A stretch of DNA of 64,000 bases from contig JAQCEJ010000001.1 of the NCBI GenBank assembly GCA_027618475.1, positions 62,001-126,000 of the forward strand, given 5' to 3'. The notes under the pieces are model-generated. The model was not told the DNA's origin, ran no database searches, and was given only the letters and a program-made list of their open reading frames with translations. This document shows positions 1 through 64,000 of the stretch, piece after piece. Origin of the DNA: Planctomycetota bacterium. GTDB taxonomy: Bacteria > Planctomycetota > Planctomycetia > Planctomycetales > Planctomycetaceae. How positions within the stretch are numbered: position 1 is the first letter of the stretch; every line of letters begins with the position of its first letter. The translations under genes and the position numbers were made by a program.

Positions 1-1175
1 GGAACACCATCTTCGCCGGGATTATGGGGAGGGGTTCCATCACTGGGGGGTGAATTTTCGCCGTCCGTTGGTGGTTTTGCGGGGTCGCCTGCAGTGGGGG
101 CTCCGGGTGATTCCATTGGACCGTCACCTGCGGGGGGAACGTCCGGTCGAGGCAGAATGTCGTGCGAAGGGAGTCCGGTCTGATCTTCTATCGGTGTTGC
201 CAGATTTGGTGTCGTACTTGCGACAGGAAATTCATTGGAAACTCTTGCATCCGTCCCCAAACCCAGATCCTGTTGTTGGGCGAATGCCGGTCCCACACCT
301 CGCTGGCGGAGGGCAGGATCGTCAATGAAATTGTTCTTGCCTGTGTTCACATCTTGTTGTTGCGGGGCCGAAGACGAACCTCCGCTGCCGAGACGCGGGG
401 TAGAACTGCCACCACTTTGATTGAAACCGTTGCCGATTCTATTGCCGGTTCCAAGGTTAGAATTCCCACCAAATCCCGAGTTTCCGCTGTTGAAACCCCC
501 ATTGTTTCCGCCATTAAATCCACCGTAGTTGCCACCGTTATATCCGGAGCCGGTTTGCCCGTACTGATAGTTCATGGGATCGCCGGTCCGTTTTTTCTTT
601 TTCTTCTTGGGCTTTTCGTCGTCATCCGATTCGTCATCATCCGACGCATTTTTTTTGCCGGCAGATTTTGTCTCTTTCGATCCTCTGTTCAAAATCTCAT
701 TAATACTTTTGCGTCTCGAATCGGAGGGATTGTACTCCTTCGGTTCGTCGGCACTCGACTCTTTCTCCGTCCCGGAGACTTCATCTTTGTCGTTCTGTGC
801 AATTTCCGTCGGTTCAGTCGACGCCACTGGAGTAGAAAACGGCGAACTGAACGTTGATGGAGAGGCAGGAGTTGTTGCCGTGTTGGATACGACCGGAGAA
901 TTCACCGGGGGCGATTGCGGGGCTAGTGATGGAGTAGGTCGACTCGCCACCGGCGCGGGAAAGGCCGACGTCACAGGTTGTGCGACGGGTGTGGCAGCGG
1001 GTTGTGTTGTCGGCGCTACGGTCTGATCCTGATGTTGGATCGTCGATGAATCGATGGCCACCGGTTGATCGATCGGTTTGGCCTCGGCCGTTTCTTTCGG
1101 AGCGGACTTCGAACAGCCAGTGGTGAGTGCTACCAGAACAACAGCATTCGCGGCAATTCCAATGACCATTCGCAT
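1..1175 (-). CDS. Low-complexity lipoprotein, C-terminus beyond left edge
   Basis: Reading leftward from ATG 1175, the frame stays open for 391 codons to the window edge, so the end is missing. The N-terminus is a lipoprotein signal: a short hydrophobic stretch followed by the lipobox ALTTGC, which predicts lipid attachment at Cys21. The body is compositionally extreme. Residues about 30-125 are Ala/Pro/Thr/Ser-rich. Around residues 188-210 lie an acidic run (DDDESDDDE) and then a lysine block (KPKKKKKK). After that comes a Gly/Asn-rich stretch with GGN and GGFN repeats (about 218-250), and then a Pro/Gly-rich tail. No enzymatic motif is visible and I do not recognise the family. The charge-segregated, repeat-rich body suggests an extended envelope or matrix-binding protein, which is inference. 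The gene upstream on the same strand is another secreted protein, 260 bases away. Confidence 0.8.
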   Translation of the reverse strand, partial: MRMVIGIAANAVVLVALTTGCSKSAPKETAEAKPIDQPVAIDSSTIQHQDQTVAPTTQPAATPVAQPVTSAFPAPVASRPTPSLAPQSPPVNSPVVSNTATTPASPSTFSSPFSTPVASTEPTEIAQNDKDEVSGTEKESSADEPKEYNPSDSRRKSINEILNRGSKETKSAGKKNASDDDESDDDEKPKKKKKKRTGDPMNYQYGQTGSGYNGGNYGGFNGGNNGGFNSGNSGFGGNSNLGTGNRIGNGFNQSGGSSTPRLGSGGSSSAPQQQDVNTGKNNFIDDPALRQRGVGPAFAQQQDLGLGTDARVSNEFPVASTTPNLATPIEDQTGLPSHDILPRPDVPPAGDGPMESPGAPTAGDPAKPPTDGENSPPSDGTPPHNPGEDGV

Positions 1176-1435
1176 CGTCACACCTCGTGGGTTAGCGGTT
1201 CGGCGGTCAATCACGTCTCGATAACGACACCGTCAGCGAGTTATTTCATCCCGCCTGTGCGACCCATTGTTCTCGTGAGATAATCGAAGACCCACGAAGA
1301 CAAAGATCGATATAAGCCATTATTTCAAGTATCGGCGATAAAATCCATCCGAAATCGCTATTATTCCCGCCGGTCTTACTTTCGAACAGAATGTGAACAG
1401 TTGATCCCTGCAAGAGCCACAGCTTGTGTCGTTCA

Positions 1436-2335
1436 TCATTTTCGTGTACTGGAAGCCTTTTTTTCCTTGTCGGACGGGGCGCGGAGATCAGGTTTTTGGA
1501 CTAATGTCCATGCCTTTTCGCCGATGACGGTATCTTGCGGAAAATAGCCAAGTTCGTCCTCAAGCACGATCCAGTGGAGAAAACGGGGGTCGGTTTTCCC
1601 GATGTAACGCGTACCGGGAATCATATACTCGTTCACTTCGTCGAGAAAAAGTTTTGATTCTTTAGAAAAACGTCCCCCCTTCGGAGACGGAAAAATCTTG
1701 GCAAATTCTTCCTTGTCTCCGAACGGTGGTTCGACGGTGACTTCGGTCAGCGTGATGACCAGGAAATGACCTTTCGTGCCATCCTTAGTCACGATATTCA
1801 TTTTTTTCTGATCGGCGGTCGTAATCTCGCGCAGCGCCAATTTCCATCGACCGTTGAATTCAATGCGGCGTTGACGTTGTCGATAGAGGCGGTTGACGTA
1901 GTTGGTCGTGTAACTGGCCTGAAACTGTCCGTCCTCATCGAAATGATAGGTGACGCTCCCTCCCAACCAGTCGCCACCTTCATCAGAGAATTGCAGACAT
2001 TCTTTGAGCGCCGGCCACTCCATGCCGAATTGCGTGCGCTCGGGGCCCGTGGAGGGTTTGGCATCGGGTTCGCCGGACTTTGATTGGTCAGCGGCGTTTT
2101 CGTTCTTGCCGGTCGCAGTTCCCCCTTTCTTGGCCTGAAATTGAAAGTTGTACGCAGTCTCATTGAAGCCGGACGATTCCGGAGGACGAACGGCCTGAGT
2201 CAGGGAACGCTCCCCATCACTCGATGGTGCCTTGTCGGTCGGTTCGGAGATCGCAACATTTGACAGGCCGGCCAGCACGATTCCCATCAACAACATTCCG
2301 GCGTTCCGTCCGATTCTTGGTGTCAAACGATTCAT
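1436..2335 (-). CDS. Secreted protein of unknown function
   Basis: The product is 299 residues if it starts at ATG 2335, which has GAGG about five bases upstream; an adjacent ATG lies at 2338 and a longer frame reaches 2362. The N-terminus has a basic region followed by a hydrophobic core (MLLMGIVLAGL) and an export-type cleavage region, so the protein is probably secreted. The first 90 mature residues are polar and low in complexity. The remainder looks globular: a block with FNGRWKL and HFLVITLTEV, then a C-terminal part with PGTRYIGKTDPRFLHWI. The pattern recalls the small lipocalin-like or TIGR03067-like secreted proteins of planctomycetes, but I cannot assign it. No catalytic motif is evident. 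Confidence 0.75.
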   Translation of the reverse strand: MNRLTPRIGRNAGMLLMGIVLAGLSNVAISEPTDKAPSSDGERSLTQAVRPPESSGFNETAYNFQFQAKKGGTATGKNENAADQSKSGEPDAKPSTGPERTQFGMEWPALKECLQFSDEGGDWLGGSVTYHFDEDGQFQASYTTNYVNRLYRQRQRRIEFNGRWKLALREITTADQKKMNIVTKDGTKGHFLVITLTEVTVEPPFGDKEEFAKIFPSPKGGRFSKESKLFLDEVNEYMIPGTRYIGKTDPRFLHWIVLEDELGYFPQDTVIGEKAWTLVQKPDLRAPSDKEKKASSTRK

Positions 2336-2793
2336 CATCGCCTCGAATTTCTCATGAATCAATTAAGGATCGTCGTGGATTGCGAAGCCCGCTTCGCAAG
2401 AATTGGTTGCATGTCCCGTCTGGTGAAAAAATAGAACGTTCAAATGGCTCTAAAGAACTCCATCGTCCGGTGAGTTATGAAACGCTTTAAAACGAAGAGC
2501 GTTTCCTTCATCGGCGTCGGTAAATTGTATCAGTAACCGCATCGGCACCGATGAACATATTAACCGGTTACTGTTGAACAATGCAAACGTCAAGGCTGAT
2601 AATGCCGGTGTCGGTTCGCGAGACCGCAGTGATAGTGATCCCGATGGTGACGGAACAGCCCCTTGTCTCTTCGCGCGACGGTTTGAAATGATCGGCCTTT
2701 TGTGCAGTCAACAATGTTGCCGCGAACCTTGCACCATGATAGCGTTCATTTGCAGAGATTGCATGGTCGGAATTCAAAGAATGGAGAGCGAAC
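2336..2793. other. Intergenic region between divergent genes
   Basis: This 458-base stretch separates the divergent secreted-protein gene and coaX, so both promoters should lie here. The only clear structure is the hairpin at 2380-2399, listed separately. The short open frames on both strands lack conserved motifs and look like chance. A purine-rich ribosome site (GGAGAG) stands about eight bases before the coaX ATG. Confidence 0.5.
2380..2399. repeat. Perfect 9-bp palindromic hairpin
   Basis: TTGCGAAGC and GCTTCGCAA pair perfectly around a CC loop. It lies 45 bases upstream of the minus-strand secreted-protein start. No T-run follows on either strand, so it does not look like a terminator. 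The core CGAAGC..GCTTCG equals the second hairpin of the three-copy repeat found elsewhere in the window, so it may be a solo half-element. Confidence 0.45.
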
Positions 2794-3582
2794 ATGTCGG
2801 GCTGGATATTGGCGATCGATATTGGCAACAGCCGCATCAAGGTGGGATTGTTCGCCGATCAACCGCAAGGCGAGCCGGTCTGTCTCAAGCAAGCCGGGTT
2901 TGCGCTCGGGGATCCGTGGTATGGTGAAGATCTTCCCTGGGACGAACTCCGGGGGAATGCGTCGGTTCGCGGAGTGATTGCCGGAGCGAATCCCTTGGGG
3001 ATCGATAAAGTCATCGACGGCTGGCCCCGTGAGAGCTGGGGAACGCCTCGGGTGATATCGCTTTCGGATGATTTTCCGTTAACCATTGAAGTCGATGCCC
3101 CTCGGCAGGTCGGCATCGATCGATTGCTCAACGCCGTCGCCGTTCGTCAATATCGCTCTGCCGACCAGAAAGCGATCATCGTCGACAGCGGGACCGCAAC
3201 GACGGTCGATCTGGTATCCGTTGACGGCTCCTTTTGTGGCGGTGCGATCCTTCCCGGTTTCGAACTCTGCGCGCGGGCGTTGCATCAATATACCGCTCTA
3301 TTGCCCTTGATTTCGCTCGACGAACTGACCGTTCATGTCCCCAACGCGCGAGGGCTCAATACCCGTACCGCATTGCATAGCGGTTTGTACTGGGGGCAAG
3401 TCGGTGCCGTTCACGAACTGGTGAAGCAGTTAACCGCCGAAGACCCAACGGGGGATGTACTTCTCGTGCTCACCGGCGGAGGTGCCCCCCTCTTGCACGA
3501 ATCGCTGATCGGTCAAAACACCCTTTACAAACCGTACTTAGCGCTCGAAGGTTTGGTGCTGGTCGATCGCGCCACGGGATGA
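2794..3582 (+). CDS. coaX: Type III pantothenate kinase
   Basis: This kinase phosphorylates pantothenate to 4'-phosphopantothenate, the first step of coenzyme A synthesis, in the cytoplasm. The 262-residue length fits type III enzymes. Motifs of the acetate-kinase/actin fold are present: DIGNSRIKVG at residues 9-18 (phosphate loop), GIDRLLNAVAV near 109-119 and DSGTATTVDLVSVDG near 131-145, followed by GGAILPGFELCARAL, the usual type III signature. Type III enzymes need a monovalent cation and resist feedback by CoA. The start has GGAGAG eight bases upstream. The gene stands alone, divergent from a secreted-protein gene. Confidence 0.95.
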   Translation: MSGWILAIDIGNSRIKVGLFADQPQGEPVCLKQAGFALGDPWYGEDLPWDELRGNASVRGVIAGANPLGIDKVIDGWPRESWGTPRVISLSDDFPLTIEVDAPRQVGIDRLLNAVAVRQYRSADQKAIIVDSGTATTVDLVSVDGSFCGGAILPGFELCARALHQYTALLPLISLDELTVHVPNARGLNTRTALHSGLYWGQVGAVHELVKQLTAEDPTGDVLLVLTGGGAPLLHESLIGQNTLYKPYLALEGLVLVDRATG

Positions 3583-4022
3583 GTTCTCGATACGAGAGCC
3601 GCTTGTAATTATCGACATACGATTTACTTTCGTAGTCGATTGTTGAGGCCGAGTCACCAATTGACCGGATTTATGACGGGATTACGAAGTACCCGTATTC
3701 GGTCTCCATTAGTGTTTTTCGGGGTAGTCGCACTTTTCGCGACTGCCGACCCAAGTTGTGGTCATGTAGATATAGAATATTGATGTAATCTAGTTATATT
3801 TTGTATGTGAAGGCCAAAAAACGGAGTCCAATTATTGACCTTCGCGGCTGATGGGGGTAATGTTATCCCAGCGTTGGCCAGCACGGTCAGTTCTCAATTT
3901 CGATTCGCCCGGTATCGCCGCACTCAGTGATGCGTGCAGAACAATCGAGGTGTCGTTCATTCGGCCACCTTGATTCGGGGTGGATCTCTTACCGGAATCC
4001 TTCGTCAAAAACGAAAGGCCAT
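3583..4022. other. Intergenic region with one hairpin
   Basis: These 440 bases follow coaX and precede the methyltransferase. The segment 3760-3810 is AT-rich and could hold the promoter of the downstream gene, but I cannot fix -35/-10 boxes. A stem of nine pairs (3723-3731 with 3739-3747, one G-U) surrounds a seven-base loop. It has no T-tract and is not a normal terminator. No coding signal is seen. Confidence 0.4.
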
Positions 4023-4853
4023 ATGCGCATGCAAGAGTTAGCCACCGATATCACCTGGAAAAACAGACTCGAGCAGATCGAAACGGAAGTCGAAGATATC
4101 CGTTTCCCCGATGTCGATGATGGCGTCGATCAGGATGAAGAATGGTGCGAAGTCGTCATCGACGGCAAACGCCGGCGCATCCGTTTTCATAATTATTCCG
4201 AAGTTTTTCGCGTTCCCGGTCTTTACGAAGAACTTTTCTACGAACAGCTCAAGTGTTGTTCGCCGAGTTACATCTCGAATCTGCTTGAGAGCGTTGTTCG
4301 CGAATACGGTGAATCCCCCGAAGAGTTTCGTGTACTCGACGTCGGTGCCGGCAACGGCATGGTTGGCGACGAACTGCAACAGCTGGGAGTGCAGTCTGTT
4401 GTTGGTGTCGACATCATTCCTGCGGCGAAAGAGGCGACCAATCGCGATCGACCCGACGTGTACGATTCATATCGCGTCACCGATCTCACCGATCTCTCCG
4501 AAACAGACGAAGAACATCTGCGTCGTGTGAATGCCAATTGCCTGACAACCGTGGCCGCACTGGGCTTCGGCGATATTCCTCCGCTGGCGTTTGCGAAGGC
4601 TCTCGATCTGATAGCCACCCCCGGTTGGCTGGCGTTTAATCTTAAAGAGAGCTTTCTCCGCGAGCAGGACGATAGCGGCTTCAGCCGTCTGATCCGACGG
4701 TTGAATCGTGAAGGTTATATTCAGACGCTCTGTTACCGTCGGTATCAGCATCGCGTGTCGATGACCGGCCAACCGCTGTATTACGTCGCCGTTGTCGCAC
4801 GAAAGCTGAGAGACCTCAGCAATGAACTGCTGGAATCGCTGCGCGACGAATGA
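4023..4853 (+). CDS. Class I SAM-dependent methyltransferase
   Basis: This is a predicted cytoplasmic methyltransferase of about 276 residues from ATG 4023, which is preceded by a purine-rich GAAAGG. The frame is open further upstream to 3927, but that part has no RBS and an unlikely composition. Motif I is clear (RVLDVGAGNGMVGDEL), followed by VVGVDI, whose acidic residue would bind the ribose of SAM, and later by GWLAFNLKESF, typical of strand 5. The N-terminal 85 residues are acidic and helical and have no known motif. The methyl acceptor cannot be read from the sequence. The arrangement resembles the Williams-Beuren/small-molecule methyltransferase group. It lies 30 bases before an ABC transporter gene on the same strand, so the two may be co-transcribed. 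Confidence 0.8.
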   Translation: MRMQELATDITWKNRLEQIETEVEDIRFPDVDDGVDQDEEWCEVVIDGKRRRIRFHNYSEVFRVPGLYEELFYEQLKCCSPSYISNLLESVVREYGESPEEFRVLDVGAGNGMVGDELQQLGVQSVVGVDIIPAAKEATNRDRPDVYDSYRVTDLTDLSETDEEHLRRVNANCLTTVAALGFGDIPPLAFAKALDLIATPGWLAFNLKESFLREQDDSGFSRLIRRLNREGYIQTLCYRRYQHRVSMTGQPLYYVAVVARKLRDLSNELLESLRDE

Positions 4854-4883
4854 GCGTACGACGGATGATAAAGGGGCTTCCCG

Positions 4884-5642
4884 ATGATCGTCCTGAACGG
4901 CGTGAGCAAATCGTTCGATAGAGGTCGAACGTACGCTGTGCGCGAGTTGTCGCTGCACGTCGAGGATGGCGAAACGCTTGTGTTTCTCGGTTCGTCCGGC
5001 TGTGGAAAAACCACGACGCTGAAAATGATCAATCGTCTGATCGAACCGACGTCGGGAAAAATCGAAGTCGACGGCAAAGATGTAACCCTTCAAGACCGCG
5101 TTACGCTGCGGCGATCGATCGGTTACGTCTTTCAGGGGATCGGTCTGTTTCCTCATTATCGCGTGGCGCAGAACGTCGAGATCGTCCCCAAGTTGCTCAA
5201 CTGGCCTGCGAAGGTTCGCCGGAAGCGTGTGCACGAAGTCCTCGATCTGGTCGGACTGCCGTTCGCCGAATACGGTCAGCGATTTCCCGATGAACTTTCA
5301 GGAGGCCAGCAACAGCGCATCGGAGTGGCGCGGGCACTGGCTGCCGATCCCAAGTATCTGCTGATGGATGAACCGTTTGGCGCACTTGATGCGATTTCTC
5401 GCGACTCGTTGCAGCAGGAACTCAAATCGCTCACCAAGCGGCTTGGCAAGACGATTGTGTTCGTCACGCACGACATTTTCGAAGCGCTTGCCCTCGCCGA
5501 CCGGATCGCAATTTTTCACGCCGGCCGGATGCAGCAGATCGACACGCCGCAGAACGTTCTCTCGGCTCCGGCAACGCCATTTGTTCGCGAGTTGTTCGAA
5601 AAACCGGCGCGTCAACTCGCGGCCTATCAGGAGAGCCGCTAA
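4884..5642 (+). CDS. Quaternary-amine type ABC importer ATPase (OpuCA/OsmV-like)
   Basis: This is the ATP-binding subunit of a glycine betaine/choline/carnitine-type importer. Over 252 residues it has Walker A GSSGCGKTT (36-44), the Q-loop in GYVFQGIGLFPH, the signature LSGGQQQR (about 138-145), Walker B LLMDEPFGALD and the switch His in FVTHD. GIGLFPHYRVAQNV is the wording seen in OpuCA/ProV relatives. No regulatory CBS domain follows, so the protein is the short form. AAAGGGG precedes the ATG. Its stop overlaps the next gene's ATG by one base (TAATG), implying translational coupling with the permease/binding protein. Substrate is uncertain; ergothioneine (EgtU-type) is possible as well as osmolytes. 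Confidence 0.9.
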   Translation: MIVLNGVSKSFDRGRTYAVRELSLHVEDGETLVFLGSSGCGKTTTLKMINRLIEPTSGKIEVDGKDVTLQDRVTLRRSIGYVFQGIGLFPHYRVAQNVEIVPKLLNWPAKVRRKRVHEVLDLVGLPFAEYGQRFPDELSGGQQQRIGVARALAADPKYLLMDEPFGALDAISRDSLQQELKSLTKRLGKTIVFVTHDIFEALALADRIAIFHAGRMQQIDTPQNVLSAPATPFVRELFEKPARQLAAYQESR

Positions 5643-7240
5643 TGGATCTCGGCTGGTACGAATCGGTCGTCGGGTGGCTGGAGTTCGCGAGTCAGCGGCT
5701 ACCCGAGCTTTGGCTGCGCACCGGACAACATCTGGTTCTTACCGGGATTTCAACGGGCTTCGCCATTGCGATCGGTTTGCCGTTGGGCTTGATTGCTTCG
5801 CAAAAACAATGGCTCAAAGCGCCGCTGCTCGGCGTTATCGGTGTCTTTCAAACGGTTCCCAGTCTTGCCATGCTTGCGATTTTGTTGACGCTCGTCGGCA
5901 AGATCGGTTTTATGCCGGCGGCGATTGCACTCACAATTTACGCGCTGCTTCCGATCGTGCGAAACACCGTTACCGGAATTGAAGGGGTGCCGCCGGACGT
6001 TGTCGAAGCCTCCCGCGGAATCGGAATGACGCGCCTGCAGCAGTTGCGAATGGTGCAATTGCCGCTGGCCATGCCCGTGTTGATCGCCGGCGTGCGTACG
6101 GCGGCGGTTGTGGGTGTCGGCATCGCGACCCTTTCGGCGTTTATCGGTGCCGGAGGGTTGGGGCAGTTTATCAATCGCGGTCTGGCGCTGTCGAATACCA
6201 AATTGATTCTGCTGGGAGCAATTCCCGCCGCGGTGCTCGCGGTCATAGTCGACGGCGTCATTGCCGCCACCGTGTGGGGTGTGCAACCGACGCGACAAAG
6301 CGATTCTCATCGCTATCTGTCGAAGCTCAAACCGATTGCTTTGGCATTGCCGTTTCTGCTGGCGGCTGTCGTGTTGATTTCAGCGTTACGCGATCGTTCT
6401 CCTGCGGCGGGTCGGGGAGTTCATACGATTCGCATCGGCAGCAAGAATTTCAGCGAACAGTTGATACTCGGCCAGTTGATGGCCCAGATGATCGAAGCGC
6501 ATACCGATTTAAGAGTCGATCGCAGGTTCAATCTGGGGGGAACGATGATCTGTCACGAGGCTCTGGCATCGGGCGAAATCGACCTTTATGCCGAATACAC
6601 CGGTACCGGATTAGTGACGGTGCTCAAGCGACCGGTCACGTCCGCTGCCGACACCGCGTTCGAAATTGTGAGCAAAGACTATCGCGAAGCGTTTGAGTTG
6701 GAATGGCTCGAACCCTTCGGATTCAACAATACGTTTGCCCTGACCGTGCGAAAATCGGACGCCGAACAGAACAAATGGCGTAAGATTTCCGACTTGAAGT
6801 CGACGGCTGAAACACTGCGGGCCGGTTTTACGGCGGAGTTCTCGGGTCGACCGGATGGTTATCCCGGTCTGCGCGAGGAGTACGGTTTTTCGTTCGCCGA
6901 AGTTCACGATCTGGAACCGTCGCTGATGTATCGGGCGGTTGCTCAGCGCGAGGTCGATGTGATCTGTGCCTTCACCACCGACGGCCGTATCGGCGCGTAC
7001 GAGTTGCAACCGTTAATCGACGATCGTCAATTCTTTCCGCCATATTATGCGGCTCCAGTTATTCGTGCAGGCGTTCTGGACGACCATCCCGAAGTGAAGG
7101 ATGTGCTTGACCGCCTCGCAGGAGTACTGAATAACGAAACAATGCAGCGTCTGAATTATGCAGTTGACGAAAACGGTCGATTGCCAAAAAACGTCGCGAG
7201 AGAATTCTTGATCGAGCGAGAATTAATCGTCGATGAATGA
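5642..7240 (+). CDS. Fused ABC permease and substrate-binding protein (OpuCB-OpuCC / EgtU type)
   Basis: One 532-residue polypeptide joins two parts of the importer. Residues about 1-215 form a MetI-like permease with around six membrane segments and an EAA-like loop (VVEASRGIGM..LRMVQLPLAMP). A further hydrophobic segment near 233-250 anchors the binding part. Residues about 262-532 form an OpuAC-type periplasmic binding domain beginning IRIGSKNFSEQLILGQL and carrying the family hallmark DLYAEYTGTGLV. Fusions of this kind are known for choline/betaine systems and for the ergothioneine importer EgtU. Aromatic ligand-cage residues cannot be placed by eye, so the substrate is open. It is coupled to the upstream ATPase and the pair should suffice for import. 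Confidence 0.9.
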   Translation: MDLGWYESVVGWLEFASQRLPELWLRTGQHLVLTGISTGFAIAIGLPLGLIASQKQWLKAPLLGVIGVFQTVPSLAMLAILLTLVGKIGFMPAAIALTIYALLPIVRNTVTGIEGVPPDVVEASRGIGMTRLQQLRMVQLPLAMPVLIAGVRTAAVVGVGIATLSAFIGAGGLGQFINRGLALSNTKLILLGAIPAAVLAVIVDGVIAATVWGVQPTRQSDSHRYLSKLKPIALALPFLLAAVVLISALRDRSPAAGRGVHTIRIGSKNFSEQLILGQLMAQMIEAHTDLRVDRRFNLGGTMICHEALASGEIDLYAEYTGTGLVTVLKRPVTSAADTAFEIVSKDYREAFELEWLEPFGFNNTFALTVRKSDAEQNKWRKISDLKSTAETLRAGFTAEFSGRPDGYPGLREEYGFSFAEVHDLEPSLMYRAVAQREVDVICAFTTDGRIGAYELQPLIDDRQFFPPYYAAPVIRAGVLDDHPEVKDVLDRLAGVLNNETMQRLNYAVDENGRLPKNVAREFLIERELIVDE

Positions 7241-7296
7241 AACGGTGTGAACGAGACGCCTTACATACTTTCATTCGCTGTTCGCGTCCGTCGAAG

Positions 7297-8589
7297 TCAC
7301 CAGATGCGCATCGATTCGCGAAAGAGATCAGCGAGTTCAGATTCTCCTGCGGGCTTGGGCGAAAGTTTGGTGACCCGGTGTTGCGGTAATGTCCCTTGCA
7401 CAAGTGCCGGAATGTCGGCGTCTGTGTAACCGACCGCATTCAGGCCGTTGGGCATGTCGAGTTGTCGCATGTAACCTATGACAGTCTCGGCGAGCAACGT
7501 ACCGGCATCTTCGGGAGAGACATTATCAATGTCGGCACCTAAAGCCTGTGCGGCGCGAAGGTGTCGTTGCGGATGCGTCTCGGCCGTAAACCGCACGACG
7601 GCGGGTGTGTGCAGAATGACCGACATCCCGTGGGGAACCATCGCATGATCGACACGGTAACCTGTCGGCATAAAGTCGCGGACCATTCCGGCGACGGGAT
7701 ACGACATTCCATGCGGCAAGTGCACGCCGGCATTTCCGAAACCGATTCCTGCGATCGACGACGCCAGCAGCATCTTCGCGCGGGCTTCTTCGTCACTGGT
7801 GTCGGCCACGGCGCGAGGCAGATATTCAGCTACCAGTTCGAGAGCGCGAATTGCCCACACATCGCTGATCGGGTTCGTTCCCTGATACGCCGGCCGTTCA
7901 ATCGGTCGTGCGGGGTGCGGACGTCGATCGTAGGGTATCGCCGTGTACGATTCGAGCGCATGCGACAAGACGTCGAGTCCCGTGCAGGCCGCGACGGCGG
8001 CGGGCATGCTGCGCGTGTTATCGGAATCGACGATGCCGAGTGCGGGCTTGAGATACCGATGGGCAATTCCCGTTTTTGCCTTTTTCTCGGGATCATCGAA
8101 GATCGCAACTCCGGTCGTTTCGCTGCCGGTTCCCGCCGTCGTCGGGACGGCAATCAGCGGTTTGAGCGGCCCAGGGACCGGTTTCCCTTTGCCGATCGGT
8201 GCATTGACATAATCGAAGAACTCTGCCGGGTACGTGGCGTACAAATTCGCCGCTTTGGCGGTATCGATCGTGCTTCCTCCGCCGATGGCGACGAACGAAT
8301 CAAAATGTCCCGACCGGGCGAATTCGATCGCTCCCCGAAAGCTATGTGTCGTCGGCTCGACAGCAATTTTGTCGTACATTTCGAATTCGATCTTCGACGA
8401 CTTAAGCGATTCTTGCACGATGCCCCAGACCGGCAAACCGGTGAGTGCGGGGTCGATGAGCACCATCGTTCGCTTGCACGGCCAGTCGGCGAGATCCATA
8501 CCGATCTCGCGGGTGATTCCTTTACCAAAACGGATATTCGATGCCGACATCTGAAACGCGGTATCGTGTAGCTGCGAGGTGTTGTTCAC
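7297..8589 (-). CDS. Hydroxyacid-oxoacid transhydrogenase-like iron alcohol dehydrogenase (ADHFE1 family)
   Basis: The product is 430 residues from a GTG start with AAGGAT upstream. It is an iron-containing group III dehydrogenase with the NAD-site GGGSTIDTAKAANL. It reads very close to the eukaryotic mitochondrial HOT enzyme along its whole length: SNIRFGKGITREIGMDL, DYVNAPIGKGKPV, AVPTTAGTGSETTGVAIFD, RPAYQGTNPISD and GIGFGNAGVHLPHGMSYP. HOT couples oxidation of 4-hydroxybutyrate to reduction of 2-oxoglutarate, giving succinic semialdehyde and D-2-hydroxyglutarate. Metal-ligand histidines are present in HALES and HLPHG and probably in the later DHAMVPHG. Whether the bacterial protein uses the same pair of substrates is inference. 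It converges with the ABC transporter genes. Confidence 0.9.
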   Translation of the reverse strand: MNNTSQLHDTAFQMSASNIRFGKGITREIGMDLADWPCKRTMVLIDPALTGLPVWGIVQESLKSSKIEFEMYDKIAVEPTTHSFRGAIEFARSGHFDSFVAIGGGSTIDTAKAANLYATYPAEFFDYVNAPIGKGKPVPGPLKPLIAVPTTAGTGSETTGVAIFDDPEKKAKTGIAHRYLKPALGIVDSDNTRSMPAAVAACTGLDVLSHALESYTAIPYDRRPHPARPIERPAYQGTNPISDVWAIRALELVAEYLPRAVADTSDEEARAKMLLASSIAGIGFGNAGVHLPHGMSYPVAGMVRDFMPTGYRVDHAMVPHGMSVILHTPAVVRFTAETHPQRHLRAAQALGADIDNVSPEDAGTLLAETVIGYMRQLDMPNGLNAVGYTDADIPALVQGTLPQHRVTKLSPKPAGESELADLFRESMRIW

Positions 8590-8745
8590 GTTGAAATCCT
8601 TGTAGGCCTCACATCGTTGAAGAGGGACGACGCCGACGACAGAAAAGTGTTGCCGTCATTGTAAAGCACCAGACGATGCAGATTATCCCATTTCATCACA
8701 AGTCGGCAACGATGTAAAAGCAGGCATCGCCGCGAAGAACAAAAA

Positions 8746-8768
8746 AACCTCCCGAAGTCCGGGAGGTT
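8746..8768 (-). terminator. Rho-independent terminator of the DUF1559 gene
   Basis: A perfect 9-bp stem (AACCTCCCG with CGGGAGGTT) encloses a five-base loop. Read on the minus strand it runs straight into seven T, starting about 40 bases after the DUF1559 stop codon. Confidence 0.85.
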
Positions 8769-8808
8769 CATGTCGTCGATGATGGGAACTGTGACCGGTA
8801 ACGGAGTG

Positions 8809-9795
8809 TTACGGTATCTGAGCACGTTCGCCGCCGCTGCGTGTGCAAAGGGCTTTCAAGACCTGTAAGTCGATGGTTTTCGACAGCGAACGAGACGATC
8901 CGTCGGCGATCGAAACATTGAAGACATCGGGATGCCAGCTGCCGAAGCTGAAATAACGAATGGTGGTCGAATCAGACCAGAGTCCGTCGACATATTTGTA
9001 AATATTGGGATCGCTCTGGTACAGATCTTCGCGCACGCGAACACAGCAACTGTAAGCGTCGGCCCATAGTCCATACAACGACTCGCCAATCAAAATGGTG
9101 TTGGCTTCGCCGTCCGAGATATCTGAAAACTTGGTAGCGCTGTTCATGTTGAACATTCCGGGGTAGTCGACATAGGCCGTACCAGAACTCGTCGGCGTGG
9201 TAGTGGTACCGGTATTGAGTGCGCGTGTTCCCAGTGAGGCGCGATAAGTCGTGTAACCGTAGCCTTGCGGGCGGCTTGACGGGAGCGATGCCGACGGGCA
9301 AACATAACTCGGGATCGCCATCTGCATCGCTGCGGCATTGCCGGCCGCACTTTTGGGTAGTGAAAAATCGATATTGGCCGTGAGTTGCCCCATCTGCGTC
9401 ATAATCAACGCGTGCCATCCCCACTGCGGGGGAAAGACCCAGCCCGTACCCGGTGTCGATAATGTCGCAGCACCCGCACGTAATTCCACGGCGGGGGGGA
9501 AAATAACCGGTTCGGGCAGCGGGATCGAATACGCCGGCTGATTCACCATCGCCGGACCGTCGATCCAACCCGACGGGAAGGTTCGATGGCTGCTCTCGTA
9601 ATTGTGGCAGGCCAAGGCGATCTGCTTGAGATTGTTCAAGCATTCCGTTCGCCGGGCCGCTTCGCGTGCCGACTGCACGGCGGGAAGCAGCAGCGAAATC
9701 AGCAAGGCGATAATCGCCATCACGACCAGCAGTTCGATGAGTGTAAAACCGCGACGAGATTTCTCGTTCGCCGGACATTTGCGATCACGAGTCAT
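8809..9795 (-). CDS. DUF1559 prepilin-like secreted protein
   Basis: The 328-residue protein starts with a type IV prepilin leader: [28 protein letters not shown], with processing expected after the Gly before FTLIE. Then comes [30 protein letters not shown], the standard opening of planctomycete DUF1559 proteins. The C-terminal end carries [18 protein letters not shown], the H..DG region typical of the family. Planctomycete genomes encode many such proteins; their role is thought to be in envelope or pilus-like assembly, but it is not settled. AGGAG lies just before the ATG. The gene has its own terminator. A PilT-type ATPase is encoded elsewhere in this window. Confidence 0.95.
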
Positions 9796-10036
9796 GAGTT
9801 ACTCCTCTGGACGCATTCAACGAATTTCTTGTAGAGGGGAAGGCGAGTTCACCCGCGAGGTGGTTCAATCGGCCATCAACCTCGGAGCCAGCCCGATGAA
9901 TGCCTCTTCCCAAATGACATCAAACCTAAGTTAAACGGTAACATGTTCACTGAGGAAAGGCAAATCCCATTTGCATTCCGTCGCGATTTCCACGGCGAAT
10001 ATGAACCGGACGTTCGTCGCCCGATTCTTCGAAAAC

Positions 10037-10798
10037 TCAATCGAGAAATTTCCCCCAACACGAGTACTTCGGCGTACTGAGCTGATAGGCCAGAACCGGG
10101 TTTCGTTTCGGCTTGACCGGTTCCGTCTTCAGCAGCATGCCGGCTTCCTGCGGGGTACGGCCTCCTTTGCGGACATTGCACCGCAGGCAGGCACACACGA
10201 CATTTTCCCAGGTCGTCAGGCCTCCCTGTGTTCGGGGGACGACGTGGTCCAGACTCAGATTTTGAGTTCCATACCGGTTGCCGCAATATTGGCAACAGTT
10301 TTCGTCACGTAGAAACACATTACGCCGATTGAACTTAACGGCATTGCGGGGAAAACGGTCGTACTTGACCAGTCGAATCACGCGGGGAATCAGAATCGCA
10401 AAATTGACTGCCTGTAACCAGTCGTCGTTTGGATTCACATCATCGAGTGCGACTTTGAGCTCACTCAATTCCAGCCAACTCGAAAAATCGTACGCCATGT
10501 ACATTCCCTCTTCGACGCTGATCACTTCGGCGAGGTTCTTGTACAGCAGGCAAAACGCCCGCTTTGCAGAAATAACGTGGATCGCCTCGAATGAGCGATT
10601 GAGAGCCAGCACGCTGCAATGCAGAGAATGGCCGTGCCCGGCGTGACCGTTGCCAGTGTCGGGTTCGTCCCCTGAGCCGTGGCGTGAGGGAACGGCAACG
10701 TGCCCGTGAACTTCGACAGCGTGACCATTGACGCCGTGAGCGTTACGATGATGGATCGACTTCGTGATCATGCAGCGACCGTTTACAACCGCGTACAT
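10037..10798 (-). CDS. HNH endonuclease with His/Gly-rich N-terminus
   Basis: This is a 253-residue HNH nuclease of the family common in cyanobacteria and planctomycetes. The zinc and catalytic elements are present: CQYCG, LSLDHVVPRTQGG (His of the betabeta-alpha-metal fold) and WENVVCACLRCNVRKGGRTP. The domain core normally begins near SVLALNRSFEAIHVISAKRA. Here about 60 residues precede it, rich in His and Gly (HHRNAHGVNGHAVEVHGHV, GHAGHGHSLHC), which is unusual. The only in-frame ATGs are at codons 1 and 10, so the extension seems to be translated unless a GTG start is used. No methyltransferase lies next to it, so I see no restriction system. Its cellular substrate is unknown. Confidence 0.85.
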   Translation of the reverse strand: MYAVVNGRCMITKSIHHRNAHGVNGHAVEVHGHVAVPSRHGSGDEPDTGNGHAGHGHSLHCSVLALNRSFEAIHVISAKRAFCLLYKNLAEVISVEEGMYMAYDFSSWLELSELKVALDDVNPNDDWLQAVNFAILIPRVIRLVKYDRFPRNAVKFNRRNVFLRDENCCQYCGNRYGTQNLSLDHVVPRTQGGLTTWENVVCACLRCNVRKGGRTPQEAGMLLKTEPVKPKRNPVLAYQLSTPKYSCWGKFLD

Positions 10799-11226
10799 GG
10801 ATAAAGCCAGATCGGGGTGATGAACGCGACCCTCGTCGATGAAACTTTCAGACGCTTAGAAGGTCGGTATCCCCTTCAATCTCTCAGATGACTCATCACA
10901 TGGACTATGAGAAAATACAGACAAACGACACTCGGAAAACATTCGCAACCGCGAACCATCGGAGTTCAATGACTTTGACCTGCTCTTCTATGATCCTGTA
11001 TTTTGCACGAATTGTACGGATTTTCGCAAGGTTGGACAACATCCACTCCCGTTAAAATTCCAGTCGCTTCATCAGAATTTCATAACGCATCATGTTGCGG
11101 ATCATCCGTGTCAGCGACTCTCTCGCGGAAGAAAAGTGAGCCGGCAAGTGGTGACATCACTTCCCCGAACTGTTCTAATCCATCCTCCGGTCGACTCGAT
11201 CTTGGTTGTGCAAGGAAATCTTCCCG
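10799..11226. other. Intergenic region between divergent genes
   Basis: These 428 bases lie between the HNH gene (minus) and the MFS gene (plus). The part around 10900-11060 is comparatively AT-rich and probably contains both promoters, but I could not pick out convincing boxes. The short frames here lack protein-like sequence. Confidence 0.4.
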
Positions 11227-12942
11227 ATGGCTCATCTCCTCTCGAAAGATCGCATCACGGCTCCGCCGGGATTCAATCGCTGGCGCGTGCCGCCGGCGTC
11301 GGTCGCCATTCATCTCTGTATCGGGTCGGTCTACGCCTGGAGCATCTTTAACCCGCCGCTCACGATGGTTCGCGGAGTCGTCGCCAGTGCCGGGAGCGAT
11401 TGGACGCTCGAACAAGTCGTCGGCATCTTCACCGTCGCGATCGTATTTCTTGGGCTCTCTGCCGCGGTCGCAGGGAAGTGGCTTGAAAAGGTCGGTCCCC
11501 GATGCGTCGGCACCGTCGCCGCCTGTTGCTGGGGAGGGGGATTTCTCATCGCCGCGCTCGGCGTCTCAATGCACCAGCTCTGGCTCGTTTATCTCGGCTA
11601 TGGGGTGATCGGCGGCTGTGGTCTCGGCCTCGGTTACGTCTCGCCCGTCAGCACATTGATCAAATGGTTCCCCGATCGCCGCGGCATGGCAGCGGGGATG
11701 GCGATTATGGGCTTCGGCGGCGGAGCCATCATCGGCACGCCGATAAAAGAAGCCCTGCTCGAGCATTTCTTTCGTGCGCCGCAATATCTCGGCACCGTCG
11801 CAGAGGTGGAACTCGTCACTCAGGAGGGGCGACGCTTGGCCTCGATCGCCGGTGATCTGAAAGATGTCGTCGTCATCGGCGCGGCAGAACTGAAACGTCT
11901 TCCCGCCGATCTCTCTGAAGGAGTCTACGTCGTCGGCACCGGCAGCGTCGGTATTGCCGAAACGTTCTGTGCGCTCGGCGCAATTTATTTCGTCATCATG
12001 ATGATCGCTGCCTTTTCGTATCGCGTCCCCGCCGAAGGGTGGAAGCCGCAAGGCTGGACTCCCCCCGACGAGTCGGCCACCTCGCGAAAGATGATCAGCA
12101 CTCACAACGTCGGTGTCGATGAAGCCTTGAAAACACCGCAGTTTTATCTGCTGTGGATTGTCCTCTGCTTCAACGTGACGGCAGGCATCGGCGTGCTCAG
12201 TGTTGCTAAAACGATGATGTCCGAAATCTTCGGTACCACGTTGCCTCAGTACGTTAACGCGGCGTTCGCCAGTACCTACGTGCTGATGATCGGAGTGTTC
12301 AACATGCTCGGCCGGTTCTTCTGGGCCTCGGCCTCCGACTACCTCGGCCGCAAGACGACGTACACGACATACTTCGTTCTCGGCATCGCACTGTATGGGT
12401 CAATTCCGTTCACCGCGATGCAGGTAAGTGCCGACCCGTCGGTGGTCTGGCTCGTCTGGTTTTACGCCGCCACGATGATCATTTTCACAATGTACGGCGG
12501 CGGTTTCGCGACGATTCCCGCGTACCTCGCCGATCTCTTCGGCAGCAAATACGTCGGCGGCATTCATGGCCGATTACTGACGGCGTGGAGCACGGCCGGC
12601 GTGCTCGGCCCGATGATTCTGACATATCTGAGGGACATCAGCCTGACGAACGCGATGAAGAAATTAGCCGCGTTGATCGACCCGCAAGCCTTCCAGCAAA
12701 AGTTCGGCGCCCCGATCTCGCAGCTGAAAGAGCTCATCGCGCAGAAGACCGTCACACTCCCCAAGCTGATGGAACTGGTCCCCGAGGGAACCCAAAACCC
12801 CTCGGCGACGTTGTACAATTCGACGATGTACGCGATGACGGGGTTGTTGGTAATTGCTCTGATTGCGAATTTATTGGTGAAGCCGGTGAGTGCGAAGCAT
12901 TATGAGAGGGGGGGAGCGGGAGAGGGGAAGAGTGGGGGATGA
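11227..12942 (+). CDS. MFS transporter, OFA (oxalate/formate antiporter-like) family
   Basis: The 571-residue inner-membrane transporter starts at ATG 11227, with AAGGA about eight bases upstream; the frame is open from a TTG at 11206. The opening RWRVPPASVAIHLCIGSVYAWSIFNPPL and the inter-helix WFPDRRGMAAGMAIMGFGGGA are OFA-family signatures, with about twelve membrane segments. Between the sixth segment and the central loop there is a roughly 65-residue insertion (ELVTQEGRRLASIAGDL to SEGVYVVGTGS) that is longer than in simple family members. Another polar insertion near residues 475-520 contains KFGAPISQLKELIAQKTVTL. Substrates of OFA proteins are small mono- or dicarboxylates; which one applies here cannot be told. 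It is followed by a palindromic repeat. Confidence 0.85.
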   Translation: MAHLLSKDRITAPPGFNRWRVPPASVAIHLCIGSVYAWSIFNPPLTMVRGVVASAGSDWTLEQVVGIFTVAIVFLGLSAAVAGKWLEKVGPRCVGTVAACCWGGGFLIAALGVSMHQLWLVYLGYGVIGGCGLGLGYVSPVSTLIKWFPDRRGMAAGMAIMGFGGGAIIGTPIKEALLEHFFRAPQYLGTVAEVELVTQEGRRLASIAGDLKDVVVIGAAELKRLPADLSEGVYVVGTGSVGIAETFCALGAIYFVIMMIAAFSYRVPAEGWKPQGWTPPDESATSRKMISTHNVGVDEALKTPQFYLLWIVLCFNVTAGIGVLSVAKTMMSEIFGTTLPQYVNAAFASTYVLMIGVFNMLGRFFWASASDYLGRKTTYTTYFVLGIALYGSIPFTAMQVSADPSVVWLVWFYAATMIIFTMYGGGFATIPAYLADLFGSKYVGGIHGRLLTAWSTAGVLGPMILTYLRDISLTNAMKKLAALIDPQAFQQKFGAPISQLKELIAQKTVTLPKLMELVPEGTQNPSATLYNSTMYAMTGLLVIALIANLLVKPVSAKHYERGGAGEGKSGG

Positions 12943-12975
12943 GAACTGTGAGTGGAGTGGTGTTAGATGATAATA

Positions 12976-13036
12976 ATCCTTCTCGTTCCCAAGCTCCGCT
13001 TGGGAACGCACGTCTTCGAAGCTCCCGCTTCGCCAA
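12976..13036. repeat. Two-hairpin palindromic repeat, copy 1
   Basis: The first hairpin is CGTTCCCAAGC paired with GCTTGGGAACG (12984-12994 and 12998-13008, loop TCC), an 11-bp perfect stem. Nine bases on, CGAAGC pairs with GCTTCG (13017-13022 and 13027-13032, loop TCCC). The same two-stem unit recurs at 18583 and 45441. It lies between the MFS and glycosyltransferase genes, both plus strand. Confidence 0.85.
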
Positions 13037-13099
13037 TTGTGAGTTGGATCAAATTCCCCCCACCTCGCATTCCCTCCACTCCCGACGTACATTGTATCA

Positions 13100-14770
13100 A
13101 TGAAGCCGTTCTTCCTCTCTCAACTCCGAAACCTCTGCTGGCCCGCGGTGATTGCACTCGTGGCGTTTGTTGCCATCGTCATATCCCTCGACCCGGCGGG
13201 GAGTTATCCTCGGTCGTTTGCCGGGCCTGGTTTGACGATTGACGAAGTCTTCAACGTCGAACAGGGGGCGTACCTCGTCGAGGGAATACGCGGGTTTGGG
13301 TGGGGATTGCTTCATCCGGCGAGCTGGATGGAAATCTTCGGGCAGCCGGTCTATCTGCACGACCATCCCCCTCTCGGGAGACTGATGCTCGGGCTCTCGC
13401 ACGAAACCGTGCGGAGCGTGTTCCCCCCCGTCGAAATCGACTCGCGGTTCACCACGGCAGCAGCCCGACCCGCCTCTGCTCTCGCGTTTGCTTTGCTTGT
13501 GCTACTCGTTGGCAGTGTGACGGCCAACTGGTTCGGTCGCGCCGTCGGCATTGTCGCAGCGATTTCGCTCGTCCTTATGCCTCGTTTGTTCGGGCATGCT
13601 CATCTCGCGGCACTTGAATCGTGGTTGAATCTCACTTACGTTGCCTGCGTCCTCGGGACGATTCACTTCTGGACGAGGCATCTCTCGGACGAAACCGCCG
13701 CACATCACATCCCTTCTCACAAAACGGCCCTTTGCACCGGTTTGCTGTTTGGTCTCGCCTTGCTGACAAAAATTCAAGCGGTGCTCATTCCGATTCCCTT
13801 TATCCTCTGGAGTCTGTGGCGCTGGCGATGGAAAGGAATGATCCCACTGGCGATCTGGGGGGCGACCGGGTTTGTCGTCTTCTTCCTCGGCTGGCCCTGG
13901 TTGTGGATCGATCCGCTGGATCACCTCGCCGCGTATTTCGGCCAAACGACCGATCGGGTTTCACTCAATGCGTGGTACTTCGGCGAACGCTTTGCCGATA
14001 AGAACGTGCCGTGGCATTATTCGTTCGTGATGTTCTTAACGACGATCCCGGTCGCCTTTCATCTACTGGCGGGATGGGGTGTGATTCGCATGTGGCGAAC
14101 GACCGATACCGATGCCGTCACACGTCAGCGAACGGGGCTGGTCATCGGATCGGCGCTCTGGCCGTTGATCATGTTCTCCCTTCCGGGTATCGCCGTGTAC
14201 GACAGCGAACGGCTGTTCTTGTGCAGTTTTCCTTTGTGGAGCGTGATGATCGGTCGCGGGGGTGTGTTTCTCTGGGATGCTCTGCGGCAGCGGATGAGTC
14301 CTCGAACAACGGCGGTGGTTTTCTCCGTCGCTCTGGCCACACAAAGTGTCGGGTTGTTCGCGTCGTCACCGACATTTCTCGGCCATTACAACGTGCTTGT
14401 TGGCGGGCCGCGTGGTGCCGCTGCACTCGGCCTCGAAACGAGTTATTGGGGTGAGGGCTTGACTCGCGAATTCTTCGACCGGGTCGTCAAGGCTGTGCCA
14501 CAGGGGGCAGAAGTCACCATCGGTCCGATTATGCATCCAATGCAAATTCCCGATTGGGAACGGCAGATTGTCAGTCTGCGACAACACGCTGTGAAACTTA
14601 AGCCGTGGGATCCCGCCCACGTAACTCCCAAGTACCTGATTCTCTACTCCCGCAAAGCCGATCTTCCCCCCGAATGGCGAACTTCGCCTCCGGGGAATGC
14701 AAAGCTCCTCGTCTCCGAACAACAACAAGGAGTCGTTCTCGCCGCACTCTACGAATTACAATCGGAGTAA
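13100..14770 (+). CDS. GT39-like polytopic glycosyltransferase
   Basis: The 556-residue membrane protein has roughly ten or more hydrophobic segments. The N-terminal exterior loop has the layout of GT-C enzymes of the ArnT/PMT (GT39) group: an acidic catalytic pair in LTIDEVFNVEQGAYL and the motif HDHPPLGRLMLGLSHE. Such enzymes use polyprenyl-phosphate sugars as donors and act on the outer face of the cytoplasmic membrane. The C-terminal soluble part (from about residue 470) contains EVTIGPIMHPMQIPDWERQ and may recognise the acceptor, which I cannot identify. No O-antigen or lipid A operon surrounds it. A strong RBS is not visible before the ATG at 13100. Confidence 0.8.
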   Translation: MKPFFLSQLRNLCWPAVIALVAFVAIVISLDPAGSYPRSFAGPGLTIDEVFNVEQGAYLVEGIRGFGWGLLHPASWMEIFGQPVYLHDHPPLGRLMLGLSHETVRSVFPPVEIDSRFTTAAARPASALAFALLVLLVGSVTANWFGRAVGIVAAISLVLMPRLFGHAHLAALESWLNLTYVACVLGTIHFWTRHLSDETAAHHIPSHKTALCTGLLFGLALLTKIQAVLIPIPFILWSLWRWRWKGMIPLAIWGATGFVVFFLGWPWLWIDPLDHLAAYFGQTTDRVSLNAWYFGERFADKNVPWHYSFVMFLTTIPVAFHLLAGWGVIRMWRTTDTDAVTRQRTGLVIGSALWPLIMFSLPGIAVYDSERLFLCSFPLWSVMIGRGGVFLWDALRQRMSPRTTAVVFSVALATQSVGLFASSPTFLGHYNVLVGGPRGAAALGLETSYWGEGLTREFFDRVVKAVPQGAEVTIGPIMHPMQIPDWERQIVSLRQHAVKLKPWDPAHVTPKYLILYSRKADLPPEWRTSPPGNAKLLVSEQQQGVVLAALYELQSE

Positions 14771-14807
14771 GCGGGTGTTAGAATTCATCGATAAGAGTTT
14801 ATCTGTC

Positions 14808-14864
14808 GCCCCTCACGGGGCTCAAATGCAATGGGCGTTCGACCTCTCTGGGGCTTCCGCCCCA
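14808..14864. repeat. Paired GC-rich hairpins between genes
   Basis: GCCCC/GGGGC (14808-14812 with 14817-14821) is followed 27 bases later by TGGGGC/GCCCCA (14849-14854 with 14859-14864, loop TTCC). The wording around them resembles intergenic palindromic repeats of planctomycete genomes, but only one copy is present here, so the repeat status is inferred. Confidence 0.4.
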
Positions 14865-14994
14865 AGCTATTGACGATCGCCTCTCCGAGGCTGAGATTCT
14901 GATCGTTAGTACTACGAACGCGGTGCATCAATCATGACTGTTCTGAATTAGGCTTCGTCTCTGCATGAGAAACCGGCTTTAAGGATTTGCCATC

Positions 14995-15486
14995 ATGAAT
15001 TCACTCTCACATTTTGACGAATCCGGTGCCAGTCGTATGGTGGATGTCACGGCGAAGGCTGTTACGCCGCGGATGGCTCGCGCCGAAGGGGGCGTCACGA
15101 TGCTCCCCGAAACGCTGACGCTGATTCTCGATCGCCAGTTCAGCAAGGGGGATGTCATCGAAGTCGCCCGGCTCGCGGGGATTCAAGGCGCCAAGAGAAC
15201 GTCCGATCTCATTCCCCTTTGTCATCCGCTGTCGATCGAAAGCATCAAACTGTCCATCGAACCAGTCGGTGACCGCCAGTTGCGTATCGAAGCCGAAGTC
15301 TCGTTGCACGGACGGACCGGCGTCGAGATGGAAGCCCTCACCGCCGTCAGCGTCGCTGCCCTCACCGTGTACGACATGTGCAAAGCGGTCGACCGCGAGA
15401 TCGAATTGGGCCCCATTCGACTGGTCGAAAAAACCGGCGGCAAGAGCGGGCATTTTCTGCGGGGCGACGACGGTTCCACGTCGTAA
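14995..15486 (+). CDS. moaC: Cyclic pyranopterin monophosphate synthase MoaC
   Basis: MoaC works with MoaA to turn GTP into cyclic pyranopterin monophosphate, the first stage of molybdenum cofactor synthesis. The 163-residue length is normal. Diagnostic segments are [60 protein letters not shown] and [12 protein letters not shown], which cover the known active-site residues (Lys-Thr, the His of CHPL, the MEALTAV helix and the C-terminal Lys). AAGGAT stands before the ATG. No other moa gene is nearby, so the pathway is dispersed in this genome. Confidence 0.97.
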
Positions 15487-15973
15487 TGGCCGGATCATCG
15501 TCTCTGGTCCCCGACGGACGAACACTCACCAACACAGCCGTGTCATATCATGAGGACTCGCGAGGTCGGAAAGAGAGGGGTTTCGATTACGTCAAGTTCA
15601 GCACTAGAAGTACCTTGCGCGAAATGACTACAGGGTGAGCTTGTCACACTCCGGCAGGGTCACTAGAATTCGCTCGCACACCGAAAAATCAAAGGAATGT
15701 AGGATGACTGGCGATTCCAGCGATTTTAACGGCTTTGATGACGAAACACCGTTCGCAGTAGGGGAATCGTGGCGATACGAGGATGGACAATGACCGTTAA
15801 CATGGCGATTCTGCCAGCCGGTACAGGAGTTATGAACTAACATTAAGAGTCGATCGGGACGACAGGACCGGTCGCCTACAATACATACCACAAGACGAAC
15901 ACGAGACCATTTCCGGTGTCATGCCGAGAGTCGAGAGACACCATTTACTTCAACAGATAAGGGGGACCAGGGC
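15487..15973. other. Region upstream of clpC
   Basis: This is a 487-base stretch with no credible gene. It should carry the clpC promoter. TACAAT near 15877 could be a -10 box, but I cannot find a good -35 partner. I looked for a CIRCE element (TTAGCACTC and its inverted copy) and did not find one. AGGGGGA precedes the clpC ATG. Confidence 0.4.
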
Positions 15974-18508
<2,535 letters not shown>

Positions 18509-18530
18509 TTGCAACCGTCTAAAATGAACG

Positions 18531-18566
18531 AAAACCGGCACAGGAGCCCCCTCCTGTGCCGGTTTT
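18531..18566 (+). terminator. Rho-independent terminator of clpC
   Basis: AAAACCGGCACAGGAG pairs perfectly with CTCCTGTGCCGGTTTT around a CCCC loop, giving a 16-bp stem that ends in TTTT, 23 bases after the clpC stop. Because the other arm begins with AAAA it could also work in the opposite direction. Confidence 0.9.
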
Positions 18567-18582
18567 GTTATGTGTGCCGAGC

Positions 18583-18646
18583 ATCCTTCTCGTCCCCAAG
18601 CTCCCGGTTGGGAACGCAAGTCTTCGAAGCTCTGCTTCGCCGATGG
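18583..18646. repeat. Two-hairpin palindromic repeat, copy 2
   Basis: It aligns with the copy at 12976 from ATCCTTCTCG onward. Its first stem (CGTCCCCAAGC with GGTTGGGAACG) carries mismatches, but its second stem CGAAGC/GCTTCG (18625-18630 with 18634-18639) is perfect with a three-base loop instead of four. It sits just past the clpC terminator. Confidence 0.8.
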
Positions 18647-19098
18647 TGCAACGCGGCGTTCCTTCCACTGTATCGCAACCATTAGCCGGTCGGTTGATTC
18701 ATGAGTGGCTGGAGCGTTCATGAGGCGTATGAAAAATTCACACCCTTGATTTCGCAAGAGGCATTGAAATCATAAACGACATCCACGGCCCCAGTCGATG
18801 GTTTCTGAAACGCCGTCACAGAAGACTGGGGTCATCGGGGCTTATTGATACCTGGTCGATGATCGCGAATTCGTGTGTCAAATCGCTATACCGCCGGGTG
18901 GTGTGAAGACTCGTTCGGTTCGTCATTCCTCGATTTGACCACCACAGTTTGATGGATACACCTGTTGGCGTCGCAGGCAGAGTCAACTCGAACCCCATCG
19001 TAGAGAGGTGAAGAGAGAATCGCCTTCCGCAGCCGTGGGTTTTGATCTCGATTCGGACTCACAGATGCCGGCTACATGGGCATGATCGAATCCATTGC

Positions 19099-19689
19099 TC
19101 ACACACCCAGCTGCCAATGCTTGATCGTTTCGATCGGCCAGAGGAGCATGACGACGTTGAGTGTCAGATTGTCGCGGATCCAGAACAACAGTACGATTTC
19201 CGTCGCCACGAAAAGTGCGATCGATTTGCGGACACCCAATCGATACGCGGCATAGAAACCGAGGCCGCAACTGAGGGTGTCCCCCAGTGAGTTGAAGATC
19301 GAATCTCCCTCGTAACCGAGTGCGGCGGTTCCCTCGCGATAACGATTGATGACGAACGGCGTATTTTCGACGATCTCCCATAATCCTTCGAGGGCGATGC
19401 ACCACCACAGTTTCCATTGCCATCGCATCTTTGGTGCGATTATCAGCAGTGCCCACCATAACAAAACGCCGTGCAACACGTGGGTAAACGCATACGGGTC
19501 GATCAGATGCTGCGAACAATGCCTGCTGTTGACGTCGGTGGCCCAGAGAAATCGCTCGCCGCAAGCGCACCACCACAAGCGATGCTGTAGACGCAATTGC
19601 GCGGTGACAAGAATCAGTACCACGGCCAATGCGATCCACGGTCGCGCTCGCGTGCGGCGATCTTCGGTAATGAACGGAAGACTCTTCAC
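19099..19689 (-). CDS. DUF2585 (UPF0314) membrane protein
   Basis: I place the start at GTG 19689, whose GTGA overlaps the stop of the upstream thiolase; the longer open frame to 19899 only reads the thiolase gene out of frame. The 196-residue product has about five hydrophobic segments. Conserved-looking elements are CSQHLIDPYAFTHVLHG, LEGLWEIVENTPFVINRYRE and DSIFNSLGDTLSCGLGF. These match the DUF2585 family as I know it, whose function is unknown. The His/Glu/Asn residues within the membrane part suggest a metal or lipid substrate site, which is inference. The coupling to a thiolase suggests co-expression only. Confidence 0.8.
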   Translation of the reverse strand: MKSLPFITEDRRTRARPWIALAVVLILVTAQLRLQHRLWWCACGERFLWATDVNSRHCSQHLIDPYAFTHVLHGVLLWWALLIIAPKMRWQWKLWWCIALEGLWEIVENTPFVINRYREGTAALGYEGDSIFNSLGDTLSCGLGFYAAYRLGVRKSIALFVATEIVLLFWIRDNLTLNVVMLLWPIETIKHWQLGV

Positions 19690-20885
19690 GCTATTCCTTC
19701 GCGATCGACAATCATCGCCACCGCGTTGCCACCTCCCAGACAGAGGCTGGCGAGACCGCGTCGGAGGTTTCGTTGATTGAGTGCCGAGAGCAACGTCACG
19801 AGCACGCGGGCACCGCTTGCTCCAATAGGATGTCCGAGCGCGATCGCACCGCCATGAACGTTGACTTTTGCCGGGTCGAGTTGCAGTTCCTTCATGCACG
19901 CCACCATCTGCGACGCAAAGGCTTCGTTGAGTTCGAAGAGATCGATGTCGTCAGCGGTCAGTTCCGCCTTCTTCAGAACGTCCCTTACTGCGAGCACCGG
20001 CGCGATGAATAAATCGCGCGGCTCGACCCCGCTGGTATGATACGCCACGATGCGGGCCTTCCAGGACGAATCTTTACACGCCATCGCGGTCGTGCGGTCG
20101 GCTACAACCACCGCAGCCGCACCATCGCTGAGCATCGACGCATTTCCGGCTGTCACCGTTCCTTGCGGATCGAATGCCGGCTTGAGTTTCGACAACGTGC
20201 CGAGATCGGTTTCAGGTCGCGGACCTTCATCAACGGATACCACGGTTTCGCCACGACGATGTTTCACGATCACCGGCGTGATTTCGGCATCGAACAGCCG
20301 TTGTTCGATCGCCCCCTGCGCTCGTTTTTGACTTTCCAATGCGAATCGGTCTTGATCGTCGCGCGTGACGCCCTGCGTGCGGGCTGTGTGTTCAGCGTGC
20401 AGCCCCATGTGACAATCTTCAAACGCGCACCACAATCCATCCAACAATAACGCATCTTGCATCTCGAGATTGCCGAGCTTGTATCCGTTGCGCGATCCTT
20501 TCATGAGATGTGGGGCTTGCGACATCGATTCCATTCCGCCGGCGACGACGATTTGTGCGTCCCCCAGGCGCACGGCTTGCGCTGCGAGCATTACGGCTTT
20601 GAGTCCCGAACCGCAAACTTTGTTGACGGTCACCGCAGGAATAGTTGCGGGCAAACCGGCATTTAATGCCGCTTGTCTCGCCGGTGCCTGACCGAGCCCT
20701 GCGGAAATGACGTTTCCCATAACGACCTCATCGACACGGTCGGGTGAGATGTCGGCCCGCTTGAGGGATTCGCGAATGGCGATTGCTCCCAGTTCCGTCG
20801 CCGGAATGGTGTGCATCGCTCCCAGAAATTTTCCAATGGGAGTTCGCGCCGCCGCAATGATAAAGGCGTCCTGTGTCGATTTCAT
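19686..20885 (-). CDS. Acetyl-CoA acetyltransferase (thiolase)
   Basis: This thiolase condenses two acetyl-CoA to acetoacetyl-CoA or works in the degradative direction. The 399 residues contain the full catalytic set: Cys91 in [11 protein letters not shown], the His in [16 protein letters not shown] and the second Cys in [12 protein letters not shown]. The cap region [13 protein letters not shown] and the CoA-site [23 protein letters not shown] are those of the AtoB/PhaA/ThlA type. AAAGGAA lies before the ATG. No phaB or HMG-CoA gene adjoins, so biosynthetic or catabolic use cannot be decided from context. Confidence 0.95.
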
Positions 20886-21128
20886 CGAATTTCCTTTCAG
20901 ATCAAATCTCCGCCGCCAACGAGGTGTTGGACGTTAACCCATTATACTTCAAGCGATTACACACGACACCCACATCGATAATTCTCTCCCAGCGAATTTC
21001 GGATGATGGAATAGGGGCTTTGTGCCGATAATTCCGATAAGGGTGACTATTCCGATCTCATCGGATCCCATCCGCATTCGTCTGCGGAACCCACGTCGAA
21101 TCTGTACATCAACTTCCGAGGCTCCGTC

Positions 21129-23444
21129 ATGCACCACAGGAATCTACGCTGGCTGATCGCCATCCTGATGGTGGTTTCTCCCTGTTCGTTTCTGACGTCG
21201 GGCGAGGGGATCGCCGACGAACGGCCACACGCGCAACAACTTACGCTGTCTCGTCCCGGCACACCGGTGTATGTCGCCATTGTGGGTGCGATTCACCGAC
21301 CCGGAGTTTATCGTTTTGAAAATCGTTCGCCAGACCATCGTAACCCGACGGTCGCCGATCTCGTCGGTAAGGCTGGTTCTCTTACGGCGAATGCGTCGGG
21401 AATCATTCGTATTATTCGCGATCAGAGAAGCGGATTGCAAATCTATTACTCACCGAACAACCCCACTCCGCTGCTCGATAACGATGTCGTGCTGATCGAA
21501 GATCGCTCGTCGGGAACCCATAAGTCGTCGATATCGGTCATGCGTGAGTTTGGCCCCCGGTCACAATCCGACACGAATCAATCGGTATCGAATCGTCAAC
21601 GAATGCCGTCTTCATCGGCGTCAGAAACGGCCCCGCGCGGAACCGGGCCGTCTCAGAAATCGCATATTGTCTGCGTGAATCTGATTGACCGTCCTGTCGT
21701 TTTGCCGCTTCGCGAAAAGCACGCGTCGCTCCCGGCCATTCTGTCGCTTCTCAACCAATCGATGGAACTTTCACCTGAGATCAGGATTATCCAGCCGGGA
21801 AGCCGTCGACCGGATGCCTCCGACCGTTTCAATTCCCGGCAGCAGAACACCGGTGACGAAAACAACGCGTCGGACGTATCACCCCCTGTCGACACCACAT
21901 TTGGTGATGGAACGGTTGTCATCTTTAATCCCTCCTATGTCGATCAGAGCCGAATTCCCGAGCTTCCTCCCGTCATTTCCGCCGCTAACAATACCGAATC
22001 GGCCCCTACGGTACCGTCTACCGCAGCTCCTGATCGACGCGGTGGGAAGACTGATTTGAACAGCGGGGATCGTTCACGACCGAAACCGATTATTAACCCT
22101 TCAGAACCGGCACCATTTCCCGGTGAACCATCCCACAGAGTCGATGCGAGGCCGCTTGGAGATTCCAGAACGTCTCCCAAACCTCGTCTTGTCGAACCTC
22201 TTCCGTCACCGCAACTCTCGGGACCGCAACTCGATTTTTCGGCTGATCGCACCGGCAACGACGAGATCCAGTCCGTCCCTGATTCGGAATCGTATTCGGC
22301 TCGGCAACGGTTTTCCAATCCTGTTCCTCCTGATATTGCTCCTCGTGCTCTGGCCGAGCGTGATGGGTCGGAAAACTCCCGAAAACGATTAACCCAAAAA
22401 TTTGGTGAGACGTTGGACATCCCGGACGCCGCCGTTCCTTATCACCCCGAAACAAACACCGCCGCTCGCAACAACACGAAATCAGGCCGAAAGGATTCGA
22501 TCGCGGCAGAGTTTGCCGACGACGTCCCGGCGACCAATCTGGAATCCGGCAGTTCGACGATGATCTGGGTGTTAACCAGCTTCGGAATCGCCATTCTTCT
22601 CGTCGGTCGTGTTTATTGGATGGTGAAGCCCCGAATCGGTGTCCGACGTGCCGATTCCGTCAGCACATCGATTCCACCGACAACTCCCCCTGAAAAATGT
22701 CCCGTCAAATCGGAGCCGGTAAGGTCGGCAGAAAGCCTACTGACGGCCATTCTCGAAAAACGTTATCCGGTCGTGCACGAACCATTTCCGCTGGGGAGTC
22801 CACTGACTCTCAACGGCCGGCTCGACACCGAACGGCTGCTACGTATCGATTCGAAGCACGGGTTACCGGCTCCGGTCTCTCGATCGCACGGGTTTGCCGC
22901 GTCACAACGAGAAATACCAGACGCAGAACGACCGATATCGATGCCGCCAACCAGCAACAAGGTTTCTTATACGACTCATGCAAGCCATTCTCCTTCAGAA
23001 CCGATCTCGCCGCAACAGGATCGACGCTATGTCGACCCACATCAACGCCGCTCTGATGAGAGCCATGTTTCGGCTGATGCTGCATCGATTCCGGTCGCGG
23101 TTCCTGTCAATCGGCTGGCTCCCACGGATGTCGAACAACGCCAGGAACGAACCATCACACGACTGATACGAATCACCCAGGCCGACAAGCAACAAGCAAG
23201 AACCAGGATGGATAAACGCCGGATGGTGCAACAGAGTAAGCGTCAGAATTCGGTTGGTGTGTCAAGCATGGCACATACATCTCAAGTGCAGCAATTGCAC
23301 GTTGCTTCCGCCACACCGATTCCTTCTCCTCATCTGCAACGGTTAGACGATTCCCAACGATCGCCAATGAATCGTGAGGCGTCGGTTCAAGAAGGACGTC
23401 TCGACCGTGCTCTGGCCCACCTGCAGCGGGAGCGAAAATCATGA
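21129..23444 (+). CDS. SLBB-domain transmembrane protein, partner of actin-fold protein
   Basis: The 771-residue protein starts with an uncleaved or cleaved signal (residues 5-22). Residues 46-127 read as an SLBB beta-grasp domain: VYVAIVGAIHRPGVYRFE, then TVADLVGKAGSLTANASGIIRIIRD and LLDNDVVLIEDR. A second, weaker beta-grasp-like unit may lie at about 176-269 (IVCVNLIDRPVVLPLREK..LPAILSLLNQ..IRIIQPG..DGTVVIFNPS). A long Pro/Ser-rich linker leads to one membrane helix at 478-498 (MIWVLTSFGIAILLVG). The last 270 residues are polar and basic and would be cytoplasmic. SLBB domains are found in polysaccharide export proteins. The stop overlaps the next ATG (ATGA). I recognise the domains but not the protein; its role is unknown. 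Confidence 0.8.
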   Translation: MHHRNLRWLIAILMVVSPCSFLTSGEGIADERPHAQQLTLSRPGTPVYVAIVGAIHRPGVYRFENRSPDHRNPTVADLVGKAGSLTANASGIIRIIRDQRSGLQIYYSPNNPTPLLDNDVVLIEDRSSGTHKSSISVMREFGPRSQSDTNQSVSNRQRMPSSSASETAPRGTGPSQKSHIVCVNLIDRPVVLPLREKHASLPAILSLLNQSMELSPEIRIIQPGSRRPDASDRFNSRQQNTGDENNASDVSPPVDTTFGDGTVVIFNPSYVDQSRIPELPPVISAANNTESAPTVPSTAAPDRRGGKTDLNSGDRSRPKPIINPSEPAPFPGEPSHRVDARPLGDSRTSPKPRLVEPLPSPQLSGPQLDFSADRTGNDEIQSVPDSESYSARQRFSNPVPPDIAPRALAERDGSENSRKRLTQKFGETLDIPDAAVPYHPETNTAARNNTKSGRKDSIAAEFADDVPATNLESGSSTMIWVLTSFGIAILLVGRVYWMVKPRIGVRRADSVSTSIPPTTPPEKCPVKSEPVRSAESLLTAILEKRYPVVHEPFPLGSPLTLNGRLDTERLLRIDSKHGLPAPVSRSHGFAASQREIPDAERPISMPPTSNKVSYTTHASHSPSEPISPQQDRRYVDPHQRRSDESHVSADAASIPVAVPVNRLAPTDVEQRQERTITRLIRITQADKQQARTRMDKRRMVQQSKRQNSVGVSSMAHTSQVQQLHVASATPIPSPHLQRLDDSQRSPMNREASVQEGRLDRALAHLQRERKS

Positions 23445-24418
23445 GTATCGGACTCGATTTGACCTCAACCTGTTTTCGTTCGCTGCGTCCGGAAGGGCAA
23501 ACGCTCGCCGTCCGCAGTTGTCGAGCCGATATCGTCCCGGTCAGCAAGTCTCCCATTCACCGGCAACTGGTCGACCAATTGCAATTAAATTACGCCGAAT
23601 GCGACAGTCACCTTCTCATTTGGGGGGACCAGGCAAATCGGTACGCCGATGCATTTCATTCGTCGAGTCTGCCGCTTCTTGTTGACGGTTGCGTCCCCGA
23701 CAATCAGCCCCCGATCAGGCAAATGCTTGCTTCGCTGATGGAAGGCCTGCTCCCGACGACGCCAACCTCGGGCCGCATCTGCGGTGTGGCATTTTCTCGT
23801 TCGCAGCGGGCAACACGGCAGTCGACCGTCGACTTCTTCACACAGCTCATCAGTCTCAGCGGTTATCGCGTAACCGCTGTTGCTCCTGCACAGGCATTGG
23901 CGCTGGCTGAATTGAGTTCATGCGAATATTCGGGAATCGTATTGCATCTCGGAGCAGCGGTCAGCGATTTCTGCGTCATGCAGCACGGTGCGATCTTGTG
24001 GAAGCAACAACTCGACCTTTACGACTTTCTGCCGGCTGATGTCAACGATGATTATCAATCGGTTTTACTGACATCGGGTTGCGACAATACCGAGACGACC
24101 ACGAATTCCACCGATATGAGCAACGACGTCATGACGCGGTGCCGGGTCATGCAATCGGCGATGGAACATCATTTCGCGGGTCTAGCTGCTGCCGAGGTAT
24201 TCACACCGACGAGCAACGCCGTCCCATTGCTCCTGGGGGGAGAATGTCCGCGTGGTTCCGATGTGATATCGGGGATGCAGCACGATATGGCTTCGCTCAG
24301 CGGGCCGATTCCCATCAGCGAAGTTCGCTGGCCGTTGTTCGGCGACCATGCCGTTGCCCGCGGCTGTCTGATTCATGCCGAACTCGAATCGAAAAGAGCC
24401 CACCCGCAAGCCGCGTGA
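23441..24418 (+). CDS. Divergent actin/MreB-PilM-fold protein
   Basis: The order of motifs over 325 residues is that of actin-like ATPases: phosphate-1 IGLDLTST (3-10); LIWGDQANRYADAF and VDGCVPDNQPPIRQML (59-95), as in MreB VGDEAK and IADF regions; GVAFSRSQRATRQSTVDFF then GYRVTAVAPAQALALAEL; phosphate-2 IVLHLGAAVSDFCVM (166-180); adenosine motif LLLGGECPRGS (263-273); and the terminal GDHAVARGCLIHAE (301-314), like aVArGa in MreB. The phosphate-2 Asp is His and the Gly-Gly-Gly is degraded, so catalysis may be lost. The gene is coupled by ATGA to a membrane protein with a cytoplasmic tail. This suggests a membrane-linked scaffold similar in principle to PilM-PilN or FtsA. The fold call is by eye. 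Confidence 0.65.
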   Translation: MSIGLDLTSTCFRSLRPEGQTLAVRSCRADIVPVSKSPIHRQLVDQLQLNYAECDSHLLIWGDQANRYADAFHSSSLPLLVDGCVPDNQPPIRQMLASLMEGLLPTTPTSGRICGVAFSRSQRATRQSTVDFFTQLISLSGYRVTAVAPAQALALAELSSCEYSGIVLHLGAAVSDFCVMQHGAILWKQQLDLYDFLPADVNDDYQSVLLTSGCDNTETTTNSTDMSNDVMTRCRVMQSAMEHHFAGLAAAEVFTPTSNAVPLLLGGECPRGSDVISGMQHDMASLSGPIPISEVRWPLFGDHAVARGCLIHAELESKRAHPQAA

Positions 24419-24594
24419 TGTCGCCCTTGTCTGAGTGTCGTATTCTGGTTCTGGTTTCACATAGCGCGAACGTTCGGCCGCAAACCAGGTATCGGAATTG
24501 ATACGCAACACTGGATAGACCTGTCGGAGAATCGTGTGTTGAGATCGTCCTTGCATGGTCTCCCGTACGTTAACGCTTATCACATGACCGAGTT

Positions 24595-25782
24595 TCAGTT
24601 CAATTTCTTAAAGAACCGCTCCATTTCGACTTCCAGCCAGTCGATATCCTTTCCGAATTCCGCGTGAAAATCGGCGAGACGGTCTTCGGTAGAAACATTC
24701 TGCAATGGATCGCGCTCCGACAATCGCTTCAGGTATTTGGCGAACTGGCTCGACCGGGTCTCCAGCAGATAAAATGTCAACGCCCACGACTGCGCATAGG
24801 CATCGAGCGTCGCTGTTTCGAACATGTGGTCGCTGGCGATGAACGTCGCGAGCGATTTTTCCTGGCGGCGGTTTTTCAGATAATCGCCGAACCAGAGAAA
24901 CCGTTCGTGGTTGATACGAACGCGGATCGAATTTGAACGGGCACGTATTCCGGGCGCTTCGAACACGGTCGCCAGTCCTTCGATGACCCAGCGAGGATCG
25001 TCGCCGCAGCGCGAGTGTACGCCGAGATTAAAGGCGACCTGGTGCATCCCTTCGTGAATGATCGTATCTTGTATCGAATTCTTTTCGGACCCGCCGACGA
25101 AAAACATGGGCGACGATCTTCGTCCGGTCAACGCATCTGTTGCGAAAGTAGGGTTCGACCGGTGCGCTTGCGTTGTGAAATCAAGCATGCGTTGATTGTC
25201 ATTCAGGGCAACCGACTCGCCATGTTGATAGAGTACACATCGATTGGTCGTGGGCGAATAGTACCCCAGGAGTCCGGGAGTATAACGATTCCCTTCCTTC
25301 TGCATGTATTCTGCAAACTCTCGTTGCGTGGGAAGAACGATCCCCACGAGCGGGAACTCCAACGGTTCGATTGTCAGCCCGCGAACTTGAAAATATTGCC
25401 GACAGGAGCGATACGTTTCTTCGAATAACGCTGCATAGGCGCGTGCGTGTCCCTTTGCGGCGCAGACGACGTAATGTTCCGTCCCCACGACATCAAACGA
25501 ATGTCCCATTTCTTTTTGCAATCGATTCCGCAGATCGACTCCCGTCATGCTCGCAAATTGTCCCGGGAGCTTGCGAAATGTCGACACTTCGCTGAGTTCC
25601 AACTGTTGCAATCGACCGTCAGATTGCAACAGCCAGCACTGCTCCTGATTGTGGGCAATCGTGCGACCGGCGTACGATTCATCTCCCACCGTCAATTCGA
25701 CGATCGGTTTGGCTCCTTCGACAGAGACTGCGGCATTCAGCCACAAGATGGCAGAGAACAAAAACAGCATCGGACGTTTCAT
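24595..25782 (-). CDS. DUF1570 secreted protein with HExxH motif
   Basis: From ATG 25782 the product is 395 residues and starts with a signal peptide (MKRPMLFLFSAILWLNAAVSVEGA); the frame is open to 26049, but that extension lacks a signal and an RBS. The C-terminal half is a DUF1570 domain: TIIHEGMHQVAFNLGVHSR (HEGMH at about 243-247, a gluzincin-type zinc site), WVIEGLATVFEAPG (an EGLA motif whose Glu could be the third ligand) and YAQSWALTFYLLE. DUF1570 proteins are frequent in planctomycetes and are presumed metallopeptidases acting outside the cytoplasm. It converges on the actin-fold gene. Confidence 0.85.
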   Translation of the reverse strand: MKRPMLFLFSAILWLNAAVSVEGAKPIVELTVGDESYAGRTIAHNQEQCWLLQSDGRLQQLELSEVSTFRKLPGQFASMTGVDLRNRLQKEMGHSFDVVGTEHYVVCAAKGHARAYAALFEETYRSCRQYFQVRGLTIEPLEFPLVGIVLPTQREFAEYMQKEGNRYTPGLLGYYSPTTNRCVLYQHGESVALNDNQRMLDFTTQAHRSNPTFATDALTGRRSSPMFFVGGSEKNSIQDTIIHEGMHQVAFNLGVHSRCGDDPRWVIEGLATVFEAPGIRARSNSIRVRINHERFLWFGDYLKNRRQEKSLATFIASDHMFETATLDAYAQSWALTFYLLETRSSQFAKYLKRLSERDPLQNVSTEDRLADFHAEFGKDIDWLEVEMERFFKKLN

Positions 25783-26084
25783 TTCGGTGCTTTCTCGAAT
25801 TTGCGTCGACAGGAACTCATGAGAATCTGCTAAAATATAGGTCGCAGTTGCGGTCGACTGCGGTGAAAGGGGGCGAGAACTGAGGGATCCCATCGAATGA
25901 CCGCCCGTTTTCATCGGAATAATTCGCACAATCGCTTCGTCTTTTGACTGCTGCCACTCGCCGAGGGGCTGTACAACCGACATCGCATTTCGGAACCTCT
26001 CCTTCCCCGTCGTGTGCTGGTTGCGTACACTGAGGGAAAAGAAGGCCACCTCGAACTTTTTTCATGGTGTCGGCCAGGAGTGAT
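25783..26084. other. Divergent intergenic region
   Basis: 302 bases separate the DUF1570 gene from a plus-strand secreted-protein gene. It should hold both promoters. I see no convincing operator or promoter boxes; AGGAGT before 26085 is the ribosome site of the plus gene. Confidence 0.4.
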
Positions 26085-27461
26085 ATGTTTCGACCGCCGA
26101 GATTTCATTTTCGATTGTCGCTGTTCCTCACGCTGTTTGTCGGCGTCGCGAGCACCCTTGAGTATGCGTGGGCTGATGAGCCGACTGCACGATCAGATCG
26201 TCCCACTGCGCCGCTTGCCGGTGAAGTCCGACTCCTGATCGACGACCTGCAGTCTGACAAACGTTCGGTTCGCGTCGCTGCGGAGGCCGCATTGAGAGGG
26301 CGAGGCCCGGCGATTTTGCCGTTACTTCCCTCTCCGGAAACTCTTGCGAATGCGGCCGCTCGCGAATCGATCCGCCGCATTCGCATCTTGCTCGAAAAGG
26401 AGCACGCCGAAGAATTGGCAAAGGGGTCGTCAGTCACGCTCGGCGGCGAATTCATGCTCGCCGACATCGTCGACGAAATCACCCGGCAGACGGGAAACAT
26501 CATTCTTCTCGACGACCTCGACGAGACGGCCCGCGTCAAGATTTTTTCCGTAGCGTTCGAGAAGACTCCGTTCTGGCAGGCATGGGATGAATTGCTGCGA
26601 AAGACAGAGACGACGGCTCGATTCGATCGACACGCCTCTGCTCTCCGGTTATTACCGATCGAATCCCCCGTTGATGTCCGTGTGGATGATCTGCATCCCG
26701 TGAAATATGCGGGACCGTTCCGTCTGGAAATTACCTCCGTGCAGCGCATCGATCAGATCGGCAATGCGAAACCGCAACGGCTACGGCTGAATGTGAACCT
26801 CCACGCCGAGCCGCGCCTACGTCCGCTGTTTTTGAAGTACGCTACGGCCGACATCATTCTCTCCGGCACTGAAGGCAGGGAGATTCCTTCGGCAACGCCG
26901 ACTGCCAAGTGGGATCTTCCCTGGGGGGTAGGTGAAACGGGAATCGACCTGCGATGGGATTTCCTGATTCCTCAGAAAATGCCCGCCACAGAATTGAATT
27001 GCCGAGGAGTGATACAGGTTGAGTTGGCTTCAGGAACCGAGCGTTTCGTTTTCGACGATCTTGCTTCAGAAGAACGCCTTTCCCAACGCCGCGGAGGCGT
27101 GATCGTTGCGCTGGAAAGCACGACTACCGAGACGATCGATAACCGATCGCGAACCGGTATCCGAATCTCGGTACAATACGACGCCGGCGGTCCTGCGTTC
27201 GAATCGCATCGCAACTGGATGTTCCATAATCACGCCCGGCTCATTTCGACGACGGAGAAATCTCAGCCGATCGTGCCTGACGCCTTTGTCACAGAACGGC
27301 AGGGTGACGGTACGTATATGATGACGTATCGATTTGACAATTTGTCCGGAGATGTTCACGATTACCAGTTCGAGTATCGTGCACCGACGTTATTACTGAT
27401 GGTGCCGGTCCACTTTTCGTTTTCTATGATCGACTTACCTGAACCAGAAGCGGAGAAATAA
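26085..27461 (+). CDS. Secreted protein with HEAT-like and STN-like segments
   Basis: The product is 458 residues from ATG 26085, which has AGGAGT seven bases before it. It begins with a signal peptide ending near ASTLEYAWADE. Residues about 45-100 look like a short helical repeat (LLIDDLQSDKRSVRVAAEAAL). Residues about 118-180 (TLGGEFMLADIVDEITRQTG, then KIFSVAFEKTPFWQAWDELLRKT) have the spacing of an STN or secretin N-domain, which is also seen in many planctomycete secreted proteins. The rest is beta-rich with no known signature. Function unknown. Its stop lies four bases before the DinB-like gene, so they form an operon. Confidence 0.75.
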   Translation: MFRPPRFHFRLSLFLTLFVGVASTLEYAWADEPTARSDRPTAPLAGEVRLLIDDLQSDKRSVRVAAEAALRGRGPAILPLLPSPETLANAAARESIRRIRILLEKEHAEELAKGSSVTLGGEFMLADIVDEITRQTGNIILLDDLDETARVKIFSVAFEKTPFWQAWDELLRKTETTARFDRHASALRLLPIESPVDVRVDDLHPVKYAGPFRLEITSVQRIDQIGNAKPQRLRLNVNLHAEPRLRPLFLKYATADIILSGTEGREIPSATPTAKWDLPWGVGETGIDLRWDFLIPQKMPATELNCRGVIQVELASGTERFVFDDLASEERLSQRRGGVIVALESTTTETIDNRSRTGIRISVQYDAGGPAFESHRNWMFHNHARLISTTEKSQPIVPDAFVTERQGDGTYMMTYRFDNLSGDVHDYQFEYRAPTLLLMVPVHFSFSMIDLPEPEAEK

Positions 27462-27465
27462 AACC

Positions 27466-27957
27466 ATGCAGACGAAGGACGCCATTAAATATTCTCTAGG
27501 AATGGGCGATATGATCACTCAGGCTTACCTGGGAGACATGACTGACGACGAATTGATGCAACGGGCAGTTCCGGGGATCAACCACATTTGCTGGCAATTG
27601 GGCCACCTGATTCAGGCCGAGCATCAAATGGTCGAAATGGTCTGCCCGAATTCGATGCCCAAACTGCCGGAGGGGTTTGCGGAACAGCACTCGAAAGAAG
27701 CCTCGTCGTCCGATGACCCGTCGAAATTCCTGAAAAAAGCCGATTATCTCAAGCTGGCCGCTGAACAACGTGCCGGCACGATCACAGCACTTGACGCCTT
27801 AAGCGATGCCGAACTCGATAAACCGGCTCCTGAACGCCTGCACGAGATTTGCAAAACAGTGGGCGAAATCTTCGCAATGCAGGGACAACACTGGACGATG
27901 CACACCGGCCAATGGGCCGTTCTCCGACGCAAGCTCGGCCGCCCCCCCTTGTTCTAA
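27466..27957 (+). CDS. DinB-like four-helix protein
   Basis: This is a 163-residue soluble protein. DinB/YfiT metal-site histidines are apparent in INHICWQLGHLIQAEHQM and in GQHWTMHTGQWAVLRRKLGRPP, the latter being the usual C-terminal H..H..Q..L.R..G pattern. Members include thiol-dependent transferases, but most are uncharacterised and despite the name are not DNA polymerases. The ribosome site GGAGAA overlaps the end of the upstream secreted-protein gene, so translation is likely linked. Confidence 0.8.
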   Translation: MQTKDAIKYSLGMGDMITQAYLGDMTDDELMQRAVPGINHICWQLGHLIQAEHQMVEMVCPNSMPKLPEGFAEQHSKEASSSDDPSKFLKKADYLKLAAEQRAGTITALDALSDAELDKPAPERLHEICKTVGEIFAMQGQHWTMHTGQWAVLRRKLGRPPLF

Positions 27958-27997
27958 CGGCGGTTGTTGGTCTGAGTTTTGTCCGGAACGCAGGAAA

Positions 27998-29599
27998 ATG
28001 GCAAGTTTCGCATCGACAACGACGCTGGAAGATCTCATCTCGTTTCTTCGAAATCCCGTCTCGTTCGCAGAGGGGGGACCAGTTGAGCTGCGCGAAACGC
28101 ACATCTCGGTGGTCGCCTTAACGCCGACCCATGCTTACAAACTCTGTAAACCTGTCGATTTCGGATTTCTCGATTTCTCGACGTGCGAATCGCGGCATGC
28201 CGACGGCCGACGTCAGATTCTTCTCAATCGGCGTTGGTCGAACGGCGTCTATCTCGATCTTCTTCCTATCATAGAACACGATGGGCAATTGAAATTCGGC
28301 CCACCGTCAGATGCGGAAAACGAAATCAATGACGAAAATGAAACGTGCGTCGACTGGGTCGTGAGAATGCGACGTCTGGAGGAACGGGACACACTCGAGG
28401 CCCACATCGATCGTGGAGATTGCCCCGCCGACGCCATCGACCGTTTTTTTGATGCCGTTGAACCGACATTTCGCTCGGCACCAGTCATCGAACCCGCCCC
28501 CTCAGCCCGACTCGACGAACGAATGCGAAAGGCGATTCTCGGTAATATCGAATCCCTATCACACATGGCAGCGTCGGAGCAGATTCCTATCGCAGATGTC
28601 GATCAACTTCGGTCGGCACACTGCGAGTTTCTTGCTGTGCACGAGCCGTTGTTCGAATCGCGGCAGGAACAGGGCTGGGTAAGGGATGGTCACGGCGACT
28701 TACGGGCCGAACATATTTATCTTGGCGATCCGCTGCAAGTGGTTGACTGCGTCGAGTTCAATTCACGATTGCGCCAGAACGATCTGCTCGACGAATTCTG
28801 TTTTCTCGCCACCGATCTCGAACGACTCGGCCGTCAGGATCTCGCCGATCGGCTCATCGGCAAATATCGACGACAGTTTCGTGACGGTGCGCCGAAAGAA
28901 CTCGAAGCGTTTTATAAGTCGTATCGATTTGCTGTCCGGGCGAAAGTAACCGGTCTCAAAGCGCAAGAAGAGACCTCCGCTATCAATGGCGAGACCTGGG
29001 AAAACGCCCGACAGTTTATCAAACTGGCGATTCGTGCGATGGAAGATGTACATCGCCCCAGCGTGATTTTTTTCTGCGGATTGAGTGGCAGCGGCAAAAC
29101 CACTGTGGCCCGCAAACTTGCCCAGACACTCGGTGCCCATCATTTTTCTTCTGACATTGTCAGGAAGGAGTTGTTCGGCGTCCCCCCGACCACACATTCG
29201 CCTGAACCGGAAATGTATTCGTCGGCAGCCAACGAGAGAACTTATGCCGAGTTGAACCAAAGGGCACTGTGCAGCATCTGTCATCAGGTAACCGTCGTTC
29301 TCGATGCGACATATTCTCGTCGACACGATCGCGATCGTTTGCGACAAATGTTGGAACAATGTGGAATCGAATACATGTGCATCGAATGCCACTGTCCGCG
29401 CGACATCGCCGAGAATAGAATTCGCGAACGGCTCAGGGCGGGGACAGATCCCAGCGATGCCGATCTTGCCGTGCTCGATGAGCAGGTTTCCCACTACGAA
29501 CCTCCTCTGGAAATTCCCGCTGGCCATTTTCTATCGGTCGAGACGCACTATCCACTCGAAGAAATCGTGGCTCGAATTGTCGGCCACTTGCCTATGTGA
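27998..29599 (+). CDS. Fused aminoglycoside phosphotransferase-like and P-loop kinase protein
   Basis: I take ATG 27998 as the start; the frame is open to 27806 but overlaps the DinB-like gene there. The 533 residues have two parts. Residues 1-340 are a COG2187/APH-like kinase fold with GWVRDGHGDLRAEHIYL, where HGDLR holds the catalytic Asp, and VVDCVEFNSRLRQNDLLDE, where the DC..E portion matches the metal-binding strand. Residues from about 350 hold a gluconate-kinase-like P-loop: Walker A GLSGSGKT (361-368), then HHFSSDIVRKELFG and VVLDATYSRRHDRDRLR. This fusion is widespread in bacteria, but the substrates are unknown. Resistance to antibiotics is not implied. Confidence 0.85.
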   Translation: MASFASTTTLEDLISFLRNPVSFAEGGPVELRETHISVVALTPTHAYKLCKPVDFGFLDFSTCESRHADGRRQILLNRRWSNGVYLDLLPIIEHDGQLKFGPPSDAENEINDENETCVDWVVRMRRLEERDTLEAHIDRGDCPADAIDRFFDAVEPTFRSAPVIEPAPSARLDERMRKAILGNIESLSHMAASEQIPIADVDQLRSAHCEFLAVHEPLFESRQEQGWVRDGHGDLRAEHIYLGDPLQVVDCVEFNSRLRQNDLLDEFCFLATDLERLGRQDLADRLIGKYRRQFRDGAPKELEAFYKSYRFAVRAKVTGLKAQEETSAINGETWENARQFIKLAIRAMEDVHRPSVIFFCGLSGSGKTTVARKLAQTLGAHHFSSDIVRKELFGVPPTTHSPEPEMYSSAANERTYAELNQRALCSICHQVTVVLDATYSRRHDRDRLRQMLEQCGIEYMCIECHCPRDIAENRIRERLRAGTDPSDADLAVLDEQVSHYEPPLEIPAGHFLSVETHYPLEEIVARIVGHLPM

Positions 29600-29892
29600 T
29601 GGCGAAATCTCTTCGAGAACTCCCCACATCGCAATCAACTCGATTGCGTGTTGACCGCTCGAACAATAAGCTGTGCAAGAGTTTGCTGCACAGTTAGTGA
29701 CAGAGAATCTCATCGTGTCGTCCATAAAAACAGGTTTTGACGTAAAGCTGATGCTGAAACACGTCCGTCGTTCAATTTAAAGGGGATCAGCCTCTCTGAT
29801 AAACGTTTAGGCGTTCGTGATAGAACTCAATGGTGGAGACTCGCGGTGCGCTCGTATTTTCCGTGGGTTTGCATTGACCAGAAGGATTGATA

Positions 29893-31860
29893 ATGAACTT
29901 GCCCCGTCAGCAACCTGACGAGAAACCGACTCCGCCGAAATTGCCGCCGCCAAGTAAACCGCCGAAGACGACCGGAGATGAAACGCCTCCCCCCATTCTG
30001 GGGCCGTGGATGTTGTTCATCGTCATCGGCATGCTGATTTTGTTCATGCTCTTTCAGAATTCGCCTTCGAGTACGGGGTCGCGGGTTCCTTACAGCCTGT
30101 TCCGCAAAGAATTGCAAGAAAATAACGTCAGCGACGTGCAATTCTTCGGCGAGATCCTGACCGGCACATGGCGGAAACCTCCCATCGATCCCAAGACCGA
30201 AAAAGACGAAAAACCGGAGCCGTTGAAGGAGAAGTTCAATACCGTCCTTCCTCCAGAGCAGGCACAAGATACGGAACTGATCGAACTTCTCACTCGACAC
30301 AACGTCAAAATCGACCCGCAGCAGACAAACGTCGGAGTCGGTACAACGCTGCTGTACTGGATGATCGGCCCTCTGATGCTGATCGGATTTTTCTGGTTCA
30401 TGATGCGCCGGAACAGCGACCCGATGGGAACCGGGTTTCTCGGCAATTTCTCGAAAAGCCCCGCTCGCCGATTTCTTCCTTCGGAACAGCAAACGACGTA
30501 CGACGACGTCGCTGCAATGGATCAGGCGAAAATGGAATTGCAGGAGATCATCGACTTTCTGAAAAGCCCGGAAAAATTTCAGCGTCTCGGAGCACAGATT
30601 CCCAAAGGTGTACTGCTGATGGGATCGCCCGGCACGGGTAAAACACTGCTGGCCCGCGCCACAGCCGGCGAAGCGGGTGTTCCCTTCTTTTCAATCAATG
30701 GTTCGGAATTCATACAGATGTTCGTGGGTGTCGGTGCCAGTCGGGTGCGTGATCTGTTCCGCACGGCGAAAGAGTACGCTCCGAGCATTCTGTTCATCGA
30801 TGAAATCGACGCCGTCGGCCGCGTGCGCGGTGCTGGTCTCGGTGGAGGACACGATGAACGTGAACAGACTCTCAACCAGATTCTCAGTGAGATGGATGGT
30901 TTTCAGCAGAACGAAGCACTCATTGTACTCGCGGCGACGAATCGTCCCGACGTTCTTGATCCGGCACTGTTGAGACCAGGACGCTTCGACCGGCATGTCA
31001 CGGTCGATCGTGCTGCCAAAGAGGGACGATTGGCAATTATCAAAGTCCATTGCCGCAAGGTTCCCCTTTCCGACACCGTCGATCTCGATGCCATCGCCGG
31101 TGTGACGGTTGGCTTTTCGGGAGCCGAATTGAAGAATCTCGTCAACGAAGCGGCATTGAATGCCGTCCGTTCGAATAAGAAAGCCGTCGAGCAAGAAGAC
31201 TTCGAGGCCGCCCGCGACAAGGTATTGATGGGTTCGCTTCGCGAAGAAAAACTGACGCAGCGCGAGCGAGAAATGGTCGCCTATCACGAAGCGGGGCATG
31301 CGCTGCTTGTTTGGCTGTCCGGCAATGTCGACGCGGTTCATAAGGTTACGATTATTCCCCGCGGACGTTCGCTCGGCGTCACGCAGCTGCTCCCTGAAGA
31401 AGAACGCTACAACGTCGGCGAAAAACGGCTGCATTCCCAACTCGCGTACCTGCTGGGAGGGCGCGCCGCTGAAAAACTGATCTTCGACGAATTCTCTGCC
31501 GGAGCCGAAGACGACTTACGGAAGGCAACACAGCTCGCACGCCGCATGGTGGGGCACTGGGGAATGAGCGATGTCATCGGCCCCGTCGCCTTCCGGCATT
31601 CGGATGACCACCCCTTTCTCGGAAAAGAAATTCATGAACAACGCGACTTCAGCGACGAGACCGCACGCATCATCGATGAAGAAGTACAGAAATTCCTCAC
31701 CAAAGCGGCCGACCATGCCATAAGCACTCTCAAAGAAAAACGGAGCGATCTCGATTTGCTGGCGAAGAATTTGCTGAATCGCGAAACTTTGTCGCGAGAA
31801 GATATCACTGCCCTTATCGGCGAACCGGTCCAGGAAGAAACGTTTAAACCTCAACCCTGA
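29893..31860 (+). CDS. ftsH: ATP-dependent zinc metalloprotease FtsH
   Basis: This is a membrane-bound AAA+ protease that removes unassembled or damaged membrane proteins. From ATG 29893 (AGAAGG upstream; TTG 29887 is an alternative) it has 655 residues. The N-terminus is a Pro/Lys-rich extension of about 35 residues before the first membrane helix ([16 protein letters not shown]); the second helix is near 160 ([19 protein letters not shown]). Walker A is GSPGTGKT (244-251), Walker [13 protein letters not shown], the second region of homology [20 protein letters not shown], and the zinc site HEAGH (465-469). All catalytic features are intact. Confidence 0.97.
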
Positions 31861-31897
31861 AACCACAGGATGTCTCGACCGAAGGTCACGCGTCACG

Positions 31898-33682
31898 ATG
31901 CCGGACGATCGATCTCATCGCAGGACATTCGGAGTGTACTACACGCCGGAACATGTCGCCGGGTTGATGGCAGAATCATCGATCGCACGGTTCGATCGAA
32001 ACGATGTGACAATTCTCGATCCCGCGTGCGGCGAAGGCGCTTTGCTCTCAGCCGTGCTTATGAATCTCATTCGGTCGTCGTCCGGAACGGCACGACTCGA
32101 TTTGATCCGCGATCGTCTGTTCGGAGTCGATATCGATCCATCCGCCGTGGCGCAGACGAAACGCCGACTGTTCGAACTGATTGATCCGCCGGTCGCGCAC
32201 GCGGCGGAATTGCAGCGGATACTTGATTCACAAATCGTTTGTGGTAACTCACTTACCGGAAGCGATTTCGTTGAAACCGATTCGATCGAAGCACTTAACG
32301 ATGATCTGACGCCGCGAATCGACTGGAAATTCACGTTTCCTCAAATTGCCCGGCAGGGTGGATTTGATCTGATCATTGCAAATCCTCCCTATCGGCGCGA
32401 ACGCAATTCGAAACCGATCTTCGACCGATTGCTTAAATCATCGTTGGGGAGAAAATGGCGTACGGCACGGATGGATCTCTGGCATTACTTTTTCCATCGC
32501 AGCCTCGATCTGCTCAAGCCAGGGGGACGTCTCTGCTTTCTCGTCAATAGTTATTGGACAAAATCCCCCGGAGCCCGGCCGCTCATCCGACGCATTCAGC
32601 AGGAAACCACGCTGGAAGAAATCGTCGAATTCGACACACTTGCCATTTTCGACGACGTCGGAGGCAGGCATATGATTCTGCAATTACAGAATGGGGTCGA
32701 CGACAGGAAGTGCAAGATCACACGCATGATCGCGAAGGACGATCGATTGCAGGAGCAAAACTCGGTATGGCTTACATCTCACGACATGTTTCGGGGTGAG
32801 CAACTCATTCTACAATCAAACATTCCACTCGAACATGCCGCCAACGGTCGGCTCGGTGACCATTTCCTCGTCCGGCAGGGAATTGCCGAGAACCCGCCGA
32901 CGATTAACGCCAAAATTGCTCGTAATGATCCCGGCAGGTATCGGAGGGGGGACGGAGTATTCGTTCTCACATCCGCTGAAGTCGCAGCACTCGAATTCAG
33001 CGATGACGAACGACAACTTCTGCGACCTTACGCGCTGCCTGCGGAACTGCAGCGGTATCGACTGCCGGCATCTCCGACGCGGTATTTGTTGTATCTCACC
33101 CCGAAAACCGTTCCCGATCTGTCACGGTATCCGCACATCGAACGACATTTGCAGCGGTTTCGTCCTCTGATGGAACAGCGACGGGAAGTTCGGAAGGGAA
33201 CCATCGCCTGGTGGCATTTGCATTGGCCGCGCGACGAACAGCTCTTCATACAGCCACGGATATTGCACGTGCAGATGGGACGTCGGCCGACGTTCGTATA
33301 CGCCGAACAGCCGTTGTTCGTCGGTTTTTCGATAAACGTGGTCGCAACCGATGTCACTCGATCGAATGACCGGAGACTTCGCACGAACAGTGATGACGAT
33401 TCTCCGCTCCCTCTTCCGGCATTGACGGCGATCCTGAATTCCGCACGTGCGGAATCGTGGTTTGAGGCTTTTGCCAAACATCGTGGCGTTCGTCTCGAAA
33501 TCAGCGGCACTTTGTTGCGACAATTTCCGTTACCACGAAGAGAACCGGCAGCGATCGAGTGGCTCAATGAGATGAGCATTCGCTATCACGCCGATTTGAA
33601 GAACCGCCAAGAGGAAGAGAATGACGCCGAATACGAACGAAAGATCGATTCCTTCGTTGCCGCACTTTATGGCGAATGCTGA
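31898..33682 (+). CDS. N6-adenine DNA methyltransferase (Eco57I/TaqI type), solitary
   Basis: The 594-residue enzyme has gamma-class order: GVYYTPEHVAGLMAE, motif I ILDPACGEGALL (about 39-50), the acidic SAM contact GVDIDPSAVAQTKRRL, and catalytic NPPY at 162-165 in DLIIANPPYRRERN, then WHYFFHRSLDLLKPGGRLCFLVNSYW. The C-terminal 280 residues look like a TaqI-type target-recognition domain (RQGIAENPPTINAKI, YLLYLTPKTVPD, KHRGVRLEISGTLLRQFPLP). No nuclease motif is seen at either end and no restriction gene adjoins: FtsH lies upstream, an SDR converges from downstream. It may be an orphan regulatory methyltransferase or a relic of a type II system. Confidence 0.85.
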   Translation: MPDDRSHRRTFGVYYTPEHVAGLMAESSIARFDRNDVTILDPACGEGALLSAVLMNLIRSSSGTARLDLIRDRLFGVDIDPSAVAQTKRRLFELIDPPVAHAAELQRILDSQIVCGNSLTGSDFVETDSIEALNDDLTPRIDWKFTFPQIARQGGFDLIIANPPYRRERNSKPIFDRLLKSSLGRKWRTARMDLWHYFFHRSLDLLKPGGRLCFLVNSYWTKSPGARPLIRRIQQETTLEEIVEFDTLAIFDDVGGRHMILQLQNGVDDRKCKITRMIAKDDRLQEQNSVWLTSHDMFRGEQLILQSNIPLEHAANGRLGDHFLVRQGIAENPPTINAKIARNDPGRYRRGDGVFVLTSAEVAALEFSDDERQLLRPYALPAELQRYRLPASPTRYLLYLTPKTVPDLSRYPHIERHLQRFRPLMEQRREVRKGTIAWWHLHWPRDEQLFIQPRILHVQMGRRPTFVYAEQPLFVGFSINVVATDVTRSNDRRLRTNSDDDSPLPLPALTAILNSARAESWFEAFAKHRGVRLEISGTLLRQFPLPRREPAAIEWLNEMSIRYHADLKNRQEEENDAEYERKIDSFVAALYGEC

Positions 33683-33686
33683 ATCG

Positions 33687-34499
33687 TCAGGATTCGTTCT
33701 TTGCCTGTTCCGGTCGCGGGCGAAAATATTTTCGCGATTCGTTGACGACAGTTCGGCGAGTTGCCAGTCGCACCATCAGCGATAGAATGTAATTCCCCCA
33801 TCCGGGGATGATATATTGCCGGCGTTTCTCTAACCCTTTGAGAGCCGTCTTGACGACTTCATCTACCGACGAAGAACGATGTTTTTTCAGCCAGCCTTGC
33901 GCACCGGCGACATCGAAGAACTCGGTCTGTGTCGTACCGGGGCACAACGCCATCACCGTCACGCCTTTACCGCGAACTTCCGCCCAGAGCGCTTCGCTGA
34001 AGTGCAATACGTATGCCTTGCTCGCGGAATAAACCGGCATGAACGCCACCGGTTGAAATGCGGCGACCGACGCGACGTTAATCACCGCACCGTGACCGCG
34101 ATCGATCATTGGCGGTAGAACACGATACGTCAGCTCCGTCAAGGCGGCGATGTTCAGTTTGATCATATCCAGCACGCGCGCAACGTCGGCCTTTTCGGCT
34201 TCCCCCACGAGACCGAACCCGGCATTGTTAATCAGCAGCTCGACCACGATCCCTTGTTTCTGGATCTCGTCCAACAGTCGCTGCGGTTCTGCCGGATCGG
34301 TAAGATCGCCGTCAATGACGACGCATTTCGTGCCGTGATGCGTGTGCAATTCACCGGCAAGCTGATCGAGCAGCTCCCGGCGGCGTCCCGTCAGAACGAG
34401 ATGCATTCCTCGTGCTGCCAACCGACGTGCAAACTCGGCACCAATTCCCGATGAAGCCCCAGTGATGATCGCCCAATGATCTGAATACGCTTTGAGCAA
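33687..34499 (-). CDS. Short-chain dehydrogenase/reductase
   Basis: This is a classical SDR of 270 residues. It has the nucleotide loop TGASSGIG (about 14-21), the NADP-type region LTGRRRELLD, NNAGFG, the catalytic Ser in NVASVAAF and the YSASKAYVLHF motif carrying Tyr and Lys, followed by CPGTTQTEFF. The arginine-rich stretch after strand 2 favours NADPH. The C-terminal end contains a hydrophobic stretch (YIIPGWGNYILSLMVRLA) that could touch the membrane, as in several YqjQ/DltE-like SDRs. The substrate is not predictable. Its stop is four bases from that of the DNA methyltransferase gene, in convergent orientation. Confidence 0.9.
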   Translation of the reverse strand: MLKAYSDHWAIITGASSGIGAEFARRLAARGMHLVLTGRRRELLDQLAGELHTHHGTKCVVIDGDLTDPAEPQRLLDEIQKQGIVVELLINNAGFGLVGEAEKADVARVLDMIKLNIAALTELTYRVLPPMIDRGHGAVINVASVAAFQPVAFMPVYSASKAYVLHFSEALWAEVRGKGVTVMALCPGTTQTEFFDVAGAQGWLKKHRSSSVDEVVKTALKGLEKRRQYIIPGWGNYILSLMVRLATRRTVVNESRKYFRPRPEQAKNES

Positions 34500-34689
34500 C
34501 GCCCGCTTACTCCCGGCCAGAGTTGTCTACACGACGACGCGTAACCACCCAGCATTCGTTTTGCGTCGTGTGCCTCATTCCCTACTGTCATCGCACAACC
34601 TGATATCGTAGAATAATCATGGAATATTGGAAAGTTCGAACCGTTCTCTGTCACGTTACGATCAGAAGATTTTCCGTCGAAAGCCGCTG

Positions 34690-35400
34690 ATGAACACACG
34701 GCGCCTAGTCACACGCAACGAAGTACGAGAGATTGATCGTCTCGCTATCGAGAAGTTCGGTATGACGTCGCTCGTTCTGATGGAAAATGCCGGCAGAGGT
34801 TGCGCCGAATGGATCATGAGGCTTGGTATCGGCGGTCGAGTCGCCATCTGTGCCGGTAAAGGGAATAACGGCGGCGACGGATTCGTCATCGCCCGCCACC
34901 TTGAAAATGCGGGCTGTCGCGTCGTCGTATTACTCACTTGTAACGCCGATGAACTTCGCGGCGATCCCCTCGCGAATTACAACATCCTCTCATTCGCCAG
35001 AACACCGATCGTCGAATGGACATCGTTCGACACATTCAATTCCTGGACAGAGATTCTGCGCGACGCCGACTGGATCGTTGATGCACTGCTCGGAACCGGC
35101 ATGCAGGGGGACGTCCGTGAACCCTATCGCTCGGCGATCGAGTTGATCAACAAAAGTTCTGCCCGCGTTCTTGCCGTTGATATCCCCTCTGGCATGGATT
35201 GCGATTCCGGAAAAATTCTCGGTACTTGCGTCGAAGCAAGTTGTACGGCGACCTTCGTCGCCTTGAAACCCTGCTTTGATGTGAACTCCTCCGCGCAATA
35301 CACCGGTCCTGTGAAAGTGATCGACATCGGCGTCCCACGCGTGATGTGGGATCCTGCATTCTCTCGTTCCAATGCGCCAACGCATCCTTCAACGATATGA
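34690..35400 (+). CDS. nnrE: NAD(P)H-hydrate epimerase (YjeF N-domain)
   Basis: This enzyme epimerises the R and S forms of damaged hydrated NAD(P)H so that the partner dehydratase can repair them. From ATG 34690 it has 236 residues and holds only the N-domain: REIDRLAIEKFGMTSLVLMENAGRG, then AGKGNNGGDGFVIARHL, VDALLGTGMQGDVREP and AVDIPSGMDCDSG. These cover the substrate loop and the K+ site. The usual fused ADP/ATP-dependent dehydratase domain is missing and would have to be encoded elsewhere. Its ATGA overlap with the next gene joins metabolite repair with a DNA-repair fusion protein. Confidence 0.93.
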   Translation: MNTRRLVTRNEVREIDRLAIEKFGMTSLVLMENAGRGCAEWIMRLGIGGRVAICAGKGNNGGDGFVIARHLENAGCRVVVLLTCNADELRGDPLANYNILSFARTPIVEWTSFDTFNSWTEILRDADWIVDALLGTGMQGDVREPYRSAIELINKSSARVLAVDIPSGMDCDSGKILGTCVEASCTATFVALKPCFDVNSSAQYTGPVKVIDIGVPRVMWDPAFSRSNAPTHPSTI

Positions 35401-36377
35401 AATATCACCCTGACTTCTGGCTCGAGCAACTTCCCGATCTGCGGTCCGAACTCATTGTGCTCTTGAAACAAATTCCTCGTCGGCGCGTCACCACCTTCGG
35501 AGACCTCGCCTCCTCATTGGGGCATTCGCAAGCTGCTGTCTGGATCGCCAAAGAGCTTTCGACGTCCTGTTATCCTAACGCTCATCGCGTCATTCGCAGC
35601 ACGGGAGATGTGCCACATTGCGGTGACGAAGACTTTGCCCATACCGTGACCGAGTTACTCTGCGACGGCATTGACGTTACGGATGGTAAGATCGACCTTG
35701 GCCGGTATCGTTTCAATGAATTTCGCTCGATGCAACCACTCGCACGACTGAAACAAATTCAAGACGAACTCTCCGGGCATGTCGATCTTCGACCCTTGCC
35801 AGACACACCGCGGCGTGTTGCCGGTCTCGATGTGTCGTATCCTGCACCTCTCACCGCAGTCGCGGCGTGCGTTATCTGCGATTATCAAACTGCTGAGATC
35901 GTTAAAACCTTCGTCGTCTCCGTTCCGGTTTGGTTTCCTTATATTACCGGGCTCTTGTCGTTTCGCGAAATTCCGGCATATCTGCGGCTTCTCGAACAGG
36001 TGAAACTGGCGGGAGCCGACGCCGATGTCTGGCTGATCGACGGCAGTGGCATCTTGCATCATCGCTCGACAGGCATCGCCACGCACCTCGGCATCTTGCT
36101 CGACATTCCCACCATTGGCGTGAGCAAATCACTCCTCTGCGGCAAAGTTGATCTTTCGCAACTCGATCACGCCTCGGAGGCACCCATCGTCTACAACGAT
36201 GATATCAGAGGCATGGCGATTCGATCGACGCCGCAATCGAAGCCGCTCTATGTCTCGCCCGGCCATTGCGTCGATATAGAGCAATCGGCAGCAATCGTAC
36301 GGAATCTGTTTCGCGGGCACCGACTCCCCGAACCGATATACTGGGCCGATCGATTGAGTCGAGACAAGAACGCATGA
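35397..36377 (+). CDS. Alkyltransferase-like (ATL) domain fused to endonuclease V
   Basis: The 326 residues contain two DNA-repair modules. Residues about 10-105 match the DNA-binding domain of O6-alkylguanine transferases (VTTFGDLASSLG, then IAKELSTSCYPNAHRVIRSTGDV). The alkyl-acceptor Cys of PCHRV is Ala62, as in ATL proteins, and the Arg finger (RAVG) also seems absent (AAVWI). Residues about 115-326 are endonuclease V with RVAGLDVSY (Asp145), FPYITGLLSFREIP (wedge 181-185, Glu191), WLIDGSGILHHRSTGIATHLG (Asp215, His221/222) and PTIGVSKSLL, so the deaminated-base nuclease looks intact. A fusion of active AGT and EndoV is known from Ferroplasma; here the alkyltransferase is replaced by an inactive sensor-like domain. 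ATGA joins it to nnrE. Confidence 0.88.
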   Translation: MKYHPDFWLEQLPDLRSELIVLLKQIPRRRVTTFGDLASSLGHSQAAVWIAKELSTSCYPNAHRVIRSTGDVPHCGDEDFAHTVTELLCDGIDVTDGKIDLGRYRFNEFRSMQPLARLKQIQDELSGHVDLRPLPDTPRRVAGLDVSYPAPLTAVAACVICDYQTAEIVKTFVVSVPVWFPYITGLLSFREIPAYLRLLEQVKLAGADADVWLIDGSGILHHRSTGIATHLGILLDIPTIGVSKSLLCGKVDLSQLDHASEAPIVYNDDIRGMAIRSTPQSKPLYVSPGHCVDIEQSAAIVRNLFRGHRLPEPIYWADRLSRDKNA

Positions 36378-36558
36378 TGTGATGTGTGACGAAGGGTTCC
36401 AAAGACGTCAAACACGTCCGAGATCGAATTGACGTTCCTGATGATCGATCCCATTTGTCTATAACTCCCTATTGCAATATAAGCAGTCGTTGATGTATAA
36501 TCCTGCGTTGATGCAATTGACTTATCTTGCTCCCCGGACCACTTTCCAGGAGAAAATC

Positions 36559-37824
36559 ATGCTGACGATTTTCGGCAAACATCGGCAGTTCTGCGATGGC
36601 GTCTCACGGCGGGATTTTCTTGCGATCGGCGGGCTTGGGGCGCTCACGCTCCCTCGACTATTACAGGCAGGCGAAGCGAGCAAACGGCATAAATCGGTGA
36701 TTAATGTCTGGCTCCCCGGTGGGCCGAGCCATATGGATACTTACGATCCCAAGCCCGAGGCACCGGCTGAGTATCGCGGCGAATTCAAAGCGATTAGCAG
36801 TAATGTGCCGGGGATGGATTTCTGCGAACATCTGCCACGGCATGCTGCCATTGCCGATCAGCTCGTGCTTGTGCGGGCGGTCGTCGGTGCGGTCTTGGAA
36901 CACGCTCCGGCTCTGCTGATGAGCGGTTATGGGGAAGCGGCCGGTCGTGCTCAGGGGGGACGGCCCGGCGTTGGGGCGATACTCTCGAAGATCGAAGGCC
37001 CGGCGGACCCCCGGGTGCCTCCGTACGTGAGCCTGATGGGCAACAGGCCGGGGCTCGACGCCGGTTATGTCGGGTCGGCTCACGACCCGTTTACTCCCGA
37101 CGGCCCGGGGATGCAAAATCTTTCGCTCAACAATTCCATCTCTCTCGATCGACTCGACAATCGTCGGGCGTTGCTTTCGGGTTTCGACAATTTCCGCAAC
37201 GAGGCCGACCGCTCGGGTTTGATGAGCGGCATGGACGCATTCGCGGCCCGCGCGTTTGAAATGATCGTCTCGCCTAAGACTCGCGATGCGCTCGATATCA
37301 ATCGGGAAGATCCCCGCACCCGCGAACGGTATGGCGATGCGACGCAATTTCTGACAGCTCGCCGGCTGGTCGAAGCGGGTGTTCGTTGCGTGACGCTGGC
37401 GATCGGCGGATGGGACACGCACGGCAATAATTTCGGCCATCTGCGCGGCCAGTTGCCGTCGGTCGATCGAGCGATTGCCACGCTGATCGACGATCTGCGG
37501 TTGCGTGGACTCGATCAGGATTGTTCGGTTGTCGTCTGGGGTGAATTCGGCCGTACGCCGCGCGTCAACGCCAATGCCGGTCGAGACCATTGGGAACCGG
37601 TGATGTCGGCTCTCGTGGCCGGCGGAGGATTGAAGATGGGCCAGGTGATCGGTTCGACGAACGCCCGAGGCGAAGTCGCCCAGGATCGGCCGATAACAGT
37701 GCAACAAGTGCTCGCGACACTGTACCACGGCCTGGGAGTCGATCCGGCCACTACGCTGACAAATGCCAGCGGCCGCCCGATGTACCTGCTGGATGACCGA
37801 GAGCCAATTTCGGAACTGATCTAG
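36559..37824 (+). CDS. DUF1501 Tat-exported protein
   Basis: The product has 421 residues from ATG 36559, which has AGGAG six bases ahead; the open frame extends to 36472. A twin-arginine signal is obvious (SRRDFLAIGGLGALTLPRLLQAG). The DUF1501 domain follows, with NVWLPGGPSHMDTYDPKPEAP, GHCHP-less but typical GWDTHGNNF, VVVWGEFGRTPRVN and GRDHWEP, motifs of the alkaline-phosphatase/sulfatase superfamily relatives. In planctomycetes such genes usually accompany DUF1553/DUF1549 cytochrome genes; none is adjacent here, so it is a stand-alone member. Its biochemical role is unknown; it probably acts in the periplasm. Confidence 0.93.
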   Translation: MLTIFGKHRQFCDGVSRRDFLAIGGLGALTLPRLLQAGEASKRHKSVINVWLPGGPSHMDTYDPKPEAPAEYRGEFKAISSNVPGMDFCEHLPRHAAIADQLVLVRAVVGAVLEHAPALLMSGYGEAAGRAQGGRPGVGAILSKIEGPADPRVPPYVSLMGNRPGLDAGYVGSAHDPFTPDGPGMQNLSLNNSISLDRLDNRRALLSGFDNFRNEADRSGLMSGMDAFAARAFEMIVSPKTRDALDINREDPRTRERYGDATQFLTARRLVEAGVRCVTLAIGGWDTHGNNFGHLRGQLPSVDRAIATLIDDLRLRGLDQDCSVVVWGEFGRTPRVNANAGRDHWEPVMSALVAGGGLKMGQVIGSTNARGEVAQDRPITVQQVLATLYHGLGVDPATTLTNASGRPMYLLDDREPISELI

Positions 37825-37852
37825 TTTCGTGCTCGATACGCTCTCGATCACT

Positions 37853-38758
37853 TCAGCTCGTCGTCACCATACGCTTACGTAGTCGTTCCAACGCGGTGCG
37901 GAGGTTCTCGATCGGCAGATTGTTGTGTCCCGCACCGGGGATCTGAAACACCTGCAGATTCCCTGCTGTCGCCGCAGCCAGAATCTGCGTCTGCTCCACG
38001 GGAATGAGTTCATCGGCGGTGCCGTGGAAGGCGACGATCGGACATTTGACACGGGGAATGCGTTTTTTGGATTCCCACCGATCGAGCAACAGAAACTGAA
38101 ATGGAAACGCCGGATACAACGAACGGACGGTATCCACCATCGACGAGAATGTTGAATTGAGTACCACTCCCGCGGGATGCGGATCATCTGCTTCGTCGCC
38201 TGACCACAGCGACAACGCAACAGCACCTCCTAAGGACTCGCCGAAGACCACAATGTGGTTTTCGTTGTAATGCAACTCTTCACGGGCGTAAATCCAGATG
38301 AGTTTCGCATCCGCCGTCAGTGCCGTTTCCGAAGGCGAGCCGGCGTTGTCGCCGTAGCCGCGATAATCGAAGATCAACACGTCGAAACCATACGAGGCGA
38401 TTTCGAGGAGATCATGTCGCCGCAAGGCGCGATGGGCTGCATTACCAGGGAAGTAGATGACCAGCGGAGACTGATCATCAGGGCCCATTGCCGAGGACTT
38501 CAGCAGCCAGCCGTTGAGCGTGATTCCATCGGGTGTGTGAATCTGCTGATCACTGATTGTTTCGGCATTGAGGCCCACGTCGGCGACACGAAGACTTGCA
38601 GCCGTCGTCGGTTGATAGATCAGCTTGCGCTGCATCACCGTAAAAATCAGCACGATGACCAGATACGGCAAAAGCCCATACAGACCAACGATCCGCAGCA
38701 TGCGGCGAGAACGTCGTCGGGCCAGAGGTTGTGCAGCAGATGATTGATTATGTGACAT
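37853..38758 (-). CDS. Membrane-anchored alpha/beta hydrolase (BEM46/ABHD13-like)
   Basis: The 301-residue protein has an N-terminal membrane anchor at about 20-42 (MLRIVGLYGLLPYLVIVLIF) followed by QRKLIYQPT, a phrase typical of this family. The catalytic set is present: oxyanion region VIYFPGNAAHR, nucleophile elbow GESLGG, the acid in FHGTADELIPV and the His in GAGHNNL. FDYRGYGDNAGSPSE is also diagnostic. Substrates for bacterial members are unknown; thioesterase or lipase activity is possible. It converges with the DUF1501 gene with 28 bases between the stops. Confidence 0.9.
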   Translation of the reverse strand: MSHNQSSAAQPLARRRSRRMLRIVGLYGLLPYLVIVLIFTVMQRKLIYQPTTAASLRVADVGLNAETISDQQIHTPDGITLNGWLLKSSAMGPDDQSPLVIYFPGNAAHRALRRHDLLEIASYGFDVLIFDYRGYGDNAGSPSETALTADAKLIWIYAREELHYNENHIVVFGESLGGAVALSLWSGDEADDPHPAGVVLNSTFSSMVDTVRSLYPAFPFQFLLLDRWESKKRIPRVKCPIVAFHGTADELIPVEQTQILAAATAGNLQVFQIPGAGHNNLPIENLRTALERLRKRMVTTS

Positions 38759-38866
38759 ATACGCATCATTTATGAGGAGTAGAATCGTCCGATAAATGGT
38801 ACGTCAAAAGTCGCGTTATCGCTGGAAACGTCGGATGGTATTCGTTTACGTCACAAAGCTTCGCGA

Positions 38867-39892
38867 TCATTCGGTGGACGGCGTTTGTTCCTTCATCTGT
38901 TTTATGAACAGCAGATAGTAGATCAGTCCGGGAAGCGCCATCAGCACCGAAACGATGCGAAACGCCAGCCCCGTCAAGATACCGCTCGCGACCTGGGCGC
39001 CGGCGAGTTCATAGCTTTTGCCGACCGCTCCTTCGAGCACACCGACACCTCCGGGAATGAAGATTGCCATCACCCCCGCGAGTTCGGCAGCGGGAATGAG
39101 CTGCAGATGCGTGATCAGATCGGGAAGTTCGTTCGCCGAGTTAACGGACATCCCGCACAGGTAAAACGTCGAGAGCATCCCGACGTGTCCCAACAGGCTG
39201 ATCACCACACATGCCACAATCACGCGCGGCCGCGACTGATACAGCATAATCCCCTGCATCAACTCGGAGAAAATATTTCCTGCGACAGGAACTTTGAACA
39301 AGAGCTTCCACCAGCCGAGTCTGGTGATTGCAGGAATCATCATCACCACGAGGCCGAGCATGCCGACGATGCTCGCTCCCCAATACACGAACTGATAGGT
39401 TGTAAAGATCGCTGACGATTGCGCATGCCAGTCGCGGGGAATCAGACTCGCCAGCCCACCAACGATGAAGAGCGCGAGCAATCCCAAGATGCGATCGAGT
39501 AACACCGTCGCCGCGACGACAGCTCGCCGGCTGGTTTGACCTTTAGCCACGATAGCCGCCTTGACGAGATCGCCCCCCGCACTGCCGGGACCGACATAGT
39601 TGGATAGATAACCGACAAACCCAATGCGCACGGCGGAATACAGTTTGACGTCGAAGTCAAGCCCCCAGATCAACAGCCACCAGCGAACGAACGTCAGCAA
39701 CAGCGATATGCCACACAGCAACACCGCCCCGATCGCCGCTGACCAGACGATCTGGCGGTCTTTGAGTTTGGCAATATCGTCGGCGTTGCGATAGACGAGA
39801 ATCGCTATAATCAATCCGCCAACGATCCAACCGAACAAAGGCATCCACGGCTTGAAGCGTTGCCAGAGTGTACGTCGCGCGGGTACGGACAT
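38867..39892 (-). CDS. LPG synthase TM-domain (UPF0104) flippase-like protein
   Basis: From ATG 39892 the product is 341 residues; the open frame reaches 39994 but that part contains no domain. It has about eight membrane segments. Recognisable family segments are RWWLLIWGLDFDVKLYSAVRIGFVGYLSNYVGPGSAGGDLVKA, ATVLLDRILGLLALF and IPGGVGVLEGAVG, the first and last being the usual LPG_synthase_TM conserved blocks. The aminoacyl-transferase domain of MprF is missing, so this is the transmembrane part alone, thought to move lipids or a lipid precursor between leaflets. No glycan or lipid synthesis gene is next to it. Confidence 0.88.
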   Translation of the reverse strand: MSVPARRTLWQRFKPWMPLFGWIVGGLIIAILVYRNADDIAKLKDRQIVWSAAIGAVLLCGISLLLTFVRWWLLIWGLDFDVKLYSAVRIGFVGYLSNYVGPGSAGGDLVKAAIVAKGQTSRRAVVAATVLLDRILGLLALFIVGGLASLIPRDWHAQSSAIFTTYQFVYWGASIVGMLGLVVMMIPAITRLGWWKLLFKVPVAGNIFSELMQGIMLYQSRPRVIVACVVISLLGHVGMLSTFYLCGMSVNSANELPDLITHLQLIPAAELAGVMAIFIPGGVGVLEGAVGKSYELAGAQVASGILTGLAFRIVSVLMALPGLIYYLLFIKQMKEQTPSTE

Positions 39893-40046
39893 AATGTTTC
39901 GAGGCGTCTCCGCGAGAATCAAAATGTGTAAAAGAGAATGGCCATAAATAATGCAAAACAGAAGAGGGTGATTAACAATAAATTCGCAAGTCACAAAATT
40001 CTTTATGCGTCATCTTGCGTATATTGTGGTCATTCTCTGCTGATTA

Positions 40047-40535
40047 TTATCGATCATCGACGCCGGCGAGTTTGTGGATCGTTTTCCATTCGTCACTCGT
40101 CACCGGTTGAATCGACAATCGCGAGCCCCGTTTGAGCAGCATCATGTCTTTGAGTATTTTCTCATCCTGCATCCGTTCTCGGGTCACCGGTTCGGGGAAG
40201 ACTTGTATCAGTTTGATGTCGACCATGTACCAGATCGGGTTTTCGGTCGTGCTTTTGGGATCGTAATGGCCTCCCTTCGGATCGAGAGCCGTGTGATCGG
40301 GATATCCTTTTCGCGTTACCTTGGCGGTGCCATAGATCGCGAGCGGTTCGGTATTGCTGTGATAGAAAAACACCCGATCGCCGACCTGCACGTCGTCCCG
40401 TAACAGATTACGTGCCTGATAATTCCGCACGCCATCCCAAAATGTCGACTTTTTGGGCTCTTTCGCGAGATCGTGAATGGAATATGACGATGGTTCGGTT
40501 TTGAACAGCCAATAGTTGGGCGCGGAGGCGGCCAT
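40047..40535 (-). CDS. EVE-domain protein (THYN1-like)
   Basis: This 162-residue protein is a single EVE domain: YWLFKTEPSSYSIHDLAKE, FWDGVRNYQARNLLRDDVQVGDRVFFYHSN, IYGTAKVTRKGYPD and PIWYMVDIKLIQ. EVE is a PUA-like fold that binds modified bases in DNA or RNA and is related to YTH. Members near restriction genes sense modified DNA; here the neighbours are unrelated, so housekeeping nucleic-acid binding is likelier. A solitary N6-adenine DNA methyltransferase is encoded 6 kb away, but no link can be shown. Confidence 0.92.
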   Translation of the reverse strand: MAASAPNYWLFKTEPSSYSIHDLAKEPKKSTFWDGVRNYQARNLLRDDVQVGDRVFFYHSNTEPLAIYGTAKVTRKGYPDHTALDPKGGHYDPKSTTENPIWYMVDIKLIQVFPEPVTRERMQDEKILKDMMLLKRGSRLSIQPVTSDEWKTIHKLAGVDDR

Positions 40536-40847
40536 GGTGTGTCAGCTCCAGAAACATGATTTCAGTGGTGACTCGGTTAACGACAAATGGCGTACGATGC
40601 ACGCCCTTCGCAGTTAGACATTAGTCGGTTTGGATGAGGGTGTCACGTGCGGATGAAGGGGATCATGGCTGAAAATACGCGACTGACCGACATTGAACTG
40701 TCCAGCAGTCACGATCTACGGGAACAAATTTGCTCCGCTTTGATGAGTAACCAATCAATAACAAGGCACTGGTTAGAATAAACAGAACTGATATCTGGTG
40801 TTGAACCAAATGCCATTTCACAAGGGAGTGACAATGACGGCACCAAA
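40536..40847. other. Intergenic region
   Basis: 312 bases upstream of the EVE gene and downstream of the broken toxin. No gene, hairpin or repeat is obvious. Confidence 0.35.
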
Positions 40848-41134
40848 TCAAATCCAATAACCTGGCCGACGGCTGGTATGCGCCACCGCTACCACCAACA
40901 CTCGATCAGAAGACGTTTTCCTATAGATAATTTGATACGGGTATCGATTGAACAAGTAAAACCGGTGTTGATCGTTGCATCGGGGATAACGCTCAGGATG
41001 CGCAGCAATTGCCTCCAGCGCCTTGGCGAATTCGGTTTCGAATTTTCGGCGGCTTTTTTACTTCGATCGGCATACCATTGAAATGAAGCCGCGTATTCGC
41101 TTTCAGCGGCTGCGGCAATCATGATCTCACTCAT
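40848..41134 (-). pseudogene. Frameshifted ParE/RelE-type toxin
   Basis: Starting at ATG 41134, the frame gives a normal toxin opening (AESEYAASFQWYADRSKKAAE), then departs after Glu. Continuing one frame over gives a perfect ParE C-terminus: KFETEFAKALEAIAAHPERYP, then FYLFNRYPYQIIYRK, VLVVAVAHTSRRPGYWI, ending in TGA at 40850-40848. The break is at AATTTT (41041-41046 on the plus strand), where one A/T seems to be missing. Length when joined is about 95 residues, normal for ParE. The antitoxin gene upstream overlaps it by eight bases and is intact. A toxin inactivated by a single-base deletion or a consensus error are both possible. Confidence 0.85.
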
Positions 41135-41363
41135 CGAGCCCGGCCCTTTGCCTGGCACGTGTTCGGACTTCCTCCCAAGCTGCCGTTGACATCCGCCCGG
41201 CATCGTATTCTGCCGAGCGGCGCTGAGCCTCAGCTATCCACTCGGCATCGGGCATGGGCCAGGCTTCGGGGGCGATATCTTCGACAATTTCGTGCGCGAG
41301 ACGCAGGCGTTCCTCGATATTCAGCGTACGCGCGGCTGAAAGCACTTCATGAAATGTTGACAT
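41127..41363 (-). CDS. Putative addiction-module antitoxin (TIGR02574 type)
   Basis: This 78-residue protein starts at ATG 41363 (purine-rich AGAGGGA upstream). It has the layout of the small addiction-module component family that accompanies ParE toxins: an N-terminal helical dimer part (FHEVLSAARTLNIEERLRLAHEIVEDI) and a polar C-terminal toxin-binding tail with LDE. WIAEAQRRSAEYDAGRMSTAAWEEV is typical. The gene lies 18 bases after the pilT stop on the same strand and overlaps the toxin by eight bases. Confidence 0.85.
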   Translation of the reverse strand: MSTFHEVLSAARTLNIEERLRLAHEIVEDIAPEAWPMPDAEWIAEAQRRSAEYDAGRMSTAAWEEVRTRARQRAGLDE

Positions 41364-41381
41364 CGCCAAGTCCCTCTTCTC

Positions 41382-42527
41382 TCACAAAATCGCAGCCGCC
41401 TTGACGTCGATGCCTTTCAGAATCATCTTCAGTTCTTCCACGTTCGGCGAGACTTCGAATGCCGTGGCACGACTGATGAATTCTTTGTCGATGAAGAACT
41501 TCAAACTGTCGTTGAACTGCTGCATCCCTTCGGACTTGCCGATGCGCATGGCGGCAGAGAGTTTTTCGTCCTTCTCTTCCAAAATCAGTTTGCGAACGGT
41601 GGGATTGAAGGTCATGATCTCGACGACAGGTACGCGTTTGGGGGTGTCGACGATCGTCGGCAGAAGTTTTTGCGCCACGATGCCGCGCATGTTGAACGCC
41701 ATACTGCTGCGGATCGCTTTGTGCATATCCTGTGGGAAGAGGTCGAGAATACGGCCGATCGTACTCGGAGCACTCGATGCGTGAATCGTCCCGAACACGA
41801 GGTGTCCGGTTTCGGCGGCGTGAATCGCCGTTTCAAACGTTTCGCGGTCTCGCAATTCGCCCACGAGCATGATATCGGGATCTTCACGCACGGCGTGCTT
41901 CATGGCGATTTTGAAGTCTTTGACATCCATGCCGATCTCGCGCTGATTGATCAGCGCTTTATCCTGCGTGTACACGAATTCGATCGGGTCTTCGATTGTA
42001 AGAATATGCACGCGCTCGCGGTGATTTACCCAGTCGAGCATCGAGGCGATCGTTGTGCTCTTACCGCTACCGGTCACCCCGGCGAGCAGCACCATTCCCT
42101 GGTCAAATTTGCAAAGTTCTTCGATGACCGGCGGCAGATTGAGACCTTCGAAGTTGGGGATGAACCGCTCGACTTTACGTGAAACCATGCCGGGGTTACC
42201 GAGTTGCGTAAACAGATTGACGCGAAACCGCCAGCGTTCTCCCTCGTATTCGACGATGTGGGCGAAGTCGGCTCCTCCCTCTTCGACGAAGATCGCCTTG
42301 TTGCGATCGTCCATCATCTCGTCAAACATCTCGGCCATTTTCTGCTTGCTGATCGGCTCCATTTGCAATTCACGCAGGGTACCGCGGATTCGCAGAATGG
42401 GAGGCTTGCCGACCTGCATGTGCAAGTCCGAACCGTTAAATTTAATAAGCTGGCGGAAGACCTTGTTAATTTCATATTCCGGCAAGTCTTCGGCAACAAT
42501 TTTTGGGGGGTCACTGACCGTCGCCAT
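41382..42527 (-). CDS. pilT: Type IV pilus retraction ATPase, PilT type
   Basis: This is a hexameric ATPase that drives pilus retraction. From ATG 42527 (AGGAAA upstream) it has 381 residues; the frame is open to 42605. It contains the PAS-like N-domain with GSDLHMQVGKPPILRIRG, Walker A GVTGSGKST (about 149-157), the Asp box ILTIEDPIEFVY, Walker B DPDIMLVGELRD and the His box GHLVFGTIHASSAPSTIGRILD. The PilT signature AIRSSMAFNMRGIVAQKLLP is clear, whereas the AIRNLI helix characteristic of PilT is replaced by poorly conserved sequence. No other pil gene is adjacent. A prepilin-like DUF1559 protein is encoded earlier in the window. Confidence 0.9.
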   Translation of the reverse strand: MATVSDPPKIVAEDLPEYEINKVFRQLIKFNGSDLHMQVGKPPILRIRGTLRELQMEPISKQKMAEMFDEMMDDRNKAIFVEEGGADFAHIVEYEGERWRFRVNLFTQLGNPGMVSRKVERFIPNFEGLNLPPVIEELCKFDQGMVLLAGVTGSGKSTTIASMLDWVNHRERVHILTIEDPIEFVYTQDKALINQREIGMDVKDFKIAMKHAVREDPDIMLVGELRDRETFETAIHAAETGHLVFGTIHASSAPSTIGRILDLFPQDMHKAIRSSMAFNMRGIVAQKLLPTIVDTPKRVPVVEIMTFNPTVRKLILEEKDEKLSAAMRIGKSEGMQQFNDSLKFFIDKEFISRATAFEVSPNVEELKMILKGIDVKAAAIL

Positions 42528-42682
42528 GTGATGTTTCCTGGGCTGTTCGATGGGAAGTAAGACGTCATTCGGCACCGCGCAGATTTCATGCGCGGCCGCA
42601 TTCAATTATACACCACTCGCGAGGGGAGCGGGAGTACCTATTATCGCAATTCACCGCACGAAAGTTCAATATCAATGGAGAG

Positions 42683-42751
42683 TTGACAATGGATAATTGA
42701 CAATGAAGAGTGTCGGATTCACAAGTCGTTTCATGCCTTATCCATTGTCAA
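42683..42751. repeat. 14-bp inverted repeat beside gene end
   Basis: TTGACAATGGATAA (42683-42696) is the exact reverse complement of TTATCCATTGTCAA (42738-42751), with a 41-base AT/GC-mixed spacer. Variants (AATTGACAAT, ATCAATTATCAATTG) surround both arms, so the whole segment 42675-42768 is rich in the same words. It begins right after the end of the minus-strand GH32-like gene. It may be a MITE-like insertion or a weak terminator. Confidence 0.55.
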
Positions 42752-42761
42752 ATATCAATTA

Positions 42762-44390
42762 TCAATTGCCTTCGTCCTTGAAGCTGGTGTACTCCGGGCC
42801 GCCGGCGGCGACGTAGCCCTGGCTGGCACCGTTCGGGTCGGGACTGACCCAGAACGAATACAACTTGCCGTTTTTCAACGAAAAGCGGAAGCGAACAGGC
42901 TTCCCTTCCAGCTGTTCAAGCGACAGCGTCTCTTTCCACGTGATGGCTGTTTTGGTGGAATCGACGGAGACGGGTTTGCATTTTGCCTTGCTGAATGCGG
43001 GAATGACTTTCCCATTTTCGTCGAGAATATCAACGCGAAGCTCACCTGCGGGATCGTCGATGTTGACGTACAGATGCTTGCCTCCGAAGCGAACCGGGTG
43101 AGTGATCAGCGTACCTCCTTTGGCATCGGCGGAAAGCGACGCAAACCCGTCGCGGCGAAGGGTCGCCAGCCCTGTACTGCCACCGGTTCCGTCGTCTTCG
43201 GGTTTGTGGCTGTTGCGGCCGCTGCAATAGAAATAGAGTTGGTCACCCATCACGAGGCACCCGCCTCCGGCGGGTTGCACGTTGCCGTAGTTCCATGCCT
43301 GATTGTCGTCCGAGACATTCAGGAAGGGGCGGCGGTCGGGACGATGCCAATGATGACCGTCGCGCGAGTAGCCGAGTGTGACATGGTTGATCTTCGGCCG
43401 GTCTCCCTCCGAGATGTGCGAGTGAATCGTGAAGAACCCGACGAGCAGACTTTCGTACGCTGTGGCATCGAGGTTGTACAAGTCGGGAAGTTTCTCTTTG
43501 AATTCGACCGGTTGGACGCGATCGAGCGAATCGGCGCTGGTCCAACGCGAGATGTCGTTGAGATTCTCCCACGAATTCTTAGAGACGTCTCTCGATTCGC
43601 CGTAATATCGGCAGCGTCCGACGGGGTTCTGTCCCGAGCGAACACTGTAAATCCATAACTTGCGAAACGGATTGTAAAACACCGTCGTGCGGTCACCGAC
43701 TTCTTTTTGCATTGCGACGATGTCGCTCCAGTGGATGCCGTCGGGAGAAAACCGGGTCTGCAATCCCGATCGATAGTAGAACATCTTATAACGTTTCGCA
43801 GGATCGAGGTCGTCGAGATCGATTATGATGCTGCTCAAATCGCGTTCGATCGGTTCGATCTTAAGGATGTTACTCTCGGGATAATTCTCTTTCTCCCCCA
43901 GGGCCGGACGCTTCCAGTGTATGCCGTCGTCGGACGTCGCCAGACAGAAGTACAAATTGCTTCCACCCATGTACCACATTTTGAAGGTGCGGTCTTGCGG
44001 ATCGAACCAGACGCCGTCGCTGAACGGTGCCGCGAAAGGAATATTGCGGTCGTTGTGAAATTCCCAGCGTTCTTCCGCTTTGAAAATTGGATTCCCTTCG
44101 TACCACTCGGGCTGATGATACTCGCGTTTAAGCGTCGTCGAATCGATTAGAAAATCGTCAACGAACAACTGGCGGCCGACGTCGATCGAGATGACTTTGG
44201 GGGGATCCGACAGATACGGCGGCTCGGGCTGCGGATCACGCGAAAAACTTTCGGGACGCGGCGGCCACTGCTCGGGGAGTTTGATACCGTTATACAGCAC
44301 TTCTTCTGCATAACACACCAGGGAGATCGTCGAGATGAAGAACAGGATCGCGGATGACAGCATGGGGATGCAGATCATTCGTTGGATCAT
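42762..44390 (-). CDS. Secreted GH32-like beta-propeller protein
   Basis: This 542-residue protein has a signal peptide (about 1-27). The segment RQLFVDDFLIDSTTLKREYHQPEWYEGNPI is widespread among planctomycete proteins annotated as glycosyl hydrolase family 32-like. Blade-like repeats follow (PFSDGVWFDPQDRTFKMWYMG, TSDDGIHWKRP, FSPDGIHWSD, YSRDGHHWHRPD), consistent with a five-bladed propeller of the GH32/43/130 type. The catalytic acidic residues cannot be assigned by eye. The C-terminal part (HPVRFGGKHLYVNIDDPAGELRV) resembles a beta-sandwich. Its start lies 31 bases after the Gfo/Idh gene stop, so they are likely co-transcribed and process a sugar together, which is inference. Confidence 0.8.
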   Translation of the reverse strand: MIQRMICIPMLSSAILFFISTISLVCYAEEVLYNGIKLPEQWPPRPESFSRDPQPEPPYLSDPPKVISIDVGRQLFVDDFLIDSTTLKREYHQPEWYEGNPIFKAEERWEFHNDRNIPFAAPFSDGVWFDPQDRTFKMWYMGGSNLYFCLATSDDGIHWKRPALGEKENYPESNILKIEPIERDLSSIIIDLDDLDPAKRYKMFYYRSGLQTRFSPDGIHWSDIVAMQKEVGDRTTVFYNPFRKLWIYSVRSGQNPVGRCRYYGESRDVSKNSWENLNDISRWTSADSLDRVQPVEFKEKLPDLYNLDATAYESLLVGFFTIHSHISEGDRPKINHVTLGYSRDGHHWHRPDRRPFLNVSDDNQAWNYGNVQPAGGGCLVMGDQLYFYCSGRNSHKPEDDGTGGSTGLATLRRDGFASLSADAKGGTLITHPVRFGGKHLYVNIDDPAGELRVDILDENGKVIPAFSKAKCKPVSVDSTKTAITWKETLSLEQLEGKPVRFRFSLKNGKLYSFWVSPDPNGASQGYVAAGGPEYTSFKDEGN

Positions 44391-44421
44391 GGTGAACCTC
44401 GTCGAAAAAATAAAACATCGA

Positions 44422-45408
44422 TCAGAGAATGGCCTTCCACGTTCTGGATTCGAGCACTTCGAGCGCCCCTAGAATCACCTTTAACGTCTGCACCCCCTCG
44501 GCGAGCGTGCAGGCCGGTTGGCGTTTTCCTTGCACGGCGTCGAGAAAGGCCTGGGCCTGAGTGACGAACATGTCGTCGCGTTCCATCGGCGGAAACTCTT
44601 CGTCGTGCCACGGCTCATTCGGTTCGGCTGTCCAGCGTAAGCGGTTGAGATGCGATTCCATGCGGACGGTGCCACGTTCGCACACGATCGTCAGCGTCAG
44701 TTCGTTCGGAGCCTGATGCTGATTGATGGCGAAACTCGACATGACGTTGCCATGCCGCGCCAGCACGTGTGCCGTGTCTTCGACGGTGACGCCTTCAAGG
44801 ATCTGGTGGGCGGCGTCGGCGGTGAGTTCGGTAATCGGGCCGACAATCCATTCGGAGGAATTGACGATATGCGTAAGGGCATCCTGCAGGCACCCGCCGC
44901 CCGTCGCGCGATTGGTGTAATAGATTTCTCTGTAGGCGGGACGAAACGTAGGAAAATGCTGTCCGGTGACGACCGTGAGTTCGACCGGTTTGCCGAAACG
45001 TCCACTTTGTATGACTTCCCGTAATGCGATGATGATCGGATGACAGCGCAGCACATACGCGACACCGAAGACGGTCTTCTTCTGCTCGACCAGTTGAGAG
45101 AGTTCATCGACACGGTCGAATGACGTGCTGACCGGTTTTTCCATGAGCACATGGCAGCCGGCATTCACAAGGTCGATCGCCATGCCGACATGCAGATGCG
45201 CCGGCGTGCAGATGACGGCGACATCGGGTTTGGTCGCGAGTGCGTCGGAAAAATCGGCAAACGTCTGTTTGAGCGCATACGTATTCGCAAGGCGATCGCG
45301 AATTTCAGGCCGGACGTCGCAGAGCGAAACATCGACCTGCCCGGTCTGTAGAAAACAACGGGCGTGGCGTTCACCAATCGATCCGCCTCCGATCACCAAC
45401 ACGTGCAT
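44422..45408 (-). CDS. Gfo/Idh/MocA family oxidoreductase
   Basis: The 328-residue protein has an NAD(P) Rossmann domain opening VLVIGGGSIGERHARCF and the EKPVS motif (CHVLMEKPVSTSFD) that carries the catalytic Lys. The substrate domain follows with GGGCLQDALTHIVNSSEW, in which the His is normally catalytic. Members oxidise or reduce sugars, inositols and related compounds. The gene precedes the GH32-like gene by 31 bases on the same strand. A palindromic repeat copy lies just upstream, within the gap to the aminotransferase gene. Confidence 0.92.
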   Translation of the reverse strand: MHVLVIGGGSIGERHARCFLQTGQVDVSLCDVRPEIRDRLANTYALKQTFADFSDALATKPDVAVICTPAHLHVGMAIDLVNAGCHVLMEKPVSTSFDRVDELSQLVEQKKTVFGVAYVLRCHPIIIALREVIQSGRFGKPVELTVVTGQHFPTFRPAYREIYYTNRATGGGCLQDALTHIVNSSEWIVGPITELTADAAHQILEGVTVEDTAHVLARHGNVMSSFAINQHQAPNELTLTIVCERGTVRMESHLNRLRWTAEPNEPWHDEEFPPMERDDMFVTQAQAFLDAVQGKRQPACTLAEGVQTLKVILGALEVLESRTWKAIL

Positions 45409-45440
45409 TATTGATAGACCTTTATCGAGAAAACTGAAAT

Positions 45441-45500
45441 GTTCTCGATCCCAATCGGAACTTGGGATCGCAAGTCTTTAAAGCTCCGCTTTGTCAAATG
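45441..45500. repeat. Two-hairpin palindromic repeat, copy 3
   Basis: This copy keeps the plan of those at 12976 and 18583 but with paired substitutions: CGATCCCAA/TTGGGATCG (45446-45454 with 45462-45470) replaces CGTTCCCAA/TTGGGAACG, and AAAGC/GCTTT (45480-45484 with 45488-45492) replaces GAAGC/GCTTC. It lies between the minus-strand aminotransferase and Gfo/Idh genes. Confidence 0.8.
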
Positions 45501-45587
45501 GGAGTCAGCGGCTCATTCGCCATGATTTCTTCGAATCTGAAAGGGGCACTGGCGGACAAGCCCCCCAGTGCCACCCTGAAATTCACG

Positions 45588-46535
45588 TTACTCCTTCGCC
45601 GGTTCACCGGTGCGGCGGGCGGCTCCCATGCGGAACTGTTCGATGACGTCGAGACCGACTTCTTTATTCCAACCTTCGATCAGCTTTTTGAAGATTGGAC
45701 CAGGAACCCCTTTACCGACCGGCAGACCGTTCAATCGCGTCACCGGCAGAATGCAGTACGGTGTGCTGGCGGTAAAGGCTTCGTCGGCGTTAAGGGCGTG
45801 AAACGTCGCAAAATCTTTTTCAACGAAAGGAATATCGAGCTTCTTAGCGATTTCGCGAACGACCGAACGGCTGATGCCCGGCAAGATATTTCGCAGCGTG
45901 GGAGAAACGATCGTTCCCTTTTCGACCATCAGAAAATTGGCTCCGCCGGTTTCGGTGACATTACCGTCGAGGTCCAGCAGCAATGCCGCCGCCGCCGGAT
46001 CGACCAGCTTCGCTTCCTGGTCGGCCAGATAATAATGCATGCGGCTGCGGTACTTCATGTTGGGGTCGTAGCACTGCGGCGGAACGTGGCGAATCGACGG
46101 TGTCACGAAATGCTGTCCCGTCAGAAATTTCTCAGACCACAATTCGAAAGGCATCGGAAAGGTGTGAACACAGACGGTTGGGGTATTATTCGCCAGCGCA
46201 CCGGCTCCCCCGGCATAGACAGGGAGTTCGCCCGGAGTGATGAAAATAATGAGTCCGAGTTCGTCCTCGGGTGCGATCAATCGCGAGTTGTGAGCTGCCA
46301 ATTCCTGGCAGATTTCACCGAGACGGCTCATCTCCATGCCGATGTCGAACCGCAGATATTTGACGCCTCGCGCCAGTCGATCGAGGTGCGGCTGCAGGCG
46401 GAAAAGCTGGTGCTTAAAGGTTCGTACCATTTCGGTCACGGTGGCCCCGAGCACGACTCCGGCGTCGTAAATCTGCAATTTGGCCTGCGACGCGGGGACC
46501 ATGTCACCCCGCAAATACACCAACGGTTCGGTCAT
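45588..46535 (-). CDS. Class IV PLP aminotransferase (branched-chain/D-amino acid type)
   Basis: The 315 residues match fold-type IV aminotransferases: YDAGVVLGATVTEMVRTF near the N-terminus, the PLP Lys in NMKYRSRMHYYLADQEAK, then AALLLDLDGNVTETGGANFLMVEKG and TLRNILPGISRSVVREIAKK, and ADEAFTASTPYCILPVTRLNG. The family contains IlvE, D-amino-acid transaminase and aminodeoxychorismate lyase. The set of motifs suits a transaminase, but IlvE versus Dat cannot be settled by eye. Its ATG overlaps the stop of the upstream large secreted-protein gene by one base (TAATG), which is an odd pairing for an amino acid enzyme. Confidence 0.88.
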   Translation of the reverse strand: MTEPLVYLRGDMVPASQAKLQIYDAGVVLGATVTEMVRTFKHQLFRLQPHLDRLARGVKYLRFDIGMEMSRLGEICQELAAHNSRLIAPEDELGLIIFITPGELPVYAGGAGALANNTPTVCVHTFPMPFELWSEKFLTGQHFVTPSIRHVPPQCYDPNMKYRSRMHYYLADQEAKLVDPAAAALLLDLDGNVTETGGANFLMVEKGTIVSPTLRNILPGISRSVVREIAKKLDIPFVEKDFATFHALNADEAFTASTPYCILPVTRLNGLPVGKGVPGPIFKKLIEGWNKEVGLDVIEQFRMGAARRTGEPAKE

Positions 46536-48739
46536 TATTGTTTTTCTCCGGCCTCGGCCGCTTCATCTAGTCGCTCTTGTTCTTCGAGCAGCGGACGAAA
46601 GGCATAAGCATCCAGGATGGCGATGATGGCACGGTCGCTTTGATCGTGCCCGATGTCCGACAGTATGTCCATGCAGTTGAAAATCGACTCGATGGCCAGT
46701 GCGATCTTTTCTTGTGCCGTTTCAATGTTGCCCTCTTTCTTGGCGATGGCCGCTTCGCGTACGGCTTGCACGGCGGTGAGGTACTCAAGCGGAAATTCGC
46801 TGCGTTTGGAGTAATAAAAGATGTAGTTATATCCATGCGGAGCGGTGTTGCTGCCGCCCCGATAGAGTTCGGTCAGGAATTCCACATAGACATTCAATGC
46901 CGTCCCCCACCATTCGGGAACCGGGTCGCTTTGATAGTGCTTCATCAGCAGACTCGGCACGGGGAAGGCAAAGCCGATGTCGTTTTCATCGATGATTTCA
47001 GTTGCTTCTTCGAGTTTTTCGAACGCCATCCAGAGCCGATCAGTCGACGATTGCTGTTCGGTGAGCGCGAGGAAGAATTCGTCGTGAGCCGAGCGGGCCG
47101 TGGTTGTGGTATCGAATGAGAAACGCGAGAGGAAGTGGACCGTCATGTCGAGATACGCCGGAACCCACATGCGGGTTGTGAATCCCTGCCAGCCCTGTTC
47201 GACCAGATCGCGGGCGATCGTTTCGATGCGTTTCGTGGCGATCTGCGGCAAGATGCCGATGTTGTCGTCGGCCAACGTGAAGATGAACTGACTCGGCACT
47301 TTTTTAGCAGGTACGTCTTTGAGCAGTTCGCGGTTTTCGACGACACGTCGCGCGGTGTAATCGACGAAGTTGAGCATTCCCGACGATTTCGGAAGAATTT
47401 TCTCGGCGATCGGGTACAGCGCGGGATCGAGCTGCGCATAGACCAGTTCGACCGCCTTGCCGTCTTCTCGTTTCAGCAACTTCCCGTCGGCAAGAAGACC
47501 GTTGAGAAATGCCAGCGCGGCGATGTTGCCACGAATCGCTCGGCGTCCTCGTTCGCCGCTGGCGATGACGTTACGTTCCGATGCCGCTTCAGTGAGCGAT
47601 TCTAATGTCAGGTCGCCAAGATCGTGTTGCTTGGCGAGATTGTTCCAGGCTTCTTCAGCATGAGCTTCCCATTCCGGAAATTCGGGGAGCGTCAGATAGA
47701 GTGCGTCGATGTTGGGATACGTCTCGATATACGCCCGGATTTGAGCGGAGACGAGTTTCTTCAGCGCTTTGTCGTCGAGCCCTTGTTTTTCTCCAGGGGC
47801 GATCAACACGTTGTTCAGGCTCGGAGAGGTTTTTGCACCGGGAATCACCTTTTCGAATTCGCTGGTGAATTCAAGCGGTGACATCTGCAAAGCGACCGAC
47901 ATTCCAAGATCGTGAGCCGAAGCCATCACGTGGCGGATGTGTTTGATTCCCGCCGCTGTGAGTTCTTCGTACCCCTCTTTGCCGGCGAAGTCGGGGTTTT
48001 CGAATTGGCTCGCGCCGTCGAAGGCGACTTTACCCGGTGTGTCGCGGTGAACGGGATATTTCTCGCCATACCAGAGCATGGCGGTCGATTTTTTCACCCC
48101 CCCCGCTTCGAAATCGACGAACGGCTGCCACGCGTAAACCGAAACCAGAATGCGGTTGAACTTCTGCTTGGCGAGTTGTGCGAAGAGTTTTTGCTGATCT
48201 TCGGCGCTCCACGATTCGAACCCGATCGGAAAATCGTTGACCGTCCGCCAGGCGCGCACGGGAAAGACCGGTTCGCGAACGATATTGTAACCGCTGAATT
48301 TCAACTCAGGATTGGTGTCGGGAATGATATCGACCCACAGCGAATAGCGCACGCCAAACTGATAGCCGAGTTCGTACGCCGCCCACAAGGTGGCCACGGG
48401 GCTCCCCCCACCGACGATAACGCCCGAGGCGTCTTTACCTTTGAAACTTTTAACGACGATTCCTTGATCCGAAAGTTTCGGCCAGTCACCTGCGTATTTT
48501 TTGACGGCAGGATTCGACAACGGATTTCCGACGAGCACAAGATGTGCGGAATTCGCCGGAACTTCGGTATGCACGGTTACGTTGGCGTCAAACAGCTTTG
48601 CGAACTGATCGCTCAGCTCGCGAGCGGCATGGCGTTCGAGTTCCGGACTCTTCGGACCGATGACGATGTCGATCTGAGGAGCATCGGCGGCGAACAGAAG
48701 AGATGACCAGACTGTAAGTAACGAAAGAAATCCTGTCAT
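46535..48739 (-). CDS. Large secreted GH67N-like protein
   Basis: From ATG 48739 (GGAGAC upstream) the product is 734 residues with a signal peptide (MTGFLSLLTVWSSLLFAADA). Residues about 20-130 form an alpha-glucuronidase-N-like or GH20b-like domain: IDIVIGPKSPELERHAARELSDQFAKLF and GVIVGGGSPVATLWAAYELGYQFGVRYS are standard wording. Next comes a TIM-barrel-like region with FPVRAWRTVNDFPIGFESWS, FNRILVSVYAWQPF and IDALYLTLPEFPEWEAH. The C-terminal third is helical. It is probably a glycoside hydrolase of an uncharacterised family acting on exported glycans; the catalytic acids are not fixed. It is coupled to the aminotransferase gene. Confidence 0.8.
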   Translation of the reverse strand: MTGFLSLLTVWSSLLFAADAPQIDIVIGPKSPELERHAARELSDQFAKLFDANVTVHTEVPANSAHLVLVGNPLSNPAVKKYAGDWPKLSDQGIVVKSFKGKDASGVIVGGGSPVATLWAAYELGYQFGVRYSLWVDIIPDTNPELKFSGYNIVREPVFPVRAWRTVNDFPIGFESWSAEDQQKLFAQLAKQKFNRILVSVYAWQPFVDFEAGGVKKSTAMLWYGEKYPVHRDTPGKVAFDGASQFENPDFAGKEGYEELTAAGIKHIRHVMASAHDLGMSVALQMSPLEFTSEFEKVIPGAKTSPSLNNVLIAPGEKQGLDDKALKKLVSAQIRAYIETYPNIDALYLTLPEFPEWEAHAEEAWNNLAKQHDLGDLTLESLTEAASERNVIASGERGRRAIRGNIAALAFLNGLLADGKLLKREDGKAVELVYAQLDPALYPIAEKILPKSSGMLNFVDYTARRVVENRELLKDVPAKKVPSQFIFTLADDNIGILPQIATKRIETIARDLVEQGWQGFTTRMWVPAYLDMTVHFLSRFSFDTTTTARSAHDEFFLALTEQQSSTDRLWMAFEKLEEATEIIDENDIGFAFPVPSLLMKHYQSDPVPEWWGTALNVYVEFLTELYRGGSNTAPHGYNYIFYYSKRSEFPLEYLTAVQAVREAAIAKKEGNIETAQEKIALAIESIFNCMDILSDIGHDQSDRAIIAILDAYAFRPLLEEQERLDEAAEAGEKQ

Positions 48740-48848
48740 GGTACACGTCTCCGCAGATATTGATCGATTGAGTGAATGTTGAACGAAGAAGCTGTTTTTT
48801 CCCCGGGGAGGGAGAAACGTAAATTTCATTTTCGTTCGACAAGGATGA

Positions 48849-50348
48849 TTATTGACCTGCACCGGCTCCTTCGGCAAAACAATGCAGCTTCTTCAGCGTT
48901 CGCACGTAAATGCGTCCGTCAGAAATCGCCGGGGTCGCGATGCAGGTGTCTTCCATATCGTTTTTCGCGAGAATTTCCAGTTCCGGCCCCTGCTTGAGCA
49001 CGATCATGAAGCCGTTTTCACCGGTGACATAGATTTTTCCATCTCCTGCGATCGGTGACGCAAAATAGTCGCCGAGATTTCTGATCCGTTTTTGCATCCA
49101 GATCGTTTCGCCGGTCACTTCATCAAAGGCGGCGGAGATGCCGCTCTTCTTAACGACGAACATGCGGCCGTCGACGATGAGGGGCGAAGAAATATTGGAA
49201 GGGGCTTTATGGTCGAGATTCCAGAGTAGATGGGTCGCCGTCACATCACCTGTGCCTCCTCCTTGAATGCACTGAATGATGTTTCCGCCGCCGACCAGGT
49301 TGGTCGGCGCCTGGAACGCCGTATCGATTTCATCCTGAATCAGAAACCCGTCCCCGTTGGTGTCGGCTTTTTCGAATTTCGGCCAGAACGGTTTTTCCAG
49401 TTCGTCCTTGGCGAGTTTCTTGTCCTGATTCGTATCTTTCCATTCCATCAACGCTTCTTTAAGAATGCGGCCGGCATCGCCGTAACTCTGAGACGTTGCG
49501 TAAATCTTGTCTCCCTTCACCACCGGCGTCGACATGGTGGTTCGCAACAGCGAATTGCACGACCAGATTTCTTCTCCCGTGGCGGGATCGAACCCTTGCA
49601 TCTTACCGCTACCGGCGGTCACGATGTCGGTTCGTCCGTTCGCCGTACAGAGCACGGGAACCGCATAGCCGCCGAGCATCTCGGGTCGGGGTGTCCGCCA
49701 GATGAGCGTACCGGTCTTCTTATCTAACGCGATCAGATATTGATCGAGGTCGTCATCCTGGCAATAGATGACCATGTCTTCGTAAACGATTGGCGACGTA
49801 GCCGGCCCCCAGTCCATCAGGTAATACGGCATGGGGAGAGAATAGCTCCAGAGCTGGCTGCCGTCATTCAGGTCGAGTGCCAACAGTCCGATCGCGCTGA
49901 AGTAAATGTAAACCCGTTCGCCATCGGTACAGGGGGTCGACGAGGCATGTTCGTTCGGAGGGACGATTTTCTTTGGTAACGCGTCGTGATCGATGTCAAA
50001 TTTCGTTTTCCAGATTTCGCTGCCATCGGCGGCATCATGGCAATAAACAACGAATCCCGCTTCCGGGGAATACGCCGTCGTGATGACCTTTCCGTTCGTA
50101 ATGACGGGGCAGGCGATGCCGACTCCCAGTTCATGCGAGAAGAGAAGGTTCTGTGAAGTCGAAAATTCGGTGGGAAGCGGTTCAGGATCGGTCGAGACGC
50201 CGGTGGCATTGGGTCCGCGAAACTGCGTCCAATCGCCGGCGACGGCGTACGTATCGACGCCGAATAAAAGAATGCTCATCGTACCAAATACCACAGTCCA
50301 AACCCCAAAGGAGCATTGACACCAGGTCGGAATAAGTTGTGATCGCAT
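48849..50348 (-). CDS. PQQ-type beta-propeller protein with inserted EF-hands
   Basis: The start at ATG 50348 is supported by AGGAGG seven bases before it; the open frame goes on to 50528. The 499 residues begin with a signal or anchor (WTVVFGTMSILLFGVDTYAVA) and then GDWTQFRGPNATGVS, the usual opening of planctomycete propellers. Blades contain DAADGSEIWKTKF, DLNDGSQLWSYS, DKKTGTLIWRT, DPATGEEIWSC and DEVTGETIWMQ. Between two blades lie two EF-hands at about 304-315 (DTNQDKKLAKDEL) and 327-338 (DTNGDGFLIQDEI), so calcium binding is expected. PQQ cannot be confirmed; many such proteins are binding scaffolds, not dehydrogenases. Confidence 0.92.
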   Translation of the reverse strand: MRSQLIPTWCQCSFGVWTVVFGTMSILLFGVDTYAVAGDWTQFRGPNATGVSTDPEPLPTEFSTSQNLLFSHELGVGIACPVITNGKVITTAYSPEAGFVVYCHDAADGSEIWKTKFDIDHDALPKKIVPPNEHASSTPCTDGERVYIYFSAIGLLALDLNDGSQLWSYSLPMPYYLMDWGPATSPIVYEDMVIYCQDDDLDQYLIALDKKTGTLIWRTPRPEMLGGYAVPVLCTANGRTDIVTAGSGKMQGFDPATGEEIWSCNSLLRTTMSTPVVKGDKIYATSQSYGDAGRILKEALMEWKDTNQDKKLAKDELEKPFWPKFEKADTNGDGFLIQDEIDTAFQAPTNLVGGGNIIQCIQGGGTGDVTATHLLWNLDHKAPSNISSPLIVDGRMFVVKKSGISAAFDEVTGETIWMQKRIRNLGDYFASPIAGDGKIYVTGENGFMIVLKQGPELEILAKNDMEDTCIATPAISDGRIYVRTLKKLHCFAEGAGAGQ

Positions 50349-50611
50349 AAGACCTCCTACGCCTGACAAAAACCGAACGGAATAAGCCGGAGTGATGAAC
50401 GAGTTCGCGAAACCGAGGCGAGGTTTCAAGGACAAGCTCACCTGCCCGTCTAACATACTTGCCCCGAACGGCAATCGCAAGGTTGGGGGAAATTGGCGAT
50501 GAGTTCGCGCATGGCAATGAAAACTCATCGACGGAGAGAAACATGCATTCGCTGCGGAGACCTTCCTTATCTTAGGGAGAGGACCTTAGCATCGACGCAG
50601 CTGCCGTATTG

Positions 50612-51457
50612 TTACCCAATCCCCAACACCCCCAGCGTATCCCGATAAATCATCTTCTCAATCGCCTCTTCATTCAACCGCGGCAGCGATGTTCCTTGAA
50701 GCATGTCGTTAAGCGACCTCAATCCCGCCAGAGTGGCGTTGACGGTTGTAAACGGGTAATCGGTCCCGAACAGGAGCTTGTCCCAGATGCCATATTCCTG
50801 CACCAGCATCAGGCTGTGATAGAACTGAAACGGCCGGTAATGCAACGCGCTGATGTCGGTGTAAACGTTGGGATGCTTGCGCGCAGTAACGACCGCTTCC
50901 CCTTCGTACGGATGCCCCAGGTGCGCCATGATGATCTTCACATCGGGAAACCGCGTGGCAACGACGTCGAGATGCCGCGGAAGCGTACATTCGAGAGGCG
51001 CCTGTGCGATGAATGTCGTCCCCGTGTGCAGCAGCACCGGCAGCCGATGTTTTGTCGCGTACTGCCAGAGCGGATCGAGCAAGCGATCGTCGGGCCGAAA
51101 CCCGGCGTACATCGATAACAACTTGATCCCCTTGAGTTTCAAGTCCTGATGTCCGTAATGCAGTTCGTCCATCCAGTTCGGTTGTGTCGGGTCGACGCTC
51201 AAAAAGCCAATAAGCTGATCGGGATGAGCGGCGACGTACTTCGCGACATAATCGTCGTCGACCCACATGCCGCTTAGTTTCGCCTTGCCGCCGAAGACGA
51301 TGGTCTTGACGCCGTCGATCGACGATGCCTGATATTCTTCGTAGCGGACGGTGAGATCCATTTCGACTCCCGCCTTGGCCCGCTTTGCCTGATGGCGAAA
51401 ATCGTCGCCAAAGTGGAGAGGGTATTCCCAGGCGTGCGAATGAACGTCGATAATCAT
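50612..51457 (-). CDS. Amidohydrolase 2 family TIM-barrel protein
   Basis: I take ATG 51457 because the conserved MIIDVHSHAWEYP opening, which supplies two metal-binding His, starts there; the frame is open to 51562. The 281 residues follow the amidohydrolase_2 plan: HLGHPYEGEAVVTARKHPNVYTDIS, in which the first His is a ligand, and KLLFGTDYPFT, where Asp is catalytic. Such enzymes are decarboxylases or hydrolases of aromatic or lactone compounds; the substrate cannot be named. It lies upstream of the PQQ gene on the same strand, 263 bases away. Confidence 0.9.
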   Translation of the reverse strand: MIIDVHSHAWEYPLHFGDDFRHQAKRAKAGVEMDLTVRYEEYQASSIDGVKTIVFGGKAKLSGMWVDDDYVAKYVAAHPDQLIGFLSVDPTQPNWMDELHYGHQDLKLKGIKLLSMYAGFRPDDRLLDPLWQYATKHRLPVLLHTGTTFIAQAPLECTLPRHLDVVATRFPDVKIIMAHLGHPYEGEAVVTARKHPNVYTDISALHYRPFQFYHSLMLVQEYGIWDKLLFGTDYPFTTVNATLAGLRSLNDMLQGTSLPRLNEEAIEKMIYRDTLGVLGIG

Positions 51458-51917
51458 GGAGAGTCCAGAGTAAAGAGTTGAGTGCCGAGAGCCGGAAAAG
51501 TCATACGTTTCAGCCGCGATACAATATGGTGCATTCACCACCGCCGAACGGTGTTCCATCATGAAACATCATCTACGGGTTGTCCAGCGACGGTAACGGG
51601 GAAGGAGCGAATAATCGGCATCTCACGGCGAAAACACAATTGACCGCCACAAGGAGATTGCTCGTTCACTTCACACTCCCGCCGAGAACGGCATGTCAGT
51701 GCCATATTATCAGGACAAAAATGAATCGGTGACAAAGGTGCAAATTCACGAACGATGTTGTAGAATCGCCACCGCACATCTTAAACGAAACCATTCGGTG
51801 CATCAGTTTCCCAATGGAATAGCGAATCCTATGAATTCAACGACATGCTTCGATTGAGAGAGCCTGTTTCGTTCGATTTCGGATGCACGAAACTCGGTAT
51901 GATAGAAAGACGGTTCA
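51458..51917. other. Intergenic region before the sulfatase
   Basis: 460 bases between the divergent amidohydrolase and sulfatase genes. Both promoters should be here. Short frames lack conserved sequence. No terminators or repeats are seen. Confidence 0.35.
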
Positions 51918-52046
51918 ATGACAACACGATGCTTTGGATTTTCTTCTGTGTTTGTGGCTCGACTGATGGTTGCGACAGCATGGTTATCGCTGGTCGCCAG
52001 TGCCGTCGCGGCTCCGCCGACTCAGCGGGCTCGTCGGGTTCCGGCG
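51918..52046 (+). other. Signal-peptide coding segment out of frame with the sulfatase
   Basis: The frame beginning ATG 51918 encodes a textbook signal peptide (FVARLMVATAWLSLVASAVA, with an AVA-A cleavage site) and then, in that frame, ends at 52106 after nonsense. The sulfatase body is in the frame one base behind. An extra G at about 52046 would join them as VPAEIERKHRSHLP. It may be a deletion or a sequencing error. Confidence 0.65.
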
Positions 52047-52078
52047 AGATCGAGCGCAAGCATCGTTCTCATCTTCCG

Positions 52079-54412
52079 ATGCAGAATACCGTGCGGCCGA
52101 AACTGATCACCTACGATGCGAAAGATCCAGATACGAAGTTTCCCCCCATCGAGCAGTTACGTCCGCCAAAGGGGGCTCCGAACGTCTTGATTGTTCTTAT
52201 CGATGATGTCGGGTTCGGCGCATCGAGTACGTTCGGCGGACCTTGCCAGACGCCGACTCTCGAACGATTAGCCCAAGGAGGCCTGCGATATACGCGGTTT
52301 CATACCACGGCCCTCTGTTCGCCGACACGACAGGCGCTTCTGACCGGGCGTAATCACCACTCCGCCGGCATGGGGGGCATCACCGAAATCGCTACCGGGG
52401 CGCCGGGCTACAGTTCGGTGCGTCCCAACTCGATGGCTCCCCTGGCACAGACGCTGACGCTCAACGGTTACTCGTCGGCTCAGTTCGGAAAATGCCACGA
52501 AGTTCCTGTCTGGCAGACCAGTCCCGCCGGACCATTCGACTCCTGGCCGTCGCGCGGCGGAGGTTTCGAATACTTTTATGGTTTTATCGGCGGCGAGGCG
52601 AATCAGTGGTATCCAACCTTGTTCGAGGGGACGACGCCGGTCGAGAACAAGAAGACTCCTGAAGAAGGCTATCATCTGGTCGACGACATGACCGACAAAG
52701 CAATGAAATGGATCGCCCAGCAAAAATCACTGGCGCCCGATAAGCCCTTCTTTATCTACTTCGCCCCCGGCGCAACCCACGCGCCGCACCACGCACCGAA
52801 AGCGTGGGCGGATAAATACAAAGGGAAGTTCGATCAAGGCTATGTGAAACTGCGAGAAGAGATCTTCGCCCGCCAGAAGCAACTCGGCGTGATTCCCGCC
52901 GACGCTCAACTCCCCGCGTGGAACAAAGAAATCCCGACGTGGGACGAAATGCCCGACGCTTTCAAGCCGGTGCTCGCCCGTGAAATGGAAGTCTATGCAG
53001 GCTTTCTCGAATACACCGACCATCACGTCGGCCGCATGGTCGATCTGCTTGAAACGCTCGAGATTCTCGACGACACGCTGATCTACTACATCTGCGGCGA
53101 CAACGGGGCCTCAGCCGAAGGTTCTATCAATGGTTGCTTTAACGAAATGAGTTACTTCAACGGATTGCAGGCCCTCGAAACCCCCGAGTACCTGACGGCG
53201 CGGCTTGATAAACTCGGCGGCCCGGAATCGTACAACCACTACGCCGTCGGTTGGGCGCAGTCATTGTGTACGCCGTATCAATGGACTAAGCAGGTAGCGT
53301 CACATTGGGGCGGCACTCGCAACGGCACCGTCGTTCACTGGCCGAACGGAATTAAGAGCAAGGGTGAAATGCGCTCGCAATTCACCCACGTCATCGATGT
53401 GTCACCGACCATTCTGGAAGTGGCCGGTCTGCCGCAACCGGAGTCGGTCGATGGAATCCAGCAGGATCCGATTGAAGGGACCAGTATGGCTTATTCCTTC
53501 AACGACGGCAGCGCAGCAGAACAGCACACGACGCAATACTTCGAAATTCTCTGCAATCGCGGCATCTATCACGACGGCTGGACCGCCGTAACCAAACACC
53601 GCACCCCCTGGGCATCTACGTCGGAAAAAGTGCCGGCGTTCGATGACGATGTCTGGGAGTTGTATTCGGATAAAGACTGGACGCAGTCCGACGATCTGGC
53701 GAAGAAGATGCCTGAGAAACTGCATGAATTGCAGCGTTTGTTCCTGATCGAAGCGGCACGCTACAAGGTGCTTCCGTTAGACGACAGGCTGTTCGAGAAG
53801 ATGAACCCCGACACCGCCGGGCGACCTGTTCTCGTCAAAGGGAACACGCAACTGCTGTTCGAGGGGATGGGACGTCTGCTGGAAAACTGCGTCCTCAGCA
53901 TCAAGAACAAGTCGCATACGGTGACGGCGGAAATTATCGTGCCCGAGGAAGGGGCCGCCGGAGTGATCATCTCGCAAGGGGCGAACATCGGCGGCTGGAG
54001 TCTCTACGCCAACGACGGAAAACTCAAATACTGTTATAACTGGGGAGGCTTCAAGCACTTCTTCGTCGAGTCTGCCGACAAGCTCCCGTCGGGACGGCAT
54101 CAAGTGCGGATGGAATTTGCCTACGCCGGCGGCGGACTCGGCAAGGGAGGCACCGCGACGCTGTTTGTCGACGGCAAGAAGGTCGGCGAGGGAGAAGTCG
54201 GTGCGACGTTAGCGATCGTCTTCTCGGCCGATGATGGGTGCGATGTCGGCGAAGACTCGGGGGCACCGGTCTCGCCCGATTATGGTCCGCGGGGGAATTC
54301 GTTTAATGGAGAGGTGAAGGGGGTACAACTCTCGATCGCCGACGACCCGAACAACTCAGACCACTTGGTCAAGCCCGAAGACGCCATCCGCTCGGCAATA
54401 GGGCGACAGTAA
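52079..54412 (+). CDS. Formylglycine-dependent sulfatase
   Basis: From ATG 52079 the body has 777 residues and aligns from its first residues with arylsulfatases that open TYDAKDPDTKFPPI; the same frame is open back to 51845, but that part reads a signal peptide in the wrong frame. PNVLIVLIDDVGFGASSTFGG supplies the metal-binding Asp pair, and CSPTR at 80-84 with following LLTGR is the signature in which Cys becomes formylglycine. GDNGASAEGS and HWGGTRNGTVVHWP are further family blocks. The C-terminal 150 residues form a jelly-roll-like domain (TAEIIVPEEGAAGVIISQG). It probably hydrolyses sulfate esters of algal polysaccharides or small molecules, in the periplasm if exported. Confidence 0.88.
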   Translation: MQNTVRPKLITYDAKDPDTKFPPIEQLRPPKGAPNVLIVLIDDVGFGASSTFGGPCQTPTLERLAQGGLRYTRFHTTALCSPTRQALLTGRNHHSAGMGGITEIATGAPGYSSVRPNSMAPLAQTLTLNGYSSAQFGKCHEVPVWQTSPAGPFDSWPSRGGGFEYFYGFIGGEANQWYPTLFEGTTPVENKKTPEEGYHLVDDMTDKAMKWIAQQKSLAPDKPFFIYFAPGATHAPHHAPKAWADKYKGKFDQGYVKLREEIFARQKQLGVIPADAQLPAWNKEIPTWDEMPDAFKPVLAREMEVYAGFLEYTDHHVGRMVDLLETLEILDDTLIYYICGDNGASAEGSINGCFNEMSYFNGLQALETPEYLTARLDKLGGPESYNHYAVGWAQSLCTPYQWTKQVASHWGGTRNGTVVHWPNGIKSKGEMRSQFTHVIDVSPTILEVAGLPQPESVDGIQQDPIEGTSMAYSFNDGSAAEQHTTQYFEILCNRGIYHDGWTAVTKHRTPWASTSEKVPAFDDDVWELYSDKDWTQSDDLAKKMPEKLHELQRLFLIEAARYKVLPLDDRLFEKMNPDTAGRPVLVKGNTQLLFEGMGRLLENCVLSIKNKSHTVTAEIIVPEEGAAGVIISQGANIGGWSLYANDGKLKYCYNWGGFKHFFVESADKLPSGRHQVRMEFAYAGGGLGKGGTATLFVDGKKVGEGEVGATLAIVFSADDGCDVGEDSGAPVSPDYGPRGNSFNGEVKGVQLSIADDPNNSDHLVKPEDAIRSAIGRQ

Positions 54413-54474
54413 GCAAGCCACACGATCAAGCGCAAAAAGCTGCGCACGAAGCAAGCGGTCATTCACATCCAGTG

Positions 54475-56310
54475 TCAGGGCATTTTTTGCACTGGCTCTT
54501 CCAGCCAATCTACAGAGAACGTCGAAAAACTGATCTGTTGATAATTGTTGCGCTCGTAGACGATTCCTACTTTCCCGTCGGGCAACTTCGTCATGCACGA
54601 GTAAGCTGTCGAACCGACCGAGATGAGTTTTCCATAGGGCCACGTTTGTCCCTCGTCGCGGCTCAGGCGAACGCGAAGATTCGACCGCCCCGGCCCGATG
54701 GGGTTGGCAAAAAGCAACCGATCCTGATTCGCATTGGTGCCTGAAGAGTAACGATAAAGACTCGCCTGACAGGGGGGTTCCGGAAGTGCCGCGTCCATCG
54801 CCTCGGCATCCCACGATTCGCCTCCATCAAAACTTCGTGAGACGAGTCGGTTTCCAGATTTTTTCGGAAATCCGCCGCGCCCCCAATGATTGCGCATATT
54901 CATCAGCAAACCGTACTTCCCGTTTTCGACAATTTCGGCGATCTGACATTCGTTGGTGTAATCCCCAAGAACTCCCCCCAGTCTCCAGGTTTTTCCGTGA
55001 TCGTCGCTCATGATCACATGCGAGAAACTCGGCTGAGCTTTATCGAAACTCTTGCGAAAATTGGCTGGGAAAAGTAGGCGTCCCTTATGCTCACCGTGAC
55101 GAATTTGCACACCGACACCGGGACCAAACGCATGGTGCCCCCAATCCGGCTTCTTGATCGATGCGGTGATCTCCACCGGCTCCGACCAGGTCTTCCCACT
55201 GTCGGTGCTATGAAATAATACGAGGGTTCCTCCGGCTCGTGCGCCGCCGTCGGTGAGGTTGTCGCGATTTGTCGCCAGCCAGATGACGCCGGTTTCTTCG
55301 TCGACGACCGCCGTCGGATTACCGTACTTGATCGGGGCGTCTCCTCCCTCTTCATAGATCAGTTCTTGAGGCAACCATGTGGCGCCACCATCGGTGCTCC
55401 GTTTCATCAGCAGATCGATGTCGCCGTCGTCGTTGAGATCGTTTTTTCTCGCCTCGCAAAACAGGAGTAAATCACCGTTGGGTGCCGTGATGAGTGAGGG
55501 GATTCGGTACGCAAAATAACCATCGATCCCTCCGGTAAACACATCGACCCGTTTCGGCACCGATGCCTTTTCGTTCGCTAAAATCCAGAAACGCGGAGAC
55601 GCCGAGTGCGGCGGCTCGATCATCGTGTGGTCTCCTGTTCCGAGTGAAAACCGAACTTGTTTCCACTCGCTGATCCCCTCATCTGTGGATCGTGAACCGA
55701 AGACAAGATGAAATCCCTGGTCCCAGCGATCGATGCGTCCCTTCAGCAACAGTTGCTGATCGACGAGCAAGTTCAGAACCTGCGTCTTTCCCTCAAAGAC
55801 CAAGACCCAGTGGTGAAATGTGCCGGCGTCATCAATCTTCAGCGATCCTGTCAATGGCCCGTCCGACCCGGTCTCGACACTGGCCAGTAGCTCCGATCCC
55901 CGGCGGCCGAGCTGAAGCCCGAAACGAAGTCGGCTTTCCGGCTCGGCTCCTTCGACGCAGACTTCCGTGGAGATGGCTCGTGTGTTTCCTTCCGTATCCT
56001 GCGGTATTCGGAGCGTCCATTCATAAGTAAATCCGGTGGTCCTCGCCAGCGCCCGTTGTTCGTCGGAAAGCTGGTGATAGAAATAGGCGTCTTCGCGCCG
56101 TCCCTCCGATTCCTGATCCTCAATTCGCAAGATGCCGTTGCCGGAAGTCACCTTCGCGTGATTCGTATTGTCGTTGGCAGCCGTCCAACCCGAATCGTCG
56201 ATTCCGCGTGCCGCGTCGAATTCGGCGATGGGAGTCGCCGCAACTGCCGATTGCGAAAAGCCCGTCATAAGCACGAGAAACATGATCCGATAAAAGAGAT
56301 GTTGGTCCAT
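54475..56310 (-). CDS. Secreted exo-sialidase-like protein (GH33/BNR)
   Basis: The 611-residue protein has a signal peptide (about 1-25), a lectin-like beta-sandwich (about 30-215) and a six-bladed sialidase domain. The Arg of the FRIP motif is present in GYFAYRIPSLI. Asp boxes are RSTDGGATW, HSTDSGKTW, MSDDHGKTW, RSFDGGESW and LSRDEGQTW, five in all. YERNN may hold the Tyr/Glu pair near the end. GAGGGGA-like purines precede the ATG. The gene converges with the sulfatase gene; both would attack sulfated or acidic glycans. Whether sialic acid is the real substrate is unproven; related families act on other sugars. Confidence 0.9.
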   Translation of the reverse strand: MDQHLFYRIMFLVLMTGFSQSAVAATPIAEFDAARGIDDSGWTAANDNTNHAKVTSGNGILRIEDQESEGRREDAYFYHQLSDEQRALARTTGFTYEWTLRIPQDTEGNTRAISTEVCVEGAEPESRLRFGLQLGRRGSELLASVETGSDGPLTGSLKIDDAGTFHHWVLVFEGKTQVLNLLVDQQLLLKGRIDRWDQGFHLVFGSRSTDEGISEWKQVRFSLGTGDHTMIEPPHSASPRFWILANEKASVPKRVDVFTGGIDGYFAYRIPSLITAPNGDLLLFCEARKNDLNDDGDIDLLMKRSTDGGATWLPQELIYEEGGDAPIKYGNPTAVVDEETGVIWLATNRDNLTDGGARAGGTLVLFHSTDSGKTWSEPVEITASIKKPDWGHHAFGPGVGVQIRHGEHKGRLLFPANFRKSFDKAQPSFSHVIMSDDHGKTWRLGGVLGDYTNECQIAEIVENGKYGLLMNMRNHWGRGGFPKKSGNRLVSRSFDGGESWDAEAMDAALPEPPCQASLYRYSSGTNANQDRLLFANPIGPGRSNLRVRLSRDEGQTWPYGKLISVGSTAYSCMTKLPDGKVGIVYERNNYQQISFSTFSVDWLEEPVQKMP

Positions 56311-56378
56311 GCTGGTCCCCTCGATTTTATTTCAAGCCTTCGACATTCTCACGTCGTGGCGTGGCGCTGGCGACTCGA

Positions 56379-57329
56379 CTACTTGACCGCTTCGTGGCAG
56401 AAAAAATCGACAACCGACGATCCCTGCAGGGACCGGACAACGTCGATGTTTCCCTGCCAGCGTTGCGTGCCGCGAAAATCGAAGACCGTCATGCCTCGTG
56501 TCAACTCACCGCGCGTTTCGATATCGACGGCGATGCGCTCGGTCTCGAACCAATCGGGATGAACGACCGCAGCGAGCGCCGTTACTTCCTGCAGCGAGAT
56601 CCCTTCGATTCCCAGGTGCTGGTGATGCGTGCGGAAATAAAAGGGAACCAGCTTACTGATCAGTCCGGCGAACCCCTCGCTCTGATGCTGAGGAAATTGC
56701 ATGAATTGATTCATCGTCAACCCCGGTTGACTGCTCACTTCCAGCGGAACGATCGTCAGCGTCAGCGGGCAGGTCATCACGGTGCGTGCCGCTTCCGGAT
56801 CGGAAAAAATATTGAACTCCGCCGCCGGGGTGACGTCTCCTGTATTCATCGAGGCCCCCCCCAGACAGACGACCCGCTTGACCAGCGAACTGAATTCGGG
56901 ATCCCGGTCGCAGGCAATGGCGAGGTTGGTGAGCGGGCCCAGCGTCACAATCGTGATTTCGTTAGGGAAAGACCGCACAAGTTCGATCATAATCTTGTGC
57001 GCAGAATGAGCATGATGAAGGTTGAGGACGCGTCCCTCCATCTCTCCCAGTCCATTCGCGCCATGCAGATCCCGCGATGAGATCCACGCTCCCCCCGCCG
57101 CCGGTTTTTCGGGAGGATACTCGAACGACGCATCTCCCAGTCGCGGATGTCGGGGGGGATCGACTTGTTCGATAACGGCTACCAGATTCTTCTTCGCCTG
57201 GGTTCCGGAAACGACTCCCGCCGTCGCTGTGACTCCCACGACGTCGAAATGGGGCGAGTCGAGTGCCAAGCCGATAGCCAATGCGTCGCCTATTCCCGGG
57301 TCGGCGTCGATAATGATTTTCTGTACCAT
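56379..57329 (-). CDS. Inosine-uridine type nucleoside hydrolase
   Basis: The 316-residue protein belongs to the ribonucleoside hydrolase family: IIIDADPGIGDALAIGLAL at the N-terminus, GVTATAGVVSGTQAKKNL, ITIVTLGPLTNLAIA, and AEFNIFSDPEAARTV. In known members the first motif is DTDPGxDDxxA, with three Asp binding calcium. Here the second Asp of the DD pair is kept but the first is Gly, so the site differs. Downstream His residues are in FYFRTHHQHLG. Base specificity cannot be derived. It may salvage nucleosides or have another C-glycoside substrate. Confidence 0.88.
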   Translation of the reverse strand: MVQKIIIDADPGIGDALAIGLALDSPHFDVVGVTATAGVVSGTQAKKNLVAVIEQVDPPRHPRLGDASFEYPPEKPAAGGAWISSRDLHGANGLGEMEGRVLNLHHAHSAHKIMIELVRSFPNEITIVTLGPLTNLAIACDRDPEFSSLVKRVVCLGGASMNTGDVTPAAEFNIFSDPEAARTVMTCPLTLTIVPLEVSSQPGLTMNQFMQFPQHQSEGFAGLISKLVPFYFRTHHQHLGIEGISLQEVTALAAVVHPDWFETERIAVDIETRGELTRGMTVFDFRGTQRWQGNIDVVRSLQGSSVVDFFCHEAVK

Positions 57330-57514
57330 GTCACAGAAGCGATCGTTGCAGAGAAAATTCGAGCACAGGAACGGACAGCATACGTCGCCGAATTCGATTC
57401 TTCAATCCGGATTTTCGCTCGGACGTAGCAGCCCCCAAGTTTTATCGGGGGATCGCGGCGCAGCAGGATTAAAGACAACGCTTCGATACGTCAATAGGCT
57501 GCCGGATTCCGCGC

Positions 57515-58354
57515 TCAATTCCAACGGCTCAATTGCACGCGTGCGTGCTGCAGATGTTTTTCAATCAACGTCGTTTCTTGCTGCGGAGCGGCCTGCAAAC
57601 ACGACTCGAACAAAGAGATCGCCTGACCGCAGCGGCCGGCCTTGAGCGAAATCAGTGCAAGATCGCGCTGTTCCTGATAACTCCCCGGCAATAACGCGGC
57701 GAGGCGGTGTTGTACGATCCAGGCGGCTTCCCAGCGTTCCTGTTCGACGTGCAGGCATTTGAGATTATTGAGCATACGGATGATGATCGTGCGCGTTCCC
57801 ACCGGTTTGAGCGACTGGCGAATCTGTCCGACAGGAATCTGCGTCATTTCGCGCAGAAACGCAATCGTCTCTTCTCGCGTCATCACGCGGCCGTGACTGA
57901 AAGGGTCGAGATACAACGGCCCTTCGCACGTTTCGCTGCGAAGGAGAAAATGTTGCGGACTGGATACGCCTCGTAACATCATTCCCGCCGCGCGTCCGAC
58001 CGCTTCGTACAACACCGACAACGTGATCGGTAATCCGCGCCGGGTTTCGATGACACGATGCAGATAGCTGCTGTCGGGAGATTGAAAACAGGCGAGATCG
58101 CCGAAGATTCCGCACGTATCAGACAGTGAATGACTCAGCAAACTCAACGCATCCCGTTCCGACTTGGAACGTGCGACCGGGCCGGCGAGTTCCTCACCGC
58201 GGCTGGTAATCCAGTCGAGTGTCGGTTGAAAATTCAATGTGGGATAGGCATCGCGAGCGATTTCGAGTGCCGCTTGCGTCAGATCGGCGTCATCTCTGCG
58301 CGCCATGAGTTTTATGAACTCGTTGTCGCACACGAATTGTTCATCTCCCCACAT
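57515..58354 (-). CDS. SirB1-family protein with transglutaminase-like core
   Basis: From ATG 58354 (GAAGG upstream) the protein has 279 residues; the frame is open to 58525, but the extra 57 residues lack a domain. It shows the SirB1 pattern: YLHRVIETRRGLPITLSVLYEAVGRAAGMMLRGVSSPQHFLLR, where the Cys of transglutaminases is not in place, then YLDPFSHGRVMTREE. The C-terminal 80 residues are TPR-like (WIVQHRLAALLPGSYQEQRDLALISLKAGRCGQAISLFESCL). In other bacteria SirB1 proteins associate with peptide release factor methylation genes; none is nearby. The role is unknown. Confidence 0.85.
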   Translation of the reverse strand: MWGDEQFVCDNEFIKLMARRDDADLTQAALEIARDAYPTLNFQPTLDWITSRGEELAGPVARSKSERDALSLLSHSLSDTCGIFGDLACFQSPDSSYLHRVIETRRGLPITLSVLYEAVGRAAGMMLRGVSSPQHFLLRSETCEGPLYLDPFSHGRVMTREETIAFLREMTQIPVGQIRQSLKPVGTRTIIIRMLNNLKCLHVEQERWEAAWIVQHRLAALLPGSYQEQRDLALISLKAGRCGQAISLFESCLQAAPQQETTLIEKHLQHARVQLSRWN

Positions 58355-58743
58355 ACTGACCTTCTTCTTATCCTGAATCCTGACGGGATCGGTAACCGTT
58401 TGCTGCACGGCGAACAAGATCCGACGGACCACGATACCCCGGCATGACCTGAAGGAAGTATAGAGCGGCTTCTCGATTTGGGACAATCCCAGTCCTGAGC
58501 GAATCTGTTGTTGTAACTCTTTCAATTCTCCTGTCGCAGTACCGTCCCGGCAGATCTTACATCAAAGGGCGTCGAAACGATGATTTGCAGGCCGTTGAAA
58601 GCTGTTCTCGTCGTCCACAGATATCGAAGGGGCGGCATCAGTCTACGTAAGAGGAGGCACTTCCTAACCCGTGACGATCGCTGAAGTTGCCGCGAAAACG
58701 CAGCCTCTGAAGGAAGCGAAGAGTCGCAGCTGTTCGTGTTCGT
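58355..58743. other. Intergenic region
   Basis: 389 bases between two minus-strand genes. Part of it is open in the frame of the SirB1-like gene, but it has no conserved sequence. No repeat or terminator is visible. Confidence 0.35.
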
Positions 58744-60042
58744 TCAATGTCCAGAGTCGCGATCACGCGAATTCACGTTGAATCGAAACGTTGCGAGTTC
58801 ACGACGGATGTCGTCGTTACTGATCAGGGTCCGTGACGTTCGCATTCCTGTCCAACGGTCCGCGATTTCGGCGATCTCGACTCGACACTCTCGCTCGCCA
58901 GTGTATTGTTCGCAGAAGGAAGTGGCCAGTGCCATCTGTACGCGCAGACCGGGGGCCACCGCTACCGACAACTCGTCCAGTGCCCATCGATCGATTCGCA
59001 CACGGCACCATTCGCGACCTGGGAGTTCGGGTTCGACATACCGGCGGACCGAGGAGGGAAGATCTTTGCGATGCGAACACGCCATCGAAATGTCGACTCG
59101 ACCGGGCCGGGAGGCGTACAGTTCCCAGGCCCACCACGGATCACAAAGTCCCCACGGTGCAAGCAGCGGAAATGACATGACCAGTCCCACGATTGTCGCC
59201 GCAACGCGATCGCCTCGCGACGGTTTGGGGAGAATCGTCGCCGTTTGAGCCGCGGCTGACGCCGAGGGCCGCGTCAGAACGATCAGCACGATCAGTTGTG
59301 CGACACAGACGGCGTTCCAGGCGAGCACCCCTCGGCTGTGATTCAGTCCCGTCGGTCCCAGGGCAATCCCCAACAGGAGATGCATTCCGACGGCGATCCA
59401 CAGTCCCCATCGACGAGTCCGTGAAAAAAGCAGCAAACTGACGACGAGCGATTCAACGAGGGGTAGCATCACCGCCCCGCATGAATGAGCTGTCGGGGTG
59501 AGCCGCGCTCTCACGCCCACCCCCTGCAGTATGCCTAAAACGAGTTCGCGCCCGTGTGTCGCAAGAAAACTATAATCCCATTTCGACCACGCCGACCATC
59601 CATACATGCCGACGAGAAACCAGATCCACCATTGCGGAATCCGCCGGGGTGATGCACAAGACAGTATGATGCCGGTGACCATCAGGTGAATCCACCACGG
59701 TTGAAACCTCAGCTGATCGGCGACAATCAGTACGCCGCTCGACGTCATCCAGACAATCACCCCAATAGTGGCTCGTTCTTGCCGATACGAGCGACAGGCA
59801 ACGTACACAACGGCTGAGAACGCCCCGATGACGGCTGCCACTTCCACCCCGTGTGGTATCGATAACCCCCAACCAAACAGGGGAATGCGCGGCAACAGCG
59901 AATCGTTATCGAGTCGCCAGACGGGAAGTGTCGCGGCGAACAACAGGCCGGTCGAGAGACTCCACCATAGTCCCGGTAGAAACATTTCAGGTTGTAATGG
60001 TTCGGTTTTCGACATGAGCCAGTATGAAAATGATCCGCGCAT
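58744..60042 (-). CDS. Polytopic membrane protein of unknown function
   Basis: The 432-residue protein (or 423 from ATG 60015) has about eight hydrophobic segments and a C-terminal soluble tail of some 125 residues with Arg/Asp-rich sequence. The layout (helices followed by an exposed domain) and phrases such as MYGWSAWSKWDYSF resemble HTTM/DoxX-like proteins, but no conserved motif lets me assign it. The region SRPGRVDISMACSHRKDLPSSVRRYVEPE recalls soluble parts of planctomycete HTTM proteins. No clear RBS supports either start. Confidence 0.65.
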   Translation of the reverse strand: MRGSFSYWLMSKTEPLQPEMFLPGLWWSLSTGLLFAATLPVWRLDNDSLLPRIPLFGWGLSIPHGVEVAAVIGAFSAVVYVACRSYRQERATIGVIVWMTSSGVLIVADQLRFQPWWIHLMVTGIILSCASPRRIPQWWIWFLVGMYGWSAWSKWDYSFLATHGRELVLGILQGVGVRARLTPTAHSCGAVMLPLVESLVVSLLLFSRTRRWGLWIAVGMHLLLGIALGPTGLNHSRGVLAWNAVCVAQLIVLIVLTRPSASAAAQTATILPKPSRGDRVAATIVGLVMSFPLLAPWGLCDPWWAWELYASRPGRVDISMACSHRKDLPSSVRRYVEPELPGREWCRVRIDRWALDELSVAVAPGLRVQMALATSFCEQYTGERECRVEIAEIADRWTGMRTSRTLISNDDIRRELATFRFNVNSRDRDSGH

Positions 60043-60164
60043 CGAAATCGTACGTTAGACGTTATCATAACCTGATCGGCCCTCCGTCGGCAGCGACAAG
60101 TCCTCATTCAGTTCCCATTCGTCGCAAAGCAGCACCCCGCATTCTCTGAAACGGAGATTTTGAA

Positions 60165-60737
60165 ATGTCCGATGTCGATGATGTCACCTCCAACAGCGAT
60201 AACGCATCGACACAATCGAATGATGCACGTTCGACCCGGCATCGCACCGTTGCGTGGGCGAGTTTGTTCGTAGCCGGGCTCTGCTTCGCCGGGCAGATCG
60301 TATACGCCGCCCGCGTATTGCCCGATCCCGTGGCATCTCACTTCAATTGGCAAGGTCAGCCGGACGACCACATGAGCCGAACGGCCCATTTGTGGTTTAT
60401 GTCAATATTGGGCATCGCTTTGCCGGCGCTGATGATCGGAATCGCGATGATGATCAAATACGTTCCGCCGTCGCTGGTCAACATTCCTCATCGCGACTAT
60501 TGGCTGTCAACCGAGCACGTTGATGAAACTCGCGAACTCCTGATGGACCAGATGGTCTGGCTGGCGTGTGGGATGCTGCTATTTTTCGTCGGTGTGCATC
60601 AACTTGTCATTCACGCCAACTCGAACCAGCCGGTGCAATTGCAAAATGGGCCGATGATCGGCCTGCTCGTGGGGGCTTTGTCGCTATTGGTTGTATGGAT
60701 CGTCGTTTTCTACCGACGATTTCGCATCCCTTCGTGA
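60165..60737 (+). CDS. DUF1648 membrane protein
   Basis: The 190-residue protein has a polar N-terminus of about 25 residues, then four membrane segments. Between the first two lies RVLPDPVASHFNWQGQPDDHMSR, the DUF1648 motif found in SdpI-like and many transporter-associated proteins. The family includes immunity proteins and unknown membrane factors; nothing here points to a toxin. Its end is 13 bases from the convergent C45 gene. Function unknown. Confidence 0.85.
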   Translation: MSDVDDVTSNSDNASTQSNDARSTRHRTVAWASLFVAGLCFAGQIVYAARVLPDPVASHFNWQGQPDDHMSRTAHLWFMSILGIALPALMIGIAMMIKYVPPSLVNIPHRDYWLSTEHVDETRELLMDQMVWLACGMLLFFVGVHQLVIHANSNQPVQLQNGPMIGLLVGALSLLVVWIVVFYRRFRIPS

Positions 60738-60750
60738 AGTCGCTAAGCCG

Positions 60751-61965
60751 TCACTTCTTCGCGGTGGTTTCGACAATGAGTGGTATCTCCGGACTGTCGG
60801 TATCGGGTTGGCGTTCGAGCAGTTCGCTCAACTGAAACGCATGATACTTCTGCTCGGCGGCCGGTTGTCCGTCAATCGAAGCGTTTGCAACCCAGAATTT
60901 CGTCGACTTCGGTTCGAACAGCACGTTGTGCAGATTCGATTTCATCGCGACCGGGCGGTCCATCAGATGCAATGCCGATTCGGCGGTCAACTCTCCATGT
61001 TGTTCCTGCACGCGGCGAACGAGTTCGGTGTAACGGTCGCCGGCGGAGAGTAACGCGGCATCGGCAACCGGTGTCGGCAACAGCGGATGGGCTTTCCCCG
61101 GCTTGACGAGAGCGAAGACGTTCCACGACGCTTCCATCCCGGCCGCCTGATTCGTTTCACCGTCTGAAACCACGTAATAATATTGACACGTCCGTGGATT
61201 ATCGCGAAACACGGCGACCGCCGAATCGAAATTGTCGGCGGTCTGTAAAACCTCACGCACGAGGAACGACATCGGCACACCAGCCCAATGTCCCAGTCCC
61301 CTACCTCCCATTTCGCCGACGGAAATGTTCTCGGCGTTCATCCCGGTCACGCTGCCGATAAAGCCCGTGTATGTGACATTGACGAAGGGGATTTCCCCGT
61401 CCGGTTCGGCGACAACGATCACGGCGTGATCCTGCAGGCCCCAGTCACACGCGTAATCGAGCACGCGGCCATGGTACAGCGTTCCGTCTTTCGTCGCCGA
61501 GTCCATCACAGCGAAACCGCTGCAGTGAAAAAGTTCGGGAATAAAATTGGCCGTTCGGACATCCTTGAGCGGCAGGCCCGAGCCGGCGGCAAGGCCGTCC
61601 ATTTCTTCGAAGTATTTTTTCGGAACATACGGCTTCTGAATTTCGATAATCGTTTCGATGAGAAACCGCGGCTTGAGCTTGAAACCGCCGTACTCGACCA
61701 GTGCGATGTCTCCCTTTTTATTGAGCAACGTATCGAGGCTGATGTGAACATGGTCTTTCAGCAATGCCCCCTGCTGATAACCCATCTCGTACGGCGTTCC
61801 TTTGACGTGAACGACAAGATAGCCATCGATCTTTTCGAGCCACCCTGCGCCGCAACGGGCCAGCGTTTGTGCTTCGACCTTTCCGGCCATCGACAACGCA
61901 AATAGAATTGCGACGACGTTCAGCGATCTACGGTAAAACGATTGCCGACGAAAGAATGTAGTCAC
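60751..61965 (-). CDS. Secreted C45-family Ntn hydrolase-like protein
   Basis: I place the start at GTG 61965, with GGGGAG eight bases upstream and a clean signal peptide (SLNVVAILFALSMAGKVEA); the frame is open to GTG 62016. The 404 residues contain the C45 (acyl-CoA:6-APA acyltransferase-like) plan: GTPYEMGYQQGALLKDHV, AAGSGLPLKDVRTANFIPELFHCSGFAV, in which Cys148 would be the N-terminal nucleophile after self-cleavage, and HGRVLDYACDWGLQDHAVI. VTYTGFIGSVTGMNAENISVGEMGG is also typical. Substrates of bacterial secreted members are unknown; amide or ester hydrolysis is likely. Confidence 0.88.
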   Translation of the reverse strand: MTTFFRRQSFYRRSLNVVAILFALSMAGKVEAQTLARCGAGWLEKIDGYLVVHVKGTPYEMGYQQGALLKDHVHISLDTLLNKKGDIALVEYGGFKLKPRFLIETIIEIQKPYVPKKYFEEMDGLAAGSGLPLKDVRTANFIPELFHCSGFAVMDSATKDGTLYHGRVLDYACDWGLQDHAVIVVAEPDGEIPFVNVTYTGFIGSVTGMNAENISVGEMGGRGLGHWAGVPMSFLVREVLQTADNFDSAVAVFRDNPRTCQYYYVVSDGETNQAAGMEASWNVFALVKPGKAHPLLPTPVADAALLSAGDRYTELVRRVQEQHGELTAESALHLMDRPVAMKSNLHNVLFEPKSTKFWVANASIDGQPAAEQKYHAFQLSELLERQPDTDSPEIPLIVETTAKK

Positions 61966-62637
61966 AAGACGACTCCCCAGAGATTCTGAAATGGTAGAAA
62001 CGTGGCAGACACCCACCGGTTAACCAAACCGGCTTATCGTCAGACTTGGTATGCCAGGGTGGCGCGTTCACTCGTGGATGATTATGTCATTCGCCGAATT
62101 CGTTGTCGACGTCGAATTCGAGAAAATCTGTACAAACAGATCGTCAGACATTGCGGCATACGAATGTCGCAAACGGATGCCGGTCGAGGCGAAATGCGCC
62201 GGAAAATCTTTCCTGGTTTATCTATATAAACCGTTTCCTGCCGACATTCAGTATCATGGGAACGAGTTGTTTGACGTTCCGTCGACAGCAGGTTAGGGTA
62301 TGAAGTGGGATGTCGGCCGAATGCTTTGACGGGATGGTTTTGTTGTCAGACGTCTGCGAATTTCATGAAGCTGTGAATCGACCGTTACGGTGATTTCCAT
62401 CAATTCATGAACCGTCAGTGCGGATATCCGCCCCCCATGTATTTCCACGCCACCGTATGCCGGATTCTTTCTTTCGAGAATCGATTCCGGTCTCTCGGGT
62501 GGATTTCCTTTCAATCGACAATGACCTGGCAACCATAGAACGTGTTTCATAACCCGGTTGGCGGCGGAATGATCGTCCAAATTGCCCGGAACGACCCTTC
62601 GTCAAAAGGGTTATGAAATGGATTGTAGTCTGTCCTG
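61966..62637. other. Intergenic region, largest gap
   Basis: 672 bases between the divergent C45 gene and the MMPL gene. A minus-strand frame of about 85 codons (62293-62550) lacks an RBS and has codon use unlike its neighbours, so I do not call it. Local inverted words (CGAATTCG at about 62098 and 62114) are too short to interpret. Confidence 0.35.
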
Positions 62638-64000
62638 ATGGCCGGTTTCTTTAAGTCTCTGGGAAGATTTGTCTCACGCGCCTGGGTATTCTTACTCGCG
62701 GCGTGGGTGAGTGCCGCTATTGTATTGACCTACGTGGCACCCAAGTGGAAAGACGTCTGTCAGGATGGTGAATTCTCGTTTCTGCCAGAGGATGTTCCCA
62801 CATTTGCTGCCGAAAAGCTCTTCGCCGAGTCGTTCCCCGATGACTTATTGGCCAGCAGTGTAATCGTCGTCGTCCATCGGCCGACTCAGAAAGATGGTCT
62901 GCTCGAAATCGATCGCGATTTCATCGAAGACATTCTCAAGCCGCGCATCGAACGGATTGCGGAAGAAATGGGAGGCCTCGCCGACCTCGATGAAGTCGAT
63001 GAAGAAGTGTCCGACAGCGACGCCACGAACAACAAAGAGTCGTCGATCGATTCCGTCGTTCCTCCACCGCCGGCACCTCCTCCATCGAAAGAGGGTGCGG
63101 CGACTACTCCGACAGAGGAAAGCGTTACTCCCCCTGCTCAAACACCACCGGCAGGCAACGTCGCCGAAGTTCCCGCCGGTGACACTCCCGCGGCATCGGG
63201 TCTCGAAGAACCGCAGCGATCGATCATCTCTCGCGTTCGAACCTATACTGACCGTGCTTTAGGAAATCTGCTCGACAGCGAAGATGGAATAGCCTCGCTG
63301 GTGTTGATCGAACTGACGACAGAATTTCTGGAAGAGAGCAACCATTACACGATTGAAAAAATCGAGAACCTGGTCGCCGTCGACGGGCCGCTTGCCAAAG
63401 AGAAGCTGATTCCGCCCGGACTCGAGTTATCGCTCAGCGGTGTTGCCGTCGTCGGCCGCGACATGATTCACGCCGCGGCCCAAAGTGCCTCCGCCACCGA
63501 ACAATGGACGTTCATTCTCGTCGTCATTCTGCTGGTGATAATCTATCGCTCATTCGGGCTGGCTCTCATTCCGCTGTTGACGGTCGGTTTTTCGGTGCAC
63601 ATTTCGATCAAGCTTCTTTCGCTGGCGGCGATGTGGGGCTGGATTACCCCTTTCCACGGCATGGAGATCTATATCTCGGTGGTGCTGTATGGAGCCGGCG
63701 TCGATTATTGCCTGTTCCTCATCGCGAGATATATCGAAGAACTCGATCGCGGTGAACGGGTCGAATCGGCCATCGAAACCACGCTCGATCGCGTCGGCGC
63801 AGCACTCGTTGCCAGCGCCGGAACAGTGACGTGCGGCATCGGTATGATGTACTTTGCTGAATTCGGTAAGTTCAAACAGGCGGGGATCGGAATCGCATTC
63901 AGTCTCGTAATCGTCATGCTCGCCGCGCTCACCTTTTCACCGACGCTTCTCCGTCTGTTCGGCCGCTGGGTCTTCTGGCCGTTCATGCGCAATGAGCGAG
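62638..64000 (+). CDS. MMPL/RND family transporter, C-terminus beyond right edge
   Basis: The start is ATG 62638 and 454 codons are open to the window edge. The N-terminal helix (AWVFLLAAWVSAAIVLTYVAP) is followed by a long exported domain, FSFLPEDVPTFAAEKLFAESFP, typical of MMPL proteins. Inside that domain lies a low-complexity insert of about 80 residues (140-210) rich in Pro, Glu and Thr (VVPPPPAPPP). Membrane segments 2-6 follow, with GAGVDYCLFLIARYIEEL, the conserved GTDY-like segment. Members export lipids or other hydrophobic molecules using proton force. The second half, with the mirrored transmembrane unit, must lie outside. Confidence 0.88.
   Translation, partial: MAGFFKSLGRFVSRAWVFLLAAWVSAAIVLTYVAPKWKDVCQDGEFSFLPEDVPTFAAEKLFAESFPDDLLASSVIVVVHRPTQKDGLLEIDRDFIEDILKPRIERIAEEMGGLADLDEVDEEVSDSDATNNKESSIDSVVPPPPAPPPSKEGAATTPTEESVTPPAQTPPAGNVAEVPAGDTPAASGLEEPQRSIISRVRTYTDRALGNLLDSEDGIASLVLIELTTEFLEESNHYTIEKIENLVAVDGPLAKEKLIPPGLELSLSGVAVVGRDMIHAAAQSASATEQWTFILVVILLVIIYRSFGLALIPLLTVGFSVHISIKLLSLAAMWGWITPFHGMEIYISVVLYGAGVDYCLFLIARYIEELDRGERVESAIETTLDRVGAALVASAGTVTCGIGMMYFAEFGKFKQAGIGIAFSLVIVMLAALTFSPTLLRLFGRWVFWPFMRNER

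Follow-up and report, generated by a model that had tools for sequence, protein, structure and literature searches.

What does a single-pass membrane protein with SLBB domains do in front of an actin-like gene, and could the two make up a cellular structure that has not been described? The question is raised by two overlapping genes, here called gene A and gene B, in a 64,000-nucleotide stretch of a Planctomycetaceae genome (assembly GCA_027618475.1, contig JAQCEJ010000001.1, positions 62,001 to 126,000), referred to below as the window. A first-pass annotation of this DNA proposed that the pair links a periplasmic beta-grasp domain to a cytoplasmic actin-like scaffold, a pairing not known to it from any described system. 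The architecture, the actin fold and the adjacency of the genes stood up to analysis, while the physical coupling of the two proteins is something that we infer, and a description of an SLBB-membrane/volactin pairing was likewise not found in the literature searched. Taken together, the results suggest that gene A and gene B build a scaffold spanning the cell membrane that is so far undescribed.

A coupled gene pair confined to the Planctomycetaceae

The gene coordinates and the ATGA overlap (23441-23444) given in the first-pass annotation were confirmed in the sequence (Table 1). The flanking genes are unrelated to the pair, with a thiolase upstream and a DUF1570 protein downstream, both on the minus strand. 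Adjacency in related genomes, on which the original proposal had been staked, proved to be without exception: the genes adjoin on the same strand in all 47 Planctomycetaceae genomes that carry both on one contig, with a junction consisting of a 4-base overlap (38 genomes), a 1-base overlap (3) or a gap of 39-111 bases (6). The two genes are one translationally coupled unit, found in the Planctomycetaceae only. An 864-residue frame in one genome (G022) was considered as a natural fusion of gene A and gene B and rejected, its upstream part being a chance frame; the genuine gene A of that genome sits in a different frame.

Table 1 Features of the gene A/gene B locus (positions in the window; residues are those of the encoded protein)
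Feature	Position	Strand	Evidence or remark
Gene A, SLBB-TM protein, 771 aa	21129..23444	+	signal peptide, two SLBB domains, disordered linker, TM helix, cytoplasmic tail
Signal peptide hydrophobic core, residues 6-24	21144..21200	+	hydropathy peak 1.66
SLBB domain 1, residues 46-127	21264..21509	+	PF10531 in orthologues, AlphaFold pLDDT >90, Wza/ComEA fold
SLBB-like domain 2, residues 177-280	21657..21968	+	24-orthologue alignment, AlphaFold, Foldseek Wza match across both domains
Membrane helix, residues 477-495	22557..22613	+	hydropathy peak 1.87, sole helix after signal peptide
m1a, residues 536-565	22734..22823	+	consensus LIxNxLPIxEEPxxLPxxLxxHGR; candidate volactin-docking motif, diverged here
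m1b, residues 566-589	22824..22895	+	consensus LRxDxxHxLxGPHF; family alignment
m2, C-terminal helix, residues 754-771	23388..23441	+	consensus GxLDRALxxLQxExKS; family alignment
ATGA overlap, gene A/gene B	23441..23444	+	4-base overlap in 38/47 genomes
Gene B, volactin-family actin-like protein, 325 aa	23441..24418	+	PF25216, AlphaFold, Foldseek, MamK profile match 1e-11
Phosphate-2 residue His169 codon	23945..23947	+	Ser in 66/66 volactins outside Planctomycetaceae
C-terminal Ala-Ala of gene B, candidate C-degron	24410..24415	+	42/61 family volactins end -AA, 10/61 -VA

Gene B as a divergent volactin-family protein

Gene B, previously assigned to the MreB/PilM/FtsA type, turned out to be neither of that type nor an orphan but a diverged member of the Pfam family Volactin (PF25216; 83 bits against a cut-off of 35, E 3.5e-23). 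Volactin of Haloferax volcanii (VolA, HVO_2015), with which gene B shares family and fold, is an actin that builds filaments and acts on the rod-to-disk transition; its filaments are dynamic, contact the membrane by their tips and have an effect on cell shape. Such filaments and a part in cell shape are known of the Haloferax volactin only, and planctomycetes are not mentioned in the main text of the paper describing it (PMC10869688). The actin fold was borne out when the suggested AlphaFold check was run: the model, built with 42 sequences, has a pLDDT of 87.7 and a pTM of 0.87, and Foldseek matched it at probability 1.00 to MreB, crenactin, MamK, PilM and BeeR. A phmmer search of the PDB with gene B alone gave no useful match; the family profile retrieved MamK (1e-11) and PilM (0.003), and also MreB, BeeR and FtsA. 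As the window protein lacks the catalytic glutamate, the phosphate-1 DxGT and the GGDWID motif, which essentially all volactins outside the Planctomycetaceae have, it is filed here, on its residues, as a diverged Volactin homologue and not as a working volactin. MreB itself is present in all 61 Planctomycetaceae genomes, encoded apart from the pair, and gene B is therefore an additional actin.

Loss of the catalytic glutamate

In an alignment with MamK, the volactin column INE[G/A] falls on the MamK SEP, which we take as the position of E140, the catalytic glutamate of Caulobacter MreB (PMC4051119). This column holds Glu in 1 of 61 Planctomycetaceae volactins vs. 66 of 66 from outside the family (a few genomes enter this count and those of motifs and C-terminal ends twice, being present in two collections). 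Ala, Pro, Gln and Ser dominate in the family, and the window protein has Pro. Gln, found in nine of the 61, is the residue used by eukaryotic actin, so that not every Planctomycetaceae volactin need be dead. The His-for-Asp exchange at phosphate-2, initially taken as the mark of degeneracy, does not have that meaning, since all 66 volactins outside the family, among them the haloarchaeal ones fetched, have Ser and not Asp here, and His thus replaces Ser; the alignments indicate that the informative degenerate change in Planctomycetaceae volactins is the loss of the glutamate.

Other residues of the nucleotide site are mostly kept in the family (phosphate-1 Asp6 in 54/61, Gly8 in 53/61, the first adenosine Gly in 60/61, and connect-2 in most). 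With these residues retained and the glutamate lost, most Planctomycetaceae volactins could still bind a nucleotide, but efficient hydrolysis is not to be expected of them. Haloarchaeal and other planctomycete volactins keep both the catalytic Glu and GGDWID. The window copy, once credited with the full motif order, has a more eroded set: phosphate-1 reads DLTS, with Gly8 lost, GGxWID is gone and the second adenosine Gly is replaced by Glu, connect-2 being kept. Judged by these residues, it may not bind nucleotide at all.

Gene B could nevertheless be a dynamic, ATP-driven filament like Haloferax volactin, with gene A as its membrane anchor or nucleator. The membrane-touching, shape-affecting filaments of Haloferax (PMC10869688), the filament former MamK as closest solved sequence and the largely retained phosphate-1 Asp and Gly and connect-2 of the family are in keeping with this. 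However, the catalytic Glu is missing in 60 of the 61 Planctomycetaceae volactins, and the window copy, which has neither the phosphate-1 Gly nor GGxWID, forms the longest branch of the tree, so that we regard such a filament as unlikely. Because of the lost glutamate, gene B is proposed to be a scaffold rather than a filament driven by ATP.

A putative C-terminal degradation signal

Ala-Ala ends are found in 42 of the 61 Planctomycetaceae volactins vs. 5 of 176 other long frames from the same loci, and in none of the 66 volactins from outside the family. The tmRNA tags read in Planctomycetaceae genomes all end in Ala-Ala or Val-Ala (26/26; ANEKHYALVA in the window genome), and a terminal Ala-Ala carboxylate is recognised by ClpX (PMC7652416). 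The resemblance of the volactin ends to the tmRNA tags of the same family suggests a putative built-in degradation signal as the simplest reading of the Ala-Ala and Val-Ala ends. Agreement between tag ending and volactin ending genome by genome was looked for and not found.

Gene A is predicted to carry two SLBB domains outside the membrane

The predicted signal, the SLBB-like domain at residues 46-127, the possible second beta-grasp unit and the single membrane helix (placed at 478-498) of the first-pass annotation are all present in gene A. The window protein scores below the cut-off against Pfam SLBB (PF10531; 15.4-18.3 bits vs. 27), and among 29 orthologues 22 match SLBB (best 5.9e-10) and 21 match SLBB_2. 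An AlphaFold model of residues 26-290 contains two beta-grasp units, each with pLDDT >90, and the top PDB match of the periplasmic part in Foldseek is Wza (E 9.8e-6), extending across both units, followed by ComEA and GfcC. The two-domain TM-score is low (0.26), probably because the relative placement of the domains is not fixed; matches to one domain at a time fit to within 2.4-3.5 angstroms in alignments of about 90 columns.

With Wza as the best fold match over both SLBB domains, and a weak NCBIfam match to EpsE in one orthologue, gene A might be thought to act in polysaccharide export and gene B to be a linked export regulator. This appears highly improbable: gene A shares the SLBB beta-grasp domains with Wza, GfcC and ComEA, in tandem as in Wza, but the window protein and its orthologues have no Pfam match to a polysaccharide export domain, the outer-membrane helix is absent, and the long disordered linker and cytoplasmic tail are both missing from export proteins. 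At the family loci examined, the pair had no recognisable polysaccharide export genes as neighbours, and separate short SLBB matches occur elsewhere in many Planctomycetaceae genomes.

The relationship of SLBB to the DNA-receptor domain of ComEA, the presence of PilM among the structural matches of gene B and natural fusions of volactin with a PilT ATPase in two other planctomycetes (L095 and L096; PilT match 1.5e-126 in one) would be consistent with a pair at work in type IV piliation or competence, with a PilM-like role for gene B and a PilN/FimV-like one for gene A. On the other hand, the sequence match to PilM is far weaker than that to MamK, in the family loci examined neither pilNOPQ nor any other pilus gene was recognised next to the pair, and none is shared among them, and gene A, with a signal peptide and not a cytoplasmic peptide at its N-terminus, does not have the topology of PilN, which makes a pilus function very unlikely. 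Among long frames around other volactins, L095 and L096 are the only fusions with a known domain; the other candidates were rejected as mostly chance frames in GC-rich DNA or disordered N-terminal extensions.

The cytoplasmic tail and a candidate docking motif

The basic tail of some 270 residues that had been noted in gene A is present (about 273 residues, net charge +13), but its basicity is not conserved, the net charge of orthologues ranging from -30 to +18, and it was dropped from the defining features. Conservation in the tail is largely limited to three short blocks, m1a, m1b and m2 (Table 1). Leave-one-out profiles recognise m1a in 45 of the 47 genomes with volactin vs. none of six that lack it, and m1b and m2 each persist in three of these six. 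The six genomes, from five genera, keep gene A without volactin on contigs that continue past gene A, from which it follows that gene A has some role without volactin. The losses of volactin in the Planctomycetaceae need five changes on the best tree; m1a was co-lost in five independent pairs, only one of them on well-supported branches; five pairs are too few for significance, which the association does not reach once shared ancestry is allowed for. Being lost together with volactin, m1a points to a candidate docking site for gene B. One genome (G207) has a volactin without the motif, and the m1a of the window protein, the most diverged copy, is visible in the alignment and unrecognised by its profile (score -2.1).

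The pair might be decaying in the window genome, with gene B nearing loss as in other lineages of the family, where volactin has disappeared about five times; the longest branch, the three lost nucleotide motifs and the unrecognised tail motif would all fit. Yet the two frames are unbroken in the window and their overlap is exact, the fold of gene B is modelled with confidence, and the C-terminal Ala-Ala and connect-2 are kept, and we consider decay distinctly unlikely.

Distribution and change of partner

The volactin family was detected in 62 of the 149 Planctomycetota genomes sampled and in 50 of 61 Planctomycetaceae genomes. A sample of 15 genomes from other families of the same class yielded none. 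A scan of genome contigs with the window protein alone returned no relatives, as this protein is too diverged, and one with five related sequences returned 200; an alignment of 20 sequences had no stretch conserved enough for scanning. In the tree, a very long and strongly supported branch sets the Planctomycetaceae volactins apart from the others. The window volactin is the longest tip, and with branches of such length positions inside the tree are uncertain.

The full-length SLBB-TM gene occurs only in the Planctomycetaceae, and the other families of the class have only short matches to it, mostly to the SLBB domain. Nearly every volactin locus in other Planctomycetota classes has an upstream coiled-coil gene, and archaeal volactin follows a membrane-protein gene in 9 of 15 loci; neither an SLBB-TM nor a coiled-coil partner was found beside archaeal or Omnitrophota volactins. 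Haloarchaeal and other planctomycete volactins have a coiled-coil protein or a multi-pass membrane protein as upstream partner, unlike the SLBB-TM protein of the family.

Comparison with known systems

Actin homologues with bitopic membrane partners (RodZ-MreB, PilN-PilM) are already known, as is the volactin family. As in RodZ-MreB, a single-pass membrane protein is tied to a cytoplasmic actin homologue, but gene A has a signal peptide in place of an N-terminal cytoplasmic helix-turn-helix, its domain order is the opposite of that in RodZ, and MreB is encoded separately. If our reading is right, the pair works like PilN-PilM, where a bitopic protein binds its actin-fold partner, one of little or no ATPase activity, through a short peptide on the cytoplasmic side; the PilN peptide is N-terminal and PilN is surrounded by pilus genes, neither of which is true of gene A. 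FimV/TspA proteins have a similar bitopic layout (a periplasmic envelope-binding domain, a disordered linker, one helix and a cytoplasmic tail), whereas gene A has SLBB instead of LysM, with no Pfam match to LysM or the FimV C-terminal domain in the window protein or its orthologues, and a fixed actin-like neighbour. MamK and BeeR are the solved sequences nearest to the gene B profile. BeeR and MamK, the latter with the magnetosome coiled-coil network, have coiled-coil partners (PMC12748827), as in the volactin loci of other planctomycetes; the partner of gene B is of another kind, and no magnetosome genes were recognised beside it. As far as the literature was searched, novelty lies in the membrane partner with SLBB domains, in a catalytic residue lost throughout the family, in the motif proposed for docking and in the Ala-Ala end.

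A proposed membrane-recruited scaffold

The explanation that we favour, with moderate confidence, is that gene A is a bitopic SLBB adaptor which recruits gene B, a non-hydrolysing actin relative, to the membrane as a scaffold. The two Wza-type SLBB domains would be on the outer side of the cytoplasmic membrane, with a glycan or some other component of the envelope as the most likely ligand, and the long disordered linker and the one helix would lead to the disordered cytoplasmic tail, where m1a (LIxNxLPIxEEP...HGR) may bind gene B directly. Gene B, keeping the actin fold without the catalytic glutamate, would bind nucleotide, in the window genome perhaps not even that, and might, once recruited, act like PilM or FtsA, as a scaffold or a filament that polymerises weakly. 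Its Ala-Ala end would lead to removal by a Clp-type protease.

Implications for the Planctomycetaceae

With gene B, nearly the whole family has a second relative of actin, one that has a membrane partner of its own, and the Planctomycetaceae volactin would be an actin turned pseudo-ATPase throughout a family while changing its partner. A short motif for docking and a degradation signal at the C-terminus are predictions of the proposed scaffold.

Members of the Planctomycetaceae divide by budding without FtsZ, and in the model species Planctopirus limnophila mreB, ftsI and ftsW can be deleted with growth continuing (PMC6952346). The dispensability of these genes makes a role of the pair in budding or envelope shape an attractive possibility. 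In its most complete form, which we hold to be a long shot, the pair would be part of the machinery by which these FtsZ-less bacteria shape their buds or envelope, combining an envelope-sensing adaptor with a hydrolysis-dead actin. If this were true, the amount of gene B would be set by Clp proteolysis through the Ala-Ala end, and the adaptor would have been swapped for a coiled-coil protein in other planctomycete classes and for a multi-pass protein in haloarchaea. The pair is a concrete candidate part of the envelope cytoskeleton, whose role is testable in a tractable species.

Volactin partners and gene organization

A gene for a coiled-coil protein precedes the volactin (actin-like, PF25216) gene in Planctomycetota classes other than that of the Planctomycetaceae (loci L084-L094 and L112-L165), and the encoded partner is conserved at both its N-terminal (RTVKVLD...LIDEAVE) and C-terminal (VEVKxxKAGGVAANLAKLKNLQ) ends; no Pfam or NCBIfam name was found for the one protein tested. 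In one planctomycete family (L225, L226 and L231) a long acidic and apparently disordered stretch lies in-frame upstream of the volactin domain, and a coiled-coil partner is not recognisable at these loci. A full volactin is naturally fused to a PilT/PilU-type ATPase in two other planctomycetes. For the SLBB-TM gene, the upstream partner in Planctomycetaceae, the search of this family reported one in-frame TGA in genome G197 (L208, contig C13).

In 9 of 15 archaeal loci (L162-L177) volactin is preceded by a gene for a multi-pass membrane protein. Parts of this protein's tail, for example VAGLKSLRGG, are reminiscent of the C-terminal helices of both bacterial partner types. Omnitrophota loci L153 and L155 have an apparent tandem pair of volactin genes followed by a response-regulator-like gene.

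Location of the volactin fusions and the candidate degron
Feature	Sequence	Position	Match
Volactin-PilT/PilU-type ATPase fusion	L095	1224-4199	TIGR01420, E 1.5e-126
Volactin-PilT/PilU-type ATPase fusion	L096	5992-8448	
C-terminal end of gene B (volactin), candidate C-degron	window	24410-24415	

Volactin C-terminus

Planctomycetaceae volactins end in Ala-Ala (42/61) or Val-Ala (10/61), and the tmRNA tags of Planctomycetaceae genomes have these same two endings as their volactins. This end is a candidate C-degron of the volactins in the family.
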